Assembly (NCBI RefSeq): GCF_024343775.1
Contig: NZ_RJUF01000014.1
Location: 1 to 64,000 of the forward strand
Direction of reading: 5' to 3'
Length of the DNA: 64,000 nt
Source: Lacihabitans soyangensis
GTDB lineage: Bacteria; Bacteroidota; Bacteroidia; Cytophagales; Spirosomataceae
In this document: piece by piece, positions 1-64,000 of the stretch
Position numbering within the stretch: position 1 is the stretch's first letter
Layout: each line of letters begins with the position of its first letter
Notes under the pieces: generated by a model
The model's database searches: none
Told to the model about the DNA's origin: nothing
The model's input: the letters and a program-made list of their open reading frames with translations, nothing else
Translations under genes and position numbers: made by a program

Positions 1-2
1 AT

Positions 3-1001
3 TGTAAAATACCACGTGTAAAAACTGTTGAGAATAAGGTTGAACAAGTCTCAGTACCGTGGGCACGGGAAGGTAGTGGTTTTACACTTCTGTTTGAGGC
101 ATTTAGTATGTTGTTAATAGAGCAAGAAATGCCAGTCAACAAGGTAGGCAAAGTGATTGGAGTTTACCCCAATCGCATCTGGAATATCTTTAATTATTGG
201 CTTGGAATTGCTTATTGTGGTGCAGATCATAGTGATATTTCAACATTGGGAATAGACGAGACAAGTTCTAAAAAGGGGCATGATTATATAACCGTTGCGG
301 TGGATATGAAAACTTCAAGGGTAGTACATGCAACTGAGGGCAAGGGAGCAGACACCATTACGAAAATAGCTGATTATCTGGAAACTAAAGGTACCCAGAG
401 ACAGAATATCAAGCAAGTTTGTATAGACTTATCACCCTCTTTTATCAGTGGTGTGGAGTCAGAATTTTCAAATGCTCAAATAGTATTTGATAGGTATCAT
501 GTCAAAGCACTCTTGAATAAAAGTATGGACGACTTAAGAAAACAAGAACTAAAGAATCACCTAATGCTAAAAGGGCAAAAGTATTTGTTTCTCAAAAATG
601 ACAAAAACATGACGGCTTCTCAAAAAACACAGAGAGATATGTCACTAGAGGCATTACCCAGATTAGGTGCGGCTTATCGTTTAAAAATACTATTTGACGA
701 CTTTTGGTCTATTAAATCGCCTCAAGAAGCTCAAGGGTTTTTAGCCTATTGGTGTGATATGGTAAAAGAGGCAATGATACCTCAATTTGAGAAATTTGCA
801 GACACCGTAATCAAACATTGGAAAGGAATTACAAACTATTCTAAATACCATATTTCAAACGGAATTTTAGAAGGTATTAATAGTAAAATCCAATTGGCTA
901 AAGCTAGGGCTCGTGGATACAGAAATAAAAACAATTTTATCAGTATGATTTACTTCATTGCTGCTAAACTCAAATTCAAGTACCCACTCTATTCAGCATA
1001 G
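3..1001 (+). CDS. ISL3-family transposase, 5'-truncated by window edge
   Basis: DDE transposase that would cut and paste an ISL3-type insertion sequence. The frame is open from the first bases of the window, so the ATG at 108 is internal. The 35 residues before it (including WAREGSGFT and LFEAFS) match the region just after the N-terminal zinc finger of ISL3 enzymes. Counting from that ATG, the catalytic triad is Asp50 (GIDE), Asp107 (CIDLSP) and Glu255 (ILEGINSKIQ), followed by the basic KARARGYRN stretch typical of the family. The stop is TAG at 999-1001. A right terminal repeat may begin immediately, since the reverse strand reads GGCTCT at 1005-1000, but the left end is outside the window so this cannot be tested. 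The visible part is intact, so the element may be active. Family assignment is firm; the exact start is unknown. Confidence 0.9.
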   Translation, partial: CKIPRVKTVENKVEQVSVPWAREGSGFTLLFEAFSMLLIEQEMPVNKVGKVIGVYPNRIWNIFNYWLGIAYCGADHSDISTLGIDETSSKKGHDYITVAVDMKTSRVVHATEGKGADTITKIADYLETKGTQRQNIKQVCIDLSPSFISGVESEFSNAQIVFDRYHVKALLNKSMDDLRKQELKNHLMLKGQKYLFLKNDKNMTASQKTQRDMSLEALPRLGAAYRLKILFDDFWSIKSPQEAQGFLAYWCDMVKEAMIPQFEKFADTVIKHWKGITNYSKYHISNGILEGINSKIQLAKARARGYRNKNNFISMIYFIAAKLKFKYPLYSA

Positions 1002-1005
1002 AGCC

Positions 1006-1090
1006 ATTATTTTTATATTTAGGACATCTCCGGTTGGATTAATTTCTTTACCCATAAGTTCGGCAATTTCTTCACCTAATTGACCCAGCT
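1006..1090 (-). pseudogene. Short coding-like remnant between IS and REP element
   Basis: The minus strand reads through about 25 codons of protein-like sequence (LGQLGEEIAELMGKEINPTG followed by DVLNIKI) and then hits a stop at the edge of the ISL3 element. Upstream in frame, the REP palindrome introduces a stop. This looks like a scrap of a gene whose two sides were replaced by the insertion sequence and the REP/RAYT unit. The parent family was not recognised. It could also be chance, as the stretch is short. Confidence 0.3.
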
Positions 1091-1138
1091 GTGCTTAGTC
1101 TTCAGACTAAGCACGAGTGACAAACGGTCTTCAGACCG
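1091..1138. repeat. Left REP palindrome pair
   Basis: Two neighbouring near-perfect palindromes. An 11-bp stem (1091-1101 with 1104-1114) has a TC centre, and a 6-bp stem (1125-1130 with 1133-1138) also has a TC centre. The same two palindromes occur in inverted orientation at 1809-1858, on the other side of the transposase gene. This is the arrangement of REP sequences around a RAYT gene. Confidence 0.8.
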
Positions 1139-1154
1139 AAAACCACAAATATCA

Positions 1155-1757
1155 TCACCATAAGTCGATTTCAATATCATATCCAGATTTCTTTAATGGA
1201 TTTATAATTGGATTTGATGGCAACGTTACAGGAATTAAACTTTCTTTTTGCATATAATTACTCGCACTTGAATACAAGTAATCTGATGCTTTAGAAACAA
1301 TACCAGCCCTAACTGGATTCATATGAATGTAATTGATTTTAGACCATAAAAACGGCTCAGTAAAGATTTCCTCTGGATGATTGTTTATTTGCCAAAATTG
1401 CAAATTTGAGTTCCGCTGATTACTCTTAGCAGCAAATGCGAAACGTTTTAACATCCAGTCAGACCTTGACTCAGGCCCAATTTTAATTTGATTGAGAATC
1501 ATTTGAGCTACATATTTTTTAAAATCTCTAACTAAATCCGATAAATTCCCTTTATCTGATTGACAGATTATATGAATATGATTGCTCATAATGACATAAG
1601 AAATCAAATTCATTCCTTTGTTTTCCTGACAAAATTTTAAACTATCAATTACAATATCTCGATAAATTTTTCTTGAGAAAACATCTACCCAATCAACTAT
1701 CGTCAATGTGAGAAAATGCATTGCTTCCTGATTTCTTATCGCATAACCGCCTTCCAT
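1155..1757 (-). CDS. REP-associated tyrosine transposase (RAYT, Y1/HUH family)
   Basis: Single-strand nuclease of the IS200/IS605-like Y1 superfamily, expected to nick and move REP palindromes. The HUH motif is visible as NHIHII (His60, His62) and the nucleophile is probably Tyr82 in FKKYVAQ. The 200-residue length is normal for RAYTs, and the late motif YIHMNPVRAGIV is a family signature. The N-terminal part of the usual RAYT core is slightly atypical (HFLTLTIVDWVDVF). The gene stands alone between two inverted REP clusters, as expected for a domesticated, non-autonomous REP system. It ends before the left REP and has no partner gene. The reading frame is complete, with an ATG start. Confidence 0.9.
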   Translation of the reverse strand: MEGGYAIRNQEAMHFLTLTIVDWVDVFSRKIYRDIVIDSLKFCQENKGMNLISYVIMSNHIHIICQSDKGNLSDLVRDFKKYVAQMILNQIKIGPESRSDWMLKRFAFAAKSNQRNSNLQFWQINNHPEEIFTEPFLWSKINYIHMNPVRAGIVSKASDYLYSSASNYMQKESLIPVTLPSNPIINPLKKSGYDIEIDLW

Positions 1758-1804
1758 CTTATTTTTTATACTAAAATAAATAATTATTGTTTTTTATGAA
1801 AATA

Positions 1805-1858
1805 GTGTCGGTCTGAAGACCGATAGACACCTGTGCTTAGTCTGAAGACTAAGCACAG
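1805..1858. repeat. Right REP palindrome pair (inverted copy)
   Basis: Reverse-complement counterpart of the left REP cluster. A 6-bp stem (1809-1814 with 1817-1822) sits inside a larger imperfect GTGTC/GACAC hairpin. It is followed by a perfect 13-bp stem (1831-1843 with 1846-1858) with a GA centre. Order and sequence match the left cluster read from the other strand. Confidence 0.8.
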
Positions 1859-1859
1859 C

Positions 1860-1886
1860 CTCTACGATGGTGAAACCATCATAGAG
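1860..1886. repeat. Third palindrome next to the right REP
   Basis: A 12-bp stem with one mismatch (1860-1871 with 1875-1886) and a GAA loop. It lies 6 bp past the M20 peptidase stop codon and has no T-run, so it is more likely another REP-type palindrome than a classical terminator. A role in 3'-end protection of the peptidase mRNA is possible. Confidence 0.5.
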
Positions 1887-1892
1887 CTTTAA

Positions 1893-3182
1893 TTATTTCA
1901 AAAGCCTATAAATCAACAAAGTACTTCTTTTTATCAACTTGGGATATTCTTTGATATTCATCGTTTCTGTGGGTGTATGAGCACCTGAACCTGAAGCTCC
2001 TAAGCCATCCAGACAGTCCAAATAATCGGCCACATAACTAATATCTCCAGCACCTCTTGAGCCGGGGTCGCCTTCTTTTACTGCACCCATTCCAAGGTCA
2101 AGACTTACTTGGCTTAGTACTTTCATGATATTTCTATTACCTTCGGTTGGAGGCATGGAGGGTATACCGTCTTTGAATCTGATTTGAGCTGAAGTTTGAT
2201 TCAAGTTTCTTTTTACAATCTCCTGCATTTTTTTTCGGGCAACAATCTTCTGATTTTCAGTTAGGAACCGTAAATCTCCTGTCACTAACGTGCGTTTGGC
2301 TATGATATTGGTCTTGCCTAGGGATATGCCTTTGGCTTCGGTTTCGTCATAGTTTACAAACGAACCTCCTACTATCTGCCCAGGATTGAAGGTCAAATAC
2401 GTTTCCTTGCTCAAAGTTTCCCTGAATTCATTTAGAATGCGTGAAGCTTCGTAAATAGAGCCATAACCAGCACTTTCACTAAAAATACCTGAGGAATGGG
2501 CTTGTTTGCCGGTAACTATAAGCGTCCAGCCGCTTGCTCCTCTCCTAGCTGTGGTGGCTATGCCAAAGCCAGCGGTTGTCTCATAACCCAAGGCTACATC
2601 ACAAGCTTTGGCTCTTTCTATAAAATCGGCTCTTGATACCGAAGTTGGTTTTCCGGACTCTTCTTCGTCACCCGTGAAATATACGGTTATGTGTCTGTCT
2701 TCTAATAAATTGAGTTGATGTAAAGCTTTTAAGGAAGCTAAAATCATCACATCGCCACCTTTCATATCGTTTACGCCTTGACCTGATGCCGTAGAATCAT
2801 TCACAATAGTAAAAGGCGAAAACTCCATCGATTTCTCGAAAACGGTATCCAAATGGCCAATTAAGAATAACTTTTTGCCTTTATTGCCTTTTCTGGTAGC
2901 CACAAAATGTCCTGCTCTGTTCATGGAATCTGGTAAAGAAATCCACTCTGTCCTAAAACCAATTTTGTCAAACTCTCTTTTAAAGATTTCTCCTACCTGC
3001 CATACCCCTTCCTTGTTGAGTGTTCCCGAATTAATATTCACGACTTCTTCTAATAATTTGAAGGTTTCGCTGTAATTGGTTTCCACCAATTTTATCAATT
3101 CGGCTTCGGTTTTATCTAATTTTTGAGAAAAACCAATAAAACAAAAGTTTAAAAGAAGCAATAAGAGTACAAACCTTTTCAT
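1893..3182 (-). CDS. Secreted M20-family metallopeptidase (glutamate carboxypeptidase type)
   Basis: Zinc-dependent exopeptidase of the M20/M28 clan, closest in layout to glutamate carboxypeptidase (CPG2-like) enzymes. It has an N-terminal signal peptide (residues 1-19, hydrophobic, ending FSQ), so it acts in the periplasm or outside. Metal-site motifs are in order: LIGHLD (His110, Asp112), NDMKGGD (Asp139), the catalytic GDEEESG (Glu173/174), and a late GAHTPTETMN histidine. A dimerisation insert lies in the middle, as usual for M20. The length of 429 residues is normal. It is the second gene of a two-gene operon, its ATG overlapping the stop of the CvfB-like gene by 4 bp. The substrate is not deducible. 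Confidence 0.88.
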   Translation of the reverse strand: MKRFVLLLLLLNFCFIGFSQKLDKTEAELIKLVETNYSETFKLLEEVVNINSGTLNKEGVWQVGEIFKREFDKIGFRTEWISLPDSMNRAGHFVATRKGNKGKKLFLIGHLDTVFEKSMEFSPFTIVNDSTASGQGVNDMKGGDVMILASLKALHQLNLLEDRHITVYFTGDEEESGKPTSVSRADFIERAKACDVALGYETTAGFGIATTARRGASGWTLIVTGKQAHSSGIFSESAGYGSIYEASRILNEFRETLSKETYLTFNPGQIVGGSFVNYDETEAKGISLGKTNIIAKRTLVTGDLRFLTENQKIVARKKMQEIVKRNLNQTSAQIRFKDGIPSMPPTEGNRNIMKVLSQVSLDLGMGAVKEGDPGSRGAGDISYVADYLDCLDGLGASGSGAHTPTETMNIKEYPKLIKRSTLLIYRLLK

Positions 3183-4030
3183 TTTTCAGGGGATGTTTGA
3201 TTTAAAACTATAGAATCACTTTTGATTATTATCTTTTTGTCCTTATACAGAACGCCGATAGCTTTTTTGAAGGCTTTTTTACTCATTTCCAAAACTTCTT
3301 GAATCTCGATTGGGTCAGAGCTATCGCTCAAATTTAATGTGCCGCCCGATTGTTGAAGTTTATCAAGAATAGCTTTCTGATTGGGTTCTAAGGTTTTTAA
3401 GAAACCTAAAGGCTGCAAGGAAATATCTATCTTACCTTCGTCCCTTATCAATTTCACATAACCTTTGGTGGTATCGCCCCAAGCCAATCTACGGAATGTT
3501 TCGTTTTCGTAAACCAAGCCTTTGTAAAGATTATTTACCACCACATTATGCCCCAGTTCGGTCTTTTCAAAAACCAACAAATCCACTTCTTGGCCTTCCT
3601 CCAAATCTACTCCATCGAGGTTTTTGAAATATTTATGCACTTTGGCAGAAGCCACCACACGGTCGGTTTGCTCGTCGAGATATAAGTAAACAGGGACATA
3701 CTGTCCTTTTTGTAGCTTATGATTTTGTTCTTTGAATGGCACAAAAAGGTCTTTTTCCAAGCCCCAGTCTAAGAAAGCACCAAATTGTGTTGCGGCCACC
3801 ACTTCAAGTATAGCGAACTGATTGAGTAAGATTAATGGCTTTAATGTGGTTGCGATGAGCCTATCTTCTGAGTCTCTGTAAATAAAGACTTCGATACTTT
3901 CGCCAATTTGGGCATTTTCAGGAATATACTTGTGTGGCAAAAGCACATCGTTGCCTTCTTCATCGCCCAAATACATGCCTACGCTTGTACCCCTTAATAT
4001 CTGTAATGTATTGTATTTTCCTACTTCCAT
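3179..4030 (-). CDS. CvfB-like S1 RNA-binding protein
   Basis: Protein of the CvfB/YitL family, built from S1-like OB-fold RNA-binding domains and a C-terminal winged helix. The first S1-like segment covers about residues 1-65. A second (FGAFLDWGLEKDLFVPFKEQ) covers roughly 66-140, a third 145-215, and the helix-turn-helix end (LNLSDSSDPIEIQEVL) begins near 230. In Staphylococcus the family affects virulence gene expression; the molecular role is poorly defined. It is cytoplasmic with no signal peptide. The ATG at 4030 heads an operon with the downstream M20 peptidase (ATGA overlap). The pairing of an RNA-binding protein with a secreted peptidase is probably incidental. Confidence 0.85.
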   Translation of the reverse strand: MEVGKYNTLQILRGTSVGMYLGDEEGNDVLLPHKYIPENAQIGESIEVFIYRDSEDRLIATTLKPLILLNQFAILEVVAATQFGAFLDWGLEKDLFVPFKEQNHKLQKGQYVPVYLYLDEQTDRVVASAKVHKYFKNLDGVDLEEGQEVDLLVFEKTELGHNVVVNNLYKGLVYENETFRRLAWGDTTKGYVKLIRDEGKIDISLQPLGFLKTLEPNQKAILDKLQQSGGTLNLSDSSDPIEIQEVLEMSKKAFKKAIGVLYKDKKIIIKSDSIVLNQTSPEK

Positions 4031-4443
4031 ATTTTTTGTATTCGATGCTAAAAGTACAAAAAAAAGAGGATAGAGCCTTAATAATGGCTCACTTTGCAGC
4101 TAAACTAATCTATTAAATTCTAATTTGAGATAACAAGCAGGTTGCAAAATTGTAAATTCAAAAATATACGGTATAAGTATGCAGCCATTCCTTGAAAAAA
4201 TAAAATGTCGCCCATACTGGGCTTATAATGATTGGAATTATATTATTACCAATATAACGCCTCTCTTAGGCTGAAAAGTCGTTTGAAAATAAACAATTTC
4301 AAAAGAATTAATACCTCAAAATAAAAGCCCATCGGGCTGGCATTATGGTAAAAAACTGAAATTTAAGATAGAAAAAGCCCGATATGGGCGACATTAATTT
4401 AGCTACCAGTTTTAGCTCAGTACTTTAATTGTGATTTAGACTA
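4031..4443. other. Gene-free stretch holding a MITE-like element
   Basis: A 413-bp gap between the CvfB-like gene and the permease. No convincing coding frame or RNA gene was found. Its second half is occupied by an inverted-repeat element (4204-4395, listed separately). The first part is plain AT-rich sequence upstream of the CvfB-like gene, in which no clear TAnnTTTG promoter was seen. Confidence 0.7.
4204..4395. repeat. MITE-like element with 21-bp terminal inverted repeats
   Basis: The 21-bp ends (4204-4224 and 4375-4395) are inverted copies with 19 matches. Each end itself folds into a small hairpin (GCCC/GGGC), and a further AGCCC/GGGCT hairpin lies inside at 4326-4338. The 192-bp body has no open reading frame. 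This fits a non-autonomous transposable element or a REP doublet mobilised by a RAYT elsewhere. No target duplication was obvious. Confidence 0.6.
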
Positions 4444-5187
4444 TTATTTAAACAATATCAGCAAAGCTCCTAAAAATGTTATGGCCATCACGAGCTTTCT
4501 GAAATGAGCATCGTTGACTTTGCCCACGAGTTTTAGACCAATATAGAAACCTATGACTAATGCCGGTAAAACGATAAGATCAAGTAATAAGGTTTGTGTA
4601 GTAATGTTGTCCCAGAAAATAATTTGGAAAGGCAATTTGAAAAAATTTATAACCAAAAATATCCAAGCTGCAGTGCCGATAAAGGTGTTTTTATCCAATT
4701 TTAAAGCCAAAAAATAAATGTTTGAAATGGCTCCCGCCAAATTGCCCATCATGGTTACAAAGCCCGCCAAAAGACCCATACCCGTACTAAACCACAACTT
4801 CGATGGAAAACTGGTATTTTTTGACCTTTCGGAATATACCATTATCACTACCGTCAAAACAATTATAATGGAAATCACTCTTTTGAAAAGTTGCTCGTCG
4901 ATTCCTTTCCCAAACCAAACCCCACATAAAACACCGACAATCATAGCTGGTATGAGTTTCCAGAAATATTTCCACTCTACATGTCTTTTGTAAATTATCA
5001 CTGCCAGGATGTCAGCAAAACATAAAAGTGGCAAAATAACCCCAGTAGAAGCTTTACCACCAAAAACAACGGCCATCAACAGTACATTGAGTACGTCTAA
5101 ACCTTTTATTCCAGCTTTAGAGAAACCGATAATAAATGCCGCCAATACCATAAAAACCCACTGCAAAATTGAGAATTCCAGATTCAT
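4444..5187 (-). CDS. TauE/SafE-family membrane permease
   Basis: Integral membrane protein of the sulfite-exporter TauE/SafE (DUF81) family, thought to export sulfite, sulfoacetate or related organic anions. About eight hydrophobic segments form two similar halves. The family motif GFSKAGIKGLDV lies in the first helix pair and the repeat-like GNLAGAISNIYFLALKLDK opens the second half. I chose the ATG at 5187 (protein begins MNLEFSILQW, 247 residues, normal length) over a TTG 12 bp upstream. The gene is monocistronic, flanked by repeat-bearing gaps. Substrate cannot be told from sequence. Confidence 0.85.
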   Translation of the reverse strand: MNLEFSILQWVFMVLAAFIIGFSKAGIKGLDVLNVLLMAVVFGGKASTGVILPLLCFADILAVIIYKRHVEWKYFWKLIPAMIVGVLCGVWFGKGIDEQLFKRVISIIIVLTVVIMVYSERSKNTSFPSKLWFSTGMGLLAGFVTMMGNLAGAISNIYFLALKLDKNTFIGTAAWIFLVINFFKLPFQIIFWDNITTQTLLLDLIVLPALVIGFYIGLKLVGKVNDAHFRKLVMAITFLGALLILFK

Positions 5188-5523
5188 AATAAACTTCAAT
5201 CAAACTGATATCAAAAAACCATTAGAAAAGTAAATCTATAATGCGTTTTAATATTGGTTCTATGGATTGGCAATACAAGACGTTTTATTTACTTTGTGTC
5301 GGCTGCCGCCTGGGCTTTCATTTTTTTTCAAAAAAAAACGAAACAAAAAAAACTGCACGGCAGCGGCCGACCGTCCACAAACTCACACACTCAAAATTCT
5401 CTTAATCATCAGGCTTTGAAATGGATATTACAGTTTGAGAATTTTGATTGTGTTCAAACAGTGCTGGCTGTTATAAGGAACCATTCATATTTACTTTTTC
5501 TTTAGAGCATTAAAATAAGGGTT
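5188..5523. other. Gene-free stretch with GC-rich inverted repeat
   Basis: Gap between the permease and the pyrophosphatase. It contains a conspicuous GC-rich inverted repeat (5298-5371, listed separately) separated by A and T homopolymers. The only open frame (about 83 codons, plus strand, 5254-5505) runs through the repeat and has no recognisable protein features; I consider it spurious. Confidence 0.6.
5298..5371. repeat. GC-rich bulged inverted repeat around poly-T/poly-A
   Basis: The left arm GTCGGCTGCCG (5298-5308) pairs with CGGCAGCGGCCGAC (5358-5371), leaving a 3-nt bulge in the right arm. The roughly 50-nt loop contains a T8 run and long A runs that can pair with each other and extend the stem. 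Composition differs sharply from the AT-rich surroundings. Function unknown; it may be a dispersed repeat or a folded RNA. Confidence 0.5.
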
Positions 5524-5558
5524 AAAAAAATAGCCACTCAAAACTGAGCGGCTATTTT
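5524..5558 (-). terminator. Terminator of the pyrophosphatase gene
   Basis: A 9-bp stem (5527-5535 with 5550-5558) is topped by an inner CTCA/TGAG helix. On the minus strand it is followed by seven Ts. It lies 18 bp past the pyrophosphatase stop codon and fits a rho-independent terminator. Confidence 0.8.
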
Positions 5559-5575
5559 ATTATATTCTTCGAAAA

Positions 5576-8218
5576 TTATTTTTTTCTAACCGAAACCGCA
5601 ATTCTACGGTTTTGTGCTCTTCCTTCTTCAGTATCGTTTGAAGCGGCTGGATGTTGGTCACCATATCCTTCAGATTCCAATCTTGCTGCATCCGTACCCA
5701 TGGCTACCAAAGCTGCTTTCACAGCGGCTGCTCTTTTTGAGGATAACTCCAAATTAGAAGCTGGAGCACCAACATTGTCTGTATATCCACCCAATTTGAT
5801 GGCAACAGCTGGAAATGCTTTCAAAATTTCAGAGATGTTTTTAACTTCTGAAAGCGAAGTTGAATCCAATTTGTCGCTACCCGTTTCGAAATTCAAGTTC
5901 ACAAAATTGAACCAGTTTTCTTTTCCAGCAACTGAGTCTGCGTTTTCGATAAAGTTAATCAATTGATCTTCAATACCGCCTTGTGCAAATGATAGATTAA
6001 CACCAGTTGAAAGTTCTTTTGAAAGAGTTTCAACGGCAACAACCTCGGTTGAAGGCTCAGAAACCACAGCAGTAGTTTTCTGAACAGCAATATAAGGAGC
6101 AATAACCAAAGAAACGATAGACATCAATTTGATCAAAATGTTCATTGAAGGACCAGAAGTATCTTTGAAAGGATCACCTACTGTATCACCAGTAACGGCC
6201 GCTTTGTGTGGTTCTGAACCTTTCTTAAATGTTTTTCCATCGATCAATACGCCTTTCTCAAAAGATTTTTTAGCGTTATCCCAAGCTCCACCGGCATTTG
6301 ATTGGAAAATTCCCATCAAAACACCTGAAACTGTAACACCAGCTAACAAACCTCCAAGAATCTCGGCTGAGCTTGTAGTTTCGAAAATTCCTTTGAAACC
6401 GAAACCTACTAATACAGGAACCAAAATAGCAATAGCTCCTGGCAATATCATTTGTTTGATAGAGGCTTTTGTAGAAATCTCTACGCATTTTTCGTATTCA
6501 GGCTGAGCTTTGTATTCCATTATTCCTGGAATTTCTCTGAACTGACGACGAACTTCGTTTACCATTTCCATCGCAGCTTTTCCTACGGCAGAAATACACA
6601 AAGCACTGAAAATAAATGGAATCATGCCACCCACAAACAATCCTGCCAAAACTGGAGCTTTATAGATATCTATTGCAGAAATACCAGAGATACCCACAAA
6701 TGCAGCAAACAAAGCCAATGAAGTTAGAGCAGCTGAAGCAATCGCAAAACCTTTACCTGTTGCAGCTGTTGTGTTACCTACTGCATCCAAATTATCTGTT
6801 CTTTCACGTACTTCAGGAGGTAACTGAGACATTTCAGCAATACCACCAGCGTTATCCGCTATTGGACCAAAGGCATCGATAGCCAACTGCATGGCCGTAG
6901 TGGCCATCATACCAGCAGCGGCTATAGAAACTCCGTAAATACCTGCAAAAGCATAAGAGAATATAATACCCGCAGCCAATACCAAAATAGGCAATACTGT
7001 TGATTCCATACCTACTGCTAAGCCACCGATGATGTTTGTAGCGTGACCAGTTCCTGATTTTTGTACAATCGAATCAACAGGTCTTTTGCCCATTGCTGTG
7101 TAATATTCAGTAATGATTGACATCAAGGTACCCACTATCAAACCAACCACAATGGCATAAAATACGTCCATTGAACTAAATTCAAATCCTCTCAAATTAA
7201 GCGTTTCTGGCAAAATTTCTTTCACCAAGAAATAAGAAGCAACCAAAGTGATGACAATTGATAACCAGTTTCCTAGGTTTAAAGCATTCTGTACGGAGTC
7301 TGTTTCGTTTTTAACTCTTACAAAAAACGTACTAACCATAGAGGCCAACAAACCTACACCTGCAATAAGCATTGGCAACAATACTGGTGAAAAACCACCA
7401 TAGTTATCCGTTACGCTAATTTCTTGTCCCAAAACCATTGTAGCCAAAATAGTAGCGACATAAGAACCGAACAAGTCAGCCCCCATACCAGCCACGTCAC
7501 CTACGTTATCGCCCACATTGTCGGCAATAGTCGCTGGGTTTCTCACATCATCTTCAGGAATACCAGCCTCTACTTTACCCACTAAGTCAGCACCAACGTC
7601 AGCAGCTTTGGTATAGATACCACCACCTACACGAGCAAAAAGAGCAATTGACTCAGCACCCAAAGAGAAACCAGCCAATACTTCAATGGCTTGTCTCATA
7701 CCTTCAGAAGTTAATCCTTGGCCTTGAGCGAAAATGTTGTAAAATGCTATAAACAAACCTCCTAAACCTAAAATAGCCAAACCAGCAACGCCCATACCCA
7801 TTACGGCACCACCTGTAAATGACACATTAAGAGCTTTAGCCAGAGACGTACGAGCAGCGTGAGCCGTTCTTACATTGGCTTTTGTGGCTACTTTCATACC
7901 TACATAACCTGCGAAAGCAGAAAAAATAGCTCCTATCAAAAATGCTATTGAAATTATCCAAGAAGAATGTATTGGATTTTCAGGAGTGCCTTCGTCCATC
8001 CCTAACCAAGCCAAAATTAGAGCAGTAGGAGCTGCAAACATAGCTAAAACTTTCCATTCCGCTTTTAAGAAAGCGATGGCACCATCTGCAATATAACCAG
8101 ATAGTCTCTGCATGTTTTCGTCTCCGGCTTCTTGGCGAGATACCCAGTTGAATTTCCAAGCTGTGTACAACAATCCAATGACCCCGAATAATGGAACCAA
8201 ATAAACAATTGAATTCAT
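5576..8218 (-). CDS. hppA: Ion-pumping membrane pyrophosphatase fused to OmpA domain
   Basis: Couples pyrophosphate hydrolysis to ion pumping across the inner membrane. Residues 1-710 are a full 16-helix M-PPase. Substrate motifs include [16 protein letters not shown] (about 202-217), the [12 protein letters not shown] aspartate cluster (233-244) and [15 protein letters not shown] near 678-691. [10 protein letters not shown] (481-490), with Ala rather than Lys at 485, marks the K+-dependent class. The TM6 position that is Glu in Na+ pumps (FESYV) is Gly251 here, and a Glu189 occurs in TM5 (GAES). This resembles the Flavobacterium johnsoniae type of proton pump, so H+ transport is inferred. 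Residues about 770-880 are an OmpA-type peptidoglycan-binding domain (GYTDN with Asp814, [12 protein letters not shown]). Ordinary M-PPases end near residue 700-770. Both M-PPase termini face the periplasm, so the extra domain would be placed to grip the cell wall. Confidence 0.95.
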
Positions 8219-8261
8219 ATAAAAACGGTTTAAATTAAGAATTTAAAATAAAAAAATTTGG

Positions 8262-8269
8262 CAAATTTA
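8262..8269 (-). promoter_or_regulatory. Putative Bacteroidota -7 element for hppA
   Basis: The minus strand reads TAAATTTG, matching the TAnnTTTG -7 element, 44 bp upstream of the pyrophosphatase ATG. No good -33 TTTG was found at the usual distance, so support is moderate. Confidence 0.45.
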
Positions 8270-8370
8270 AGACGAGATGGACACACTAAACAAGTAAAAC
8301 ACAATTAAATCTAAAAAAATAAAAATTTAAGCCAATTATTTGAGGCACAGAAAGCATGCAGAAGTAGACA

Positions 8371-11205
8371 TCAGAAGCAATTACCGATTTGAGCCTTGAA
8401 AACATTACCTTTTTCAGCCACAAAACCTGGGCTTAAAAGTATACTTTCCGAAGCTTGGTAAAGAACATTGGAGACCGGCTGAATTTTCTGAACCGACGTT
8501 AAATCTTTGGCGAAGATATTTTGGCTAGAATTAGCCATTATTACCCCATTCACCAGTTTGTCTTCTGTGGCTCTAACAAAGTTAAAATCTGTTGGTGGTG
8601 GTACAGGACAGTTCCAGTTTTGAAGACAAACGGCGGTTATACTTAAATTCGTTTTTAAGTTTTGGATAATTATCCCGGCATTCGTTTCTCCATTGCTCCA
8701 CAAAACAGGACCAGAGCATCCCGTAGCAATCAAAACAAAATCTACAGAATCACAAACACTTACAGGTGAAACATGCGGAGCAATGGCGGAAATCTGATAG
8801 GAAAATGCTTGGTTATTTTGATTTGTTCCTGTTACAGAAAACTGATTTTGAGTGTTTTTGGAAAACTGAATATTAGTAGAATTTGCGATTTCGTCAGCTT
8901 GAGGAACTGTAATGGAAACATTTTCAAAAGGAAAACCAAAAATCTCTGGGGTACTTTTCACAAAAATCTCTGCCTTTTGCCTCGGCGATGGACACAAACC
9001 TGTACATTGAGATTGAGCGTAGTAGTAATTTGAGCCCAGTGGTAAATTACTTCTCACTAGCTGCTCGGAATTTGAAAGAAGGTTACCGCCCACACTGGCG
9101 TCCCACCAAGTAGTAGATTGTACTGCCAAGTGAGCATTGGTGTAAATTTTTATACCAAAACCTGACACACACAAAGGATCCAAAAGAGAATTATCTACTG
9201 GTAATAATTTCCATATTCCATTTGGAAATTCACCCACCAAAGTCGAGAATGAGGTTCGGGGTGAGAAATTACCAGAAACGGGGCTGATACCTACAATTGG
9301 AGCATTGTTTTTAAAAACCATCGTTACCAAACCACTGCTGGCAGTGCCTCTAGCGTAAGTTCCCTCGGCAATTAAATCGTATAACTGACCAGAAGGTGAC
9401 AAAAGTTTAAATCCTACCTCTTCATTAAAAGGCACACCTCCACCATCAGCAGTACTACAAGATGTCGCCCCTCCACCATCTTTTTTATGCCAACTAATGG
9501 TTACTTCCAATGAATCAATTAAACCAATCGCATCGGTCATATTTACAGTAATATCGGAGCCAGACTGTTCAAATCCGTCAAAACCAACGGTGGGTCCTGA
9601 GTAAATTTTTTGATAAAAGTCAGGGAAACTACATGCAGGAGATGTGGCCACAAGCGTATCTAGTTTTGCCGAACAATACCTATCCTCTAGATTATTTACG
9701 CTTGGGGTTTGAGTCTGAGTAACATTGTAAACAACTGGTTTTGACTCAACGGTCTTAACACAAAAACCTTTGCTTACAGTTAAGGTATAGTTTCCATCTT
9801 GGGTAGCTGTAAAACTATTATCGGTATCAGGTAAAATTACACCATTTCTTCTCCAAACATAGTTAGTCCCAGCTACTAATGGAGTTGAAATAATGGCACT
9901 GTCGCCAACACAAAAATATCTACTGGGAGATACACTGAGGCTTACACTGGCCAGGTTTTCATTCAAACATGCCACAGCATTAAGAAGATTTACCCTGCCT
10001 GAACCCAACTGACCTACAAAACTTGGATTGACCGAGGAAATATCATCAGCAGTGGATTTTAAAACATTCTCCAATTGAGCCATGGTAAGGCTAGGAAAAC
10101 AAGACCAAATATAAGCCAAACAAGAAGAAACCAGCGGAGTGGCCATGGATGTACCGCTGAAAGAGGCATAAGTGCCGAAAGGAATCGTACTCAATATACC
10201 TCTACCCGGTGCTGAAATATCAACCGTGTTTCCATATGAGCTAAATGAACTCCTAGCATCGTTTATATCTAGACTAGCTACTGAAATAACGTGATTGTAA
10301 GCTGCAGGATAGCTCAGTTCGTCGTTGTTATCGTTTCCAGCGGCTGCCACCACCATGACACCACGATTGTAGGCGTAATCTATCACATCCTGCTCTGCCT
10401 GAGAGAAACCTGGACCGCCCCAAGATAAACTAACTATCTTGGCACCATTATCTACTGCCCATCTTATACCCTCGAAACCGTAATATATGCTATTAAAACT
10501 ACCATTGTCTGGAGTAGCTTTTATTGGCATGATCTTTACCTTATTGTTGCCCGCAGAAGCTATTCCTAGGGCGTTATTGGTAACTGCCGACACAATTCCC
10601 GCCACGTGGGTTCCATGTGAAAAACTGGCATTGGGTGGATTTGGGTCAGTATCAGCCAATGATGACATATCTTTCCCAGCCACCATGTTAGCTGCCAAAT
10701 CGGGATGATTGGTCTCAATAGCATTATCTACAACAGCCACCACGACAGGATTTCCACCTGGATTTACATCCCATGCTTGGTCTGCTTTGATTTTTGTAAG
10801 TGACCATTGGGATCCAAAATCAGTATCGTTGGGAGCGGAGATAATTTTACGAATCGGCACTTTCTCTACATATACATAATAACCATCTTGCTTTAGTTGG
10901 TCGATTATATCATCTATCTTGTCGGAATCTTTGAGTTTTAGTCTTATGATATTGTTTAAATCCCTATTTTTGAGATTTGAAAAAGGTTTTTCTATTTTAC
11001 TAATATTGGATGTGGCTATGGTGTTTGAAATGAAAGGTGCCTCTGTGGCTACATTCAATGCTTTGGTAGTAGATTTTATCATTTTCCCAAACTGTGGTTT
11101 CACTCTTATGTAAATTTCGCCCTCAGAGAACTCAGTGAGTTTCTTTTGAGACAAAGCATTAAACCAAAACAAAACTGTAAAAAACAACCCTAACCAATAT
11201 TTCAT
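8371..11205 (-). CDS. Secreted subtilisin-like serine protease (S8) with C-terminal adhesion-type domains
   Basis: Exported peptidase of family S8. The signal peptide covers residues 1-20 (ending ALSQ), followed by a propeptide-like region to about 120. The catalytic triad is complete: Asp160 in VVAVVDNAIETNHPDL, His197 in SHGTHVAG, Ser353 in FSGTSMATP, with oxyanion Asn291 in AAGNDN. After residue 430 come an Ig-like/PKD-type segment and a P-domain-like region (about 535-695, GEFPNGIWKLLPVD). The tail has the 'coat-hanger' pattern seen at the ends of many Bacteroidota surface proteins (LLSPGFVAEKGNVFKAQIG) and closes with NCF. That tail is not a classical T9SS type A domain and may be another sorting signal. 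Monocistronic; it shares a 26-bp divergent gap with the PIG-L gene. Confidence 0.9.
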   Translation of the reverse strand: MKYWLGLFFTVLFWFNALSQKKLTEFSEGEIYIRVKPQFGKMIKSTTKALNVATEAPFISNTIATSNISKIEKPFSNLKNRDLNNIIRLKLKDSDKIDDIIDQLKQDGYYVYVEKVPIRKIISAPNDTDFGSQWSLTKIKADQAWDVNPGGNPVVVAVVDNAIETNHPDLAANMVAGKDMSSLADTDPNPPNASFSHGTHVAGIVSAVTNNALGIASAGNNKVKIMPIKATPDNGSFNSIYYGFEGIRWAVDNGAKIVSLSWGGPGFSQAEQDVIDYAYNRGVMVVAAAGNDNNDELSYPAAYNHVISVASLDINDARSSFSSYGNTVDISAPGRGILSTIPFGTYASFSGTSMATPLVSSCLAYIWSCFPSLTMAQLENVLKSTADDISSVNPSFVGQLGSGRVNLLNAVACLNENLASVSLSVSPSRYFCVGDSAIISTPLVAGTNYVWRRNGVILPDTDNSFTATQDGNYTLTVSKGFCVKTVESKPVVYNVTQTQTPSVNNLEDRYCSAKLDTLVATSPACSFPDFYQKIYSGPTVGFDGFEQSGSDITVNMTDAIGLIDSLEVTISWHKKDGGGATSCSTADGGGVPFNEEVGFKLLSPSGQLYDLIAEGTYARGTASSGLVTMVFKNNAPIVGISPVSGNFSPRTSFSTLVGEFPNGIWKLLPVDNSLLDPLCVSGFGIKIYTNAHLAVQSTTWWDASVGGNLLSNSEQLVRSNLPLGSNYYYAQSQCTGLCPSPRQKAEIFVKSTPEIFGFPFENVSITVPQADEIANSTNIQFSKNTQNQFSVTGTNQNNQAFSYQISAIAPHVSPVSVCDSVDFVLIATGCSGPVLWSNGETNAGIIIQNLKTNLSITAVCLQNWNCPVPPPTDFNFVRATEDKLVNGVIMANSSQNIFAKDLTSVQKIQPVSNVLYQASESILLSPGFVAEKGNVFKAQIGNCF

Positions 11206-11224
11206 TCTTACATAATTACTATTA

Positions 11225-11232
11225 CAAACTTA
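11225..11232 (-). promoter_or_regulatory. Putative -7 element for the S8 protease
   Basis: The minus strand reads TAAGTTTG (TAnnTTTG type), 20 bp upstream of the protease ATG and touching the start codon of the divergent PIG-L gene. The leader would be very short. The tight spacing suggests the two divergent genes cannot be transcribed fully independently. Confidence 0.35.
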
Positions 11233-13712
11233 TGAAAAAATTATGTCTCCTTGGTCTTCTTTTTTATTCTACGGGCATATTGTTTGCACAGCCGAAGCCA
11301 CAGTCAAGTAGTGAAATCTACCAAAATATTCAAAAACTGAACACAGTGGGTAACGCCATGTATGTGGCAGCACACCCCGACGACGAGAATACTTTATTGA
11401 TAGCTTGGCTTTCAAAAGAAAAAAAAGTTAGAACAGCCTACATGGCCATGACCAGAGGTGACGGTGGGCAAAACCTAATAGGTTCAGAACAAGGAGAATA
11501 TGTAGGACTACTCAGAACGCATGAATTGTTAGAAGCCCGTAAAATAGACGGTGGAGAACAATATTTCTCACGAGCGGTAGATTTTGGTTTCTCGAAACAA
11601 ACAGATGAGGCCTTGTCGACATGGGGAAAAGACAAAATACTGGAAGATTTGGTTTATCAAATACGAAAATTCCAACCTGATGTGATCATTAACAGATTTC
11701 CACCCGATGCACGTGCTGGACACGGTCATCACTCAGCATCAGCGGTTCTATCAGCAGAGGCATTTGATGCGGCGGCCGATCCTACGAAGTTTCCTGAACA
11801 GCTAAAAACCGTGGGTGTATGGCAAGCAAAAAGATTGGTTTGGAACACTTTCAACAGAGGTTTTACGAATACCGAACCTACGGATGGACCATATATCAAG
11901 CTTCCATTGGCAGACTATAGCCCACTTTTGGGAAAATCATACTCTGAAATAGCAGCTGAAGCTCGAAGCAAGCACCGTAGCCAAGGTTTTGGATCCGCAC
12001 CTACCAGAAACGAACGTTACGACTTTGCAGTAAACATCAAAGGAGAATCAGCCAAAGAAGATTTGTTTGATGGCATAGATTTGACCTGGAGAAGGATTCA
12101 AGGTGGAGAACCTATTGGAAAAGCACTGGATGCCATTCTTGCCCAATTTGACTTTCAAAATCCTTCTAAAAGTGTAAAAGGCCTAATTGAAGTCTACAAA
12201 GCGATTGAAAAAACGCCTGAATCTATTTACAAAACCAACAAGCTTTCAGAATGTCTGAATTTGATCTTGGCTTGTTCAGGAATATACTGTGAGGCCAATG
12301 CAGCCACCAATATGATTTCTCCGGGTCAAACACTTAAAGTTTTTGCGACAGCTGTGAATCGTTCCAACTTAGATGTAAAAATAGAGAACTTTAAAATCTA
12401 TGGAGCAGCTTCAAAAGACAGTACTTTAACCAAAACATTGGCCTATAACAAGAGCTTGGATTTTGCCATTGATACGAAAATTCCTATTAACGCAGCCATA
12501 ACCCAACCTTATTGGTTAAACGAAAAGCCAGAAAAAGGAATTTACAAGGTGCAGGATGAAAAATTCAGAGGACTACCCATGGCTCCAGATGCACTTTGGG
12601 CTGAATTTACCCTGAATATTTTGGGAGAATCTTTCAAATATACCCACCCTATCAAATACAAATATACCGAACCATCACTTGGAGAAATATATAAGTATCT
12701 GGAAATCAGACCTGAAATTATGATTAACCTTGACCAAAAGGTGTACATTTTTGCAGATAACAAACCTAAAAAGGTTAGTGTAATGGTAAAAAGCAATGTG
12801 GCAAACTTGAACACAAAAGTAAAACTCAATTTGGCCGCTGGGTGGAATTACGAACCAAAAGAAATAGAAGTAAGTTTTACTGAAAAAAATCAAGAAAAGC
12901 CAGTCTTTTTTACGGTTACGCCACCTTCAACGAGTTCTGAAATAGAAATAAAAGCTTCGGCAAGCACCTCGAATGGTACTTTTTCTAAATCAGTGAAAAA
13001 TATTAAGTATGAACATATTCCAGAACTCAATGTTTTTCCAGAAGCCACAGCAAGGGCCAACAGAATAAATCTTTTGAAAAAAGGACAAAACATAGCCTAC
13101 ATAGCCGGTGCAGGTGACGAAGTTCCAGAATCCCTGAAGCAAATTGGGTATGATTTGACCAATCTAAATGAAACCACTATCAAAGGTAATTTGTCTAAAT
13201 ATGATGCTATAATAGTGGGTGTAAGGGCATACAATACCGAAGATTGGTTGGTAAATGCACAAAATACCTTATTTGAATATGTCAAAAACGGTGGAAATCT
13301 GATCGTTCAATACCAAACGCAAGCGTTCTACGGAACTGTCAAAACCAAAGAACTCGGACCTTTTCCGATTACAATTGGCCGCGGAAGAGTGACCGAAGAA
13401 AATGCTGAAATGAAAGTTTTGAGAGCCGCAGACCCAATTTTGAACACGCCAAACAAAATAGACGCAAAGGACTACGACGGTTGGATTCAAGAAAGAGGAC
13501 TCTATTTTGCCGAAAAATGGTCGGATAAATACACCAGTGTTTACAGCATAAAAGACACCGGTGAAACCGAACAAGAAGGCTCTTTGTTATATACCAAATA
13601 TGGCAAAGGGACCTATATTTTCACTGGTCTTTCGTTCTTTAGGCAGCTACCTGCTGGAGTACCAGGTGCTTTCAGATTGATGGCCAATTTGATATCATTC
13701 AACAAAAAATAG
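11232..13712 (+). CDS. Secreted PIG-L/LmbE-family deacetylase, large form
   Basis: Zinc-dependent de-N-acetylase of the PIG-L family, with a signal peptide (residues 1-19, ending LFAQ), so it works outside the cytoplasm. The zinc motif AHPDDE is at 48-52, MTRGDGGQN near 78-86, and the third ligand region RAGHGHHSAS near 163-172. The deacetylase ends around residue 270. The remaining 550 residues contain beta-rich Ig-like segments and a C-terminal domain resembling the glutamine-amidotransferase/ThuA fold (DAIIVGVRAYN, GGNLIVQYQTQ). This long architecture is common in Bacteroidota and its substrate (probably an N-acetylated sugar or glycan) is not known. The next gene starts directly after its stop codon, so the two are co-transcribed. 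Confidence 0.85.
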   Translation: MKKLCLLGLLFYSTGILFAQPKPQSSSEIYQNIQKLNTVGNAMYVAAHPDDENTLLIAWLSKEKKVRTAYMAMTRGDGGQNLIGSEQGEYVGLLRTHELLEARKIDGGEQYFSRAVDFGFSKQTDEALSTWGKDKILEDLVYQIRKFQPDVIINRFPPDARAGHGHHSASAVLSAEAFDAAADPTKFPEQLKTVGVWQAKRLVWNTFNRGFTNTEPTDGPYIKLPLADYSPLLGKSYSEIAAEARSKHRSQGFGSAPTRNERYDFAVNIKGESAKEDLFDGIDLTWRRIQGGEPIGKALDAILAQFDFQNPSKSVKGLIEVYKAIEKTPESIYKTNKLSECLNLILACSGIYCEANAATNMISPGQTLKVFATAVNRSNLDVKIENFKIYGAASKDSTLTKTLAYNKSLDFAIDTKIPINAAITQPYWLNEKPEKGIYKVQDEKFRGLPMAPDALWAEFTLNILGESFKYTHPIKYKYTEPSLGEIYKYLEIRPEIMINLDQKVYIFADNKPKKVSVMVKSNVANLNTKVKLNLAAGWNYEPKEIEVSFTEKNQEKPVFFTVTPPSTSSEIEIKASASTSNGTFSKSVKNIKYEHIPELNVFPEATARANRINLLKKGQNIAYIAGAGDEVPESLKQIGYDLTNLNETTIKGNLSKYDAIIVGVRAYNTEDWLVNAQNTLFEYVKNGGNLIVQYQTQAFYGTVKTKELGPFPITIGRGRVTEENAEMKVLRAADPILNTPNKIDAKDYDGWIQERGLYFAEKWSDKYTSVYSIKDTGETEQEGSLLYTKYGKGTYIFTGLSFFRQLPAGVPGAFRLMANLISFNKK

Positions 13713-14675
13713 ATGAATTGGAGTAGAGAATTCTCGCAAAACGAGGTTTTTTTCTTGGTTAGCTTTATCCTGATTTATATTATTTATTTCGGTAGGGTGT
13801 TCTATATCTCCAAAAAACTAAAAACCTCGGCAGCTTCATCTTCCTTGAAATTTATTATTCGCAGTATCTATTTGGGGCTCATGAGTTTAGCTCTACTGGG
13901 CCCCAATTTTGGTATAACTGAGCTAGAGGCCCGTTCATCGAGCAAAGATATTTATTTGGCTTTTGACCTCTCTCTTTCCATGAACGCAAACGATGTGGAG
14001 CCATCGAGATTGGACAAAATAAAAAGTGAAATTACCAATTTGGTAGACCAGTTTAGTACCGACAAATTTGGCATAATGGTTTTTAACTCCGGAGCTCAAG
14101 TTTTCACACCCTTGACCTTTGACCATGCCAATCTCAAGAACAACATTGCGTCTTTAAAAACCACACTTCTTCCAAAAGGCTCAACTGATTTCAATTCTAT
14201 TTTTGACTTATTGATTGAGAAATTTGGTGTAAACGCTAAAAAAGAAAGCCAATCCAAAGTGGGCATCGTCATCACCGACGGTGAAAACTTCCAGAACATT
14301 GATAATCAATATTTTAAACTTATAAAAAAGAACAACATCAATTTGTTCATCATAGGTATTGGTTCTCAAATGGGAAGTAAAATCCCGACCCTAAATGGTT
14401 ATAAAAAAGACAAAAATGGCCAGGATGTGGTGAGTGTTTTAGATATCAACCAAATAAATGAAATAGCCAAGCAAACTGGCGGTCAATATTTTATAGTCAA
14501 TAACCAAAGAAATCAGATTGCAGATTTGATAGAGAAACTGAATCAAGTCAAAAGTAGTTCGGATACCATCAACCAACAGACGGTTACCTACAACAAATAC
14601 ATGTATTTTTTGCTTATTGCACTGATTTTCATCATATTGGATTTTTTATTAACTGTAAATGTGCTGAAACTCTAA
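13713..14675 (+). CDS. VWA-domain membrane protein (BatB-like)
   Basis: Inner-membrane protein with a von Willebrand factor A domain, similar in size and layout to the aerotolerance proteins BatA/BatB. There are two N-terminal membrane helices (about 11-30 and 47-65). The VWA domain starts at residue 80, with the metal-ion motif DLSLS (Asp85, Ser87, Ser89). Later MIDAS residues are in KGSTDF and ITDGEN, and a closing helix sits at about 297-315. It begins immediately after the PIG-L stop and its own stop is followed directly by the TPR gene, so the three are an operon. In Bat systems VWA and TPR proteins work together in the envelope; here BatA, BatD and MoxR are absent from the window. Confidence 0.82.
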   Translation: MNWSREFSQNEVFFLVSFILIYIIYFGRVFYISKKLKTSAASSSLKFIIRSIYLGLMSLALLGPNFGITELEARSSSKDIYLAFDLSLSMNANDVEPSRLDKIKSEITNLVDQFSTDKFGIMVFNSGAQVFTPLTFDHANLKNNIASLKTTLLPKGSTDFNSIFDLLIEKFGVNAKKESQSKVGIVITDGENFQNIDNQYFKLIKKNNINLFIIGIGSQMGSKIPTLNGYKKDKNGQDVVSVLDINQINEIAKQTGGQYFIVNNQRNQIADLIEKLNQVKSSSDTINQQTVTYNKYMYFLLIALIFIILDFLLTVNVLKL

Positions 14676-15317
14676 ATGTACCAATTCATTTATCATATCA
14701 TTTATTTCCTGATCAACCCTCAATTTTTTACAAATATTGAGCAAAAGAACACATTTAAAATGGAATTCAACTTGGCCTTCAGAAAAGGCGATTTCAAAAA
14801 ATCTATCGCAGTTTTTGAAGAAATAGAAAAAGTAAATAGACTAATTGAACCCGAGCTTCGACTGGATGCCGCTCATGCCTATTTTGTTACAAACGATACC
14901 CTCAATGCCCGAATAAATTACGAACACACGCAAGATTTACCCAACGCACTCCAAGCTTCTCAGTCTTGTAATCAACTGGGTGTGTTGGCCATTATACGTG
15001 GAGATAGCAGTACTGGGCTAAAATACTTCAAAAGAGCGATTGAGAAAAACATAGATCTAGAGCAGGCAAGGTATAATTATGAGCTCATCAGTAAACTTTA
15101 CAAACCAAAAGGTTCGCCACCCCCAGAACAACAGCAAAGCAAACAAAATCAGGAAATTTTAGCTTCTGATAAGAAAGAACAAGACTTTGATGAATATACA
15201 TCAAAGAAAATTTCGAAAGAAAAAGCCCTACAACTCCTCGAAGACCTGAAAAATTCGGAAGTTAAAATTCTCATATCGAAAAAAAATAGTAAGCAAAATT
15301 TAGAAAAAGATTGGTAA
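14676..15317 (+). CDS. TPR protein, BatC/BatE-like partner of the VWA protein
   Basis: A 213-residue protein beginning with a hydrophobic stretch (MYQFIYHIIYFLINPQFF) that may be a signal or anchor. Next come two or three tetratricopeptide repeats (about 30-60 and 90-155, with AARINYEH-like and ARYNYELISKLY helices). The tail is charged, low-complexity and Gln/Lys-rich, ending in a probable helix (ISKEKALQLLEDLKNSE). It starts one base after the preceding stop codon. By position and domain type it is the counterpart of BatC in Bat operons. The TPR call is from pattern only; individual repeats are degenerate. Confidence 0.7.
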   Translation: MYQFIYHIIYFLINPQFFTNIEQKNTFKMEFNLAFRKGDFKKSIAVFEEIEKVNRLIEPELRLDAAHAYFVTNDTLNARINYEHTQDLPNALQASQSCNQLGVLAIIRGDSSTGLKYFKRAIEKNIDLEQARYNYELISKLYKPKGSPPPEQQQSKQNQEILASDKKEQDFDEYTSKKISKEKALQLLEDLKNSEVKILISKKNSKQNLEKDW

Positions 15318-15392
15318 TAAACCCGAAATTTGTAATTCATTAAGTGCCAAAGGCATGTTACGCAGTATAACAAGGGAAATTTTAGATTAAAA

Positions 15393-16334
15393 ATGAATAG
15401 TATTAAAGAAACCAATTACATTTTCAAGAACCAAAAAGCTTTCTATCGTGGCAAAGTAAGAGATGTTTATACCATTGGTAATCATGTACTTATGATCGCT
15501 TCCGATAGAATATCGGCCTTCGATGTGGTTTTGCCAAGACCTATACCTTTCAAAGGTCAAGTTTTGAACCAAATAGCCGCCAAAAACCTTGAAGCCACAC
15601 GCGAAATTGTACCCAATTGGTTGATAGCTACTCCAGATCCAAATGCGACATTTGGTCTAAAATGCGAGACTTTCCCAGTTGAAATGGTCGTAAGGGGATA
15701 TCTGGCTGGACATGCTTGGAGAGAATACAAAGCCGGTAAAAGAACACTTTGCGGCGTATCACTTCCGGAGGGATTGAAAGAAAACGATAAATTACCTCAC
15801 CCGATCATCACGCCCACCACCAAAGCTCACGAAGGTCACGACGAGGATATCTCTAGAGAAAATATCATAGCTTTGGGCCTGGTAGAGGAAGACAAATACA
15901 TCGCATTAGAAAAATATGCATTGGCTCTTTTTGCGAAAGGAACCGAAATGGCTCTTCAAAATGGACTAATTCTCGTTGATACGAAATACGAATTCGGTGA
16001 AAAAGACGGCACTATTTACTTGATAGACGAAATTCATACGCCTGATTCTTCGAGATTTTTTTATAATGCCAACTACCAAGAAAACCAGGATAACAACCTA
16101 CCGCAAAAGCAGTTATCGAAGGAATTTGTACGGGAATGGTTGATTGCTAATAATTTCCAAGGCAAAGAAGGACAAACGATTCCTGAAATGACCGATGAAA
16201 AAATCGAAGAAATCTCGAACCGTTACATTGAATTATACGAAAAAGTAACTGGCGAGAAATTTGTAAAGGATTTGACAGAAGATATCATTAAACGTGTTGA
16301 AGAAAACGTTAATAGTTTCTTAAAAAAGATATAA
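15393..16334 (+). CDS. purC: Phosphoribosylaminoimidazole-succinocarboxamide synthase
   Basis: SAICAR synthase, step eight of de novo purine synthesis: it joins CAIR and aspartate using ATP. Family signatures are clear: [10 protein letters not shown] at the N-terminus, [27 protein letters not shown], the [11 protein letters not shown] motif, and DTKYEFG followed by [13 protein letters not shown] in the C-terminal half. The length of 313 residues is the longer, yeast-like form common in Bacteroidota. A 75-bp gap separates it from the TPR gene and only 4 bp from the aminotransferase, so it is probably co-transcribed with the latter. Confidence 0.97.
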
Positions 16335-16338
16335 TACT

Positions 16339-17580
16339 ATGCCAAACGAGTATAAAAAAAGCGATAGGCTAAACAATCTTAGTTACGCTATCAGAGGTCC
16401 GGTTTTCGAAAAAGCTCAGCAGCTAGAAGCTATGGGCCAGAAAATAATCAATCTCAATATCGGCAATCCGGCTCCGTTTGGATTTGATGTACCTGACGAA
16501 ATTGTACACGATATGATTCTGAATCTTCGCAATGCACAAGGCTATTCGCATCATTTGGGAATTTTCCCTGCTCGTAAGGCCATCATGCACTATACGCAAC
16601 AGATTGGTATCAAAGACGTTAAGATGGAGGATATCTTTGTTGGGAACGGTGTAAGTGAGCTCATTGTAATGTGCATGCAGGCATTGCTCAACGACGGTGA
16701 TGAAATACTTATCCCTTCGCCCGACTATCCGCTATGGACTACTGCGGTGGCACTTTCCGGTGGAAAACCCGTGCATTATATGTGCGACGAGGCCTCTGAT
16801 TGGAATCCCGACGTGCAAGATATGGAGTCCAAAATAACCTCAAAAACCAAAGCCATTGTAATCATAAATCCCAATAACCCAACGGGGGCTGTTTATGAAA
16901 AAGACGTTTTGAAAAAAATCGTTGCACTGGCTGAGAAGCATAACCTCATTGTATTTTCTGATGAGATTTATGACAAAATCCTTTATGATGGAAACGTTCA
17001 CGTACCAGCAGCAACACTCTCTGAAGATGTATTTTTCATGACTTTCGGAGGTCTTTCTAAAAATTACCGAGCAGCAGGATTCAGAGGCGGATGGGTGATA
17101 CCGAGTGGTGCAAAAAATAAAGCAAAATCATTCTTAGAAGGCCTTACATTATTGGCTTCTATGCGTCTTTGTGCCAACGTACCTACGCAATACGCAATAC
17201 AGACTGCACTCGGTGGGTATCAGTCTATAAACGATCTTGTGGCAGAGGGCGGCAGATTAAAGAAACAAAGAGATTTAATTTATTACAAACTGACGGATAT
17301 TCCAGGCATCACCTGTGTCAAACCAAAAGGCTCTCTTTATGTCTTCCCAAAAATAGACATGAAGAAGTTTGATATTCAAAACGATGAGCAATTTGCTTTA
17401 GATCTTTTGTCAGAGCAAAAAGTATTTGTGGTTTCAGGCAAAGGCTTTAATTATAATGATGGCCAACACTTTAGAGCTGTATTTTTACCTGAGGTGGACA
17501 CTTTGGAACTCGCTACAGATAAAATTGCTGAATTTTTGGATAGTAGAAAAATAAAAACTAAAACACTCGTAGAAGCCTAA
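16339..17580 (+). CDS. AlaA-like alanine-forming aminotransferase (class I, PLP)
   Basis: Fold-type I PLP aminotransferase closest in motif pattern to E. coli AlaA (glutamate-pyruvate transaminase). Diagnostic pieces: LNIGNPAPFGFDVP (39-52), GYSHHLGIFPARK (68-80), NPNNPTG (177-183), SDEIYDKILYDG (207-218) and the PLP lysine Lys241 in GGLSKNYRAAGFRGGW. The 413-residue length matches AlaA (about 405). Cytoplasmic; it would link alanine to glutamate metabolism. It lies 4 bp downstream of purC and overlaps the DUF456 start by one base (TAATG). Exact substrate preference is an inference. Confidence 0.88.
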   Translation: MPNEYKKSDRLNNLSYAIRGPVFEKAQQLEAMGQKIINLNIGNPAPFGFDVPDEIVHDMILNLRNAQGYSHHLGIFPARKAIMHYTQQIGIKDVKMEDIFVGNGVSELIVMCMQALLNDGDEILIPSPDYPLWTTAVALSGGKPVHYMCDEASDWNPDVQDMESKITSKTKAIVIINPNNPTGAVYEKDVLKKIVALAEKHNLIVFSDEIYDKILYDGNVHVPAATLSEDVFFMTFGGLSKNYRAAGFRGGWVIPSGAKNKAKSFLEGLTLLASMRLCANVPTQYAIQTALGGYQSINDLVAEGGRLKKQRDLIYYKLTDIPGITCVKPKGSLYVFPKIDMKKFDIQNDEQFALDLLSEQKVFVVSGKGFNYNDGQHFRAVFLPEVDTLELATDKIAEFLDSRKIKTKTLVEA

Positions 17581-18062
17581 TGGATTATCTGTTGCTAATC
17601 TCCGGACTCGGCTGTCTTGTTATTGGCTTAGCGGGAGCTATACTTCCACTACCTGGCCCACCACTGAGTTTTGGTGGGATTTTATTACTTCATTACTCAA
17701 GATTTGCTGAATTTTCAGAGAACAGCCTTATTGCTTTTGGCGTCATAACGGTCTTGATTACCGTCTTGGACTATTACATTCCGATTTGGGGCACAAAGAA
17801 GTTCGGAGGTAGTAAATGGGGAACCATAGGTTCTGGAATTGGCCTTTTAGTTGGTATGTTCTTAGGCCCATTTGGTTTGTTTATCGGAGCTTTTGTTGGA
17901 GCTTTCATTGGCGAATATCTCTCTAACAAAAATCACAACATAGCATTCAAAGCCGCCTTGGGTAGCTTTTTAGGCTTGATGGCAGGCATCGTAGCAAAAA
18001 CCGTTCTCTGCATCGTCATGCTGGTTTATGCCATCATAGAAATTTACCAATCATTCCAATAA
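17580..18062 (+). CDS. DUF456 membrane protein
   Basis: A 160-residue integral membrane protein of the DUF456 family, function unknown. Four hydrophobic segments are visible, including the Gly-rich GTIGSGIGLLVGMFLGPFGL and IGAFVGAFIGEYL helices characteristic of the family, and an N-terminal PLPGPPLSFGG loop. Its ATG shares one base with the stop codon of the aminotransferase gene, so translation is probably coupled. It is the last gene of the forward run and is followed at once by a terminator. Confidence 0.85.
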   Translation: MDYLLLISGLGCLVIGLAGAILPLPGPPLSFGGILLLHYSRFAEFSENSLIAFGVITVLITVLDYYIPIWGTKKFGGSKWGTIGSGIGLLVGMFLGPFGLFIGAFVGAFIGEYLSNKNHNIAFKAALGSFLGLMAGIVAKTVLCIVMLVYAIIEIYQSFQ

Positions 18063-18087
18063 AAAAGGCCCCTTTCGAGGCCTTTTT
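18062..18087. terminator. Bidirectional terminator between DUF456 and SxtJ-like genes
   Basis: A perfect 9-bp stem AAAAAGGCC/GGCCTTTTT (18062-18070 with 18079-18087) with an 8-nt loop. It begins at the last base of the DUF456 stop codon and ends 1 bp before the SxtJ-like stop, serving both converging transcripts. Confidence 0.85.
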
Positions 18088-18088
18088 C

Positions 18089-18484
18089 TTACCAAATATT
18101 ATCAAAATCTTCTGGTTGATACTGGTGATCTCTCGTGTGAAAGACCGACTTGTCTGAGTCCTTAAGAGAAAGGTAATTCTTCCGAGAAAGCAATCTTTGT
18201 AAAAGAGCAAAAGGAGTTAGGAAAATAAAAAACACCAAACTCATGAGAATTCGAGTATTTATAAAACCCAAAACCTCAGCAAGTTTCATCCAACCTTTCA
18301 GTATTACATCTGCAACAACATCAAACATCAATGAGGAAACTCCTATAGCTCCTGCAGCGTAAAGGAAGTAATTCCTTTTAAACTCAAAGAAATACCAGTC
18401 GTAGTTTCTTTGAAAAATAAAATAAAGAACCAGAAAACCAACAACTATAACTAAAAGTGATTGGTATCTATCTGCAATTTTCAT
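18089..18484 (-). CDS. SxtJ-like small membrane protein
   Basis: A 131-residue protein with probable membrane helices at about 9-24, 38-56 and 79-98 and a polar C-terminal tail (YQPEDFDNIW). Length, helix pattern and position next to a NodU/CmcH carbamoyltransferase and a DUF5989-like microprotein match the SxtJ family, named from saxitoxin clusters but widespread in bacteria. It is the third gene of the cassette, 33 bp after the microprotein. Molecular function unknown; a membrane role in making or exporting a carbamoylated glycan is an inference. Assignment rests on context as much as sequence. Confidence 0.72.
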   Translation of the reverse strand: MKIADRYQSLLVIVVGFLVLYFIFQRNYDWYFFEFKRNYFLYAAGAIGVSSLMFDVVADVILKGWMKLAEVLGFINTRILMSLVFFIFLTPFALLQRLLSRKNYLSLKDSDKSVFHTRDHQYQPEDFDNIW

Positions 18485-18517
18485 CTATATAAATATTTAT
18501 CTCTTTACGAGAATGAA

Positions 18518-18667
18518 TTAAAATAAGGTATAAATAAACGGAGCAATGGCAGAACCTCCACCAATCACAATAAGTATACCCACCAAAAGCAAAATAATAA
18601 TCAGGGGAGCCAACCAAAACTTTTTTCTAGCCGCCATAAAACCCCATAAATCTTTAATAAAGTCCAT
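18518..18667 (-). CDS. DUF5989-like 49-residue membrane microprotein
   Basis: Small gene easily missed by length cut-offs. It encodes 49 residues starting MDFIKDLWGFMAARKKFWLA, with one strong membrane helix (PLIIILLLVGILIVIGG) and ending APFIYTLF. The positive RKK before the helix predicts the N-terminus in the cytoplasm. It matches the DUF5989 (SxtK-like) pattern found between carbamoyltransferase and SxtJ genes. It starts 17 bp after the carbamoyltransferase stop and ends 33 bp before the SxtJ-like start, all on the minus strand. ATG start, TAA stop. Its role is unknown. Confidence 0.85.
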   Translation of the reverse strand: MDFIKDLWGFMAARKKFWLAPLIIILLLVGILIVIGGGSAIAPFIYTLF

Positions 18668-18684
18668 ATTCTTAATCTTTTATA

Positions 18685-20547
18685 TTAATCTAAAACAAAT
18701 TCTTCTTTCCAATTGTCTGTGCCTTGCCATTCGGGCTGGTCTTTCTTACTGAACAAGAAATTACCTACCACCAAATAATCCATTTCTGTTCTCATAAAGC
18801 ACCTGTATGCGTCATTCGGTGTCATTACGATAGGTTCCCCTCTCACGTTAAACGATGTATTTACCACAACACCCATGCCCGTAAGTTTCTTAAATTCCTC
18901 AATCATTTTATAATAACGAGGATTGGTGTCGCTGTGAACCGTTTGGATTCTGGCAGAGAAGTCAATGTGTGTTATTGACGGCAAATCTGACCTTAAATGA
19001 TATAATTTATCTCTCAAGTTCATGTCATCGTATCCTTCTGGCAATGTTTTCTTTATGGCGTCAGCTACCGGATGCACCAACAACATGTAGGGAGAAACAC
19101 CATCGTAATCAAAAAACTTGCTCACATCTTCGGCCAAAACCGACGGTGCAAACGGCCTGAATGACTCTCTGTATTTGATTTTCAGGTTCAATTTTTTCTG
19201 CATTTCGGGACTTCTTGGGTCACCCAAAATACTTCTAGCACCCAAAGCTCTTGGACCAAATTCCATTTTGCCTTGTACCCAACCAATTACATTTTCTTGA
19301 GAAATCAATTTGGCCGTTTCGGCTGCCAATTCGTCAAAATTCTCAAAATATTGATAGTTGGCCTTGTATTTTTTAGACATCAACTCCACTTCCAAATCAG
19401 AAATGGTTGGCCCTAAATACGAACCTTTCATGGCATCCATCTCGTAATCTATCACACGCTCTTGCTTGAAATAGATATAGTTCACGGCCAAAGCAGCACC
19501 CAAAGCACCGCCTGCATCACCTGCAGCTGGCTGAATGAATACGTTCTTGAAAACGCCTGATTTTTGAAGTTTACCGTTCGATACACAGTTCAGTGCCACT
19601 CCACCAGCCAAACATATATTTTCTGAACCCGTAAGTCTTTTTGCTTCTTGTGCCATCAAAACCACCACATCTTCGGTAATCTGCTGAATAGCAAGACCTA
19701 GATTACAATGGTGTTGTTCCAATTCATCCTCAGGCTTTCTAGTTTTGAAACCAAACAATGCCTCCCATTTCGACTCATTCACCATTTTCAGGCCAGTGGC
19801 ATAATCAAAGAAATCTTGATTTAACCAAACCGAACCGTCCTCTTTAACACTGATTAAATCCTTTTTGATGATATCTACATACTTTTTAATATCTGGTGAG
19901 AGCGGATTTCCGTATGGAGCCAAACCCATCAGTTTGTACTCACCAGAGTTCACCCGAAAGCCCAAAAAGTAAGTAAATGCCGAATATAAAAGTCCAAGAG
20001 AGTGCGGAAAACGCATCTCTTTCAAAATCTTTATTTGACCCTTTTGCCCGTGACAGATAGACACTGTGGCCCACTCTCCCACTCCGTCTACAGTCAGAAT
20101 AGCTGAATCTTCATAAGGCGAAGGATAATAAGCACTGGCCGCATGCGAAAGGTGATGCTCTGGAAAAAGAAGTTTCGTTTTCTTTTTGTCGTAAGTTCCG
20201 ATCTGTTCCAATTCCTCATGAATAAGTCTTTTCAGGAACATTTTCTCCTTGATCCAAACCGGAATAGAAGTTATGAACGAACGCAAACCTTTCGGTGCAA
20301 AAGCATAGTAAGTTTCTAATAATCTCTCGAATTTCAACAGAGGCTTGTCATAAAATACGATGGCATCCAAGTCTTTCAACTCTAAACCACTATATTCCAA
20401 GCAAAACTTGATAGCGTTTGTAGGGAAACCAGGATCGTGTTTTTTTCTGGTAAACCTTTCCTCTTGTGCTGCGGCAATTATTTTACCATCTTGAATAATA
20501 GAAGCTGCTGAATCGTGGTAAAACGCCGAAATGCCAAGGATATTCAT
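18685..20547 (-). CDS. NodU/CmcH-family carbamoyltransferase (SxtI-like)
   Basis: Transfers a carbamoyl group from carbamoyl phosphate to a hydroxyl of a sugar or small molecule, through a carbamoyl-adenylate. The N-terminal Kae1-like domain has GISAFYHDSAASII (5-18), the metal site FPEHHLSHAASAYYPS (His131, His132, His135) and TVDGVGEWAT (Asp154). The YrdC-like C-terminal part carries FGPRALGARSILGDPR and NTSFNVRGEPIVMTP. At 620 residues it is full length. It heads the cassette with the microprotein and the SxtJ-like gene. The acceptor is unknown; an envelope glycan is plausible given the membrane partners. Confidence 0.93.
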   Translation of the reverse strand: MNILGISAFYHDSAASIIQDGKIIAAAQEERFTRKKHDPGFPTNAIKFCLEYSGLELKDLDAIVFYDKPLLKFERLLETYYAFAPKGLRSFITSIPVWIKEKMFLKRLIHEELEQIGTYDKKKTKLLFPEHHLSHAASAYYPSPYEDSAILTVDGVGEWATVSICHGQKGQIKILKEMRFPHSLGLLYSAFTYFLGFRVNSGEYKLMGLAPYGNPLSPDIKKYVDIIKKDLISVKEDGSVWLNQDFFDYATGLKMVNESKWEALFGFKTRKPEDELEQHHCNLGLAIQQITEDVVVLMAQEAKRLTGSENICLAGGVALNCVSNGKLQKSGVFKNVFIQPAAGDAGGALGAALAVNYIYFKQERVIDYEMDAMKGSYLGPTISDLEVELMSKKYKANYQYFENFDELAAETAKLISQENVIGWVQGKMEFGPRALGARSILGDPRSPEMQKKLNLKIKYRESFRPFAPSVLAEDVSKFFDYDGVSPYMLLVHPVADAIKKTLPEGYDDMNLRDKLYHLRSDLPSITHIDFSARIQTVHSDTNPRYYKMIEEFKKLTGMGVVVNTSFNVRGEPIVMTPNDAYRCFMRTEMDYLVVGNFLFSKKDQPEWQGTDNWKEEFVLD

Positions 20548-20721
20548 TCTAAATTATGGTCTGTTATATAATATACTGCAAATTACGCCATTATTGACAA
20601 ATAAAAAAAATTTGGACCAAGCTCATCTGGGTTTTGATTTTATGGAAAATAGATTTCTGACTAAATTTCTATTAATTTGCTCTAAAGTTATATTTTCAAA
20701 ATTTAATTCCTCTAGAAATAT

Positions 20722-22122
20722 ATGTCTTCAAAAATTACTTTTTCTATCAAAATTGAACCTTTTACTGCTTTAGTTATCCTATTATTAACTTTAGTTTCTG
20801 GGGTTTCTAATGCCCAGAATATTGAAAAATGGGTAACAAAATTGAACAAAAGTAAGCTTCTGGAAAAACAAAAACAGACTTTGGCTTTCTCAAAAAACTA
20901 CCAAAACCTACCCACCATTTTTGTCGATGATTCTAAGAGTTTCCAGTCTATGGATGGCTTTGGATATACCCTAACCAGCGGAAGTGCCACTTTAATAAAC
21001 CAACTCAGCAACAAAAAAGAGTTGCTGAACGAACTTTTTGGGCATGGCGAGAACAGCATCCGCGTAAATTATCTTCGTGTGAGTGTGGGTGCGTCTGACT
21101 TGAGTGACCATACCTACAGTTATTCTGAAAGTAAAGATTTGAGTTTGAAGAATTTTTCTTTGAAAGAAGACGAAAAGGCTTTGATACCGGTTTTGAAAGA
21201 AATCATCAAAATAAACCCAACAATTAAAATATTGGCCTCGCCATGGAGTCCTCCTACCTGGATGAAAAGCAATAATAATTCTATGGGTGGTAGTCTTTTG
21301 CCAGAGTATTCTCAGGTTTATGCCGATTATCTGGTGAAATACATCAAAGAAATGAAAAAGCACGGCATCGTGATTGATGCCCTCACTATTCAGAATGAGC
21401 CACTTCACCCCGGAAATAACCCAAGTCTTTTGATGTTACCAAATGAACAAGCCAATTTCATTAAGAATAATCTCGGGCCAACATTCCTAAAAAATGTTAT
21501 CAAGACCAAAATCATCGTTTATGACCACAACGCCGACCGGCCAGATTATCCCATCTCGATTTTGAATGATCCAGCCGCAAGGAAATATATCGATGGCTCG
21601 GCTTTTCACTTATATGGCGGCAGTGTAGAGAGTATCGGCGAGGTTCACGAAGCTCATCCCGACAAAAATCTCTATTTCACCGAGCAATGGATAGGTCACC
21701 CATCCAACTTTGGAGGAGATATGGCATGGCATATAAAAAACTTGATCATAGGAGCCACCAGGAATTGGTGTAAAACGGTGTTAGAATGGAACTTGGCCAT
21801 AGACCCACAAATGAACCCGCATACCGATGGTGGTTGCACAGCTTGTTTAGGTGCTGTCACCATTGACAAAAACAAAATAGAACGAAACGCCGCCTATTAC
21901 ATCATTGGCCACGCCTCCAAGTTTGTACCCACCAACTCCAAAAGAATAGCCTCCAACACCGTTCTAAACCTCCAAAACGTTGCATTCAAAACACCAGAAG
22001 GCAAAACTGTTTTGATAGTTATTAACGATTCAGACAAAAACCTTGAATTTTTGATTGGATCAAAAGGGAAAATGGCTAAGGAAACAATTGAGGGTGGTAG
22101 TGTGGTTAGTTATGTTTGGTGA
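20722..22122 (+). CDS. Secreted GH30-family glycoside hydrolase
   Basis: Retaining beta-glycosidase of family 30 (glucosylceramidase/beta-1,6-glucanase type). Signal peptide about residues 1-31 (ending SNAQ). The (beta/alpha)8 domain begins with SMDGFGYTLTSGSA (76-89); LRVSVGASDLSDHTYSY (118-134) and LASPWSPPTWMK (171-182) are strongly family-like. The acid/base is Glu226 in TIQNEPLHP and the nucleophile Glu321 in YFTEQWIG. The C-terminal beta domain closes the protein (residues about 400-466). Monocistronic and not linked to a SusCD pair, so it may act on the cell's own or scavenged beta-glucan. The specific substrate cannot be told. Confidence 0.92.
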   Translation: MSSKITFSIKIEPFTALVILLLTLVSGVSNAQNIEKWVTKLNKSKLLEKQKQTLAFSKNYQNLPTIFVDDSKSFQSMDGFGYTLTSGSATLINQLSNKKELLNELFGHGENSIRVNYLRVSVGASDLSDHTYSYSESKDLSLKNFSLKEDEKALIPVLKEIIKINPTIKILASPWSPPTWMKSNNNSMGGSLLPEYSQVYADYLVKYIKEMKKHGIVIDALTIQNEPLHPGNNPSLLMLPNEQANFIKNNLGPTFLKNVIKTKIIVYDHNADRPDYPISILNDPAARKYIDGSAFHLYGGSVESIGEVHEAHPDKNLYFTEQWIGHPSNFGGDMAWHIKNLIIGATRNWCKTVLEWNLAIDPQMNPHTDGGCTACLGAVTIDKNKIERNAAYYIIGHASKFVPTNSKRIASNTVLNLQNVAFKTPEGKTVLIVINDSDKNLEFLIGSKGKMAKETIEGGSVVSYVW

Positions 22123-22219
22123 ATTTGAATAAGTTTATACCCAATCAACATAATGACGGAAGTCGAAAAAATTGGATTATTTTGATTCTTGAATTCTCTG
22201 AAAATGTCAGCCAAAAAAA

Positions 22220-22248
22220 ATTAGCCCCAATCATTGATCGAGGCTAAT
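22220..22248 (-). terminator. Terminator of the LysM gene
   Basis: Stem ATTAGCC/GGCTAAT (22220-22226 with 22242-22248) with an inner ATCA/TGAT helix; on the minus strand it is followed by a run of Ts. It lies 67 bp past the LysM gene stop, in the gap between converging genes. Confidence 0.75.
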
Positions 22249-22314
22249 CCAGCTATCGAGTGAATCTATACTACTTATTACTTATCTTTGATGAGGTTGC
22301 CGCAATGGGCAATC

Positions 22315-24123
22315 TCAATATTTTCTTACTATTATTTTATCTCCAACCTCTATGATATTGTTATTGAGGTTATTGAGCTTATACAATTGATTTACGGACA
22401 CTTTATAATTTACCGAAATCCGATACAAGGTTTCGCCCTTTTTTACTTCATGTACCAAATACCCCTTTTCATAATTCTTCGGGATATCGATTGTCTCTTT
22501 TAATTCTTCCGAAAACGGTTTCGCCGATTCTACCTTTGAGGTTGGCACTTCTTTCACCACCAGTTTTGGCTCAAATGGCTGAACTTTACTCTTCGGCACT
22601 ACTGTTATTTCTTCAAAAGGCACCACTTCGTTTTTGGTCAAAACCTCCGATTTAAAAACTTCCTTAGGTTTATTTTCAACCAATGCTTCCGCTTTTTTGG
22701 GCTCAACAATTGCTGGTTTTTCCTCCAACTCTTCTTCCTTTTTGGACTCTACATATTGAGAAATCAGTTCATCGTCAAACTTCAATCTCTCAGGTTTTTC
22801 ATCCTTATTTTCAATCGGAAACTCTATGTACTCTATCGGCTTGTTTTTCGGTCTGGTAGTCTGCATCCATACCACACGTCCTCTTTGTAACCTACCAACG
22901 GTCTCCATTCTGTTGTATTTCAATAACTTTGACAACTTCACACCGTATTGTTGCGAAATATCCCAGAGTGTTTCATCATTCTTGACGATATGATGTGGAA
23001 TGGCTGCCTTGTCATTTTTAGCTTCGATATAGTAAACCTGACCAATCTGCAAAAAGTCTTTGTCGGTCATTTCGTTATACTCCAGAAACTGCTTATTCGT
23101 GATATCCGCCTTATAAGCAAGATTTACGAAATCATCGCACATTTCGGCTTGAATACCCTTCAGATTATTGCTGGTGTAAAACATTCCGCCAAGGCCTTTG
23201 CTCAACTCAGGAGTAGGTTTCAGAACCGGAAAACCCAAATCCATATTTTGATTCCCGACATTTCTCGACATCTCGTCGAGCATCCTTATCTCGCTGTATT
23301 TGTTGCTTGGGATATAGACCAAAATATTGGCATCGCCCTCAGGAACTCTATTGGTTTTCAACCATAAGTTACTCTTCAACAACTCTTTCGGGTCGATTTT
23401 TAAGTCAGCGGCTATAAGGTTAAGAGACTTACCAGCAGCGTTTTTGTATTCATAAACGATACTTTGCACTGGATTCTTATAACTATTAAACTCCGCTTCC
23501 ATGACCCACTTAAAGGCCAAAAACTGTATCAAAGAACTGTATGAAGGCGAGTCAAGAACGATATAGTTACCCGACCACTTTCTGTTTGTTTCTAGGTTTT
23601 TCAAAACCTCACGACTCGCTATGTGAGCAAAGAGAGTTTTACCCCAGTTTTCGTAAAGCACCTGATTTCGCTTCAGGCATACCATGGCACCTTTGGAGGC
23701 CATGAGCAAGTGCTTCCGCTCGTCTATTTTGTCGTCGATAATCAAATCGACATCTTTTGCTTTTTCAATATCCAAACACCAAAAAACACCCTGCTCTAAA
23801 ACTACACTTGCACTTAGGCTCTTTTGGAATTTATTATAAATACTCAAGTATTTAAAATCCGCCGGCACGTTGGCGTTTTCAACAAGGCTTTCAATGGATG
23901 GAATCACCAAGGAAAGCTTACTCAAATATTCGTTTTTAAGTTCTGTATTTCGTGAAATAGCCGCTACTTCTTGCGACATCAAATACCTCGTGACATCATT
24001 CAACTGAAAGGTTACATCAGCAAACTTTATTTCATAAGGGACTTTACTTTCTCGTGTCGCATTGGTCTGAGCCGAAGCCACAGAGAAAGTAAAGAACATA
24101 AAAAGAATTAAACTTCTTTTCAT
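22315..24123 (-). CDS. LysM protein with degenerate lytic-transglycosylase domain
   Basis: Secreted envelope protein of 602 residues. I chose the ATG at 24123 (protein MKRSLILFMFFTFSVASAQ, a clean signal peptide) over an ATG 54 bp upstream. Residues about 80-210 follow the MltD/SLT lytic transglycosylase pattern: VPADFKYLSIYNK, then EQGVFWCLD where MltD has a GLWQF-type motif, then DERKHLLMASKGAMVCLK. The position of the catalytic glutamate (VES in MltD) is Asn97, so the domain is probably inactive. Two LysM domains follow: IPHHIVKNDETLWDISQQYG in the middle, and YLVHEVKKGETLYRISVNYK at the very C-terminus. A Glu/Lys/Pro/Val-rich linker separates them. It is likely a peptidoglycan-binding scaffold rather than an enzyme. 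Confidence 0.82.
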   Translation of the reverse strand: MKRSLILFMFFTFSVASAQTNATRESKVPYEIKFADVTFQLNDVTRYLMSQEVAAISRNTELKNEYLSKLSLVIPSIESLVENANVPADFKYLSIYNKFQKSLSASVVLEQGVFWCLDIEKAKDVDLIIDDKIDERKHLLMASKGAMVCLKRNQVLYENWGKTLFAHIASREVLKNLETNRKWSGNYIVLDSPSYSSLIQFLAFKWVMEAEFNSYKNPVQSIVYEYKNAAGKSLNLIAADLKIDPKELLKSNLWLKTNRVPEGDANILVYIPSNKYSEIRMLDEMSRNVGNQNMDLGFPVLKPTPELSKGLGGMFYTSNNLKGIQAEMCDDFVNLAYKADITNKQFLEYNEMTDKDFLQIGQVYYIEAKNDKAAIPHHIVKNDETLWDISQQYGVKLSKLLKYNRMETVGRLQRGRVVWMQTTRPKNKPIEYIEFPIENKDEKPERLKFDDELISQYVESKKEEELEEKPAIVEPKKAEALVENKPKEVFKSEVLTKNEVVPFEEITVVPKSKVQPFEPKLVVKEVPTSKVESAKPFSEELKETIDIPKNYEKGYLVHEVKKGETLYRISVNYKVSVNQLYKLNNLNNNIIEVGDKIIVRKY

Positions 24124-24319
24124 TACCTTAAACGATATGTTAAAGAAGGCACGTAAGTTCATTTTTGTTTGATTCACTCTTTTACTTTTTGATATACAAT
24201 TATACCATTTTTTAAAAGATGTTTCAAATTTAATTTATTGAATTTATACTTCCAAATAAATAACCAAAATTTTTAAAAAATTTTGTTTTTTCAGTAATAA
24301 TTGAAAATATAATACAAAA

Positions 24320-26013
<1,694 letters not shown>

Positions 26014-26018
26014 CTAAA

Positions 26019-26777
26019 TTAAAGTATAAACTTCTGGAATTTGTGAGGTGTACCCAAAAAGACATTAAAATCAACGTGAGAGTTAATGCCGGGCACTTTT
26101 CCTTTGGCCGAATGTTGCCAAAGAATAAGGTTTTTACAATCGAAGTTATTTTGGTTTTCAGAGACATAGTCTGATATCCAAATAGGATAATCGTCTAGCT
26201 TTCCCTGAATATGTTGCCTAAAAATGGGTTTATTGGTATAAATTATTGGTTTTACGCCAACATATTTCTCTACGGTCTCTAGCCAAACTTGTACATTCTT
26301 GGAAAGAGCTTTTCTCTCCGCAGCATTTCTACCATTGGTTTCAAAATCGAGCACTGGCACAAAATCGCCTTTTTCATGCTTGGCGTTAATAATAAAATTT
26401 AAGGCTTGTAGCTTTGGATCTGTGTAAGGCGTATAAAAGTGATATGCTCCTCTTACAAAACCATTCTCTTTTGCAGAAGCCCAATTGGTTTCAAAATTGG
26501 AATCTACCAAATCTCCACCTTCGGTGGCTTTGATGATAATAAACTTGATGAGGTTATTTTCGAGGCGGTCTTCGTTGATTTTTTTCCAATCTATGAGGCC
26601 ATTGTGTCTGGAAATATCGATGCCGTGTATTTGATACTTAACGGGTATTTCGAGACCGTATTCCTTGTCAAAACGCCAGCCTTGGCCGTCACTAACAAAC
26701 ATGGGATCCATCACAAGCAAGCCTGTAATTGTACCGATATACCCATATCGCCAATAACGTTTAAGGAATTTGAACAT
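26019..26777 (-). CDS. GH25-family lysozyme-like hydrolase
   Basis: Muramidase of family 25, cleaving the MurNAc-GlcNAc bond of peptidoglycan. The N-terminal segment (YGYIGTITGLLVMDPMFV, residues 11-28) is a membrane anchor or uncleaved signal. The catalytic domain begins HGIDISRHNGLIDWKKI (51-67; Asp54). It continues FIIIKATEGGD (79-89) and RGAYHFYTPYTDP (109-121), and the acid pair is in PVLDFETNG (Asp144, Glu146). The 252 residues fit the compact Bacteroidota form. It may turn over the cell's own wall. Upstream of pgi by 29 bp. The substrate could also be foreign peptidoglycan. Confidence 0.9.
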   Translation of the reverse strand: MFKFLKRYWRYGYIGTITGLLVMDPMFVSDGQGWRFDKEYGLEIPVKYQIHGIDISRHNGLIDWKKINEDRLENNLIKFIIIKATEGGDLVDSNFETNWASAKENGFVRGAYHFYTPYTDPKLQALNFIINAKHEKGDFVPVLDFETNGRNAAERKALSKNVQVWLETVEKYVGVKPIIYTNKPIFRQHIQGKLDDYPIWISDYVSENQNNFDCKNLILWQHSAKGKVPGINSHVDFNVFLGTPHKFQKFIL

Positions 26778-26800
26778 TTATAGAAAGACTCGATTTAGAA

Positions 26801-26808
26801 CAAAGTTA
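26801..26808 (-). promoter_or_regulatory. Putative -7 element for the GH25 gene
   Basis: The minus strand reads TAACTTTG (TAnnTTTG type), 24 bp upstream of the GH25 ATG, between that gene and the terminator of the desaturase. No clear -33 box. Confidence 0.45.
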
Positions 26809-26832
26809 CAAAAAGAATAAATGTTATGAAAT

Positions 26833-26860
26833 AAAAAAAGCCAGCAAGCTGGCTTTTTTT
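26833..26860 (-). terminator. Terminator of the desaturase gene
   Basis: Perfect 13-bp stem (26833-26845 with 26848-26860) with a 2-nt loop as drawn, GCCAGC/GCTGGC core and flanking A/T tracts. On the minus strand it directly follows the desaturase stop and ends in seven Ts. Confidence 0.88.
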
Positions 26861-27612
26861 TACATATAATTAAGGTCGTTATTGGGCTTGAGCTTTATGA
26901 GCTTGAGCTTATCTAATATCTTTATAATGGGATATGTTGGATCAAACTCGTGCCATTTCACACCGAAATTGGCTCTTCCGCCAAATTTGTGGTGATTATT
27001 GTGATACGATTCGCCCATCATCAAAACATCCACAGGAAGTAGATTTTTAGCGGTATCATCTACATCGTAGTTTCTGTAGCCATATTTATGAGCAAACCAA
27101 TTGATGATAACTCCATGAACTGGCCCCATTAAAAAATGAATCGGGAGCAACAAAAATACCCAGTAACTTTCAGCAAAATAAAAATAAAACAAAGTGTAAG
27201 CAACACCCCAGCCGATTCTAGAAACCCAAGTATCGGCCAGTTTCTCCATGAATTCCCAGTGAGGTACGTTTTTCTTAAACTTGGCCTCCACAGAATCTAC
27301 TCTATTGCAGATTTCTTGGTAATAGTTCTTGGTTTTCCACATCATATCGAACAAGTTCTTCGAAAAACTAGGCGAATGCGGATCGTGTTCGGTATCGGCG
27401 AAGGCATGGTGTAACCTATGCATAACACCATAAGCGTAAGGACTTAAAAATGACGAACCTTGGAAAATAAACGTAAGCCAGTAAAACAGTTTCTCCATGC
27501 GAGGACTCATCGTAAACATTTTGTGTGCAGCGTATCTGTGCAGAAAAAACGTCTGAGCAAAAAGCGATAGGTACCAATGAGAAATAAAGAAAATTAAAAT
27601 AGCCATCAACAA
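26860..27612 (-). CDS. Acyl-lipid/acyl-CoA delta-9-type fatty acid desaturase
   Basis: Membrane di-iron enzyme that introduces a double bond into fatty acyl chains. All three histidine boxes are present: HRYAAH (25-30), HRLHH (65-69, in HRLHHAFADTEHDPHSP) and HNNHH in ESYHNNHHKFG near residue 203. Hydrophobic segments lie between them. The 250 residues are at the short end for the stearoyl-CoA desaturase-like family but typical of Bacteroidota. Likely role: adjusting membrane fluidity. It is followed by a strong terminator and preceded by a well-spaced promoter (27631-27659). Confidence 0.93.
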   Translation of the reverse strand: MLMAILIFFISHWYLSLFAQTFFLHRYAAHKMFTMSPRMEKLFYWLTFIFQGSSFLSPYAYGVMHRLHHAFADTEHDPHSPSFSKNLFDMMWKTKNYYQEICNRVDSVEAKFKKNVPHWEFMEKLADTWVSRIGWGVAYTLFYFYFAESYWVFLLLPIHFLMGPVHGVIINWFAHKYGYRNYDVDDTAKNLLPVDVLMMGESYHNNHHKFGGRANFGVKWHEFDPTYPIIKILDKLKLIKLKPNNDLNYM

Positions 27613-27630
27613 TTATATTAAATTAAAACA

Positions 27631-27659
27631 CAAAAATACTCTTCCTAAAATACGTCAAA
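27631..27659 (-). promoter_or_regulatory. Bacteroidota-type promoter for the desaturase gene
   Basis: On the minus strand, TTTG (27659-27656), a 17-nt spacer and TATTTTTG (27638-27631), matching the -33 TTTG / -7 TAnnTTTG consensus. It lies 19 bp upstream of the start codon. Confidence 0.65.
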
Positions 27660-27681
27660 ATATGACAAAAATCACAAAACA

Positions 27682-29274
27682 TTAAGAATTAGCAACATTG
27701 AACTCGGAGGTGGTATGAAACTCAACCTCTGGGTTGTTTTCTTTGTTCATTCTTAGTATCCAATCCGTTTCTGCTAAAAAAACAGGGTTGTCGTCTTTAT
27801 CTAGAGCTATGAAATTAGACTTCAGACGCATGAACTCGTTCAACTTTTCGCTGTCCTTGCTGGTAATCCAACAAGCCTTGGAATATGGTTTACTCTCGAA
27901 ACGACAAGACGCTCCATATTCATGCAACAATCGGTGCTGAATTACCTCAAACTGAAGCTCACCCACCGTCCCGATGATTTTCCTGTTACCCGGCTGCATG
28001 GTAAACAACTGTGCAACGCCTTCCTCCGCCAACTGTGAAACGCCTTTCTCCAGTTGCTTCGATTTCAACGGGTCGGTATTGATTACCTCCCGGAATAACT
28101 CTGGTGAGAAACTTGGGATTCCAGTAAAAAACATCAGCTCACCTTCTGTAAGCGTATCCCCTATCTTAAAGTTCCCAGTATCGTAAAGTCCGACGACATC
28201 ACCAGGGAATCCCTCGTCCACTACGTTTTTTGAGTCTGCCATAAACATGTAAGGATTCGAGAACCTCACATCTTTGCCCAATCTCACGTGCTTGTAGAAT
28301 TTTCCACGTTCAAATTTCCCCGAACAGATTCGCAAAAAGGCGATTCTGTCTCTATGTCGAGGGTCTATGTTTGCGTGTATTTTAAACACAAATCCCGTGA
28401 ATTTGTTTTCCGTCGGCTCCACCAACCTTACGCTCGTGTTTCTTGAAATGGGTTCAGGACTAATGTTGCAGAAAGAATCGAGCAATTCTTTAATACCGAA
28501 GCTGTTTACCGCACTTCCAAAAAACACCGGGGCAATACTTCCGGCCAAATAGTCGGCTTCTTTGAAATCGTCATAAATGGTCTCGATCATTTCCACATCT
28601 TCGCGAAGCTGAGCCGCGTCCTTTACTCCCACGCTGGCGTCGAGTTCGGGCGAATCAAGTGCAATTTCTTTCACGTCGTCTTCCAGCTTGGTTTTATTTA
28701 CTTTGAAATAGTTCATTCTATTTTCAAGTAAATGATAAACGCCCTTGAAGTCTGAGCCCATGTTTACCGGCCACGTAATCGGACGCACTTTTATAGAAAG
28801 TTTCTGTTCCAATTCGTCCAAAAGGTCAAATGGGTCTTTGCCTTCTCGGTCCATTTTGTTCACAAAAACTATCACAGGCGTATCTCTCATGCGACAAACC
28901 TCCATCAGACGCTCGGTTTGTTCCTCTACTCCTTTTACACAGTCAATGACCAGTATCACACTATCTACCGCTGTAAGTGTTCTGTAGGTATCTTCTGCAA
29001 AGTCTTTGTGACCAGGAGTATCCAAAATATTGATTTTACGACCGCCGTATTCAAAGGTCATCACCGAGGTGGCTACGGATATACCTCTTTGCTTCTCGAT
29101 TTCCATAAAATCGGAAGTGGCGGTTTTCTTAATTTTGTTAGATTTTACTGCACCGGCAGTTTGAATAGCTCCACCAAACAACAAAAGTTTCTCTGTGAGG
29201 GTGGTTTTTCCGGCATCGGGGTGAGAAATTATGGCAAAAGTCCTTCTCTTTTTTAACTCTGAAATAAATGACAC
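27682..29274 (-). CDS. prfC: Peptide chain release factor 3
   Basis: Translational GTPase that recycles release factors RF1/RF2 from the ribosome. G-domain motifs: [14 protein letters not shown] (16-29), the switch region [28 protein letters not shown] and NKMDREG. The domain II/III part contains [19 protein letters not shown], typical of RF3 rather than EF-G. The length of 530 matches E. coli RF3 (529). The start is GTG at 29274 (protein [13 protein letters not shown]); no ATG lies nearby in frame. It lies 79 bp downstream of the AddA-like gene. Confidence 0.97.
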
Positions 29275-29353
29275 TTATTATCTATTTTGTAAATTCTCTG
29301 CAATTTACGAAGATTTGTATTCATTATTTTGAAAAAGCATATTTTCTCTATTT

Positions 29354-32300
29354 TCAAAACGGTAAAGGAATTTTCACAATTTCGAAAGGTTCGAGATAAA
29401 TAATGATCAATTGGATATTCTTGTAGCCCATCTGCTGCAGAGACTTTCCATAGGTCTGAATCTGGCTTTTATGCTTTTCGCTTTTTTCACCCGCCTTATA
29501 ATCCACCACAAAAACCTTGTCTTGCACAAAAACTATTCTGTCCGGCCGTTGAACATTATTCCCTTTTGACAAAATCTCGATCTCATTTTTAACCAAAGCT
29601 TTGTCGCTGAAAAGAAAGGAAATCTCATCATTCTCTAATACTTGTTTGATTTTTTGCTCTATCAAGGTCCGTAAATCTTCGGTTAAAAAACCGTCTGCCA
29701 TGAGCTTATTTATGGCAAAATCTACATCGTCCTTGGTTTTTATCAACTCAAAAGCTGCGTGAATAAGATTGCCTAGTGTTATTTTTTGCTCTCTTTCAAT
29801 CGACTTAAAGTCAGATTCGGTTTTGAGTTTTAGATGATACGTTTTTTCGAAAATCTTTTGAAAGGATACATCAAAAACAACATCATCCTCCTTCAATTTA
29901 GTTTTGGAAGTTTTTATTGATTCTTCTCCAAATTTATAGCTGAACTGTCCGCTATTAAAAATGCCCTTTTGTTCTAAAAATGCCTTGAAAGCATTGCCTA
30001 AGCCATCCAGCGACCAGCCATCTTTCTTTGGTTTGTAATGACACCAAATATATAACCTATCCACCGGTCGGGTCAAGGCCACGTAGAGCATATTGAGATT
30101 CTCAATAAAAATGAGTTCTGTTTGTTTTTCGAGGATTTCAAGTCCGAAACTCACATGTTTTCTAAGCCCAAAAGACAAAGGAGCTGCTTGGAGCGATTTT
30201 GTTTCGGACAGTAGCTCAGAATAATCCAAAGCACTTAAATCCATCCAAAGCTCCGACCCAGGCTTAGGCTTGGTATCCCAAGTCAAATAGGGCATGATGA
30301 CCACCGGATATTCCAGACCCTTGGATTTATGAATACTGGTGACCGTAATGGCGTTTTCAGATTTGTTATTGATGGATAGTTTCTCCTTTTTTTGTTCCCA
30401 ATAGACCAAAAAATCAGAAAGATTCTTGCTTTTTTTATGCAAAAACTGAAGCTCTACATCTAAAAAAGTAAAGATATAATTTATGGAATTCTGATTTTTA
30501 AGCAAGTCAAACTTCTCAATTAAATACTCAGTTACAGAATAGAAATCCTTCTCAAACAATGATTTTTCCTCTATTTTGAATATTTCCAAGAATAAACTCA
30601 ATGAACCCACACAAACTTCCTTGATGTCTAAATTTTCTAAAACTTTTGGATTCAGTAATCCATAAAACTGTAAAAACTCGAACCTAGCAAAGGTATTATC
30701 GGGCTGATGCAAAAACTTTAAGGCGGAAATCAAAAAACTTACCTCCAGATTTTTCCAAATCTTCAGAGAGTCTACTGAATTGATTTCAAAGCCTTGCTTT
30801 TGAAGAAAATCTGCAATTTCAGAACCTTGGGAGTTTTTTCGCACCAAAATGGCAATTTCACCAGGTTTGTATCCGTCTACCAAAATCTGATGTATCTGTG
30901 AAAGAATTTTTTCCAAAATAGGCTCAGCCTCTTTTTCGACAAATTCCAGACCCACAAAACCACCCTGATTAGGTACAGCAGGGAGGTTTTGGAAATAATC
31001 TGAAAAAACATTTGCTACCAACGGAAACTCTGATTGATTTTGAGCGATTACCGACTCAAAAAATGTATTATTGAAACCAATAATCTCAGATTTACTACGA
31101 TAGTTGACATTTAGGCTTTCGACACTACCTGAAAACGCCACGTTTTCAATCTGAAAATGCTGACCTTCGCCACTTTCAATATTGGCCTTGAGACCTTCTA
31201 CATTTTTCTTGATGAGGTCAATCATCAACTGTATATTGCCCCCTCGCCACTTATAAATGGCCTGCTTAGGATCACCTACTATCAGATTGGCCTTATTTTT
31301 TGAAATGGCATTATCAATCAATGGCAATAGATTGAAAAACTGCATATTGGAAGTATCCTGAAACTCATCAATCAACAAATGGTCGTATTTTTCGCCTATA
31401 CGTTCATAAATAAACGGAACAGGTTCTTTAACCACTATGTCAAGAATTTTTTTATTAAACTCAAACAAAAACACCTCGTTCCGGTCAGATTTTATGATGT
31501 CCATTTCCTCCTTAATCATTACCAAAAGAGGAATTTTAAGTAAATTTTTGTTTACCTCCTTCAGAATGTAGTATTTATCGGATTTAAGACTCAAAACATC
31601 TTTGGCGATATTGGTCAAATCCTGTGAAATGTTATCTATAGAAGCACCGTTAGTCGCCCCTTTTTTATACCATTTACCTTCTTCAAAAGCACTAACATGC
31701 CTAGATTTTGGATAAGGTAGGTCAGAATAAAACAAATCTTCGGGATATGAAGCGAGTTTTTCGTAAAAGCCAAATACTCCACCCTTGCCATAAAGGAAGT
31801 CGTCAAAGCCCAAACCGTTTCTAAATATCAAATCGAGACCTGACTGTGCCAACTCTTGAATCCTATTGAGTGTATTCTTATGATAAGCAATTATTTGGCC
31901 TCTAATTTTCTTGATATCCGACAGTGTCAAATCCAGATTTTTCTCAATCAAATACGAACCTTCGTTTTCAAAAATATTCTTACCAAACTGATTGATTTCG
32001 TCTATTAAGGTATTCCAGCTTTTGTCTTCTTCTATTTTGTTCAGGGCAAAATCCAAAAGCAATTGGCTCAAATCCTGATTTTTGCCAATCTTTTCTAAGA
32101 GATTATCGACGGCCTCACTGAGAATCTGTGTTTGATCAAGATTGATTTCATAATTAAATGGAAGGTCTAAATCAAAAGTAAATGAGCTAACTATCTGATT
32201 TACAAAACTGTCAATGGTTTTAACAGCGAAGTCGTTGTATTCGTGGAGTATTTCGTTGTATATTGAAACACCTCTGCTTTTTAAAGTTTCGACAGAAACA

Positions 32301-32548
32301 GCAGGGAGTTCATCAGCAATTATGCCAAAAATCAAAGAACCTGAGACTTCACTTTCCGATATCTCCTTCAATGCCTTCAAAATCCGCACTTTCATTTCGT
32401 TGGCGGCGTCGTTGGTAAAGGTTATGGCCAATATGCGTTGAAAATAGCGAGGATCTTCTTCTTTCAAAACCATTTTCAAATATTCCTTGGTCAGAGTAAA
32501 AGTTTTACCAGAACCTGCAGAAGAACCATAAATTTTAAAAAGCGACAT
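29354..32548 (-). CDS. UvrD-like helicase-nuclease (AddA/RecB type)
   Basis: Superfamily 1A helicase fused to a PD-(D/E)XK nuclease, the plan of AddA/RecB proteins that process double-strand breaks. I chose the ATG at 32548 (MSLFKIYGSSAGSGKTFTL) over one 51 bp upstream; this gives 1064 residues. Motifs in order: Walker A GSSAGSGKT (about 8-16), AITFTNDAANEMK, DEFQDTS, VGDPKQAIYKWRGG, TSIHKSKGLEYPVVIMP, NMLYVALTRPVDRLYIW. The C-terminal nuclease has GNLIHAAFE, RPDRIVF and VVDYKAG. No addB-like partner is next to it, which is unusual for AddAB, so the partner may be elsewhere. It has its own promoter-like site upstream. Confidence 0.9.
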   Translation of the reverse strand: MSLFKIYGSSAGSGKTFTLTKEYLKMVLKEEDPRYFQRILAITFTNDAANEMKVRILKALKEISESEVSGSLIFGIIADELPAVSVETLKSRGVSIYNEILHEYNDFAVKTIDSFVNQIVSSFTFDLDLPFNYEINLDQTQILSEAVDNLLEKIGKNQDLSQLLLDFALNKIEEDKSWNTLIDEINQFGKNIFENEGSYLIEKNLDLTLSDIKKIRGQIIAYHKNTLNRIQELAQSGLDLIFRNGLGFDDFLYGKGGVFGFYEKLASYPEDLFYSDLPYPKSRHVSAFEEGKWYKKGATNGASIDNISQDLTNIAKDVLSLKSDKYYILKEVNKNLLKIPLLVMIKEEMDIIKSDRNEVFLFEFNKKILDIVVKEPVPFIYERIGEKYDHLLIDEFQDTSNMQFFNLLPLIDNAISKNKANLIVGDPKQAIYKWRGGNIQLMIDLIKKNVEGLKANIESGEGQHFQIENVAFSGSVESLNVNYRSKSEIIGFNNTFFESVIAQNQSEFPLVANVFSDYFQNLPAVPNQGGFVGLEFVEKEAEPILEKILSQIHQILVDGYKPGEIAILVRKNSQGSEIADFLQKQGFEINSVDSLKIWKNLEVSFLISALKFLHQPDNTFARFEFLQFYGLLNPKVLENLDIKEVCVGSLSLFLEIFKIEEKSLFEKDFYSVTEYLIEKFDLLKNQNSINYIFTFLDVELQFLHKKSKNLSDFLVYWEQKKEKLSINNKSENAITVTSIHKSKGLEYPVVIMPYLTWDTKPKPGSELWMDLSALDYSELLSETKSLQAAPLSFGLRKHVSFGLEILEKQTELIFIENLNMLYVALTRPVDRLYIWCHYKPKKDGWSLDGLGNAFKAFLEQKGIFNSGQFSYKFGEESIKTSKTKLKEDDVVFDVSFQKIFEKTYHLKLKTESDFKSIEREQKITLGNLIHAAFELIKTKDDVDFAINKLMADGFLTEDLRTLIEQKIKQVLENDEISFLFSDKALVKNEIEILSKGNNVQRPDRIVFVQDKVFVVDYKAGEKSEKHKSQIQTYGKSLQQMGYKNIQLIIIYLEPFEIVKIPLPF

Positions 32549-32571
32549 AAATGTGTTTTTAGAGAAAGAAT

Positions 32572-32600
32572 CAAAGTTACAAAATAAACCCAGACTCAAA
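32572..32600 (-). promoter_or_regulatory. Bacteroidota-type promoter for the helicase-nuclease gene
   Basis: On the minus strand, TTTG (32600-32597), a 17-nt spacer and TAACTTTG (32579-32572), ending 24 bp before the chosen ATG. This supports the ATG at 32548 rather than the upstream one, which would lie inside the promoter. Confidence 0.65.
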
Positions 32601-32705
32601 TCAAATTAGATTTCGGTTAAAACAAAACGACCATTTTAGGGGTATTAGTAACGAATAAATCCGTTTAACCTTACCGAATTCAAACCTTTTTCCTTATTTT
32701 GACTC

Positions 32706-32713
32706 TATATTTG
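32706..32713 (+). promoter_or_regulatory. Putative -7 element for the TonB receptor gene
   Basis: TATATTTG matches TAnnTTTG and ends 26 bp before the chosen ATG at 32740. Confidence 0.5.
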
Positions 32714-32739
32714 TGTCGAAAAAAAATTCATTATTCATT

Positions 32740-35013
32740 ATGAAATATTTGTACTTACTTCTTTCTCTAATATCGATTTCAACTTTGGCTCAAAAAGCAC
32801 AAAACATCAGAATAAACATAAAAGACCAAAATACCAAAGCTCCAATTTCGGGAGCTACAGTACTAGTTAAAAACACAGTATTGTCGGGTGTGGCGAATGA
32901 AAAAGGAGAAGTACTTATTGAAAACGTTACGATTGGACGTCATGAGATAGAAATCACATCTGTTGGATACACCAAGTTGATATTAAAGGAGTTAATACTT
33001 GAGAACGCAAAAGAAATCGTACTAGATTTGGAAATGCAAGCAAGTAGCAAAACCCTTGACCAAGTTGTTATTACGGCCGCCACACCCAACATGTCGAAGG
33101 CAATTACTAGCCTGAATACTATTACCTTTGAGCAAATAATGCGTTTTCCGGCTACATTTTTTGACCCTGCTCGACTAGCCTTTTCATTTGCGGGAGTGGC
33201 CAATACCAACGACCAAGCCAACGGCATGTCTATCAGAGGTAATACCCCTGAAAGTATGCAGTGGAAACTGGAGGGCGTTGAAATAGTAAATCCCAACCAC
33301 CTGAGCAATGCCGGGACTTTCTCCGATCAACCTACACAAACAGGTGGGGGCACAAATATTTTGTCGGCTCAAATGCTCGGACATATGAACTTCCTAACTG
33401 GAGCATTTCCAGCCGAATATGGCAATACCCTAGCAGGTGTAATGGACATGACCTACAGAGTGGGCAACAACAAAAAGTTTCAACATACTGCCCAAATTGG
33501 ACTCATCGGTGTCGATTTATCCGCTGAAGGGCCGCTGAATAAGACCAAAGGAAGTAGCTATTTGTTCAATTACAGGTATTCATTCACCGGTTTATTAGGC
33601 TTGATGGGAGTAGATTTTGGTGGTGAAAGTATCAAATTTCAAGACTTGGCTTTCAATTTCAACTTCCCTACTCGCCGCTTGGGTACGTTTATGTTTTTTG
33701 GTATGGGAGGCAATTCTTCCAACCAATTTGTACCAAACAGCGACAAAACCTTGTGGGAATCTGAAAAGGACTTTAATAACATAGACTTCTATAGCAGAAT
33801 GGGCGTGGCGGGCCTCAAACATAGCCTAAAACTTTCTGAAAACTGGAATTTAAAGACGGTAATTGCCAACTCAGGACTAGAAAACTTAAGGGATGCTTAC
33901 AAAACCAATCCAATATTTAATATCAACTACACCTATCAGGCCCGCAATATCCTCGGCTTTTCGAGTATTTTGAGTGGGAATTTGAATCGAAAATTTGCAT
34001 TAAAAACTGGTTTAAACATTAATCAATATTTCAACGAGTTCAACTTTAAGAACAACGGAGATTCTTTCTATAGTTTTAGTGGTTTAATGGTTCAACCTTT
34101 CGTACGAATTACTAATAACGAAAAAACTAGACTTAGCTATAATGCTGGTTTAGTAATACCACATTATACTTTGAGTCAAAAAACCTATTTGGAACCAAGA
34201 CTTGGGTTGGCCTATGATGTAAGCAGTAAATTTAGCTTAAAAGCGTCCTACGGACTCCACAGCTACGAGTCTTCTAATCAAAACGCCTATGCCTTGCCGT
34301 ACAGACCGATTCGTGCACATCACTTCAACCTAGGTTATCAATATCAATTATCTGAAAATCAGGAACTTTTTGGTGAAATTTTCTACCAGAACCTGTTCAA
34401 TACGCCGGTTTCGAATAATCAATATTTGTCGGTTTTGAATGGATATGAAAACACAGTGGTGGAACTTTCGACCGATGCCAGCAACCTCAACAATCAAGGA
34501 AGAAACTACGGTATAGAACTTAACTACCGAAAATACTTGAGCAAGGGTCTTTTTGCATTGATAAATACCACCCTTTACAAAGCCGAATTCTTGGCTTTTG
34601 ACAAAAAATATTATCAGACCAGATTCAGTGGAAACCACATTGTGAACTTGACGATTGGTAAGGAGTGGTCAAAATCTCCCGGAAAATTCATTGGACTGAA
34701 CACTAGAATAGCTTGGCTAGGAGGTTTTAGAAATTACGAAATACTTGAGGCAGCTTCCATTGTGTCGAAAAGTACCATTTATAATTATTCTAAACCATTA
34801 ATAGAAAAAAATCCGAACTATTTCAGGCCGGATTTGAGAGTATATTTCAAGAAATCAAAGGAAAAATTCTCCAGAACCGTGTCTATCGACATACAGAATT
34901 TCAATGGACAGAAAAACCTAGCTTACCAATATTATGATGCTTTGTTGGAGAAAGTCACTCCGAAATACCAACTGGGAATGATTCCGATGCTGAATTACAG
35001 AATAGAGTTTTAA
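32740..35013 (+). CDS. TonB-dependent receptor with carboxypeptidase-like regulatory domain
   Basis: Outer-membrane receptor for energy-dependent uptake of an unknown ligand. The ATG at 32740 gives a clean signal peptide (MKYLYLLLSLISISTLAQ); a TTG 27 bp upstream falls in the promoter. After the signal come a CarboxypepD_reg-like beta domain (NIRINIKDQNTKAPISGATV, residues about 22-105), a plug domain (about 115-225, FSFAGVANTNDQANGMSIRG) and a beta-barrel to the C-terminus, ending in a terminal aromatic (YRIEF). At 757 residues it is shorter than SusC-type proteins and has no adjacent SusD. The ligand could be a metal chelate, vitamin or peptide. Confidence 0.9.
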   Translation: MKYLYLLLSLISISTLAQKAQNIRINIKDQNTKAPISGATVLVKNTVLSGVANEKGEVLIENVTIGRHEIEITSVGYTKLILKELILENAKEIVLDLEMQASSKTLDQVVITAATPNMSKAITSLNTITFEQIMRFPATFFDPARLAFSFAGVANTNDQANGMSIRGNTPESMQWKLEGVEIVNPNHLSNAGTFSDQPTQTGGGTNILSAQMLGHMNFLTGAFPAEYGNTLAGVMDMTYRVGNNKKFQHTAQIGLIGVDLSAEGPLNKTKGSSYLFNYRYSFTGLLGLMGVDFGGESIKFQDLAFNFNFPTRRLGTFMFFGMGGNSSNQFVPNSDKTLWESEKDFNNIDFYSRMGVAGLKHSLKLSENWNLKTVIANSGLENLRDAYKTNPIFNINYTYQARNILGFSSILSGNLNRKFALKTGLNINQYFNEFNFKNNGDSFYSFSGLMVQPFVRITNNEKTRLSYNAGLVIPHYTLSQKTYLEPRLGLAYDVSSKFSLKASYGLHSYESSNQNAYALPYRPIRAHHFNLGYQYQLSENQELFGEIFYQNLFNTPVSNNQYLSVLNGYENTVVELSTDASNLNNQGRNYGIELNYRKYLSKGLFALINTTLYKAEFLAFDKKYYQTRFSGNHIVNLTIGKEWSKSPGKFIGLNTRIAWLGGFRNYEILEAASIVSKSTIYNYSKPLIEKNPNYFRPDLRVYFKKSKEKFSRTVSIDIQNFNGQKNLAYQYYDALLEKVTPKYQLGMIPMLNYRIEF

Positions 35014-35016
35014 CAG

Positions 35017-35042
35017 TGGAGAGAACTTATTGTTTCTCTCCA
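35017..35042. terminator. Hairpin between converging genes
   Basis: Stem TGGAGAGAA/TTCTCTCCA (35017-35025 with 35034-35042) with an 8-nt loop. It overlaps the last codons of the minus-strand gene and starts 4 bp after the receptor stop. There is no T-run on either side, so termination activity is uncertain. Confidence 0.4.
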
Positions 35043-35611
35043 TTCATTACCATGTCCTGAACTTTCAAGATTACTTTTGAGACTTTTCCAGCCGAATCTC
35101 TTATAAACTCAACAGAACCATCATAGCCTACCACGTTAAAAATATCTTTTTTATCGGTAGATTTAAGAACCGCAGAACCTTGATCTGTTTCTCCAAATAG
35201 CTCACCATCCTTCAAAGAAACAGTCATCGAAGCCACCGCACTGTCGTCTGCGAATTTATACTTGCCTAGATATTCGGCCTTCGCATCACTTTGCTTGGTT
35301 CCTTTCAACTCAGACCCTTGCACTTTCACCGTTAAAGAAACTACTTGGCCGCTACCGTCTCGATTAAACACCAAAACAGCATTGTTGTTGGGTTCGGTAA
35401 ATTCATCTTTGTTTTTTGAAGGAAAAATTTCACCCTTGCCTACTCCCTCTGCTTCTGCAAATAGCGTAGAACCTTCTACACTTATGATAATTTTTTCAAA
35501 CGGGGCCCCATCAAACTTAAATGCCCCTGCATAGTCCAACAAATTGCCGTTTTGAGCACTCACAAACAAAGGAAAAGTTAGGAAAAGAACAATTACAAAT
35601 AGTTTTTTCAT
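35027..35611 (-). CDS. Secreted two-repeat protein of unknown function (DUF3471-like)
   Basis: A 194-residue exported protein with signal peptide 1-19 (ending FVSAQ). The mature part is two copies of the same roughly 80-residue beta-rich unit. The first (about 25-105) starts LLDYAGAFKF and the second (about 113-194) starts AEYLGKYKFAD. Each contains an 'LFAE/LFGE' strand, a 'KD.F' step and a 'V.F.RD..G.V..L..KVQ' ending. The pattern resembles the small lipocalin-like DUF3471 units found at the end of beta-lactamase-like proteins. No catalytic residues visible. Divergent from metF. Function unknown. Confidence 0.7.
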   Translation of the reverse strand: MKKLFVIVLFLTFPLFVSAQNGNLLDYAGAFKFDGAPFEKIIISVEGSTLFAEAEGVGKGEIFPSKNKDEFTEPNNNAVLVFNRDGSGQVVSLTVKVQGSELKGTKQSDAKAEYLGKYKFADDSAVASMTVSLKDGELFGETDQGSAVLKSTDKKDIFNVVGYDGSVEFIRDSAGKVSKVILKVQDMVMNGEKQ

Positions 35612-35653
35612 CTTTTTGAAGTATTAATATTTAAGGTTTTTAGATAATTTATC

Positions 35654-35661
35654 CAAATTTA
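35654..35661 (-). promoter_or_regulatory. Putative -7 element for the two-repeat protein gene
   Basis: The minus strand reads TAAATTTG, 43 bp upstream of the start codon at 35611, in the divergent gap shared with metF. Confidence 0.4.
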
Positions 35662-35713
35662 GATTTTTGGTTTATTTAAATCTGATTTTGGGAAGAAAAA
35701 TTTTTAAAAAGCA

Positions 35714-35721
35714 TAATTTTG
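35714..35721 (+). promoter_or_regulatory. Putative -7 element for metF
   Basis: TAATTTTG matches TAnnTTTG and ends 24 bp before the chosen metF ATG. A TTTTG sits about 23 nt further upstream (35686-35690), slightly far for a -33 box. Confidence 0.5.
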
Positions 35722-35745
35722 TGTGTAAATCAATCAAATTCAAGA

Positions 35746-36705
35746 ATGCCGAAGGTTGTAGAACACTTAGCCAAAGTAAATGACAAACCCGTATTTTCTA
35801 TTGAAATTATACCACCGGCAAAAGGTGGGAAAATAGATGAATTGCTTAACGACATAGCACCTATGATGGAAATCAAACCTCCATTTATAGATGTTACCTA
35901 TCACAGAGAAGAGTACATATCGGTTAAGTCCGATGATGGCACTACGAAAGAAATTAAAACGCGAAAAAGACCGGGAACCGTCGGAATTTGCTCAGCTATC
36001 ATGCATAAATTCGATGTAGATGCTGTGCCGCACGTGTTATGTGGTGGTTTTACCAAAGATGACACTGAGGATTTATTGATAGATTTGAATTATTTGGGAA
36101 TAGAAAACGTAATGGCACTCAGAGGCGACCACGCCAAGCCGTTTAGTACTTTCAAACCCAAAACAGACGGACATGCTTATGCAGCTGAGCTAATAACTCA
36201 AATAAACGACATGAATCATGGAAAATATTTACATGAGGATGCCGAATACTTATCCAAAAGCAATTTCTGCATCGGGGCAGCCGCTTATCCTGAGAAACAT
36301 TTCGAGGCAGAGTCACATGAAATCGATTTTGACCATTTAAGAGCCAAAGTGGACGCAGGTGCTGAATATCTGGTAACACAGATGTTTTTCGACAATCAAA
36401 AATATTTTGATTTCGTAAACAAATGTCGAGAAAACGGAATTCAAATACCTATTATTCCAGGTTTGAAAATCCTTTCGACTAAAAAACAACTGGATATTCT
36501 TCCCAAATTGTTCTATTTAGAAATGCCCTCAGAGTTCGATAGTGCCGTGAGGCAAGCCAAAGACGATAAAGACGCCAGAGCGATTGGAATTGAATGGTGT
36601 ATAGCTCAGTGTAGAGAATTGATGAAATTCGGAGTGCCAGCACTTCATTTTTACACCATGAGTAAATCAACCACCACGATGGCTGTAGCCAAAGAAATAT
36701 TTTAA
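35746..36705 (+). CDS. metF: Methylenetetrahydrofolate reductase
   Basis: FAD-dependent reduction of 5,10-methylene-THF to 5-methyl-THF, feeding methionine synthesis. The ATG at 35746 (MPKVVEHLAKVNDKPVFSIE) is preferred because an upstream TTG in frame overlaps the -7 promoter element. The (beta/alpha)8 barrel motifs are clear: FSIEIIPPAKGG with the catalytic glutamate, FIDVTYHREE, NVMALRGDHAK, FCIGAAAYPEKH, AGAEYLVTQMFFDNQKYFDF and IIPGLKIL. Length 319 residues, normal for bacterial MetF. Monocistronic, closed by a terminator. Confidence 0.96.
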   Translation: MPKVVEHLAKVNDKPVFSIEIIPPAKGGKIDELLNDIAPMMEIKPPFIDVTYHREEYISVKSDDGTTKEIKTRKRPGTVGICSAIMHKFDVDAVPHVLCGGFTKDDTEDLLIDLNYLGIENVMALRGDHAKPFSTFKPKTDGHAYAAELITQINDMNHGKYLHEDAEYLSKSNFCIGAAAYPEKHFEAESHEIDFDHLRAKVDAGAEYLVTQMFFDNQKYFDFVNKCRENGIQIPIIPGLKILSTKKQLDILPKLFYLEMPSEFDSAVRQAKDDKDARAIGIEWCIAQCRELMKFGVPALHFYTMSKSTTTMAVAKEIF

Positions 36706-36730
36706 GGAAATCAAAAACTGAAATACAAAA

Positions 36731-36752
36731 AAAGGAGTCTTTCGACTCCTTT
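36731..36752. terminator. Bidirectional terminator between metF and FKBP gene
   Basis: Stem AAAGGAGTC/GACTCCTTT (36731-36739 with 36744-36752), loop TTTC, with A and T tracts on both sides. It serves metF and the converging FKBP gene. Confidence 0.85.
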
Positions 36753-36776
36753 CTTTTATAAGATTCAACTTAAAAT

Positions 36777-37235
36777 TTATTTGATATCTTCAAATTCAAC
36801 CTCAAGATTGCTTCCGTCTTTGATAGAAACAAGTTCCAAAGCAAAGTTAAGCTCTTGACCGGCCAGAGGATGATTGGCATCCATCAACACATAATCTTCG
36901 GCTATTTCTCTGATTATTACAGGAATGGCTTGTTGACCATCATGCATGTTCAAAGTTCCTCCAACTTCTAGAGGCACATCACCAGGAATCCCTGCTTTGT
37001 CAAACTTAAATATCATCTGCTCATTAGCAGGGCCATACGCTTCCTCAACACCGATATGTATGTCTTTTTTTTCGCCGATGGCCATGCCCATTACGCCGTC
37101 ATCAAAACCTTTGATAACCATTCCACTTCCAACTTCGAACTCCAACGGCTCTCTTCCTTCCGATGAATCAAATATAGTTCCGTCATTTAAAGTCCCTTTA
37201 TAATGAAGTGAAACGATATCCCCTACTTTTACCAT
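36777..37235 (-). CDS. SlyD-like FKBP-type peptidyl-prolyl isomerase
   Basis: Cytoplasmic prolyl isomerase/chaperone with an insert-in-flap domain. The FKBP core begins VGDIVSLHYKGTLNDGTIFDSSEGREPLEFEVG and continues KGFDDGVMGMAIGEKKDIHI. The inserted flap domain is at about 65-125 (EEAYGPANEQMIFKFDK), and the chain returns to the core with DANHPLAGQELNFALELV. The 152 residues end without the His-rich metal-binding tail of E. coli SlyD. It lies 19 bp downstream of proS and probably shares its transcript. Confidence 0.9.
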   Translation of the reverse strand: MVKVGDIVSLHYKGTLNDGTIFDSSEGREPLEFEVGSGMVIKGFDDGVMGMAIGEKKDIHIGVEEAYGPANEQMIFKFDKAGIPGDVPLEVGGTLNMHDGQQAIPVIIREIAEDYVLMDANHPLAGQELNFALELVSIKDGSNLEVEFEDIK

Positions 37236-37254
37236 TTTTATATTTATTTACTTG

Positions 37255-38727
37255 TTAATATGCTCTTGCAAAAATCACTCTTCCTTCTGAAGGTTTGCCT
37301 GTTAATACACAAACACCAGCTTCTGATTTACTATTTAATGGAATACATCTAATCGTAGCCTTGGTCAATTCTTTAATTTTCTCCTCAGTTTCTGAAGTTC
37401 CGTCCCAATGAGCCATCAGGAAACCACCTTCTTCAATTTTGGCCGTAAACTCGTCCCAAGTATTCACTTCGAAAGTGTTTTCCGTTCTGAAATCAAGTGC
37501 TTTTTTATAGATATTTTCCTGAATATCATTCAGTAAGTTTTCAAGATATTGAGCAATTCCCTCAATCGAAACAATTTCTTTTGAAAGGTTATCCCGCCTT
37601 GCCACCTCTACTGTACCACTTTCTAAGTCTCTCATCCCTACCGCCACTCTCACTGGTACACCTTTTAGCTCATATTCGGCAAATTTCCAACCTGGTCTGG
37701 CTTGGTCATCTTTGTCAAATTTCACTGAAATCCCTTTTGATTTCAATTCTTTCAATATAGGATTTATTTTTTCAGAAATTTGCTCCAGTTGTTCGTCGCC
37801 TTTGAAAATCGGAACTATAACTACCTGAATTGGAGCCAATTTCGGAGGCAAAACTAAGCCCAAATCATCTGAGTGAGCCATTATCAAGGCACCCATCAAA
37901 CGAGTACTTACACCCCAAGAAGTTCCCCAAACATATTCTAAAGCACCAGATTTGTCTTGGAATTTCACATCAAAAGCTTTGGCGAAATTTTGACCCAAAA
38001 AATGTGAAGTACCAGCCTGAAGTGCTTTTCCGTCCTGCATCATGGCTTCAATACACAGCGTATCCTCGGCACCAGCAAAACGTTCATTGGCCGTTTTCTG
38101 ACCTTTAACCACTGGTAGTGCCATCCATTCCTCCGCAAAAGTGGCATAAACATCTAACATCCTTGCTGTTTCTTCTTCGGCCTCTACTTTGGTAGCATGA
38201 GCTGTGTGACCTTCTTGCCACAAAAACTCGGCGGTTCTTAAAAATATACGGGTACGCATCTCCCAACGCACTACATTGGCCCACTGATTTATGAGTAATG
38301 GTAGGTCTCTGTAAGACTGTATCCAGCTTTTATAAGTATTCCAAATAACTGTTTCTGAGGTAGGTCTAACTATCAATTCCTCCTCTAGTTTTGCATCTGG
38401 GTCAACAATTACACCGTTGCCGTTAGGATCATTTATTAGTCTGTAATGAGTAACTACGGCACATTCTTTCGCAAAACCTTCCACGTGTGAGGCTTCTTTT
38501 GACAAGAAAGATTTCGGAATAAATAACGGAAAATAGGCATTGCTATGACCAGTTTCTTTGAACATGTCGTCCAATGCTCTTTGCATTTTTTCCCAAATTG
38601 AAAACCCATACGGTTTAATCACCATACACCCTCTTACTGCCGAGTTTTCGGCCAAATCTGCTTTTTTAACGAGTTCGTTGTACCACTCTGAATAATTCTC
38701 ACTACGTTTAGGAAGACCTTTAGACAT
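37255..38727 (-). CDS. proS: Prolyl-tRNA synthetase, short (archaeal/eukaryotic-like) type
   Basis: Class II aminoacyl-tRNA synthetase charging tRNA-Pro. It begins [20 protein letters not shown]. The class II motifs include the [17 protein letters not shown] region (motif 1), [40 protein letters not shown] (motif 2) and [18 protein letters not shown] (motif 3). An anticodon-binding domain ([10 protein letters not shown]) and a C-terminal ProRS-C zinc-like domain follow. At 490 residues it lacks the editing insert of E. coli ProRS, as is usual in Bacteroidota. First gene of a pair with the FKBP gene. Confidence 0.96.
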
Positions 38728-38817
38728 TTTTCAAGTATAGTTTTAATATAAGAAGTAAAAATTGCATTTTACTTATAAAAACTTTTGTTAATTATTTTGT
38801 TAACAATAGCCATTAAG

Positions 38818-38848
38818 GTTGCAAAGATAAGTTTTAATATTATTTTTG
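38818..38848 (+). promoter_or_regulatory. Bacteroidota-type promoter upstream of the repeat lipoprotein
   Basis: GTTG (38818-38821), a 19-nt spacer and TATTTTTG (38841-38848). It points at the lipoprotein gene with a leader of about 110 nt. A minus-strand TATCTTTG (38829-38822) overlaps it and could serve proS, giving interlocked divergent promoters. Confidence 0.45.
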
Positions 38849-38966
38849 TAATGAAATATTTCACTAAGAATGTTTCAAAAAATATAAAAGCCGATGACGC
38901 AACCTTTTGGGGTATTTGAGCGTCTAAGTATATATGATTAGGTACACCTTTTTATCTAAAAAAATT

Positions 38967-40319
38967 ATGAAACTTAAAAATTCAGTTTTGTTATTGGGAG
39001 CCAGCATTTTCATTGCTTCTTGTACAAACAAATCCCTTCCAACCAGTGGAGAGACTGATGACATGTATGCAACTTCTGCTGATGCTGCACCTGCTCCTAT
39101 TGTGGCCTCTTCTAATGCTCCATTTAATAAAAACAATGGTGTAAATACCCAGCAATTACCTTACGAAGATGAGTATGACAGAATGGATAGCGGGAATCAG
39201 GCGGAATCCACTGACGATTATTACAGCGAGGATTACATAACTTCGCGTGATTTCAAAAGAAAATCTAGTCCAAACCCTGGATATTCAGACGGTTATAGTG
39301 ATGGATATAGCCAAGGATGGTTAGATAACTCTTGGAGCCAGCCGATTGCAATGGGATGGAACTCGCCCTTTAATAGATTTGGATTTAATTCCTTTTCTCC
39401 ATTTAACTCAGGCGTATTTTTGTCATACGGATTTGGTGGTGGTTGGAATTCTTGGAATAGATTCTCGCCTTGGGGTTTCAACTCTTGGAACAATCCTTGG
39501 ATGATGGACTCTTGGGCTTTCAATTCATGGGGATACAGTCCTTGGGGATTCAATAGCTTCTATTCACCTTGGGGATTCAATAGCTTCTATTCACCATGGG
39601 GCTACAATAGCTTCAATTCTCCATGGGGTTTCAACGACTTTTATGGCAATGGTTTCTACAACAATTACAGACCTTACTATAACAACCAGGCTATTATTTC
39701 CCAAAACTCCTACAGGAATGGGTCTAGAACTTATGGTGCTAGGGAAACCGGAAGAAACTCTTCTAATTACAATGACAGATTTGTAAATACCAATAAACCT
39801 GCTGCGACCGCTTCAAGTGGAAGAACATCAAGCTCGGTGAGAAACTCTGGAAATACAAGCACTGCAAATGGAGAAAGAGTTTTGGCAGACAGAAAAAATG
39901 GAACTTGGGTAGGCAATACTTCTGGTAACAACACCAACAGTAGTAACCGAACCACTTACTCTAACTCAAGATCTAGTAGTGGTGCTACAGATTCTTACAA
40001 TCCAAGCTCAAGAAGACCTGCAAGTTATGATTCTTACAACAGGTCGAGCAACTCAGGATCAAGTAGCTATAGCTCAAGAAGTGCCAATACCAATAGTACT
40101 GCTCAAGGTAATACCTACACGCGTTCTTCTTCTAGCAGATCATCAGCGAACAATAACTATAGTTCTCCAAGTTATGATCGAGGATCTTCTTATTCTTCAC
40201 CTAGTAGCGGTAACTCAAGTTATAGCTCGGGATCAAGTTCAAGAGGAAGTAGCAGCAGTGGTGGCTCATCTTCTGGTGGTTCTAGCTCAGGTGGTGGATC
40301 TTCAAGAGGACCAAGATAA
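38967..40319 (+). CDS. Repeat-rich lipoprotein of unknown function
   Basis: A 450-residue exported lipoprotein. The ATG at 38967 gives a lipobox signal peptide (MKLKNSVLLLGASIFIASC, Cys19). A plus-strand start 33 bp upstream would add a poorer N-terminus. An acidic segment (about 30-80) is followed by a GYSDGYSDGYSQGW stretch. Next is an aromatic/Asn/Gly/Pro-rich region (about 110-240) with SPWGFNSFY units repeated in tandem. The second half is Ser/Asn/Gly/Tyr-rich and ends SSSGGGSSRGPR. No catalytic residues or known domain recognised. It looks like an extended, disordered surface or matrix-type protein. A well-formed terminator follows. Confidence 0.7.
   Translation: MKLKNSVLLLGASIFIASCTNKSLPTSGETDDMYATSADAAPAPIVASSNAPFNKNNGVNTQQLPYEDEYDRMDSGNQAESTDDYYSEDYITSRDFKRKSSPNPGYSDGYSDGYSQGWLDNSWSQPIAMGWNSPFNRFGFNSFSPFNSGVFLSYGFGGGWNSWNRFSPWGFNSWNNPWMMDSWAFNSWGYSPWGFNSFYSPWGFNSFYSPWGYNSFNSPWGFNDFYGNGFYNNYRPYYNNQAIISQNSYRNGSRTYGARETGRNSSNYNDRFVNTNKPAATASSGRTSSSVRNSGNTSTANGERVLADRKNGTWVGNTSGNNTNSSNRTTYSNSRSSSGATDSYNPSSRRPASYDSYNRSSNSGSSSYSSRSANTNSTAQGNTYTRSSSSRSSANNNYSSPSYDRGSSYSSPSSGNSSYSSGSSSRGSSSSGGSSSGGSSSGGGSSRGPR
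39540..39647 (+). repeat. 27-bp tandem repeat inside the lipoprotein gene
   Basis: Four units of 27 bp. The first two (39540-39566, 39567-39593) are identical, and the third (39594-39620) and fourth (39621-39647) are diverged. They encode the SPWGFNSFY-type nonapeptide repeat. Identity of units 1 and 2 suggests recent duplication by slippage. Confidence 0.85.
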
Positions 40320-40345
40320 TTTTTAATTAAAAACTCAATTTTATA

Positions 40346-40386
40346 CCCCGCTAATAAACCAATTGTTGTTGGCGGGGATTTTTTTA
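40346..40386 (+). terminator. Terminator of the repeat lipoprotein gene
   Basis: CCCCGC/GCGGGG stem (40346-40351 with 40372-40377) with a long loop that has its own CCAA/TTGG pairing, then a run of seven Ts. GC-rich and strong. Confidence 0.8.
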
Positions 40387-40409
40387 TCCTTTTTTTAAAA
40401 TATAACACT

Positions 40410-41924
40410 ATGAAAAAGTTAATTATTGGAGCATTTGCATTTGCTTTGGGCATTTCTTCATCGGTGGCACAATTGTCTCTGAATGGTCATTTTTATGGAG
40501 AAGACGCCTTGAAATTCTATTCTTATGGCAACTACGGTTCAGCAAGAACACAAGGAATGGGAGGAGCATTTACAGCTCTAGGGGGTGACTTGAGCAGCTC
40601 TTACTTAAATCCAGCGGGTCTAGGTTTTTACAATAAATCCGAGTTTACGATAAGTCCAATATTTACGGGTACCAACACTACTTCGAATTATATTGACAAC
40701 CCTACCAAGCTAAGTGCCTCTAACATGAGCATTGGCCAAATTGGTGTGGTATTTAGTAACAGAGGAGTTGGCACCCGCAAAAAAAGAACCGCATGGAGTA
40801 TTTCATACAACACTTTGGCAAACTTCAACAATGATTTTTCTTATAGCGGTTCGAATAAAAGAAGCTCTATATCAGACTATTTCGCAGAGAGAGCGACCCA
40901 AAGAGGAATAAGTTCAGAGGCGTTGAATAATGAATTTAATACCACTACTCGACTAGCTATGAATACCACGGCCCTAGCCTATCAAGCCTACTTGATAGAC
41001 CCGGTTCAAGGTGGCGGTTATGTGGCATCAGAACTTTCGACTCCAGTTAACCAAAAAGGAAATGTATCAGAGAGCGGTAACCTTGGACAAATAAACTTGG
41101 GATACGGTATCAACTACGACGACAAAACATATGTTGGGGCTTCACTTGGAATTCAGAACCTAAATTATACCCAAATAACAGACTTGACGGAGCAATTTCC
41201 TAACGGACAGATTTTCAATGGTTTTACCTTTGGAGACGAACTTTTCGTAAAAGGTACAGGTATAAACCTGAACGTGGGAGTTATAATGAAAGTTAGTGAC
41301 AACGTCCGATTTGGTGCAAATATCACCAGTCCGACGTCTATGAGGGTAAATGAAACTTATACATCTTATGTGGCTTACGACCAAAAACCAAATACCTTTG
41401 AATCGGACGAAAAAGAACTTTTCACTGTACCTAACGACTTCAAATATAGGATTTCGTCCCCATTGAAAGCCAATTTGGGTACTTCGATATTTCTGCCTAA
41501 AAAACTAGGTGTGGTAAGTGTAGAAGCCGAGTATGTAGGTTACAACATGATGAATGTGAGAGATAAAGAAGATAATATTTGGTCCACCGACCAAAAAAGA
41601 GGAATTCAAAGCGAGTTCAAAGACGTGGTAAATGTAAAAGTTGGTAGCGAATTAAGATTTGGAGTTGCAAGGGTAAGAGCAGGATTGAACTATCTCGGAG
41701 ATCCAAGAAAAAACAGTGATGCTTTTAATACCAGGTCAACCCTTATTGGAACCGTAGGAGCAGGAATAAGAAATAACAGGTTCTTTGCTGATGTTTCCTA
41801 CTCTAGAACTTCTAGAGATTTCGCTTTTACGCCATACAACCTTAGCAACGAAACCGACTTTGAATCTGCTACACTGAAGCAGTCAAAAGGTATCGTAGGA
41901 ATTAGCTTTGGCACGTTTTTCTAA
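40410..41924 (+). CDS. OmpP1/FadL/TodX-type outer-membrane transport protein
   Basis: Outer-membrane beta-barrel of the FadL superfamily, which admits hydrophobic compounds such as long-chain fatty acids. Signal peptide 1-20 (ending SSVAQ). The N-terminal hatch motif RTQGMGGAFTALGGDLSSSYLNPAGLGFY (residues about 46-74) is the family hallmark. Amphipathic strands follow to the C-terminus, which ends in Phe (ISFGTFF), the barrel-assembly signal. The 504 residues are normal. It follows the lipoprotein terminator, so it has its own transcript, and it is closed by a strong terminator. Bacteroidota members are often called 'hemin receptor' without proof. Confidence 0.88.
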   Translation: MKKLIIGAFAFALGISSSVAQLSLNGHFYGEDALKFYSYGNYGSARTQGMGGAFTALGGDLSSSYLNPAGLGFYNKSEFTISPIFTGTNTTSNYIDNPTKLSASNMSIGQIGVVFSNRGVGTRKKRTAWSISYNTLANFNNDFSYSGSNKRSSISDYFAERATQRGISSEALNNEFNTTTRLAMNTTALAYQAYLIDPVQGGGYVASELSTPVNQKGNVSESGNLGQINLGYGINYDDKTYVGASLGIQNLNYTQITDLTEQFPNGQIFNGFTFGDELFVKGTGINLNVGVIMKVSDNVRFGANITSPTSMRVNETYTSYVAYDQKPNTFESDEKELFTVPNDFKYRISSPLKANLGTSIFLPKKLGVVSVEAEYVGYNMMNVRDKEDNIWSTDQKRGIQSEFKDVVNVKVGSELRFGVARVRAGLNYLGDPRKNSDAFNTRSTLIGTVGAGIRNNRFFADVSYSRTSRDFAFTPYNLSNETDFESATLKQSKGIVGISFGTFF

Positions 41925-41936
41925 AAACAGAAACAT

Positions 41937-41974
41937 AAAAAAGGCGGTTTTAGTAATTTAAAACCGCCTTTTTT
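41937..41974. terminator. Bidirectional terminator between OmpP1-type and GT2 genes
   Basis: Stem of 14-15 bp (41937-41951 with 41960-41974), GGCGG/CCGCC core flanked by A6 and T6 tracts. It lies midway between converging genes. Confidence 0.9.
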
Positions 41975-41988
41975 GTTATCGATCAGTA

Positions 41989-42726
41989 TTACCATTTCTT
42001 TTCAAAATCCCCTCTAGAAAAGTATTTTTCGATAAAGCAGTACATTAAAATAAAGAAATATCTACTACCCATTTCCCTAATTTTTAACTTAGACTCACCA
42101 TACTTTCTATTTGTCCAAGAATTGGGTACCACAGCAAAACTAAAGCCCCGGATGATTGCCTTTAAAGGAAGTTCGATGGTAAGGTTAAAATGTGGTGACA
42201 AAAAAGGCTTCACTCCTTCTATAGTATGTCTTTTATAAAGCTTAAAAGCATTGGTTGTATCGTTATATTTAATATTCATGACCATCCTGATAATGGCGTT
42301 GGCCACTCTATTGATCACTTTTTTAACTCCTGGATAATCAATCGTTTTTCCTCCTTTCATGAATCGACTACCAAAAACGCAGTCGTAATTGCCTGCCATC
42401 ATAGTCTCATAAAACTTAACAAGATCATGAGGAGAATCGGACAAGTCGGCCATCATAACGGCCACGCAATCGCCCGAAAATCTTTCAAGTCCATATCTTA
42501 CCGCGTAACCAAAACCATTTGGACCAGAATTAGTGACAAAATTCAGTGCATCATGTTTTGCTTTTAGTGATTCCAATACCTCGAGTGTATTATCCTTAGA
42601 ATTGTCATTGACCACCAAAATCTCGTAGTTCATCTGTTTTTCAGAAAGAACTGACACCAACTCCTCGATGGTTTCACCAATAGACTCTGCCTCGTTGTAA
42701 GCAGGAATGACAATACTTAGCCTCAC
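41989..42726 (-). CDS. Family 2 glycosyltransferase (dolichyl-phosphate mannosyltransferase-like)
   Basis: GT-A glycosyltransferase that probably moves a sugar from a nucleotide-sugar to a lipid or glycan acceptor. The start is GTG at 42726 (MRLSIVIPAYNEAESIGETI). Signature pieces are VVNDNSKDNT, GYAVRYGLERFSGDC, and the acidic ADLSDSPHDL (metal-site equivalent of the DADLSHPP motif in DPM1-like enzymes), then GSRFMKGG. No C-terminal membrane helices are evident; the protein ends with a basic, aromatic tail. Third gene of an operon behind two nucleotide-sugar epimerases, whose product it probably uses or attaches. Confidence 0.87.
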   Translation of the reverse strand: MRLSIVIPAYNEAESIGETIEELVSVLSEKQMNYEILVVNDNSKDNTLEVLESLKAKHDALNFVTNSGPNGFGYAVRYGLERFSGDCVAVMMADLSDSPHDLVKFYETMMAGNYDCVFGSRFMKGGKTIDYPGVKKVINRVANAIIRMVMNIKYNDTTNAFKLYKRHTIEGVKPFLSPHFNLTIELPLKAIIRGFSFAVVPNSWTNRKYGESKLKIREMGSRYFFILMYCFIEKYFSRGDFEKKW

Positions 42727-42752
42727 TTATTTTTGGGTTAATTGATTAAAGC

Positions 42753-43814
42753 TTATTTGAGTTTTATTTGCTGTGAAAAAATCTGTTCCAGAATATCGTT
42801 CAAGTCATACTTATAATTCCAATCAGGATAATGACTTTTGAACTTTGAAACATCCGAAATATACCAAATATGGTCTCCAATTCGATTATCCTCAGCATAG
42901 CTGAAGTTCATTTTGTTACCCGTAATTTGTTCACAAATCTCTATAGCTTCAGTCATAGAACAATTTGAATGACGACCACCACCTGCATTGTAAACCTCAC
43001 CTTGACGAGGATTCATGTAGAAATGATAAAACATATTTACGAGATCATAAGAATGAATATTGTCTCTCACTTGCTTACCCTTGTAACCAAACACAGTGTA
43101 ATGATTACCGGTTACGGCACATTTCATCAGATAAGACAAAAATCCATGAAGTTGCGTCCCCGAGTGATTTGGCCCTGTGAGGCAGCCACCTCTAAACACC
43201 GCCACGTTCATTCCAAAGTACTTGCCATATTCTTGAGCCAACACATCAGCTGCCACTTTTGAGGCACCAAAAAGCGAGTGCTTGGAGTTGTCTATACTCA
43301 TGCTTTCGTCTATACCATGCTCATAGTAAGCATGCTCCTCAGAGATTTCCCAACGTTTATCTTGCTCAATCAAAGGTAAATAATTAGGGGTATCACCATA
43401 AACTTTGTTAGTAGAGGTAAAAATAAATACAGCCTTCGGTGCATGTAACCTAGTAAGTTCCAACAAATTGAGCGTTCCATTGGCATTTATGGTAAAATCA
43501 GTCAATGGCTCCTTGGCAGCCCAGTCATGGCTTGGCTGAGCGGCTGTATGTATTATCAATTGAATATCAGAAGCATATTGCTTAAAAACCACCTTTAAAG
43601 CCTCATAGTTTCTGATATCTATAGCATGATGTATGTAATTTTGAATACTTTCTTCCAATTCATCCTTGCTTCTTTCGGTAGAAGCATCTTTGCCAAAAAA
43701 ATAGGCTCTTTGGTCGTTATCTATACCGATAACTAAATCCATTTTGTCAGAGAAAAAACGTACGGATTCACTTCCTATCAAACCAGCAGAGCCAGTAACT
43801 ATGGCGACTTTCAT
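42753..43814 (-). CDS. NAD-dependent sugar epimerase/dehydratase (SDR) with Phe at the catalytic Tyr site
   Basis: Extended short-chain dehydrogenase acting on a nucleotide-sugar. The dinucleotide-binding loop is GSAGLIGS (8-15), the Asp at the end of strand two is in GIDND, and the active-site Ser/Thr is in [10 protein letters not shown] (134-135). The YxxxK motif reads [11 protein letters not shown], with Phe182 in place of Tyr and Lys186 retained. [12 protein letters not shown] and the VRDNIHSYD loop are like CDP-paratose/CDP-tyvelose epimerase relatives. It starts 3 bp after the other epimerase's stop and precedes the GT2 gene by 26 bp. The Tyr-to-Phe change may be a family trait rather than damage. 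Confidence 0.85.
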
Positions 43815-43817
43815 ATT

Positions 43818-44879
43818 TTACTTTAAAATGTTTTCTAATTGTTTTTCGTTTTTGACAATCCACTGGTGAATGTCAGCAAAAATCTCATTTGCCGTTTTTT
43901 TAGGTGACCAGCCTATCTCACGTTCGATTTTAGAATTATCGGTAATGTAAATTCTCAAATCAGCAGGTCTGTTTTCTTTCTCAGATCCTACTGTTATTTT
44001 ATTTCCAGATATTTCTTCACAAATCTTGGTCATCTCCAATAGCGAAACACTACTATTTACCCCACCACCTGCGTTAAAAACCTTACCAGTAAACTTCGAA
44101 ATATTATGTATCTGAAAATCTATTAATTCAACCAAATCATCCACATGCAGAATGTCCCGAACTTGCTTTCCAAGGCCACTATAACCTATGTATTTCAGTG
44201 ATTGTTTCCAAAAATGTTTAGCCATCCAAAGTGTTACCACGCCTTGGTCAGTCTTACCCATTTGTCTTGGCCCAGCTATCACACCAAAACGTGTAATGGC
44301 AGCGTCAAGGTTATAAAAAGCCGAATATTCTTGTATGAATAATTCTGATGATAGTTTGGTGGTGCCATAAAAAGACCTCGCACCAGACAATGTAAAATCT
44401 TCGGAAATACCCCTACTCGAAATCCCCGACAAAATCTGATTATCAGTGAATGAAAAACGAGTTTCTTCTTCAATAAAGTTGGCAGTTTCGATACTGTCGA
44501 TCGGATAAACTCTACTGGTGGATAAGAATATAAGCTTAGCCTTGTGTTTAAGGCAAACATTGAAGCAGTTTATCGAGCCGTAAAGGTTGTTGTTGATAAC
44601 ATAACTCGGGTCGGAATTTAAACCGGACATAACTGAAGGTTCAGCTGAAGCCTCTATCAAAACGTCAAAAGCTTCAATGGAATTTAAGTCTTCAACATTT
44701 CGAATATCGCCATGTATAAATTCGATATCTCTTTCTTTGAAATCGGCCAGATTCAACTCCGAGCCTCTTCTTTTAAGATTATCAAATGCTATTATTTTAT
44801 ATTTTGGATATTTTTCTTTGAGCTGTATACAAAGTGTAGAGCCTATAAAACCCGCACCTCCAGTAACTAAAATTGTCAT
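43818..44879 (-). CDS. NAD-dependent sugar epimerase (CDP-paratose 2-epimerase-like)
   Basis: Extended SDR, same length as its neighbour (353 residues) but clearly diverged from it. The NAD loop is GGAGFIGS (7-14), the acidic end of strand two is AFDN, and the catalytic set is complete: Ser120-Thr121-Ser122 (FLSTSRVYP) and Tyr171/Lys175 in SFYGTTKLSSE. The RFGVIAGPRQMGKTDQGVV and QVRDILHVDDL regions resemble CDP-paratose 2-epimerase (RfbE/TyvE). First gene of the three-gene sugar operon. It probably supplies an unusual deoxy- or branched-type sugar for a surface polysaccharide; the real substrate is not deducible. Confidence 0.87.
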   Translation of the reverse strand: MTILVTGGAGFIGSTLCIQLKEKYPKYKIIAFDNLKRRGSELNLADFKERDIEFIHGDIRNVEDLNSIEAFDVLIEASAEPSVMSGLNSDPSYVINNNLYGSINCFNVCLKHKAKLIFLSTSRVYPIDSIETANFIEEETRFSFTDNQILSGISSRGISEDFTLSGARSFYGTTKLSSELFIQEYSAFYNLDAAITRFGVIAGPRQMGKTDQGVVTLWMAKHFWKQSLKYIGYSGLGKQVRDILHVDDLVELIDFQIHNISKFTGKVFNAGGGVNSSVSLLEMTKICEEISGNKITVGSEKENRPADLRIYITDNSKIEREIGWSPKKTANEIFADIHQWIVKNEKQLENILK

Positions 44880-44954
44880 TTATGCTAATGTTAACTGTAC
44901 TTTAAAAGTACCTGATCTTAAAACTCAATATGTGGATTTTGTTGTTAAGCGAAT

Positions 44955-44986
44955 GCAAATTTATCAATACTTGCTATCAAAAACAA
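44955..44986 (-). promoter_or_regulatory. Bacteroidota-type promoter of the sugar operon
   Basis: On the minus strand, TTTG (44986-44983), a 20-nt spacer and TAAATTTG (44962-44955), 76 bp upstream of the first epimerase. Confidence 0.6.
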
Positions 44987-45054
44987 ATATATTCATAAAG
45001 AGATGAATGCTGTTTTATGAGCCTAAGATCTAAAATGAAAAATACGAAACACAA

Positions 45055-47130
45055 TTAATTAACTTTATCCTTAGAATAAAAGTAATACACAGATTCTAAA
45101 TGCGATACGAACATTTGTCCATCGGTATTAGCTAATAAATCAAGTTTAAAAACGGAGTTACGCTTTTTTAAGAACTTCTTAACTTGTTCAAACTCGAACT
45201 TGGTGTAGAAAACACCTTTTCTACTATCAGTATTGTAGGGTTTTAACACACTCAGAAAGCTACTGCCGTCTTCTCCGTGAAAAATCAGGTAATACTTGGT
45301 CGATTTATTGGTATGCCTAAGATTAGTGAGATTCAGTACAATCTCGTGAAAATTATTCAAACTAAAAGCCTCCTCCAATATCGGCCTCGAAACAGTATCT
45401 TCTTTAAACTTAATAGTCTCTGTTAATGGATTAACTTTTGATTTAGTCATATACTCATCGTAATCGAAGTCATTTCGAAAAAGAAGCCATTTTCCGCAAA
45501 CATTCAAATTATCGTCATCCAGACTAAATACTGATATTTTAGCATCCTCGTTTGGCAAATATTTTTTGGGCAATAAAAAATCAAACCCCACTGATTGAGC
45601 CTTTACCTCCTCAAACAAACTCAAGTGGGCGTTTAAGGCTGGAATTAAGAAATAGGACTTTTTGCCCTTAGACTCCAAAATAATTCCTAGTTTAAGACTT
45701 CGAGCCCGAAAAACCCCATAATAGTTACCCTTTATTCTCAAATATGGATTTTCTTTGATGGCAAATCCCTCAATTTTCTTTATTTCAAATCCACAATCTT
45801 TAGATACCGTCCGTATTTTAAACTTGGACGAATCAAATATTTTTGAAACCACACTTTCTTTGATTTTATCTAAATCAAAATAGCCTTTTTGAACCAAATC
45901 CTCTATCCTATGATTTGAAACGAGAGGGATATTATAAAGAGTTTTTCTGTCCTTGTAGAGATCAAGTGTATTACCCAAATACATCATTTCGTCATTTCTT
46001 GTTTCTCTTTCATCGTATTTGAGGGTTTCTATCCAAGTTCTGTAATTCTTTATTTGGTAGGCGAATCCAGCCAAAATAATCACCGCAAAAAACAAGGTAA
46101 CTTTTTTAAAACTACTTTCAAGTTTCCAGGGTCTCAGAAACTCCTTAAAAAAAAGCATGTAAAGCAGTGTAAAAATCATTACACTGTTTATTAAGTAAGC
46201 ACCTCTTTGTAAAAACTCAGTACCATACTCATTTCTTTTTATTGAAATAATCAAAAAAGTTAACAAATAGAACGCTAGCATTAGTGTAAGGCTCAATTCC
46301 TTTTTGTAGGCTTTCCTGAAAATCACAAAAAATAAAATTAAAGCCAGAGCCAAAAGACCCAATACTAAATTGGTTTTTAGAGAACCAAAACCACCAATCC
46401 CTCCAATATAAATAGGATACACTTTAAGCAAATACGGGATAATATCTAACTTAAATACACTTTTGCCACTCTCATAGTCGTAAAAATAAATGTAGGAAAT
46501 CAGTAACGAAAACATCGACCAAATAAACAATCTCTTGTATTCTTTTTGCATGGCTAAACCTACAAACACTATCGGCATTAACAATATGCCGTTCCCGTTA
46601 GAAAATACCCCAAAGAACAAAAATACCAGAGGCAAAAAAGTAAACTTCCTGCTAATTGCAGTGTAAATGGTGCCGACGGTAAAAAATATCATCGGAAAAT
46701 GACTAAGAGATTCCATTGCCAAATAATAAATTTCGGCGTAAGCAAAACTTAGCATTAATATGGGTATCGGTAAAAAAAAGTAGAAACGCTTTAGATTAAA
46801 CGCGGCCTCCAGATACAAGAAAATCATAGAGGAAATATAGAAAACAAGGCCAATAATCCTGAATACTGCTAAATCGACCTTCCCAGAAAAATAAAAATAG
46901 GTCAAATTGATTATTCTTAGTGTGGCTATCCGGTGCTCGTTATGTTGCGAAAACACCAGATCTATTTTTTCCCAAAAACCTTTAAGTCCAAAGAATTTAT
47001 TATTGAAATCAAAGAAAGCCTCGTAATCGTCGGCAATTGGGAAGTTCTGAAAGTTCAAGGAAACGTCGTAACAATACGCCCCAAGAAAAATCAGAAATAT
47101 AAATATGGATAATATATTTAATATCCTCAT
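45055..47130 (-). CDS. Polytopic membrane protein, GT-C glycosyltransferase-like
   Basis: A 691-residue protein; the ATG at 47130 is used (a TTG one codon upstream is unlikely). About ten to twelve membrane helices occupy residues 1-350. The first periplasmic loop carries PIADDYEAFFDF and later FSQHNEHRIATL, which is the acidic-loop-plus-helix layout of GT-C transferases that use lipid-linked sugars. The last 330 residues are soluble and beta-rich (for example FRARSLKLGIILESKGKKS and LHFHGEDGSS-like strands). No family was recognised with confidence. The neighbouring nucleotide-sugar genes support a glycan role, but it has no shared operon with them (175-bp gap). Confidence 0.6.
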   Translation of the reverse strand: MRILNILSIFIFLIFLGAYCYDVSLNFQNFPIADDYEAFFDFNNKFFGLKGFWEKIDLVFSQHNEHRIATLRIINLTYFYFSGKVDLAVFRIIGLVFYISSMIFLYLEAAFNLKRFYFFLPIPILMLSFAYAEIYYLAMESLSHFPMIFFTVGTIYTAISRKFTFLPLVFLFFGVFSNGNGILLMPIVFVGLAMQKEYKRLFIWSMFSLLISYIYFYDYESGKSVFKLDIIPYLLKVYPIYIGGIGGFGSLKTNLVLGLLALALILFFVIFRKAYKKELSLTLMLAFYLLTFLIISIKRNEYGTEFLQRGAYLINSVMIFTLLYMLFFKEFLRPWKLESSFKKVTLFFAVIILAGFAYQIKNYRTWIETLKYDERETRNDEMMYLGNTLDLYKDRKTLYNIPLVSNHRIEDLVQKGYFDLDKIKESVVSKIFDSSKFKIRTVSKDCGFEIKKIEGFAIKENPYLRIKGNYYGVFRARSLKLGIILESKGKKSYFLIPALNAHLSLFEEVKAQSVGFDFLLPKKYLPNEDAKISVFSLDDDNLNVCGKWLLFRNDFDYDEYMTKSKVNPLTETIKFKEDTVSRPILEEAFSLNNFHEIVLNLTNLRHTNKSTKYYLIFHGEDGSSFLSVLKPYNTDSRKGVFYTKFEFEQVKKFLKKRNSVFKLDLLANTDGQMFVSHLESVYYFYSKDKVN

Positions 47131-47238
47131 CAAAAGTAATTTTAAAGACCTAGGACATTAAATGACACAAAGTGAACACATTTTTTTATGTAGAATGATA
47201 GGTGACTCCAATCTTTATCACCTCTAAAACCCGTAATA

Positions 47239-47760
47239 TTATTGCAAAGTTCTGAAATGAGCATCCAGAATCCACATGATTGTATTGGCGTCAGTATCGC
47301 CTTCAATCACAATGTCGGCTTGCTTATAAATATCAATTCTTGATTCGTAAGTTTTCAGCAAAGTATCTAACAAGGAATCGCTTTCTAAACTAAAAAGTGG
47401 CCTATTATTCTTTTTTGAGTTACGCATTCTTTCTTCCAATTTGAAAGGCTTAACATCCAAAAAAACGCTAATACCGTTTTCTTTGATAATGGCCATATTG
47501 TTGTTGTAACATGGCGTTCCGCCTCCTGTGGCTATTACTAACTTGGTATTGACCTCAATTTTCTTTAGTTGATCCGACTCCAACTTTCTAAAGTAATCTT
47601 CACCTTCTAAATTAAAAATTTCGTTAATTTTCTTTCCTTCAGAAATCTCAATTTTTTTATCTAAATCAATAAAATCGTAATTTAATTCTTTTGCTAATTG
47701 TCTTCCAAGGGTACTTTTTCCTGAGGAAGGCATCCCCAACATAAAAATATTTGTCGTCAT
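47239..47760 (-). CDS. aroK: Shikimate kinase
   Basis: Phosphorylates shikimate at the 3-hydroxyl in the chorismate pathway. The P-loop is GMPSSGKST (8-16), the shikimate-binding Asp is in FIDLDKKIE, Arg59-type contact lies in the EDYFRKLES helix, GGGTPCYN is the Walker-B-like loop, and the lid is in KKNNRPLF. The 173 residues are standard. The ATG begins 2 bp after the DoxX-like gene stop, so it belongs to the DUF1599/DoxX-like/aroK operon. Confidence 0.95.
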   Translation of the reverse strand: MTTNIFMLGMPSSGKSTLGRQLAKELNYDFIDLDKKIEISEGKKINEIFNLEGEDYFRKLESDQLKKIEVNTKLVIATGGGTPCYNNNMAIIKENGISVFLDVKPFKLEERMRNSKKNNRPLFSLESDSLLDTLLKTYESRIDIYKQADIVIEGDTDANTIMWILDAHFRTLQ

Positions 47761-47762
47761 TC

Positions 47763-48887
47763 TTAAAACTTAGTACTAATTATCAATTCATTTACCTGAT
47801 CGGCGGTTGGAATATTGTTATAACTCCATTTCTTCACTACAACGCCATCTTTTAACAACACAAAACATGGATTATTTCTTGCCATGGTTTTTAAAACCTT
47901 TTCATCGCAAGTATAAAAATTAAACCCAATTTTCTTCTCTTTTGCAAAACCCAAATATTCCTCTAATGGTATAGATGTAATTACCATGGGTTTTATCTTT
48001 CTTTTGGAAACTTTGGTTGCCAAGCTATTTATGGGACCAAAATCCAACTCCTCTAATCCATCTTTTTTCTTCAAAACAATAAAAAACACGTTCCCCTCGA
48101 ATGTTTGTTGCGTAAAATCGTTTCCGGCACTGTCAGCAATGCTGTAATCAGTAATTTTGGCTTTCAACAGATCTTCATTAAGAACCTTCGATGAGATGTA
48201 TTTATAGGTATTTGTATCTGCTAGGTATTCTTTACTCTCAATTTCCTTCTTTTCTCTTTTGTTCAAGAAAACATACTGCAGATCGGGTTTGATATCAGGA
48301 CGTTCCATCTGTTTCGGAATACTCTTACCAGCAGCGTAAGGCAAAAAGTCTAGAATTGGCAAATACCTGATGGCATAAACACCAATACCAATTGAAAAGA
48401 TCGTGGCAATAAGGACCATTGGTGTTCCAAATTCCGACTTTCCAAATTTCTTGCGGTAGACAAATATGATTAGAATAAATACCATACTTATGATATCCTT
48501 CAAGAATGAATCCCATGGTTTCAATTTAAGAAAATCTCCAAAACAACCGCAATCCGTTACTTTATTGAAATACGCCGAGTAAAATGTTAAGAAGGTAAAA
48601 AACAACATTAGTCCAAGAACCAACCAGGAGGTTTGTTTCATTTTGAAGTTAAATACCAAAGCCACACCTAAAACTAATTCTAGGCAACAAAAAACCAGAG
48701 ACATACCAAGGGCATTGTGAGCAAGGCCATTAAAAAATGGAGCAAGTGCAGGCAAATCTCCAGCGAAGACTTCAAAATATTCTTGTAGTTTTAATCCTGT
48801 ACCATAAGGATCCACTACCTTCACAAAACCAGAGAAAATGAATTCCAATCCAACCAGAATTCTTGACAAATTTGCTAGGAATTTCAT
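47763..48887 (-). CDS. DoxX-like membrane protein with C-terminal thioredoxin-like part
   Basis: A 374-residue protein. I chose the ATG at 48887 (MKFLANLSRILVGLEFIFSG), which places it 2 bp after the DUF1599 stop; a longer start would overlap that gene by about 49 bp. The N-terminal DoxX/MauE-type domain has four helices (residues about 5-150), with the motif FSGFVKVVDPYG and a CGCFGD loop, suggesting thiol chemistry. Residues about 175-374 are periplasmic, with a thioredoxin-like beta pattern (NNPCFVLLKDGVVVKKWSYNN) but no CxxC. In Bacteroidota it recurs next to DUF1599 and folP genes (BT_3928 type). Role unknown. Confidence 0.8.
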   Translation of the reverse strand: MKFLANLSRILVGLEFIFSGFVKVVDPYGTGLKLQEYFEVFAGDLPALAPFFNGLAHNALGMSLVFCCLELVLGVALVFNFKMKQTSWLVLGLMLFFTFLTFYSAYFNKVTDCGCFGDFLKLKPWDSFLKDIISMVFILIIFVYRKKFGKSEFGTPMVLIATIFSIGIGVYAIRYLPILDFLPYAAGKSIPKQMERPDIKPDLQYVFLNKREKKEIESKEYLADTNTYKYISSKVLNEDLLKAKITDYSIADSAGNDFTQQTFEGNVFFIVLKKKDGLEELDFGPINSLATKVSKRKIKPMVITSIPLEEYLGFAKEKKIGFNFYTCDEKVLKTMARNNPCFVLLKDGVVVKKWSYNNIPTADQVNELIISTKF

Positions 48888-48889
48888 AC

Positions 48890-49441
48890 TTACTGTTGAA
48901 TTTGTTGTATTTGCACGTTTCTTAATTTTATTAAACAAAAAACAGAATAATTGATAATATCTTGATAACCAGCCCTTATACCCTCAGAAATTAAAGTTTT
49001 ACCATTGTTATCTTCAATCTGTTTTATTCGGAGCAACTTCATGAGAATAATGTCCGTCATTGAACTTACTCTCATCTCTCTCCATGCCTCACCGTAATCA
49101 TGATTTTTGTTAAAGAGCAGTTCTTTCACCTCAGATATTTCCTTGCTATATGAAGCCTGTAAATCTTCAAGACTGTCGCCAGTTTCACCGCTCTTGGTAA
49201 GAATCAAAGCCATTACACAGTAGTTAATTATACCTATAAACTCGGATACCTGACCCTCTTCCACTCTTGAAAATCCATTTTCTTGGAGCGTCCTGATTCT
49301 TTGAGCTTTGATAAATATTTGGTCTGTGATGGATGGCAAACGTAAAATCTTCCAAGAAGTCCCGTAATCTGAATTCTTCTTGGAGAAAATCTCGAAGCAA
49401 CTGTTTATTATTTCTGAATATTCAATTTCTGTGTTAGACAT
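48890..49441 (-). CDS. DUF1599 protein made of two repeated halves
   Basis: A 183-residue cytoplasmic protein consisting of two copies of one all-helical unit. FEIFSKKNSDYGTSWKILR...ITDQIFIKAQRIRTL in the first half matches KELLFNKNHDYGEAWREMR...MTDIILMKLLRIKQIE in the second. Both are followed by an Asn-Tyr containing helix (IINYCVMALI / IINYSVFCLI). The conserved NxDYGxxW and Lys/Arg positions suggest a nucleotide-handling, MazG-like or nucleotide-modification domain, in line with the family's predicted role. First gene of the operon; divergent from folP across 37 bp. Confidence 0.82.
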   Translation of the reverse strand: MSNTEIEYSEIINSCFEIFSKKNSDYGTSWKILRLPSITDQIFIKAQRIRTLQENGFSRVEEGQVSEFIGIINYCVMALILTKSGETGDSLEDLQASYSKEISEVKELLFNKNHDYGEAWREMRVSSMTDIILMKLLRIKQIEDNNGKTLISEGIRAGYQDIINYSVFCLIKLRNVQIQQIQQ

Positions 49442-49478
49442 TGATATTTTCCAATATTTTTAGTTTTTTTTGCAAACT

Positions 49479-50315
49479 ATGAAAGACACGATAAATATAG
49501 GAGGTAAAATACTTGACCTACAAAAACCAATAATCATGGGAATAATGAACATTACCCCTGATTCCTTCCACAAAGATAGTAGATTTAATCCTTTTGATGA
49601 AGATTTTTTAAAAAAAGCTAATGAAATGCTCGAAAATGGAGCCTCTATCATTGACATCGGTGGATATTCATCTCGACCGGGTGCTGTAGATATTTCAGAA
49701 AATGAAGAAATTGACCGGGTAATTCCAGCCATAGAAATCTTAGTTAAAAATTTCCGAGACGTAACGATATCCATTGACACCTTTAGGGCCAAGGTTGCTT
49801 ATTCCGCATTATCCTCCGGGGCGAAACTTGTGAATGATATTTCGGCGGGGGAATTGGACCCCGAGATGGTTCCACTTATTATCAAGAATAATTATCCTTA
49901 CATATTGATGCATATGAGAGGAAATCCTGAAACTATGCAAAACCTTACAGGCTACGAAAATATATATTCCGAAATCTTAGAACAGCTGGACACGAAAGCC
50001 AACTTTTTAAGAAAAAACGGAGTCAGAGATATAATCATAGACCCCGGTTTTGGTTTTTCTAAAACGATTGAGCAAAATTATGAATTAATGAAGAATCTAT
50101 CGATTTTCAAGAACGAAAACTACCCTATCTTAGTGGGAATTTCACGAAAATCGATGATTTATAAACTCCTCAAAATAGATAGCTCCGAAACCTTGGAAGC
50201 AACCGCTCAATTGCACTTACAAGCACTTTTGGCTGGTGCAAACATCCTAAGAGTGCACGATGTAAAATCCGCCAAAAACTCAGTAGAATTATACAAAATA
50301 TTAAAAAATTCATAA
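49479..50315 (+). CDS. folP: Dihydropteroate synthase
   Basis: Joins 6-hydroxymethyl-dihydropterin diphosphate and p-aminobenzoate, the step blocked by sulfonamides. The ATG at 49479 gives MKDTINIGGKILDL; a TTG 9 bp upstream is not needed. Motifs: MGIMNITPDSFHKDS, IDIGGYSSRPGA, SIDTFRAKVAYSALSSGA, LVNDISAG, DPGFGFSKTIEQNYELM and PILVGISRKSM. The 278 residues are standard. It faces the DUF1599 gene across a 37-bp divergent gap, so their promoters must overlap. Confidence 0.97.
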   Translation: MKDTINIGGKILDLQKPIIMGIMNITPDSFHKDSRFNPFDEDFLKKANEMLENGASIIDIGGYSSRPGAVDISENEEIDRVIPAIEILVKNFRDVTISIDTFRAKVAYSALSSGAKLVNDISAGELDPEMVPLIIKNNYPYILMHMRGNPETMQNLTGYENIYSEILEQLDTKANFLRKNGVRDIIIDPGFGFSKTIEQNYELMKNLSIFKNENYPILVGISRKSMIYKLLKIDSSETLEATAQLHLQALLAGANILRVHDVKSAKNSVELYKILKNS

Positions 50316-50429
50316 AACCAAAACCGTAAAATAATTTTATTCGGAATTATAATAAATAGAGATAGAAATTCTTACAATCTATATTATATTTACGATTAAT
50401 AAATCTTAACGTACATAAATAATAAAATC

Positions 50430-52205
50430 ATGAGAAAAATCTTCTTTCTACTTTCAATGATATTTTCAGGATTTGGAGTCTTTGCTCAGCCACTGGTGGC
50501 CCCAACTTTGCAGGATTTACCTTCCTCTATTACCACAAGCTCTTTTTTAATCCTAGTTACTGACACCAATCCTTCGGAAATGGCTATCGAGGTTGAAGTC
50601 AGTGGTGGTGGTGTAACCAGATCGAATGTTGTACCTGCGGGCAGTTCTTTCAACTTCCATGCTACTAGTCTAGTTCCTAAAACTGGTTATCAAGTTAGAG
50701 CAAGAGCATTAGGTTGTGCAGCTGTTGCAGGTTGTTTAAACTTGGGTCCTTGGTCTACCACTTACACTATAACCACCTTAGTTGCAGCTCCCGTTGCACC
50801 TATTCTTAAACTTGATAACAATTGTGCTCGATTTGTCGGGATATCCTGGGAAATGCCTGCAAGAGGTGATGAAGTTACGAACTTCACAATTCTGAGAGCA
50901 TTTGACGGGGTGAGCTTCCAAACTGTAGGAAACGTACCGGGCGGGCAGCGTAACCTTTTTGACTTGGGAATAGCCGCAGGAGTACCTGCTACTTATATTG
51001 TATTTGCCGAAAATAGCACAGGCCGTACGCCATCAGCCAGATTAACTGTACCGGTTAAAGCATTTGTTCCTCCTGTTCCACCAATCAACGTTAAGTCAAG
51101 TACTGTGAACAAATCAGATACTCAGTTGAATATTGTCTGGGAAAACCCTGAGCAAGATTTCGCTTGTGGAACAAATATTAGGAGCTCATACTATGTAATG
51201 ATTAAAAGAGAGGGTGAAACCGAATTTAAGGTTTATGACATTATATATCCAAATGCCAGCGGTATCATAATAAAAGGATTGAAACCAAACGAAAGAGTTG
51301 AATATGACATCTTCTCTCTCAGCGATAAAGGATTGTTCTCAGAGCACAGAATTGGGGTGGATAACACTTACGGCCCTGCCAGCAAGCCTACTAACTTTAT
51401 AGGTGTTGCTTTCAAAGATGCTGTCAACAACTCCGCCATAGGCTTAAGTTGGGATCACGCACCAAAAGACGAGGACTATTTTGTTATAGAAGCAAGCAAA
51501 GATGGAATCAATTTCATGACATTGGGTAAAATCAAAGACGGTAATAACACTTTTAAACACGAACCAATAGAAGAAGGTGTAGATTACATATATAGAATCA
51601 AAGCTGGCAACTACCTCTTTGGAGAGTCGGATTATGTGACAACCCAACCAATTAAATATGCATATTCCGCAAAACCAAATGCCCCATATGGCCTTTCGGG
51701 TGTAATTTCTGCAGCGAAAGTAGATTTAAAATGGTATGACGATTCCAACAAAGAAGAAAACTATATACTAGAAAGATCGGTTGACAACAATACTTCTTTT
51801 GTCGAACTTAAAAAACTTGATAGAAACACAACTAGATACACAGACAATACCGTTACTGCGGGTAAAACGTACTTCTACCAAGTAAAAGCCGTAAACACCC
51901 TTGGCTCATCGGCTGCATCAAATGTTTTTCAAGCTAAAATTGCAGGTGGAGCAGGCTTGTTGAATACTGAAATCAGTATTTATCCAAATCCAACCTTAGA
52001 TTTTGTTACAATTAGCAACGAATCACTAAATACAAGTGAATCTTTCGAAGTTTCTATCTTGGATCAAAACAATATGGAAGTCTTCAAAAGAACTTATGGA
52101 ACTAAAAATGTAAAAATCAATCTAGAAGATTACAAAACTGGTGTTTACAATTTAATAATTAAAAACCCAACAGAAACTATTTCTAGAAAAATAGTAAAAT
52201 ACTAA
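50430..52205 (+). CDS. Fibronectin-III repeat protein with T9SS type A sorting domain
   Basis: A 591-residue secreted protein. Signal peptide 1-19 (ending GVFAQ). About five fibronectin type III-like units follow: about 22-115, 118-212, 214-300, 310-400 and 408-505, each with a 'tyrosine corner' type VDYIYRIKAG or KTYFYQVKAV ending. The last ~80 residues (ISIYPNPTLDFVTISN... ending ISRKIVKY) are a type A C-terminal sorting domain for the type IX secretion system, so the protein is placed on or outside the outer membrane. Paralogue of the next gene. No enzyme domain seen; probable adhesin or matrix protein. Confidence 0.87.
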   Translation: MRKIFFLLSMIFSGFGVFAQPLVAPTLQDLPSSITTSSFLILVTDTNPSEMAIEVEVSGGGVTRSNVVPAGSSFNFHATSLVPKTGYQVRARALGCAAVAGCLNLGPWSTTYTITTLVAAPVAPILKLDNNCARFVGISWEMPARGDEVTNFTILRAFDGVSFQTVGNVPGGQRNLFDLGIAAGVPATYIVFAENSTGRTPSARLTVPVKAFVPPVPPINVKSSTVNKSDTQLNIVWENPEQDFACGTNIRSSYYVMIKREGETEFKVYDIIYPNASGIIIKGLKPNERVEYDIFSLSDKGLFSEHRIGVDNTYGPASKPTNFIGVAFKDAVNNSAIGLSWDHAPKDEDYFVIEASKDGINFMTLGKIKDGNNTFKHEPIEEGVDYIYRIKAGNYLFGESDYVTTQPIKYAYSAKPNAPYGLSGVISAAKVDLKWYDDSNKEENYILERSVDNNTSFVELKKLDRNTTRYTDNTVTAGKTYFYQVKAVNTLGSSAASNVFQAKIAGGAGLLNTEISIYPNPTLDFVTISNESLNTSESFEVSILDQNNMEVFKRTYGTKNVKINLEDYKTGVYNLIIKNPTETISRKIVKY

Positions 52206-52227
52206 AATTAGCTTTTAAAAATATTCG

Positions 52228-52260
52228 AAAGAGTCACCCAAAAGGTGGCTCTTTTTTTTT
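52228..52260 (+). terminator. Terminator after the first FnIII gene
   Basis: Stem AAAGAGTCACC/GGTGGCTCTTT (52228-52238 with 52244-52254, one G-T pair), followed by a T9-10 run. It separates the two paralogous genes into different transcripts. Confidence 0.88.
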
Positions 52261-52404
52261 ATACCCAAAAGACAAAAAACAAGTCTCCCAAAGAATCAAA
52301 AGAGATTCAGGTATTACATATTTGGACTATATTTTTTTTAAATATTATATTTTTTACATAATTTTACCCTCATACATAATGCAATTCCTTAATTAATAAA
52401 GAAA

Positions 52405-54468
52405 ATGAAAAAATTTCTAATTCTTTTTGCGTGCTTAATAGCTTCTCTAAATTACACTTTCGCCCAGTTTCCTCCCCCCCCTCCAACAGGCCTTGTGGCA
52501 GGTCAAGTAGGCTTAACAAACTCTGTGAATATCTCATGGACGGCACCAGTAGGGGCTATTAATGGTTATAAAGTATATTATTCAAGTCCTGCTGACCCGC
52601 TAGACTCGGTCACATTGGGGTCTTCCGTAACAAGCTTAAATCTTAGTAATTTACTTTTCAACCAAAGTTACACTTTCAACATGAAGGCTTTTAGGGTAGT
52701 TGGTCCAGATACATTAAGATCAACGGCTACTGGAAATGCTATTGTTCTAGTGGTGGGCTTGGTTGCACCTTCCCCAACGGCAGACTTGGGCTTGGTGACT
52801 CATAATTTTATTGGTCTTCAAATTACTGATAGCAATGTTTTTGAAACAGGTTTTGATGTCGAATTAACTGAGAATGGAAACATTACCACTGTTGTAGCAG
52901 CTGCTGGGTCTTCAGTTTTCCAACCTCTGACCAATCTTAAGCCTAAGACTGGCTATAGCATTAGAGTTCGTGCAAAATACAATTCATTGGCAGGTCCATG
53001 GTCTAGTTCAATATTTGTAGCCACCAAAGTTGGATTTCCCCCAGCACCAATATTATCTTCTGATTTAAACTGTCCTACTTTAATAAATCTAAAATGGTCT
53101 ATACCCTCAAGAGCTGAGGATATAGAAGAGTATATTTTGAAAAAATCATACGATAACGTAACATTTTATGATCTTGACAAACCCGCCCTTACTTTAAATA
53201 ATTATTTTGACCAAACTGCCTTGGCAGGTGCAACTCAATATTACGCACTGTTTGCTCGAAACTCCACAGGTAGCACAGCCTCAAACACAGTAGCTGTGAC
53301 TGCTCAGGCCTTTCAAAAACCTAATGCACCTCTCAATCCAATCTCTGATCAAGGCAATAAGTCACGTAATCACTTGACAATTAGATGGACCAACGGCTCT
53401 GAGGATCAAACTTGCAAAACTAACATCAGAACGAACACGATAGTAATGATAAAAACGAACAATACGGGTGATTTTAAGCAATACGCAAACCTTCCCGCAT
53501 TTGCAAGTTCGGTAAAAATAGAAAATCTAAACCCTAAAGATATTGTTGACGTTGCTATATTTGCAGTAAGTGACAAAGGTTTGTTCTCAAACCCTGCAAA
53601 TATTAGAGATACAACCGCAGGTCCTCCATACGCACCAACCAATCCTATAGCTGTGTTTTTTGTAGATGCCCTTGGCAATCCAGTATTTGATATTAGCTGG
53701 AAGGACAACTCAAAAGATGAGGACTATTTCATTGTTGAAAGAAGCTTGGATAATAAAACATTCGCTGAGCTAGGAAAGATTAAAATGAATATAAATTCGT
53801 TTAAAGACCTTACTCCTGAAGAAGCTACCATTTATTACTACAGAGTAAAAGCTGGTAGTAACACCGAAGGTGAATCTGCGTATTCGCCGTCTATAGGACC
53901 ATTTATTGTTAACCCAACGAAAGCCCCTAATGCTCCATATGGTCTGAAAGCCAAAGAAAACGCAGGTAAGGTAAACCTGACTTGGTACGATGACTCAAAA
54001 AGAGAAGAGAGCTATATCATCGAAAAATCATTGGATGCTGGTGTTAACTACAGTCTTGTCGCAACACTTGGCAAAAATGTTACTTCTTACACAGATGAGA
54101 ACGTTTCAGCTGGTAAGACTTACCTTTACAGAGTAATAGCCAAAAACGCAATTGGCAGTTCTGCAAACTCGAATATAGCCACTATAAAGATGAGTGGAGT
54201 TGGATCCTCTCCTAATCCAATTACATTGAGTGTATACCCTAATCCTGCTTTTGAAACCCTAAATATTAAGGTTAACGAAATCAAAAGTGAGTCTGTTTAC
54301 AATCTTAGAATTTTCGATAGGAACAACAGGCAGGTATTATATAAAACAATTAAATTTGACAATGCGGAGGCTGTTCAGATTCCAGTTTTCCGATTGAACC
54401 AAGGGCTTTACAATGTAGTTATCACTAATGGAGAAACAAGCATTTCTAAAAAAATATTCAAATATTAA
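52405..54468 (+). CDS. Second fibronectin-III repeat protein with T9SS sorting domain
   Basis: A 687-residue paralogue of the preceding gene. Signal peptide 1-20 (ending TFAQ) is followed by a proline run (FPPPPPTG) and about six FnIII-like units, one more than its neighbour at the N-terminus. The C-terminal units are closely similar to those of the neighbour (for example APNAPYGL and YYYRVKAGSNTEGES). The final segment (ITLSVYPNPAFETLNI... ending SISKKIFKY) is a T9SS type A sorting domain. Own transcript, between terminators. Function likely adhesion or matrix building; no catalytic domain. Confidence 0.87.
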   Translation: MKKFLILFACLIASLNYTFAQFPPPPPTGLVAGQVGLTNSVNISWTAPVGAINGYKVYYSSPADPLDSVTLGSSVTSLNLSNLLFNQSYTFNMKAFRVVGPDTLRSTATGNAIVLVVGLVAPSPTADLGLVTHNFIGLQITDSNVFETGFDVELTENGNITTVVAAAGSSVFQPLTNLKPKTGYSIRVRAKYNSLAGPWSSSIFVATKVGFPPAPILSSDLNCPTLINLKWSIPSRAEDIEEYILKKSYDNVTFYDLDKPALTLNNYFDQTALAGATQYYALFARNSTGSTASNTVAVTAQAFQKPNAPLNPISDQGNKSRNHLTIRWTNGSEDQTCKTNIRTNTIVMIKTNNTGDFKQYANLPAFASSVKIENLNPKDIVDVAIFAVSDKGLFSNPANIRDTTAGPPYAPTNPIAVFFVDALGNPVFDISWKDNSKDEDYFIVERSLDNKTFAELGKIKMNINSFKDLTPEEATIYYYRVKAGSNTEGESAYSPSIGPFIVNPTKAPNAPYGLKAKENAGKVNLTWYDDSKREESYIIEKSLDAGVNYSLVATLGKNVTSYTDENVSAGKTYLYRVIAKNAIGSSANSNIATIKMSGVGSSPNPITLSVYPNPAFETLNIKVNEIKSESVYNLRIFDRNNRQVLYKTIKFDNAEAVQIPVFRLNQGLYNVVITNGETSISKKIFKY

Positions 54469-54472
54469 TGCA

Positions 54473-54500
54473 AAAAGAGGTCAAAGTTTTGACCTCTTTT
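54473..54500 (+). terminator. Terminator after the second FnIII gene
   Basis: Perfect 13-bp stem (54473-54485 with 54488-54500), AGAGGTC/GACCTCT core, ending in Ts. It starts 4 bp past the stop codon. Confidence 0.88.
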
Positions 54501-54560
54501 CTTACAATCCCACTGAATAATAGAACTATACAAAGAAGACTTTTGAAATTTTTTATAATT

Positions 54561-54568
54561 TATTTTTG
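54561..54568 (+). promoter_or_regulatory. Upstream -7 element in the susC leader
   Basis: TATTTTTG matches TAnnTTTG, with a TTTG 15 nt upstream (54542-54545). A hairpin with T-run begins 9 bp downstream, so transcripts from here would meet it at once. Confidence 0.4.
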
Positions 54569-54577
54569 ACACTGAGA

Positions 54578-54614
54578 AACTTCGATTAAATGGTAATCGA
54601 AGTTTTTTTTTTGT
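54578..54614 (+). terminator. Intrinsic terminator or attenuator in the susC leader
   Basis: Perfect 11-bp stem AACTTCGATTA/TAATCGAAGTT (54578-54588 with 54594-54604) with a 5-nt loop, followed by about nine Ts. It is a second strong terminator 80 bp after that of the upstream gene, lying between two promoter-like sites. Confidence 0.8.
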
Positions 54615-54626
54615 TAAAAAATCATT

Positions 54627-54634
54627 ATGTTTGC
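54627..54634 (+). promoter_or_regulatory. Downstream -7 element of susC
   Basis: TATGTTTG matches TAnnTTTG and ends 37 bp before the susC ATG, after the leader hairpin. Confidence 0.5.
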
Positions 54635-54671
54635 ATAACAAATTTTTTTTATAACCTAAACTTAACAATGC

Positions 54672-57600
54672 ATGAGAAAGAATTTACTTCTTGCCCTTGT
54701 GCTATTTTGCTCATCAATGGTGGCTTTTGCCCAGAGTAAAATAAGCGGAAAGGTAACTTCAGCAGACGACGGATCAGGCATCCCTGGGGTGACTGTTCAA
54801 ATCAAAGGTACCTCGAAAGGTACACAAACCGACCTAAATGGTGGCTACGAAATCGAGGCAGCCGCCGGTCAAACGCTCGTTTACAGTTTTGTGGGAATGG
54901 TGTCACAAGAAGTGGCAGTAGGCACAAAATCTATTATCAATGTTGTATTAGCTAGCGACGCCAAAGCTCTATCAGAAGTGGTAGTAACAGCCCAAGGTAT
55001 TGTTAGAGAGAAAAAAGCAATAGGTTACGCGGTTACTACGGTAGCGAGCGACCTTATCAACAATCGTCCTGAGGCGGATGTTAGCCGTATCCTTCAAGGA
55101 AAAGCTCCTGGTGTAAACATTACCTCTACGGGTGGTATGTCAGGAACTGGTACCAATATCACCATCAGAGGTTATTCTTCTGCAACTGGTTCAAACCAGC
55201 CGCTATTTGTAGTTGATGGTGTTCCTTTCAACTCAGGAACCAACGGACAATCAGGCTTCACTGGTGGTGGACAAACAACTTCTAGCCGTATGCTAGATAT
55301 TGACCCTAACAACATCGAAAGTGTATCGGTTTTGAAAGGTCTTTCGGCAACTGTATTATATGGTGACCAAGGCCGTAATGGTGTAATCTTGATTACTACC
55401 AAAACTGGTGGTGGTAAAAGAAAAAATGCTGAGGTTAGCTTGAATCAATCGTATTTCCAAAATACCATAGCTTCCTTGCCAAAGTATCAAAACAATTACG
55501 GTGGTGGTTTCCAACAATTGACTCCTCCTTCTTGGTTCTTCTCAAACTGGGGAGCGAATTTTGCGGATCAACCTACTACCAAACATCCAATTGGTTTGTC
55601 AGGTGTTGCAAAAATCAGAAATGCATTCCCTCAGTATGCTATAGACCCTACAAAACCATGGGGTAATGGTGCGGCTGATTTATTGAACAACGTTGTGGAT
55701 ATTCCTAACGTGGCTCAAGACAATATTGGAAAGACATTCTTTAGAAAAGGAAATGTATTTAACACTTCGGTAGCTATTTCAGGCTCGTCTGATAAGTCAG
55801 GCTATAACGCTAGCGTTGGCTATCAGGATGAGGAAGGTTTTACTCCTGGTAATACGTTGAAAAAACTAAACTTAGCATTGGGTCTAAACTCTCAAATTAC
55901 CAAGAAATTTTCGGTTCGTTCATCGTTTACTTTTGCAAACACGGACATGAAGTCACCTCCTTTGAACGCAGGTTATGGTTCAGGCCCAGATGGTGGTATT
56001 CAGTCGATTTTTGCTAACGTAATGTATACGCCACGTAACGTGGATTTAGCTGGATGGCCTTATGAAAACCCTGTGGACAGAAGCTCAGTTTACTACAGAG
56101 GTGGTAACGATATCACCAACCCTTTGTGGTTGGCTAAATATCATTCCGATTTAAGTAAAGTGGATAGATTCTTTACGTCATCTTCTTTGAATTATGACAT
56201 CAACAATGATTTTTCTGTTACTTATCGTTTAGGCTTTGATACTTACTCTGAGAATCAAGAAAGACAGTACAATAAAGGTGCTACAGGTGGAAACGTTAAT
56301 ATCATCAATGGTTATTATTCAAGCATCAATATTAAAAACTCTATCTGGAACCACGATTTGATTTTGAACTATAATAAGCAAATCTCTGATAAAATCAATT
56401 TGACTGCTTTGTTAGGTGCAAACAACCGTTTTGACAGTTATGAGCAGTTTGGATTAGCTAGTACAGGTCAATTGACTTTTGGATTGTTTAAACACTCTAA
56501 CTTTACAACTACCTCTTCAAGAAATCCTCTCCCAGGTGGTGCCTACGGTGGTTCACTTAACTGGGAAGAAAAACAAAGAAGAATCGGTACTTATGCCAAT
56601 GTGGTTTTAGATTACAGTAATTACCTCTTCTTAAACCTTTCTGCCAGAAATGACTGGACTTCAACTGTTGAGTCTGCTAACAGAAGAATTCTTTATCCAG
56701 GTGCAAGTATATCATTTATACCAACTTCGGCATTTGACATAAGCTCAAAAGTATTGAACGACTTGAAAATCAGAGCTAGTTACGGTACTTCAGCTGGTTT
56801 TCCATCACCATACAATACGAGAAACACACTGTCTCAAAATGCAAGAGGTTGGGCCAATGCTGCTGGAACACTTACTTCAACTCAAGCTATCTCAAACGCC
56901 TTGGGTAACCCTAACCTAAAACCAGAGTTACACAAAGAGTTTGAATTTGGAGTAGAATCTGTGATGTTTAGCAACAGATTGAAATTCGACGTTTCAGTTT
57001 ATGAAAAAAACACCCAAAATTTGATTACAAACGCTCCAATTGACCCATCTACAGGTTATACTTCTACTTTTATCAACATCGGTAGAATTAGAACTAGAGG
57101 TGCCGAAATCGCTGCTACAGTTACACCTGTTAAAACTGCATCAGGCTTGACTTGGGATGTAACCGCTAACTACGGTAAGTATAAAACCATTGTAATGGAA
57201 TTAGGTGGTGGTATCGAACAAGTTGTTATTGCTGGTTTCACTAATTTGGGTAACTTCGCTATACCTGGAGAGCCATTCAACTTGATCAAAGGCTCAGGTA
57301 TAGCTAGAAACGCAAACGGTGAGAAAATTGTATTGCCAAATGGTCAGTACAAAGCAACATCAGAACTTGCTACCTTGGGTGATCCAAACCCAGCATTTAC
57401 CTCGTCATTAATCAATAGCTTGAGCTACAAAGGCTTCAACCTTTCGTTTATGTTTGAGTACCGTCATAAAGGTGTAATACTTTCTAACACTGTTAAAGGT
57501 GTATTAGCCAGAGGTCTTTCTAAAGATACTGACCAATTAGATAGAGACTTGTCATTAATTCTACCGGGTGTTCAAGAAGACGGAAGCAAAAATACTGTAC

Positions 57601-57920
57601 AAGTTACGGCTGCGAACTACTTCTTTGATAACTACTTCTTCACTGACGAAGCAGTAACTTTTGATGGAAGTACAGCAAGACTTAGAGAGGCTTCTTTGAG
57701 CTATGCTTTACCTTCTAAAGTTCTTGGAAAGTCTCCATTCAAAAAGGCCTCAATTACTCTAACGGGTTCAAACCTTTGGTTTAGAGCATTGAATATGCCG
57801 AAATATGTAAACTTCGACACAGATGTACTGAGCTTAGGTGTTGGTAATGGACTTGGCTTTGACTATTTAACAGGACCAAGTGCTAGAAGATTAGGTGGTA
57901 CTTTGAGCTTAACATTCTAA
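54672..57920 (+). CDS. SusC/RagA-family TonB-linked outer-membrane protein
   Basis: Outer-membrane transporter working with the SusD lipoprotein encoded next. Signal peptide 1-20 (ending MVAFAQ). A CarboxypepD_reg-like domain covers about 22-105 (ISGKVTSADDGSGIPGVTVQ), and the SusC motif VVTAQGI with a plug domain covers about 110-235 (LQGKAPGVNITSTGG). The beta-barrel runs to the end (GTLSLTF, C-terminal Phe). 1082 residues, normal. No TonB-box-linked anti-sigma (STN) domain, so it is not a self-sensing type. It leads a three-gene operon with SusD and a lipoprotein. No glycoside hydrolase is nearby, so the ligand may be a peptide or glycan degraded elsewhere. Confidence 0.95.
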   Translation: MRKNLLLALVLFCSSMVAFAQSKISGKVTSADDGSGIPGVTVQIKGTSKGTQTDLNGGYEIEAAAGQTLVYSFVGMVSQEVAVGTKSIINVVLASDAKALSEVVVTAQGIVREKKAIGYAVTTVASDLINNRPEADVSRILQGKAPGVNITSTGGMSGTGTNITIRGYSSATGSNQPLFVVDGVPFNSGTNGQSGFTGGGQTTSSRMLDIDPNNIESVSVLKGLSATVLYGDQGRNGVILITTKTGGGKRKNAEVSLNQSYFQNTIASLPKYQNNYGGGFQQLTPPSWFFSNWGANFADQPTTKHPIGLSGVAKIRNAFPQYAIDPTKPWGNGAADLLNNVVDIPNVAQDNIGKTFFRKGNVFNTSVAISGSSDKSGYNASVGYQDEEGFTPGNTLKKLNLALGLNSQITKKFSVRSSFTFANTDMKSPPLNAGYGSGPDGGIQSIFANVMYTPRNVDLAGWPYENPVDRSSVYYRGGNDITNPLWLAKYHSDLSKVDRFFTSSSLNYDINNDFSVTYRLGFDTYSENQERQYNKGATGGNVNIINGYYSSINIKNSIWNHDLILNYNKQISDKINLTALLGANNRFDSYEQFGLASTGQLTFGLFKHSNFTTTSSRNPLPGGAYGGSLNWEEKQRRIGTYANVVLDYSNYLFLNLSARNDWTSTVESANRRILYPGASISFIPTSAFDISSKVLNDLKIRASYGTSAGFPSPYNTRNTLSQNARGWANAAGTLTSTQAISNALGNPNLKPELHKEFEFGVESVMFSNRLKFDVSVYEKNTQNLITNAPIDPSTGYTSTFINIGRIRTRGAEIAATVTPVKTASGLTWDVTANYGKYKTIVMELGGGIEQVVIAGFTNLGNFAIPGEPFNLIKGSGIARNANGEKIVLPNGQYKATSELATLGDPNPAFTSSLINSLSYKGFNLSFMFEYRHKGVILSNTVKGVLARGLSKDTDQLDRDLSLILPGVQEDGSKNTVQVTAANYFFDNYFFTDEAVTFDGSTARLREASLSYALPSKVLGKSPFKKASITLTGSNLWFRALNMPKYVNFDTDVLSLGVGNGLGFDYLTGPSARRLGGTLSLTF

Positions 57921-57939
57921 TTATTTTAAAAGAAGATCA

Positions 57940-59577
57940 ATGATGAAAAGAAAAATATATACTTTACTAATGGCACTTGGAGTGTTCTTAGTAAGTTCAT
58001 GCGAGTTAGAATACCTTGAGAACCCTAACTTGGTAACGGAGGCCAGTACTGATGCTGACTTTCTATTGAACAACATTCAGTTAAATTTTAGAAACGTATT
58101 TAATGGTGTCAGTGATTCAGGACAAAGATTGACCAGAATGCTGAACCAAGGTGCGAATACCTATGAAACTGCCTATACCCCAACTAGTTATGATGGCCTT
58201 TGGGAAGATAGTTACGCAGGTTTATTGGCTGATGCTAAAGTTTTGAAGAAAATTGCTGCCGACAAAGGATTTAAAAGACATGCCGGCATAGCTAAGACTT
58301 TGGAGGCTTTCACTTTGATAATGTTGGTAGATGCATTTGGTAGTATTCCCTATTCTGAGGCATTGAATCCAAGTAACTTCAACCCTAAAGCGGATGACGG
58401 TGCTGCGGTTTATGCTGCTGCTCTTGAGTTATTAAAGTCGGCTAAAACGGATTTCTCGGGTACTGCAACTGGTACTCCTAACGATTATTACTATGCCAAT
58501 AATTATACACGATGGACCAAATTGGTTAACACTTTGATGTTGAAGTATCACCTAAATAGGAGATTGATTGACAAAGCGGGTTCTACCTCGGCTATTGCTG
58601 CTTTGATCACAGAAAACCAATTGATTGGTGTGGGTGATGAGTTCACTTTCAAATATGGCGTATCTGCATCTGATCCAGATAGCCGACACCCAGATTATTC
58701 TGCTCAAGCACAAGCTGGTGGAGGAGATTATCAATCAACTTTCTTTATGTGGCATTTGACTGAGGCGAAAGGATTCGATGATCCTCGTGCAAAATATTAT
58801 TTCTACCGTCAAGTTGGTGTTAATACCACTACTTCTTCAGAAATGGATTGTATTAGCCAATTTAAGCCTTCTCACTATCCAGAAGATATGGTTTTCTGTC
58901 TTCCTGGAGAAAGAGGATACTGGGGTAGAGACCACTTGGACAATGATGGTATCCCACCAGATGCTTTGAAAAGAACTTTGTATGGCGTTTACCCAGCTGG
59001 TTACAGATTTGACAACAATACACCAGCTGCAGCAGGAACAGCAGATATGGCAACTAACGGAGCAGGTATATTGCCTATTATGCTACCTGCCTATGTTGAC
59101 TTTATGTTGGCTGAGGCTGCCATAACATTGGGCACTGCTGGAGATGCAAAAGCATTGGTTACTTCAGGTATTACAAAAAGTATAAACTTTGTAAGATCAT
59201 GGTCTTTGACAACCAATCAACAAGCTAAAATTAATGCTTTCGAATCAGCGACTACCTTTGAAACTAATAGAAACAAATATGTAACTACTGTAGCGGCTCA
59301 ATATGATGCTGCAACCACAGAAAGTGCTAAGTTAAATATTATGGGTAGAGAATATTGGATAGCTCTATATGGAAATGGTGTTGAAGCTTATAACCTTTAC
59401 AGAAGAACAGGAAAACCAAGCGGAATGCAACCAGGTCTTAATCCTGCAGTGGGTAACTTCCCAAGGTCGTTTATCTATCCTTCGGTTTATGTAAACACTA
59501 ACTCAACAGCAAAGCAAAAGGCCGACTTCAAAGTAAAAGTTTTCTGGGATAATAACCCTGACGGCTTTATTTTCTAA
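57940..59577 (+). CDS. SusD/RagB-family nutrient-binding lipoprotein
   Basis: Surface lipoprotein that forms the lid of the SusC transporter. Lipobox at LVSSC (Cys21) after MMKRKIYTLLMALGVF; two ATGs in a row make the start ambiguous by one codon. The helical TPR-like core includes ADFLLNNIQLNFRNVF, TLEAFTLIMLVDAFGSIPYSEAL (residues about 122-144) and RWTKLVNTLMLKYHLNRRL. The variable region and C-terminal part (REYWIALYGNGVEAYNLYRRTG) are of the SusD-like type 2 subgroup. 545 residues. It starts 20 bp after susC. Ligand unknown. Confidence 0.94.
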   Translation: MMKRKIYTLLMALGVFLVSSCELEYLENPNLVTEASTDADFLLNNIQLNFRNVFNGVSDSGQRLTRMLNQGANTYETAYTPTSYDGLWEDSYAGLLADAKVLKKIAADKGFKRHAGIAKTLEAFTLIMLVDAFGSIPYSEALNPSNFNPKADDGAAVYAAALELLKSAKTDFSGTATGTPNDYYYANNYTRWTKLVNTLMLKYHLNRRLIDKAGSTSAIAALITENQLIGVGDEFTFKYGVSASDPDSRHPDYSAQAQAGGGDYQSTFFMWHLTEAKGFDDPRAKYYFYRQVGVNTTTSSEMDCISQFKPSHYPEDMVFCLPGERGYWGRDHLDNDGIPPDALKRTLYGVYPAGYRFDNNTPAAAGTADMATNGAGILPIMLPAYVDFMLAEAAITLGTAGDAKALVTSGITKSINFVRSWSLTTNQQAKINAFESATTFETNRNKYVTTVAAQYDAATTESAKLNIMGREYWIALYGNGVEAYNLYRRTGKPSGMQPGLNPAVGNFPRSFIYPSVYVNTNSTAKQKADFKVKVFWDNNPDGFIF

Positions 59578-59595
59578 TTCTAAATTGAGATTAAA

Positions 59596-60528
59596 ATGAA
59601 AAAAATAAAATTAGTATTTTCACTGGTTGCAGCATTATTTGTAGCATCAGCGTGTACCGACTTCGTGGAGCCTGCTATTCCTTATAACGGCTTTGAAACG
59701 GGTACATATTTGAAAACAATCACTGCACCTGCCTCAATTAACTTCTTTGATCTGGCTAACTCGCCGTTTAAAGTTTTATTAGAGTGTCATGCGGTTGATA
59801 AAATTAACAATGTCAAAAATGTTGACATTTATGTTAATCATAGAAGGGGTAACACTGTAACAAAAGAGGTTTTATTGACCAACATCGATGGTTCAGCATT
59901 CACTACTACGGCTGATTCTAAATGGCCAAGAGGAACTATCAATGTACCAATGGCTACTACTCTTTCGAAACTTGGTTTCTCTACTACTAACCTAAGAGGT
60001 GGGGATTTCATTGAATATCGCTTGGTGCTGACTACACTGGATGGTAAGACGTTTTCAAACAATAATATGAGTTCAAATATTAATGATCCATACTATGCAT
60101 CTCCATTTTTCTACAGAGTAGCTGTTGTTTGTCCTTCTAACTTGGCAGGTACTTATGACTATACCACTACAAATATCACTGGTTCAGTTGCAGATGGAGC
60201 GAATCCTGCAGCATGTGGTACTGGAGTATCTGGTAAAGTAACACTTACTGCTACATCTACGGCTGGTGAATATACTGTTTCTGATGGTACATTTGGACAA
60301 TACGCATGTGCTTGGAATGACAATCCAGCCACAGGTTCTATCAGATTTACTGATGCTTGCGGTAAAATTGGGATGAAAGGTACGGATCAATATGGTTTGG
60401 CTTACAGTCTTACTTATATCAGTAATACAGCTACTGAATTGAAATTCAAATGGCAAAATAACTTTGGAGATTCAGGTATCACTACCTTGAAAAGATCTTC
60501 AGGTTCATGGCCAAACGGTTTGAACTAA
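59596..60528 (+). CDS. SusCD-associated surface lipoprotein of unknown function
   Basis: A 310-residue lipoprotein (lipobox ASAC, Cys20, then TDFVEPAIPYNG). Two beta-rich halves: about 35-180 with VDIYVNHRRGNTV strands, and about 185-310 with LAGTYDYTTTNITG and Cys-containing strands (CGTG, YACAW, DACG), which may form disulfides. It lies 18 bp after susD. By position it is the third component often encoded after SusCD pairs, where such proteins bind ligand at the cell surface. No known binding domain recognised. The operon ends at a UUCG-loop terminator. Confidence 0.72.
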   Translation: MKKIKLVFSLVAALFVASACTDFVEPAIPYNGFETGTYLKTITAPASINFFDLANSPFKVLLECHAVDKINNVKNVDIYVNHRRGNTVTKEVLLTNIDGSAFTTTADSKWPRGTINVPMATTLSKLGFSTTNLRGGDFIEYRLVLTTLDGKTFSNNNMSSNINDPYYASPFFYRVAVVCPSNLAGTYDYTTTNITGSVADGANPAACGTGVSGKVTLTATSTAGEYTVSDGTFGQYACAWNDNPATGSIRFTDACGKIGMKGTDQYGLAYSLTYISNTATELKFKWQNNFGDSGITTLKRSSGSWPNGLN

Positions 60529-60546
60529 TACTTTTTCAATCTGAAA

Positions 60547-60580
60547 TAAAAAAAGCAAGGCTTCGGTCTTGCTTTTTTTT
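60547..60580 (+). terminator. UUCG-loop terminator of the SusCD operon
   Basis: Stem AAAAAAAGCAAGGC with the complementary GTCTTGCTTTTTTTT (one G-U pair), closed by a C(UUCG)G tetraloop at 60561-60566, and ending in a T-run. Strong. Confidence 0.9.
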
Positions 60581-60694
60581 TATATACCTGCAACAAGATT
60601 TTTCTAAACGTGAAATTCAAATGTTTATTTTAAAAACCGAGTGATTTGAAAAATCGCTCTACGGGGTTCTCTATGTATTCTGTAATTAAAAGCG

Positions 60695-60702
60695 TAATTT
60701 TG
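60695..60702 (+). promoter_or_regulatory. Putative -7 element for the ABC-F gene
   Basis: TAATTTTG matches TAnnTTTG and ends 28 bp before the ABC-F ATG. No clear -33 box. Confidence 0.5.
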
Positions 60703-60730
60703 CATTTTATAATTACCAGAGAAATACTTC

Positions 60731-62632
60731 ATGTTAACTATTAACAATCTTTCTTTCTACTTCGGCGGAAGAGCCATTTTTGAAGACGCCAACTTACAAA
60801 TTAAACCTAAAGACAAAATAGGTCTGATAGGTTTAAATGGTAAAGGTAAATCAACTCTTCTGAAAATAATAGTAGGCGAATACCAACCCGATGCAGGAAA
60901 TATATCGAAATCGGGAGATTGTACCATTGGTTTCCTAAACCAAGACCTCCTCTCCTACCAAACCGACGACTCCATACTTAATGTGGCCATGCAGGGTTTT
61001 GAACGCCAACTAGAGCTTCATCACCAAATAGAGGAGGTTTTACACCAAATGGAGACGGACTATAAAGATGAGTTGGTTGAGAAATTGGGTGAATTACAAC
61101 ATGAATTTGATTTGCTTGATGGGTATTCGATAGAATCAAAAGCAGAAGAAATACTTGAAGGCTTAGGCTTTAAGACCTGGGAGTTGCACAAACCCTTAAG
61201 GCAGTTTTCGGGAGGCTGGCGTATGCGTGTGATGTTAGCTAAATTGCTTCTTGCGAAACCGTCGATACTTTTACTTGACGAACCCACCAACCACTTGGAC
61301 TTGCCCTCTATTCAATGGGTTGAGAAATATATCGCCAACTACGAAAATGCCGTTGTGGTAGTTTCACACGACAGACAATTCCTTGACAATGTGTGCACTA
61401 CTACCGTAGAAGTAGCTAATACCAAACTCAATTATTACCCGGGTAACTATTCGTTTTTTGTAGAGGAAAAAGCACTGAGAAACGAAATACAAAAAGGAGC
61501 CTATGAGAATCAACAAGCTCAAATACGCCAAACCGAAAGGTTCATAGAGCGTTTTAAGGCCAAAGCCACCAAGGCACGTCAGGTACAGTCAAGAGTTAAA
61601 GCTTTGAACAGAATGGATGTAATAGACGATGTGATAGACGATGCAGCAAAAGTACATTTCAAGTTTAAGTTTGGCACGCAACCAGGTCGTCATGTGATGG
61701 CACTGGAAAATATCAGCAAGGAATACCCGAATAATCCGATACTCAAAAATACTTCTGCCACCATCGAACGTGGAGACAAGATAGTGTTGATTGGTGCCAA
61801 TGGAAAAGGTAAATCTACGCTTTTGAGAATTATAGCAGGTACTGAAGAAGCCAAAGGCGAACGAAAACTTGGTCATAACGTAAATTTCTCCTTCTATGCA
61901 CAGCATCAGTTAGAATCTCTTCACATGGAGGAAACACTTTTGGAAGAACTAAAATATGCAGATGCCTCCAAATCCGAAACAGAATTGAGATCAGTGTTGG
62001 GTTGTTTTTTATTTGGTGGCGAGGATGTATTCAAGAAAATAAAGGTATTATCTGGTGGGGAAAAATCAAGGGTGGCATTGGCTAAAATTCTGATTTCAGA
62101 AGCCAACTTTTTGTTACTGGATGAGCCTACCAACCACTTGGATATGCAGTCTGTGAATATTCTTGTGCAAGCTTTAGACCAATATGAAGGTACTTATGTA
62201 GTTGTGTCTCACGACAGGCACTTTATAAGCCGAGTATCCAACAAAGTATGGTACATTGAAGACCAAGAAATTAAGCAGTTCCCTGGCGGATACGATGAAT
62301 TTGTGATATGGATGGAAGATAATGGTAAAACTTTAGACGAACCTATCAAAAAAGCCGTTAAAGAACCTGAGGTAAAAGTTCAGAAAGCACCAGAACCAAA
62401 GCCTGTTAAAAAAGAAAATAAGAAACTAGAGAGAGAGATTGGAGATTTAGAAGACAAAATAATGGCCACGGAGGAAAAAATTAGTTTGACCGAAAACCAA
62501 CTGGCTGATCCAGAAGTTTTTTCTAATCCAGAAGCCCTTAAAAAGGCCAATGCCGAATATGCCAATCTTAAAAAGGAACTGGTGACGCTAAATGAAACTT
62601 GGGAAGAAAAAATGATGGAATTGGAGGCATGA
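60731..62632 (+). CDS. ABC-F family ATPase (Uup/EttA-like translation factor)
   Basis: Soluble twin-ABC protein that acts at the ribosome rather than in transport. First Walker A GLNGKGKST (34-42), signature FSGGWRMRV and Walker B ILLLDEPTNHLD. A long helical linker (about 240-300, QIRQTERFIERFKAKATKA) follows. The second domain has GANGKGKST, LSGGEKSRVALAK and LLLDEPTNHLDMQ. The C-terminal Lys/Glu-rich coiled coil (about 570-633) is the Uup type. No membrane helices. 633 residues. Its stop overlaps the next start by 4 bp. It may remodel stalled ribosomes; antibiotic resistance cannot be assumed. Confidence 0.94.
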   Translation: MLTINNLSFYFGGRAIFEDANLQIKPKDKIGLIGLNGKGKSTLLKIIVGEYQPDAGNISKSGDCTIGFLNQDLLSYQTDDSILNVAMQGFERQLELHHQIEEVLHQMETDYKDELVEKLGELQHEFDLLDGYSIESKAEEILEGLGFKTWELHKPLRQFSGGWRMRVMLAKLLLAKPSILLLDEPTNHLDLPSIQWVEKYIANYENAVVVVSHDRQFLDNVCTTTVEVANTKLNYYPGNYSFFVEEKALRNEIQKGAYENQQAQIRQTERFIERFKAKATKARQVQSRVKALNRMDVIDDVIDDAAKVHFKFKFGTQPGRHVMALENISKEYPNNPILKNTSATIERGDKIVLIGANGKGKSTLLRIIAGTEEAKGERKLGHNVNFSFYAQHQLESLHMEETLLEELKYADASKSETELRSVLGCFLFGGEDVFKKIKVLSGGEKSRVALAKILISEANFLLLDEPTNHLDMQSVNILVQALDQYEGTYVVVSHDRHFISRVSNKVWYIEDQEIKQFPGGYDEFVIWMEDNGKTLDEPIKKAVKEPEVKVQKAPEPKPVKKENKKLEREIGDLEDKIMATEEKISLTENQLADPEVFSNPEALKKANAEYANLKKELVTLNETWEEKMMELEA

Positions 62633-63930
62633 GAAATGTTGTGGTTTATATTTTCATTTTACTGTTTACGCATTTCGGTTTTTGTGCCAAAAATACTGGA
62701 AGTGTAAAATCTCCTGAAACTTTGAAGGGGGAGTCCACTTCAGGAAATGACTATATAAAAACCATTTTACTTTATGGCTACAGCCCAAATGATAATTTCA
62801 ACGAAAGATACAATAATGCAGCAGTTATCAATAGAAATATAGCCAATGCTAGTTTGATACTCGAATTTGATGATTTAAGGGCCAAATACGCTTCTTTTAG
62901 TGCCAAAATAATTCACTGCGATTATAACTGGGAAAAATCGAATTTAGCCGAAATGGAATACCTTGAAGGCTTCAATGAGTTTTTTATCAATAATTACCAG
63001 ATATCTCAAAATACCAAAACGCCTTATTACCACTACAGTTTTAAATTACCCAAAACCAAAATAAGTGGAAATTTCATTCTTCAAGTTTTTGAAAATCAAA
63101 CTGAAGGAACGCCAGTTTTTGAAAGAAAATTTAGAGTTTTTGACCAAATGATTGGTATTGACGGCGGAATAATTCCAGCCCAAGACCCGCAATATTGGAA
63201 AACACATCAGCAGCTCAATGTAAAAATTGACCTTGGCAACTATAACATTGCTTTTCCTCAAAGAGAATTAAAAATTGTAATTCGACAAAATCAGAGAGAC
63301 GACAAACTAACTGAAATAAAAAACACTAACCTTGTGAATTCAGGAAGAAACTCTTTTTCATTGAAGTATTTCGACAGCGAAAACCTTTTTAAAGCCGGCA
63401 ATGAATTCCGATTTGTGGATTTGACGAGTTCGTTTAAAAAAGGTCAAAATATTCAGGCTATAAAACTCGGAACTCCTGACGAAATAACGGTGGTAACCCA
63501 AAACAAGAGATCAAACAAAGGCTACTTGAACGCTTACGACAATGACGGCGGCTACATCATTACCAATCTCGAAAACGGTGAAATTGACCTGAATTCAGAT
63601 TACATGGAGGTAAAATTTACATTAAATATCCCCTACGAAGAATCGGGCAATAAACCAATGATAGCGGGAAAATTGGTGGATTGGGAAAACGAGGAGCTGG
63701 ATTTCAATCCAAACACCCAACTGTATGAGAAAACGCTTACGCTCAAACAAGGTGTGTATGATTTTGGATTTACACTTAAAAATGTGAATAACGAAAAAAT
63801 AGACGAAGATATTTACGAAGGGAATTTCTCAGACACCAACAACACCTACGAGGTATTTATCTACCACAAACCTCCTGGCAAACGCTCCGAGTTGTTAGTC
63901 GCTTATCAAATGCTGAAAAATAGGCAATAA
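62629..63930 (+). CDS. DUF5103-family protein (type IX secretion plug-like)
   Basis: A 433-residue exported protein of the DUF5103 family, members of which were found as the periplasmic 'Plug' closing the SprA channel of the T9SS. The ATG at 62629 overlaps the ABC-F stop (ATGA) and gives a signal peptide (MRNVVVYIFILLFTHFGFC); an upstream start would be inside the ABC-F gene. The N-terminal beta domain (ILLYGYSPNDNFNERYNNAAV and IIHCDYNWEKSNLAE) and the C-terminal one (VSEVFIYHKPPGKRSELLVAYQ-like end) are family-typical. This fits the T9SS substrates at 50430-54468. Confidence 0.85.
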   Translation: MRNVVVYIFILLFTHFGFCAKNTGSVKSPETLKGESTSGNDYIKTILLYGYSPNDNFNERYNNAAVINRNIANASLILEFDDLRAKYASFSAKIIHCDYNWEKSNLAEMEYLEGFNEFFINNYQISQNTKTPYYHYSFKLPKTKISGNFILQVFENQTEGTPVFERKFRVFDQMIGIDGGIIPAQDPQYWKTHQQLNVKIDLGNYNIAFPQRELKIVIRQNQRDDKLTEIKNTNLVNSGRNSFSLKYFDSENLFKAGNEFRFVDLTSSFKKGQNIQAIKLGTPDEITVVTQNKRSNKGYLNAYDNDGGYIITNLENGEIDLNSDYMEVKFTLNIPYEESGNKPMIAGKLVDWENEELDFNPNTQLYEKTLTLKQGVYDFGFTLKNVNNEKIDEDIYEGNFSDTNNTYEVFIYHKPPGKRSELLVAYQMLKNRQ

Positions 63931-64000
63931 AAAATGACCAAATCCGAAGATTCAGCCATTTCCTTGACATACTCTTAATCAAAACTTACTTATTCGGCTG
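63931..64000. other. Window end, no feature seen
   Basis: The last 70 bp hold no recognisable gene, terminator or promoter. A gene may continue beyond the edge, but nothing supports it here. Confidence 0.5.

Follow-up and report, generated by a model that had tools for sequence, protein, structure and literature searches.

A membrane pyrophosphatase with a C-terminal OmpA-like domain as an example of module exchange at the end of a predicted proton pump

Results

The fusion gene and its surroundings

The window, a stretch of 64,000 nucleotides of Lacihabitans soyangensis DNA, contains a single uninterrupted frame on the reverse strand that encodes a complete membrane pyrophosphatase (M-PPase) and a complete OmpA-like domain joined by a linker (Table 1). 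The original prediction had described a pump followed by a linker and a full OmpA-like domain in one frame, and Pfam matches together with the presence of D814 and R829 bear this out. Its coordinates, 5576..6000, cover only the last ∼140 residues, and the gene itself spans 5576-8218.

Table 1 Coordinates of the fusion gene and its parts within the window
Feature	Position	Strand	Basis or remark
Fusion gene, M-PPase + linker + OmpA-like domain	5576..8218	(-)	880 aa, ATG start, TAA stop
M-PPase core, residues 1-712	6083..8218	(-)	Pfam, NF001955, alignment, model
Linker, residues 713-776	5891..6082	(-)	Very low model confidence at 714-730
Small folded linker element, residues 731-758 (beta hairpin, then helix)	5945..6028	(-)	Model
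OmpA-like domain, residues 777-880	5579..5890	(-)	Pfam, Foldseek
D814, predicted peptidoglycan ligand residue	5777..5779	(-)	Alignment
R829, predicted peptidoglycan ligand residue	5732..5734	(-)	Alignment
E189, position 5.43, gate glutamate of F. johnsoniae-type H+-PPase	7652..7654	(-)	Alignment, table of PMC6882861
A485, position 12.46, marks K+ dependence	6764..6766	(-)	Passages of PMC6882861 and PMC10897367

An error of sequencing or assembly that joined two neighboring genes, which the original prediction had itself raised, would produce the same picture. All nine other genomes of the genus (G001-G009, among 59 relatives searched) were found to match residues 1-880 in one open frame, and the fused frame is also present in further genera and families. 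The closest named record found, Lacihabitans sp. CCS-44 (L032), is 96% identical. Because independent assemblies from the same genus carry the fused frame, a joining error is excluded, and we give that explanation practically no chance.

Pairwise Nei-Gojobori estimates of ω between the window and L003-L006 were 0.017-0.028 for the core, 0.110-0.175 for the linker, and 0.041-0.077 for the OmpA part (four comparisons). In comparisons with L007-L009, in each of which one or more regions are saturated or nearly saturated at synonymous sites, the OmpA part gave 0.082-0.083 (a ratio could be formed in two of three) and the core 0.031-0.060. The low values for the OmpA part indicate that the tail is a selected part of the protein and not read-through. 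The fusion is confirmed as genuine, conserved, and under purifying selection.

For four of the seven neighboring genes, nearly all matches were to the same genus or to near-identical records of it, and the S8-type and PIG-L-type neighbors match other loci too. No functional link was seen in an operon or conserved neighborhood, a weak test in that most same-family loci gave only ∼1.5 kb of flank. Near the fusion gene, the segments at 108-1001 and 1155-1757 of the window are, judged by eye, presumably transposase-like.

The pump core and its type

The core matches the H_PPase family (PF03030) at residues 13-706 over the entire profile (1-645 of 645; 889.9 bits, E 1.5e-267) and scores 1237 bits against NF001955, for which the cut-off is 1059. 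In a Foldseek search of the PDB, ranks 1-36 were all M-PPases (TMt 0.86-0.89). D207-x7-K215-x-E217, which we take to be the catalytic Asp/Lys/Glu motif of loop 5-6, is present and invariant across 32 aligned rows. With helix numbering set on the assumption that R196 is 5.50 and K489 is 12.50, the gate residues are E189 (5.43), G251 (6.53), A255 (6.57), and A485 (12.46). In a table of PMC6882861, the Flavobacterium johnsoniae K+-dependent H+-PPase is listed with a glutamate at 5.43, and passages of PMC10897367 likewise discuss this enzyme. As in that pump, position 5.43 of the protein described here is E, neither 6.53 nor 6.57 is Glu, and 12.46 is A, and by its residues E5.43 and A12.46 it is predicted to be a K+-dependent H+-PPase of the F. 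johnsoniae type. Among 202 cores, a pattern search found the E/G/A/A set in 40 of the 41 that carry an OmpA tail. The remaining one, L026, lies outside the search pattern, and the glutamate column is invariant in the 32-row alignment that includes it.

The genome from which the window derives yielded one M-PPase match. The pump is not the cell's only pyrophosphatase, as one soluble pyrophosphatase gene (PF00719) is located elsewhere in the genome. A same-genus genome encodes a second, tail-less M-PPase (L210, G006:C11) whose gate positions 5.43, 6.53, and 6.57 are occupied by S, G, and D, a combination unique to it among the 202 cores. YceI tails were also observed on two M-PPases outside the E5.43 group, L203 and L204, in which 5.43 is S and 6.53 is E.

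The OmpA-like tail and the side it faces

Residues 777-871 match OmpA (PF00691) over profile positions 2-98 of 98, with an E value of 2.8e-20 and a score of 72.9 bits (cut-off 27.2). The predicted ligand residues lie in the motifs GGYTDN (D814) and SSKRA (R829). In 53 aligned OmpA-class tails, counted with the copies L001, L032, and L221 left out and the identical pair L009/L036 kept, D814 is conserved in 51 and R829 in 52; the exceptions, L226 and L230, are both eroded tails.

A structure model was built from 28 sequences (mean pLDDT 81.6, pTM 0.73; the first row lacks Met1, such that the model number equals the residue minus 1). It places the last pump helix at about 669-710, followed by the stretch of very low confidence, the hairpin-helix element of the linker, and then an OmpA fold. 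After the M-PPases, the Foldseek matches were OmpA-like domains including 5wtp and 3td5, the latter in complex with an m-DAP pentapeptide.

M-PPases generally have both termini on the periplasmic or lumenal side. In the model, segment 675-690, which we assume to be catalytic and hence cytoplasmic, occupies the early portion of the last helix, which would bring the chain out on the opposite side. YceI, OmpA, and FKBP are exported families, and all three were found in the tails of relatives (see below). A tail on the periplasmic side, as the original prediction had proposed for the C-terminus, would fit both this anatomy and the tail families of relatives. At E values up to 0.01, weak matches were also obtained to DUF748 (three), DUF3471 (one), and GST_C_3 (one) in a set of 68 tails and to DUF748 (one) in a further 23. 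GST_C_3 would be a cytoplasmic family, and these weak matches do not all fit a periplasmic location.

Within the window's genome, the tail has 17 further matches, all at or below 42% identity. A close paralogue from which the OmpA module might have been copied was not found among these 17, the best of which reaches 42%.

Erosion and loss of the OmpA tail within the family

An M-PPase match was found in 137 of 150 genomes of the window's family, giving 142 rows, of which seven partial ones were left out. Among the remaining 135, 75 frames are at least 838 aa long, 58 are at most 783 aa, and two lie between. The original prediction had called for a survey of pump-OmpA fusions. An OmpA profile match was obtained in all 37 examined family frames of at least 838 aa, the window's included, and in 2 of 90 M-PPases sampled across Bacteroidia among the matches listed. 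Among the 37, the tails of L017 and L230 are eroded and that of L225 is cut by a contig end. None of the nine examined frames of at most 783 aa matched. As for the two frames between, L226 matches the OmpA profile, and L231 does not, its last residues being remnant-like. Frame length is not a safe proof of a tail, since L138 is long by virtue of its upstream end and has a tail of 32 residues.

In total, the OmpA tail is eroded in L017, L226, L230, and L231 and absent from L019, L224, and L234-L238, all with intact pumps. The tail remnants show that losses have occurred within the family, and because the tail is eroded or gone beside intact pumps, it is dispensable in those relatives. On these sequences, erosion and loss beside intact pumps argue that the OmpA part would not be needed for pumping.

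Tail classes across Bacteroidia

Within the class Bacteroidia, 267 of 295 genomes had an M-PPase match at E values up to 1e-100. A sample of 90 loci (L112-L201, 85 genus codes) was drawn from the best-scoring among the matches listed and is therefore biased. Tails of at least 60 residues are present in 65 of these 90 M-PPases among the matches listed, a result at odds with the starting expectation that M-PPases normally end after the 16th helix. With domain classes assigned by local profiles and Cys-rich defined as at least 60 residues with at least six Cys, the 90 comprise, among the matches listed, 36 Cys-rich, 22 YceI, 2 OmpA, 1 FKBP, and 4 other tails, and 25 of fewer than 60 residues. The tail of L192 is cut by a contig end and that of L203 is also incomplete, so that their classes (Cys-rich and YceI, respectively) refer to the part present; the tail of L200 (the same as L239) has 47 residues. 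When the 68 tails within L112-L204 that reach 60 residues were searched with Pfam, YceI was identified in 24, OmpA in 3, and FKBP in 1, and another 23 tails added two YceI, one FKBP, and one OmpA. Where a genus code is represented by two loci, the tail class differs in four of five cases (L147/L201, L151/L152, L153/L154, and L181/L184); L137/L138 agree.

By local profile, YceI-like domains are fused at the same place of the M-PPase in 26 tails (L058, L062, L119, and L130 among them), and FKBP-type isomerase domains in two (L083 and L152). Cys-rich tails are the commonest long class (36/90 among the matches listed), and many carry the pattern CDMSKC..MTKEECA..CDS..C. Five of them scanned singly (L051, L059, L060, L117, and L166) gave no Pfam match over the cut-off, and a model of the L093 tail is of low confidence (pLDDT 66.4, pTM 0.38). 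The 155-residue tail of a Cryomorphaceae M-PPase (L111:8119-8583) likewise matched no Pfam family.

Separate histories of cores and tails

A FastTree tree was built from 202 cores, with two duplicates and one split frame left out. Tail class requires 57 changes on this tree, as compared to a mean of 107.6 when classes were shuffled. Taken singly, OmpA tails require 8 changes, at least 5 of them forced by starred branches, and YceI tails 20, at least 11 of them forced. The cores of L021-L023 group with a Spirosoma-type lineage (98*), and a tree forced to place them in the window's lineage is worse by 169 log units (p-AU 1.3e-95). Their tails group with the window's lineage (100/100), and a tree forced to place these in the Spirosoma-type lineage is worse by 143 log units (p-AU 4.6e-60). 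The groups compared in the AU tests were named after the trees had been seen, making the p values optimistic; the conflict is still large. The cores and tails of L021-L023 have separate histories, brought about either by a move of the tail or by replacement of the core. In a quick tree of tails, which contains long paralogue branches, copies from DUF937 proteins nest among the pump tails.

Repeated change of tail class, erosion within genera, and the conflict between core and tail trees together identify the window's fusion as one instance of a module that can be exchanged at the end of a proton pump. A broader reading, to which we assign an even chance, is that the PPi-driven H+ pump of Bacteroidia is a chassis with a periplasmic socket, into which OmpA, YceI, FKBP, and Cys-rich modules are swapped by recombination independently of the core, repeatedly re-equipping one type of pump for different envelope tasks. 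Under such a reading, OmpA would contribute wall binding, YceI lipid binding, and FKBP a foldase.

Discussion

We consider it rather probable that the OmpA tail is an accessory, non-covalent tether of the proton pump to peptidoglycan, placed on a socket that other modules share. The last helix would be followed by ∼17 flexible residues, the hairpin-helix element, and the OmpA-like domain, together forming a periplasmic module whose OmpA-like domain would bind the diaminopimelate stem peptide of peptidoglycan via D814 and R829. As the pump is presumed to be a dimer, two such domains would hold it non-covalently to the wall, and the tether would set the place of the pump or the range over which it drifts, outside the pumping cycle. 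Periplasmic location, wall binding, and positioning are each inferred. The place behind the last helix would be an exchangeable socket in Bacteroidia, occupied in turn by OmpA, YceI, FKBP, and Cys-rich modules. Since the other tail classes have no known affinity for the wall, tethering cannot be the general role of this place.

The roles could also be reversed, with the pump serving the domain as an inner-membrane carrier that anchors unrelated periplasmic domains doing work of their own. That four unlike tail classes occupy one place and repeatedly change there would agree with such a carrier, as would intact pumps without a tail and the presence of the OmpA module on DUF937-OmpA proteins as well (three of which align over query residues 711/712-880, at 49-57% identity). 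We nevertheless regard it as rather unlikely, because it leaves the choice of this particular pump unexplained; where the tail is OmpA, it is also not fully distinct from tethering. If instead the fusion were simply tolerated and of no use to the pump, its harmless tail would be gained and lost by chance, which the erosion and loss seen inside genera would fit; the low ω of the OmpA part in all four comparisons and the retention of the ligand residues in every aligned non-eroded tail make this improbable. A sensor, in which wall binding or stretch alters pumping, would draw on the fact that, in the model, the predicted wall ligand site is physically joined to the last pump helix. However, the ∼17 residues of very low confidence between helix and domain would transmit little, and relatives that do not have the domain have intact pumps, leaving this a very improbable reading.

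If the tail does grip the wall, as the tether predicts, an ion pump would be fixed in the envelope, and the natural tail-less relatives would be ready controls for the effect of position on a primary pump. Should the socket reading hold, the C-terminus of the M-PPase would reveal the periplasmic activities that benefit from attachment to this pump, and the Cys-rich tails that match no Pfam family would form a defined set to study.

Relation to known systems

This type of fusion is already in print for Betaproteobacteria: the relevant passages of PMC11210485 describe an OmpA-related C-terminal domain in the M-PPases of Paucibacter and its relatives and leave its role open. Table 2 of that paper, a sample of BLAST hits, comprises five sequences, which carry the labels Paucibacter, Burkholderiaceae, Betaproteobacteria, or Pseudomonadota. 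There, too, an M-PPase is followed by an OmpA-like domain, in a protein of ∼810 aa; unlike the pump described here, it is predicted to be K+-insensitive, the table contains no Bacteroidota, and the two are likened by description. Among the openly licensed PMC papers listed by our searches, no further account of this type of fusion, no fusion in Bacteroidota, and no exchange of tails was found, and the excerpts of PMC4602150 and PMC10965572 that mention a pyrophosphatase and OmpA treat them as separate proteins.

Five proteins of the same family (L205-L209), each composed of DUF937 and OmpA according to Pfam, share with the fusion its OmpA domain and the linker, complete or in part, at 49-57% identity across the five, the two not aligned from 711/712 doing so from 734/736. 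The alignments thus take in the hairpin-helix element of the linker, entirely or partially. They differ in having no pump and, by eye, in a hydrophobic stretch before the linker.

An OmpA-like domain behind a bioenergetic membrane protein is also seen in the PsaB chain of a photosystem I (7f4v_aB), the organism of which we take to be Gloeobacter. Residues 758-865 of its 872 match the OmpA-like domain (E 6.4e-10), on an unrelated membrane protein with a different energy source. Passages of one paper on Gloeobacter PsaB say nothing about this tail.

In the MotB/PomB stator, an inner-membrane helix, a linker, and an OmpA-like wall-binding domain are joined on an ion-conducting complex, and the tail described here matches MotB and PomB chains of known structure. 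The stator runs on ion flow and not on PPi, and by family matches its membrane part is unrelated. The fusion is not a MotB-type stator, given that its own membrane part is an M-PPase.
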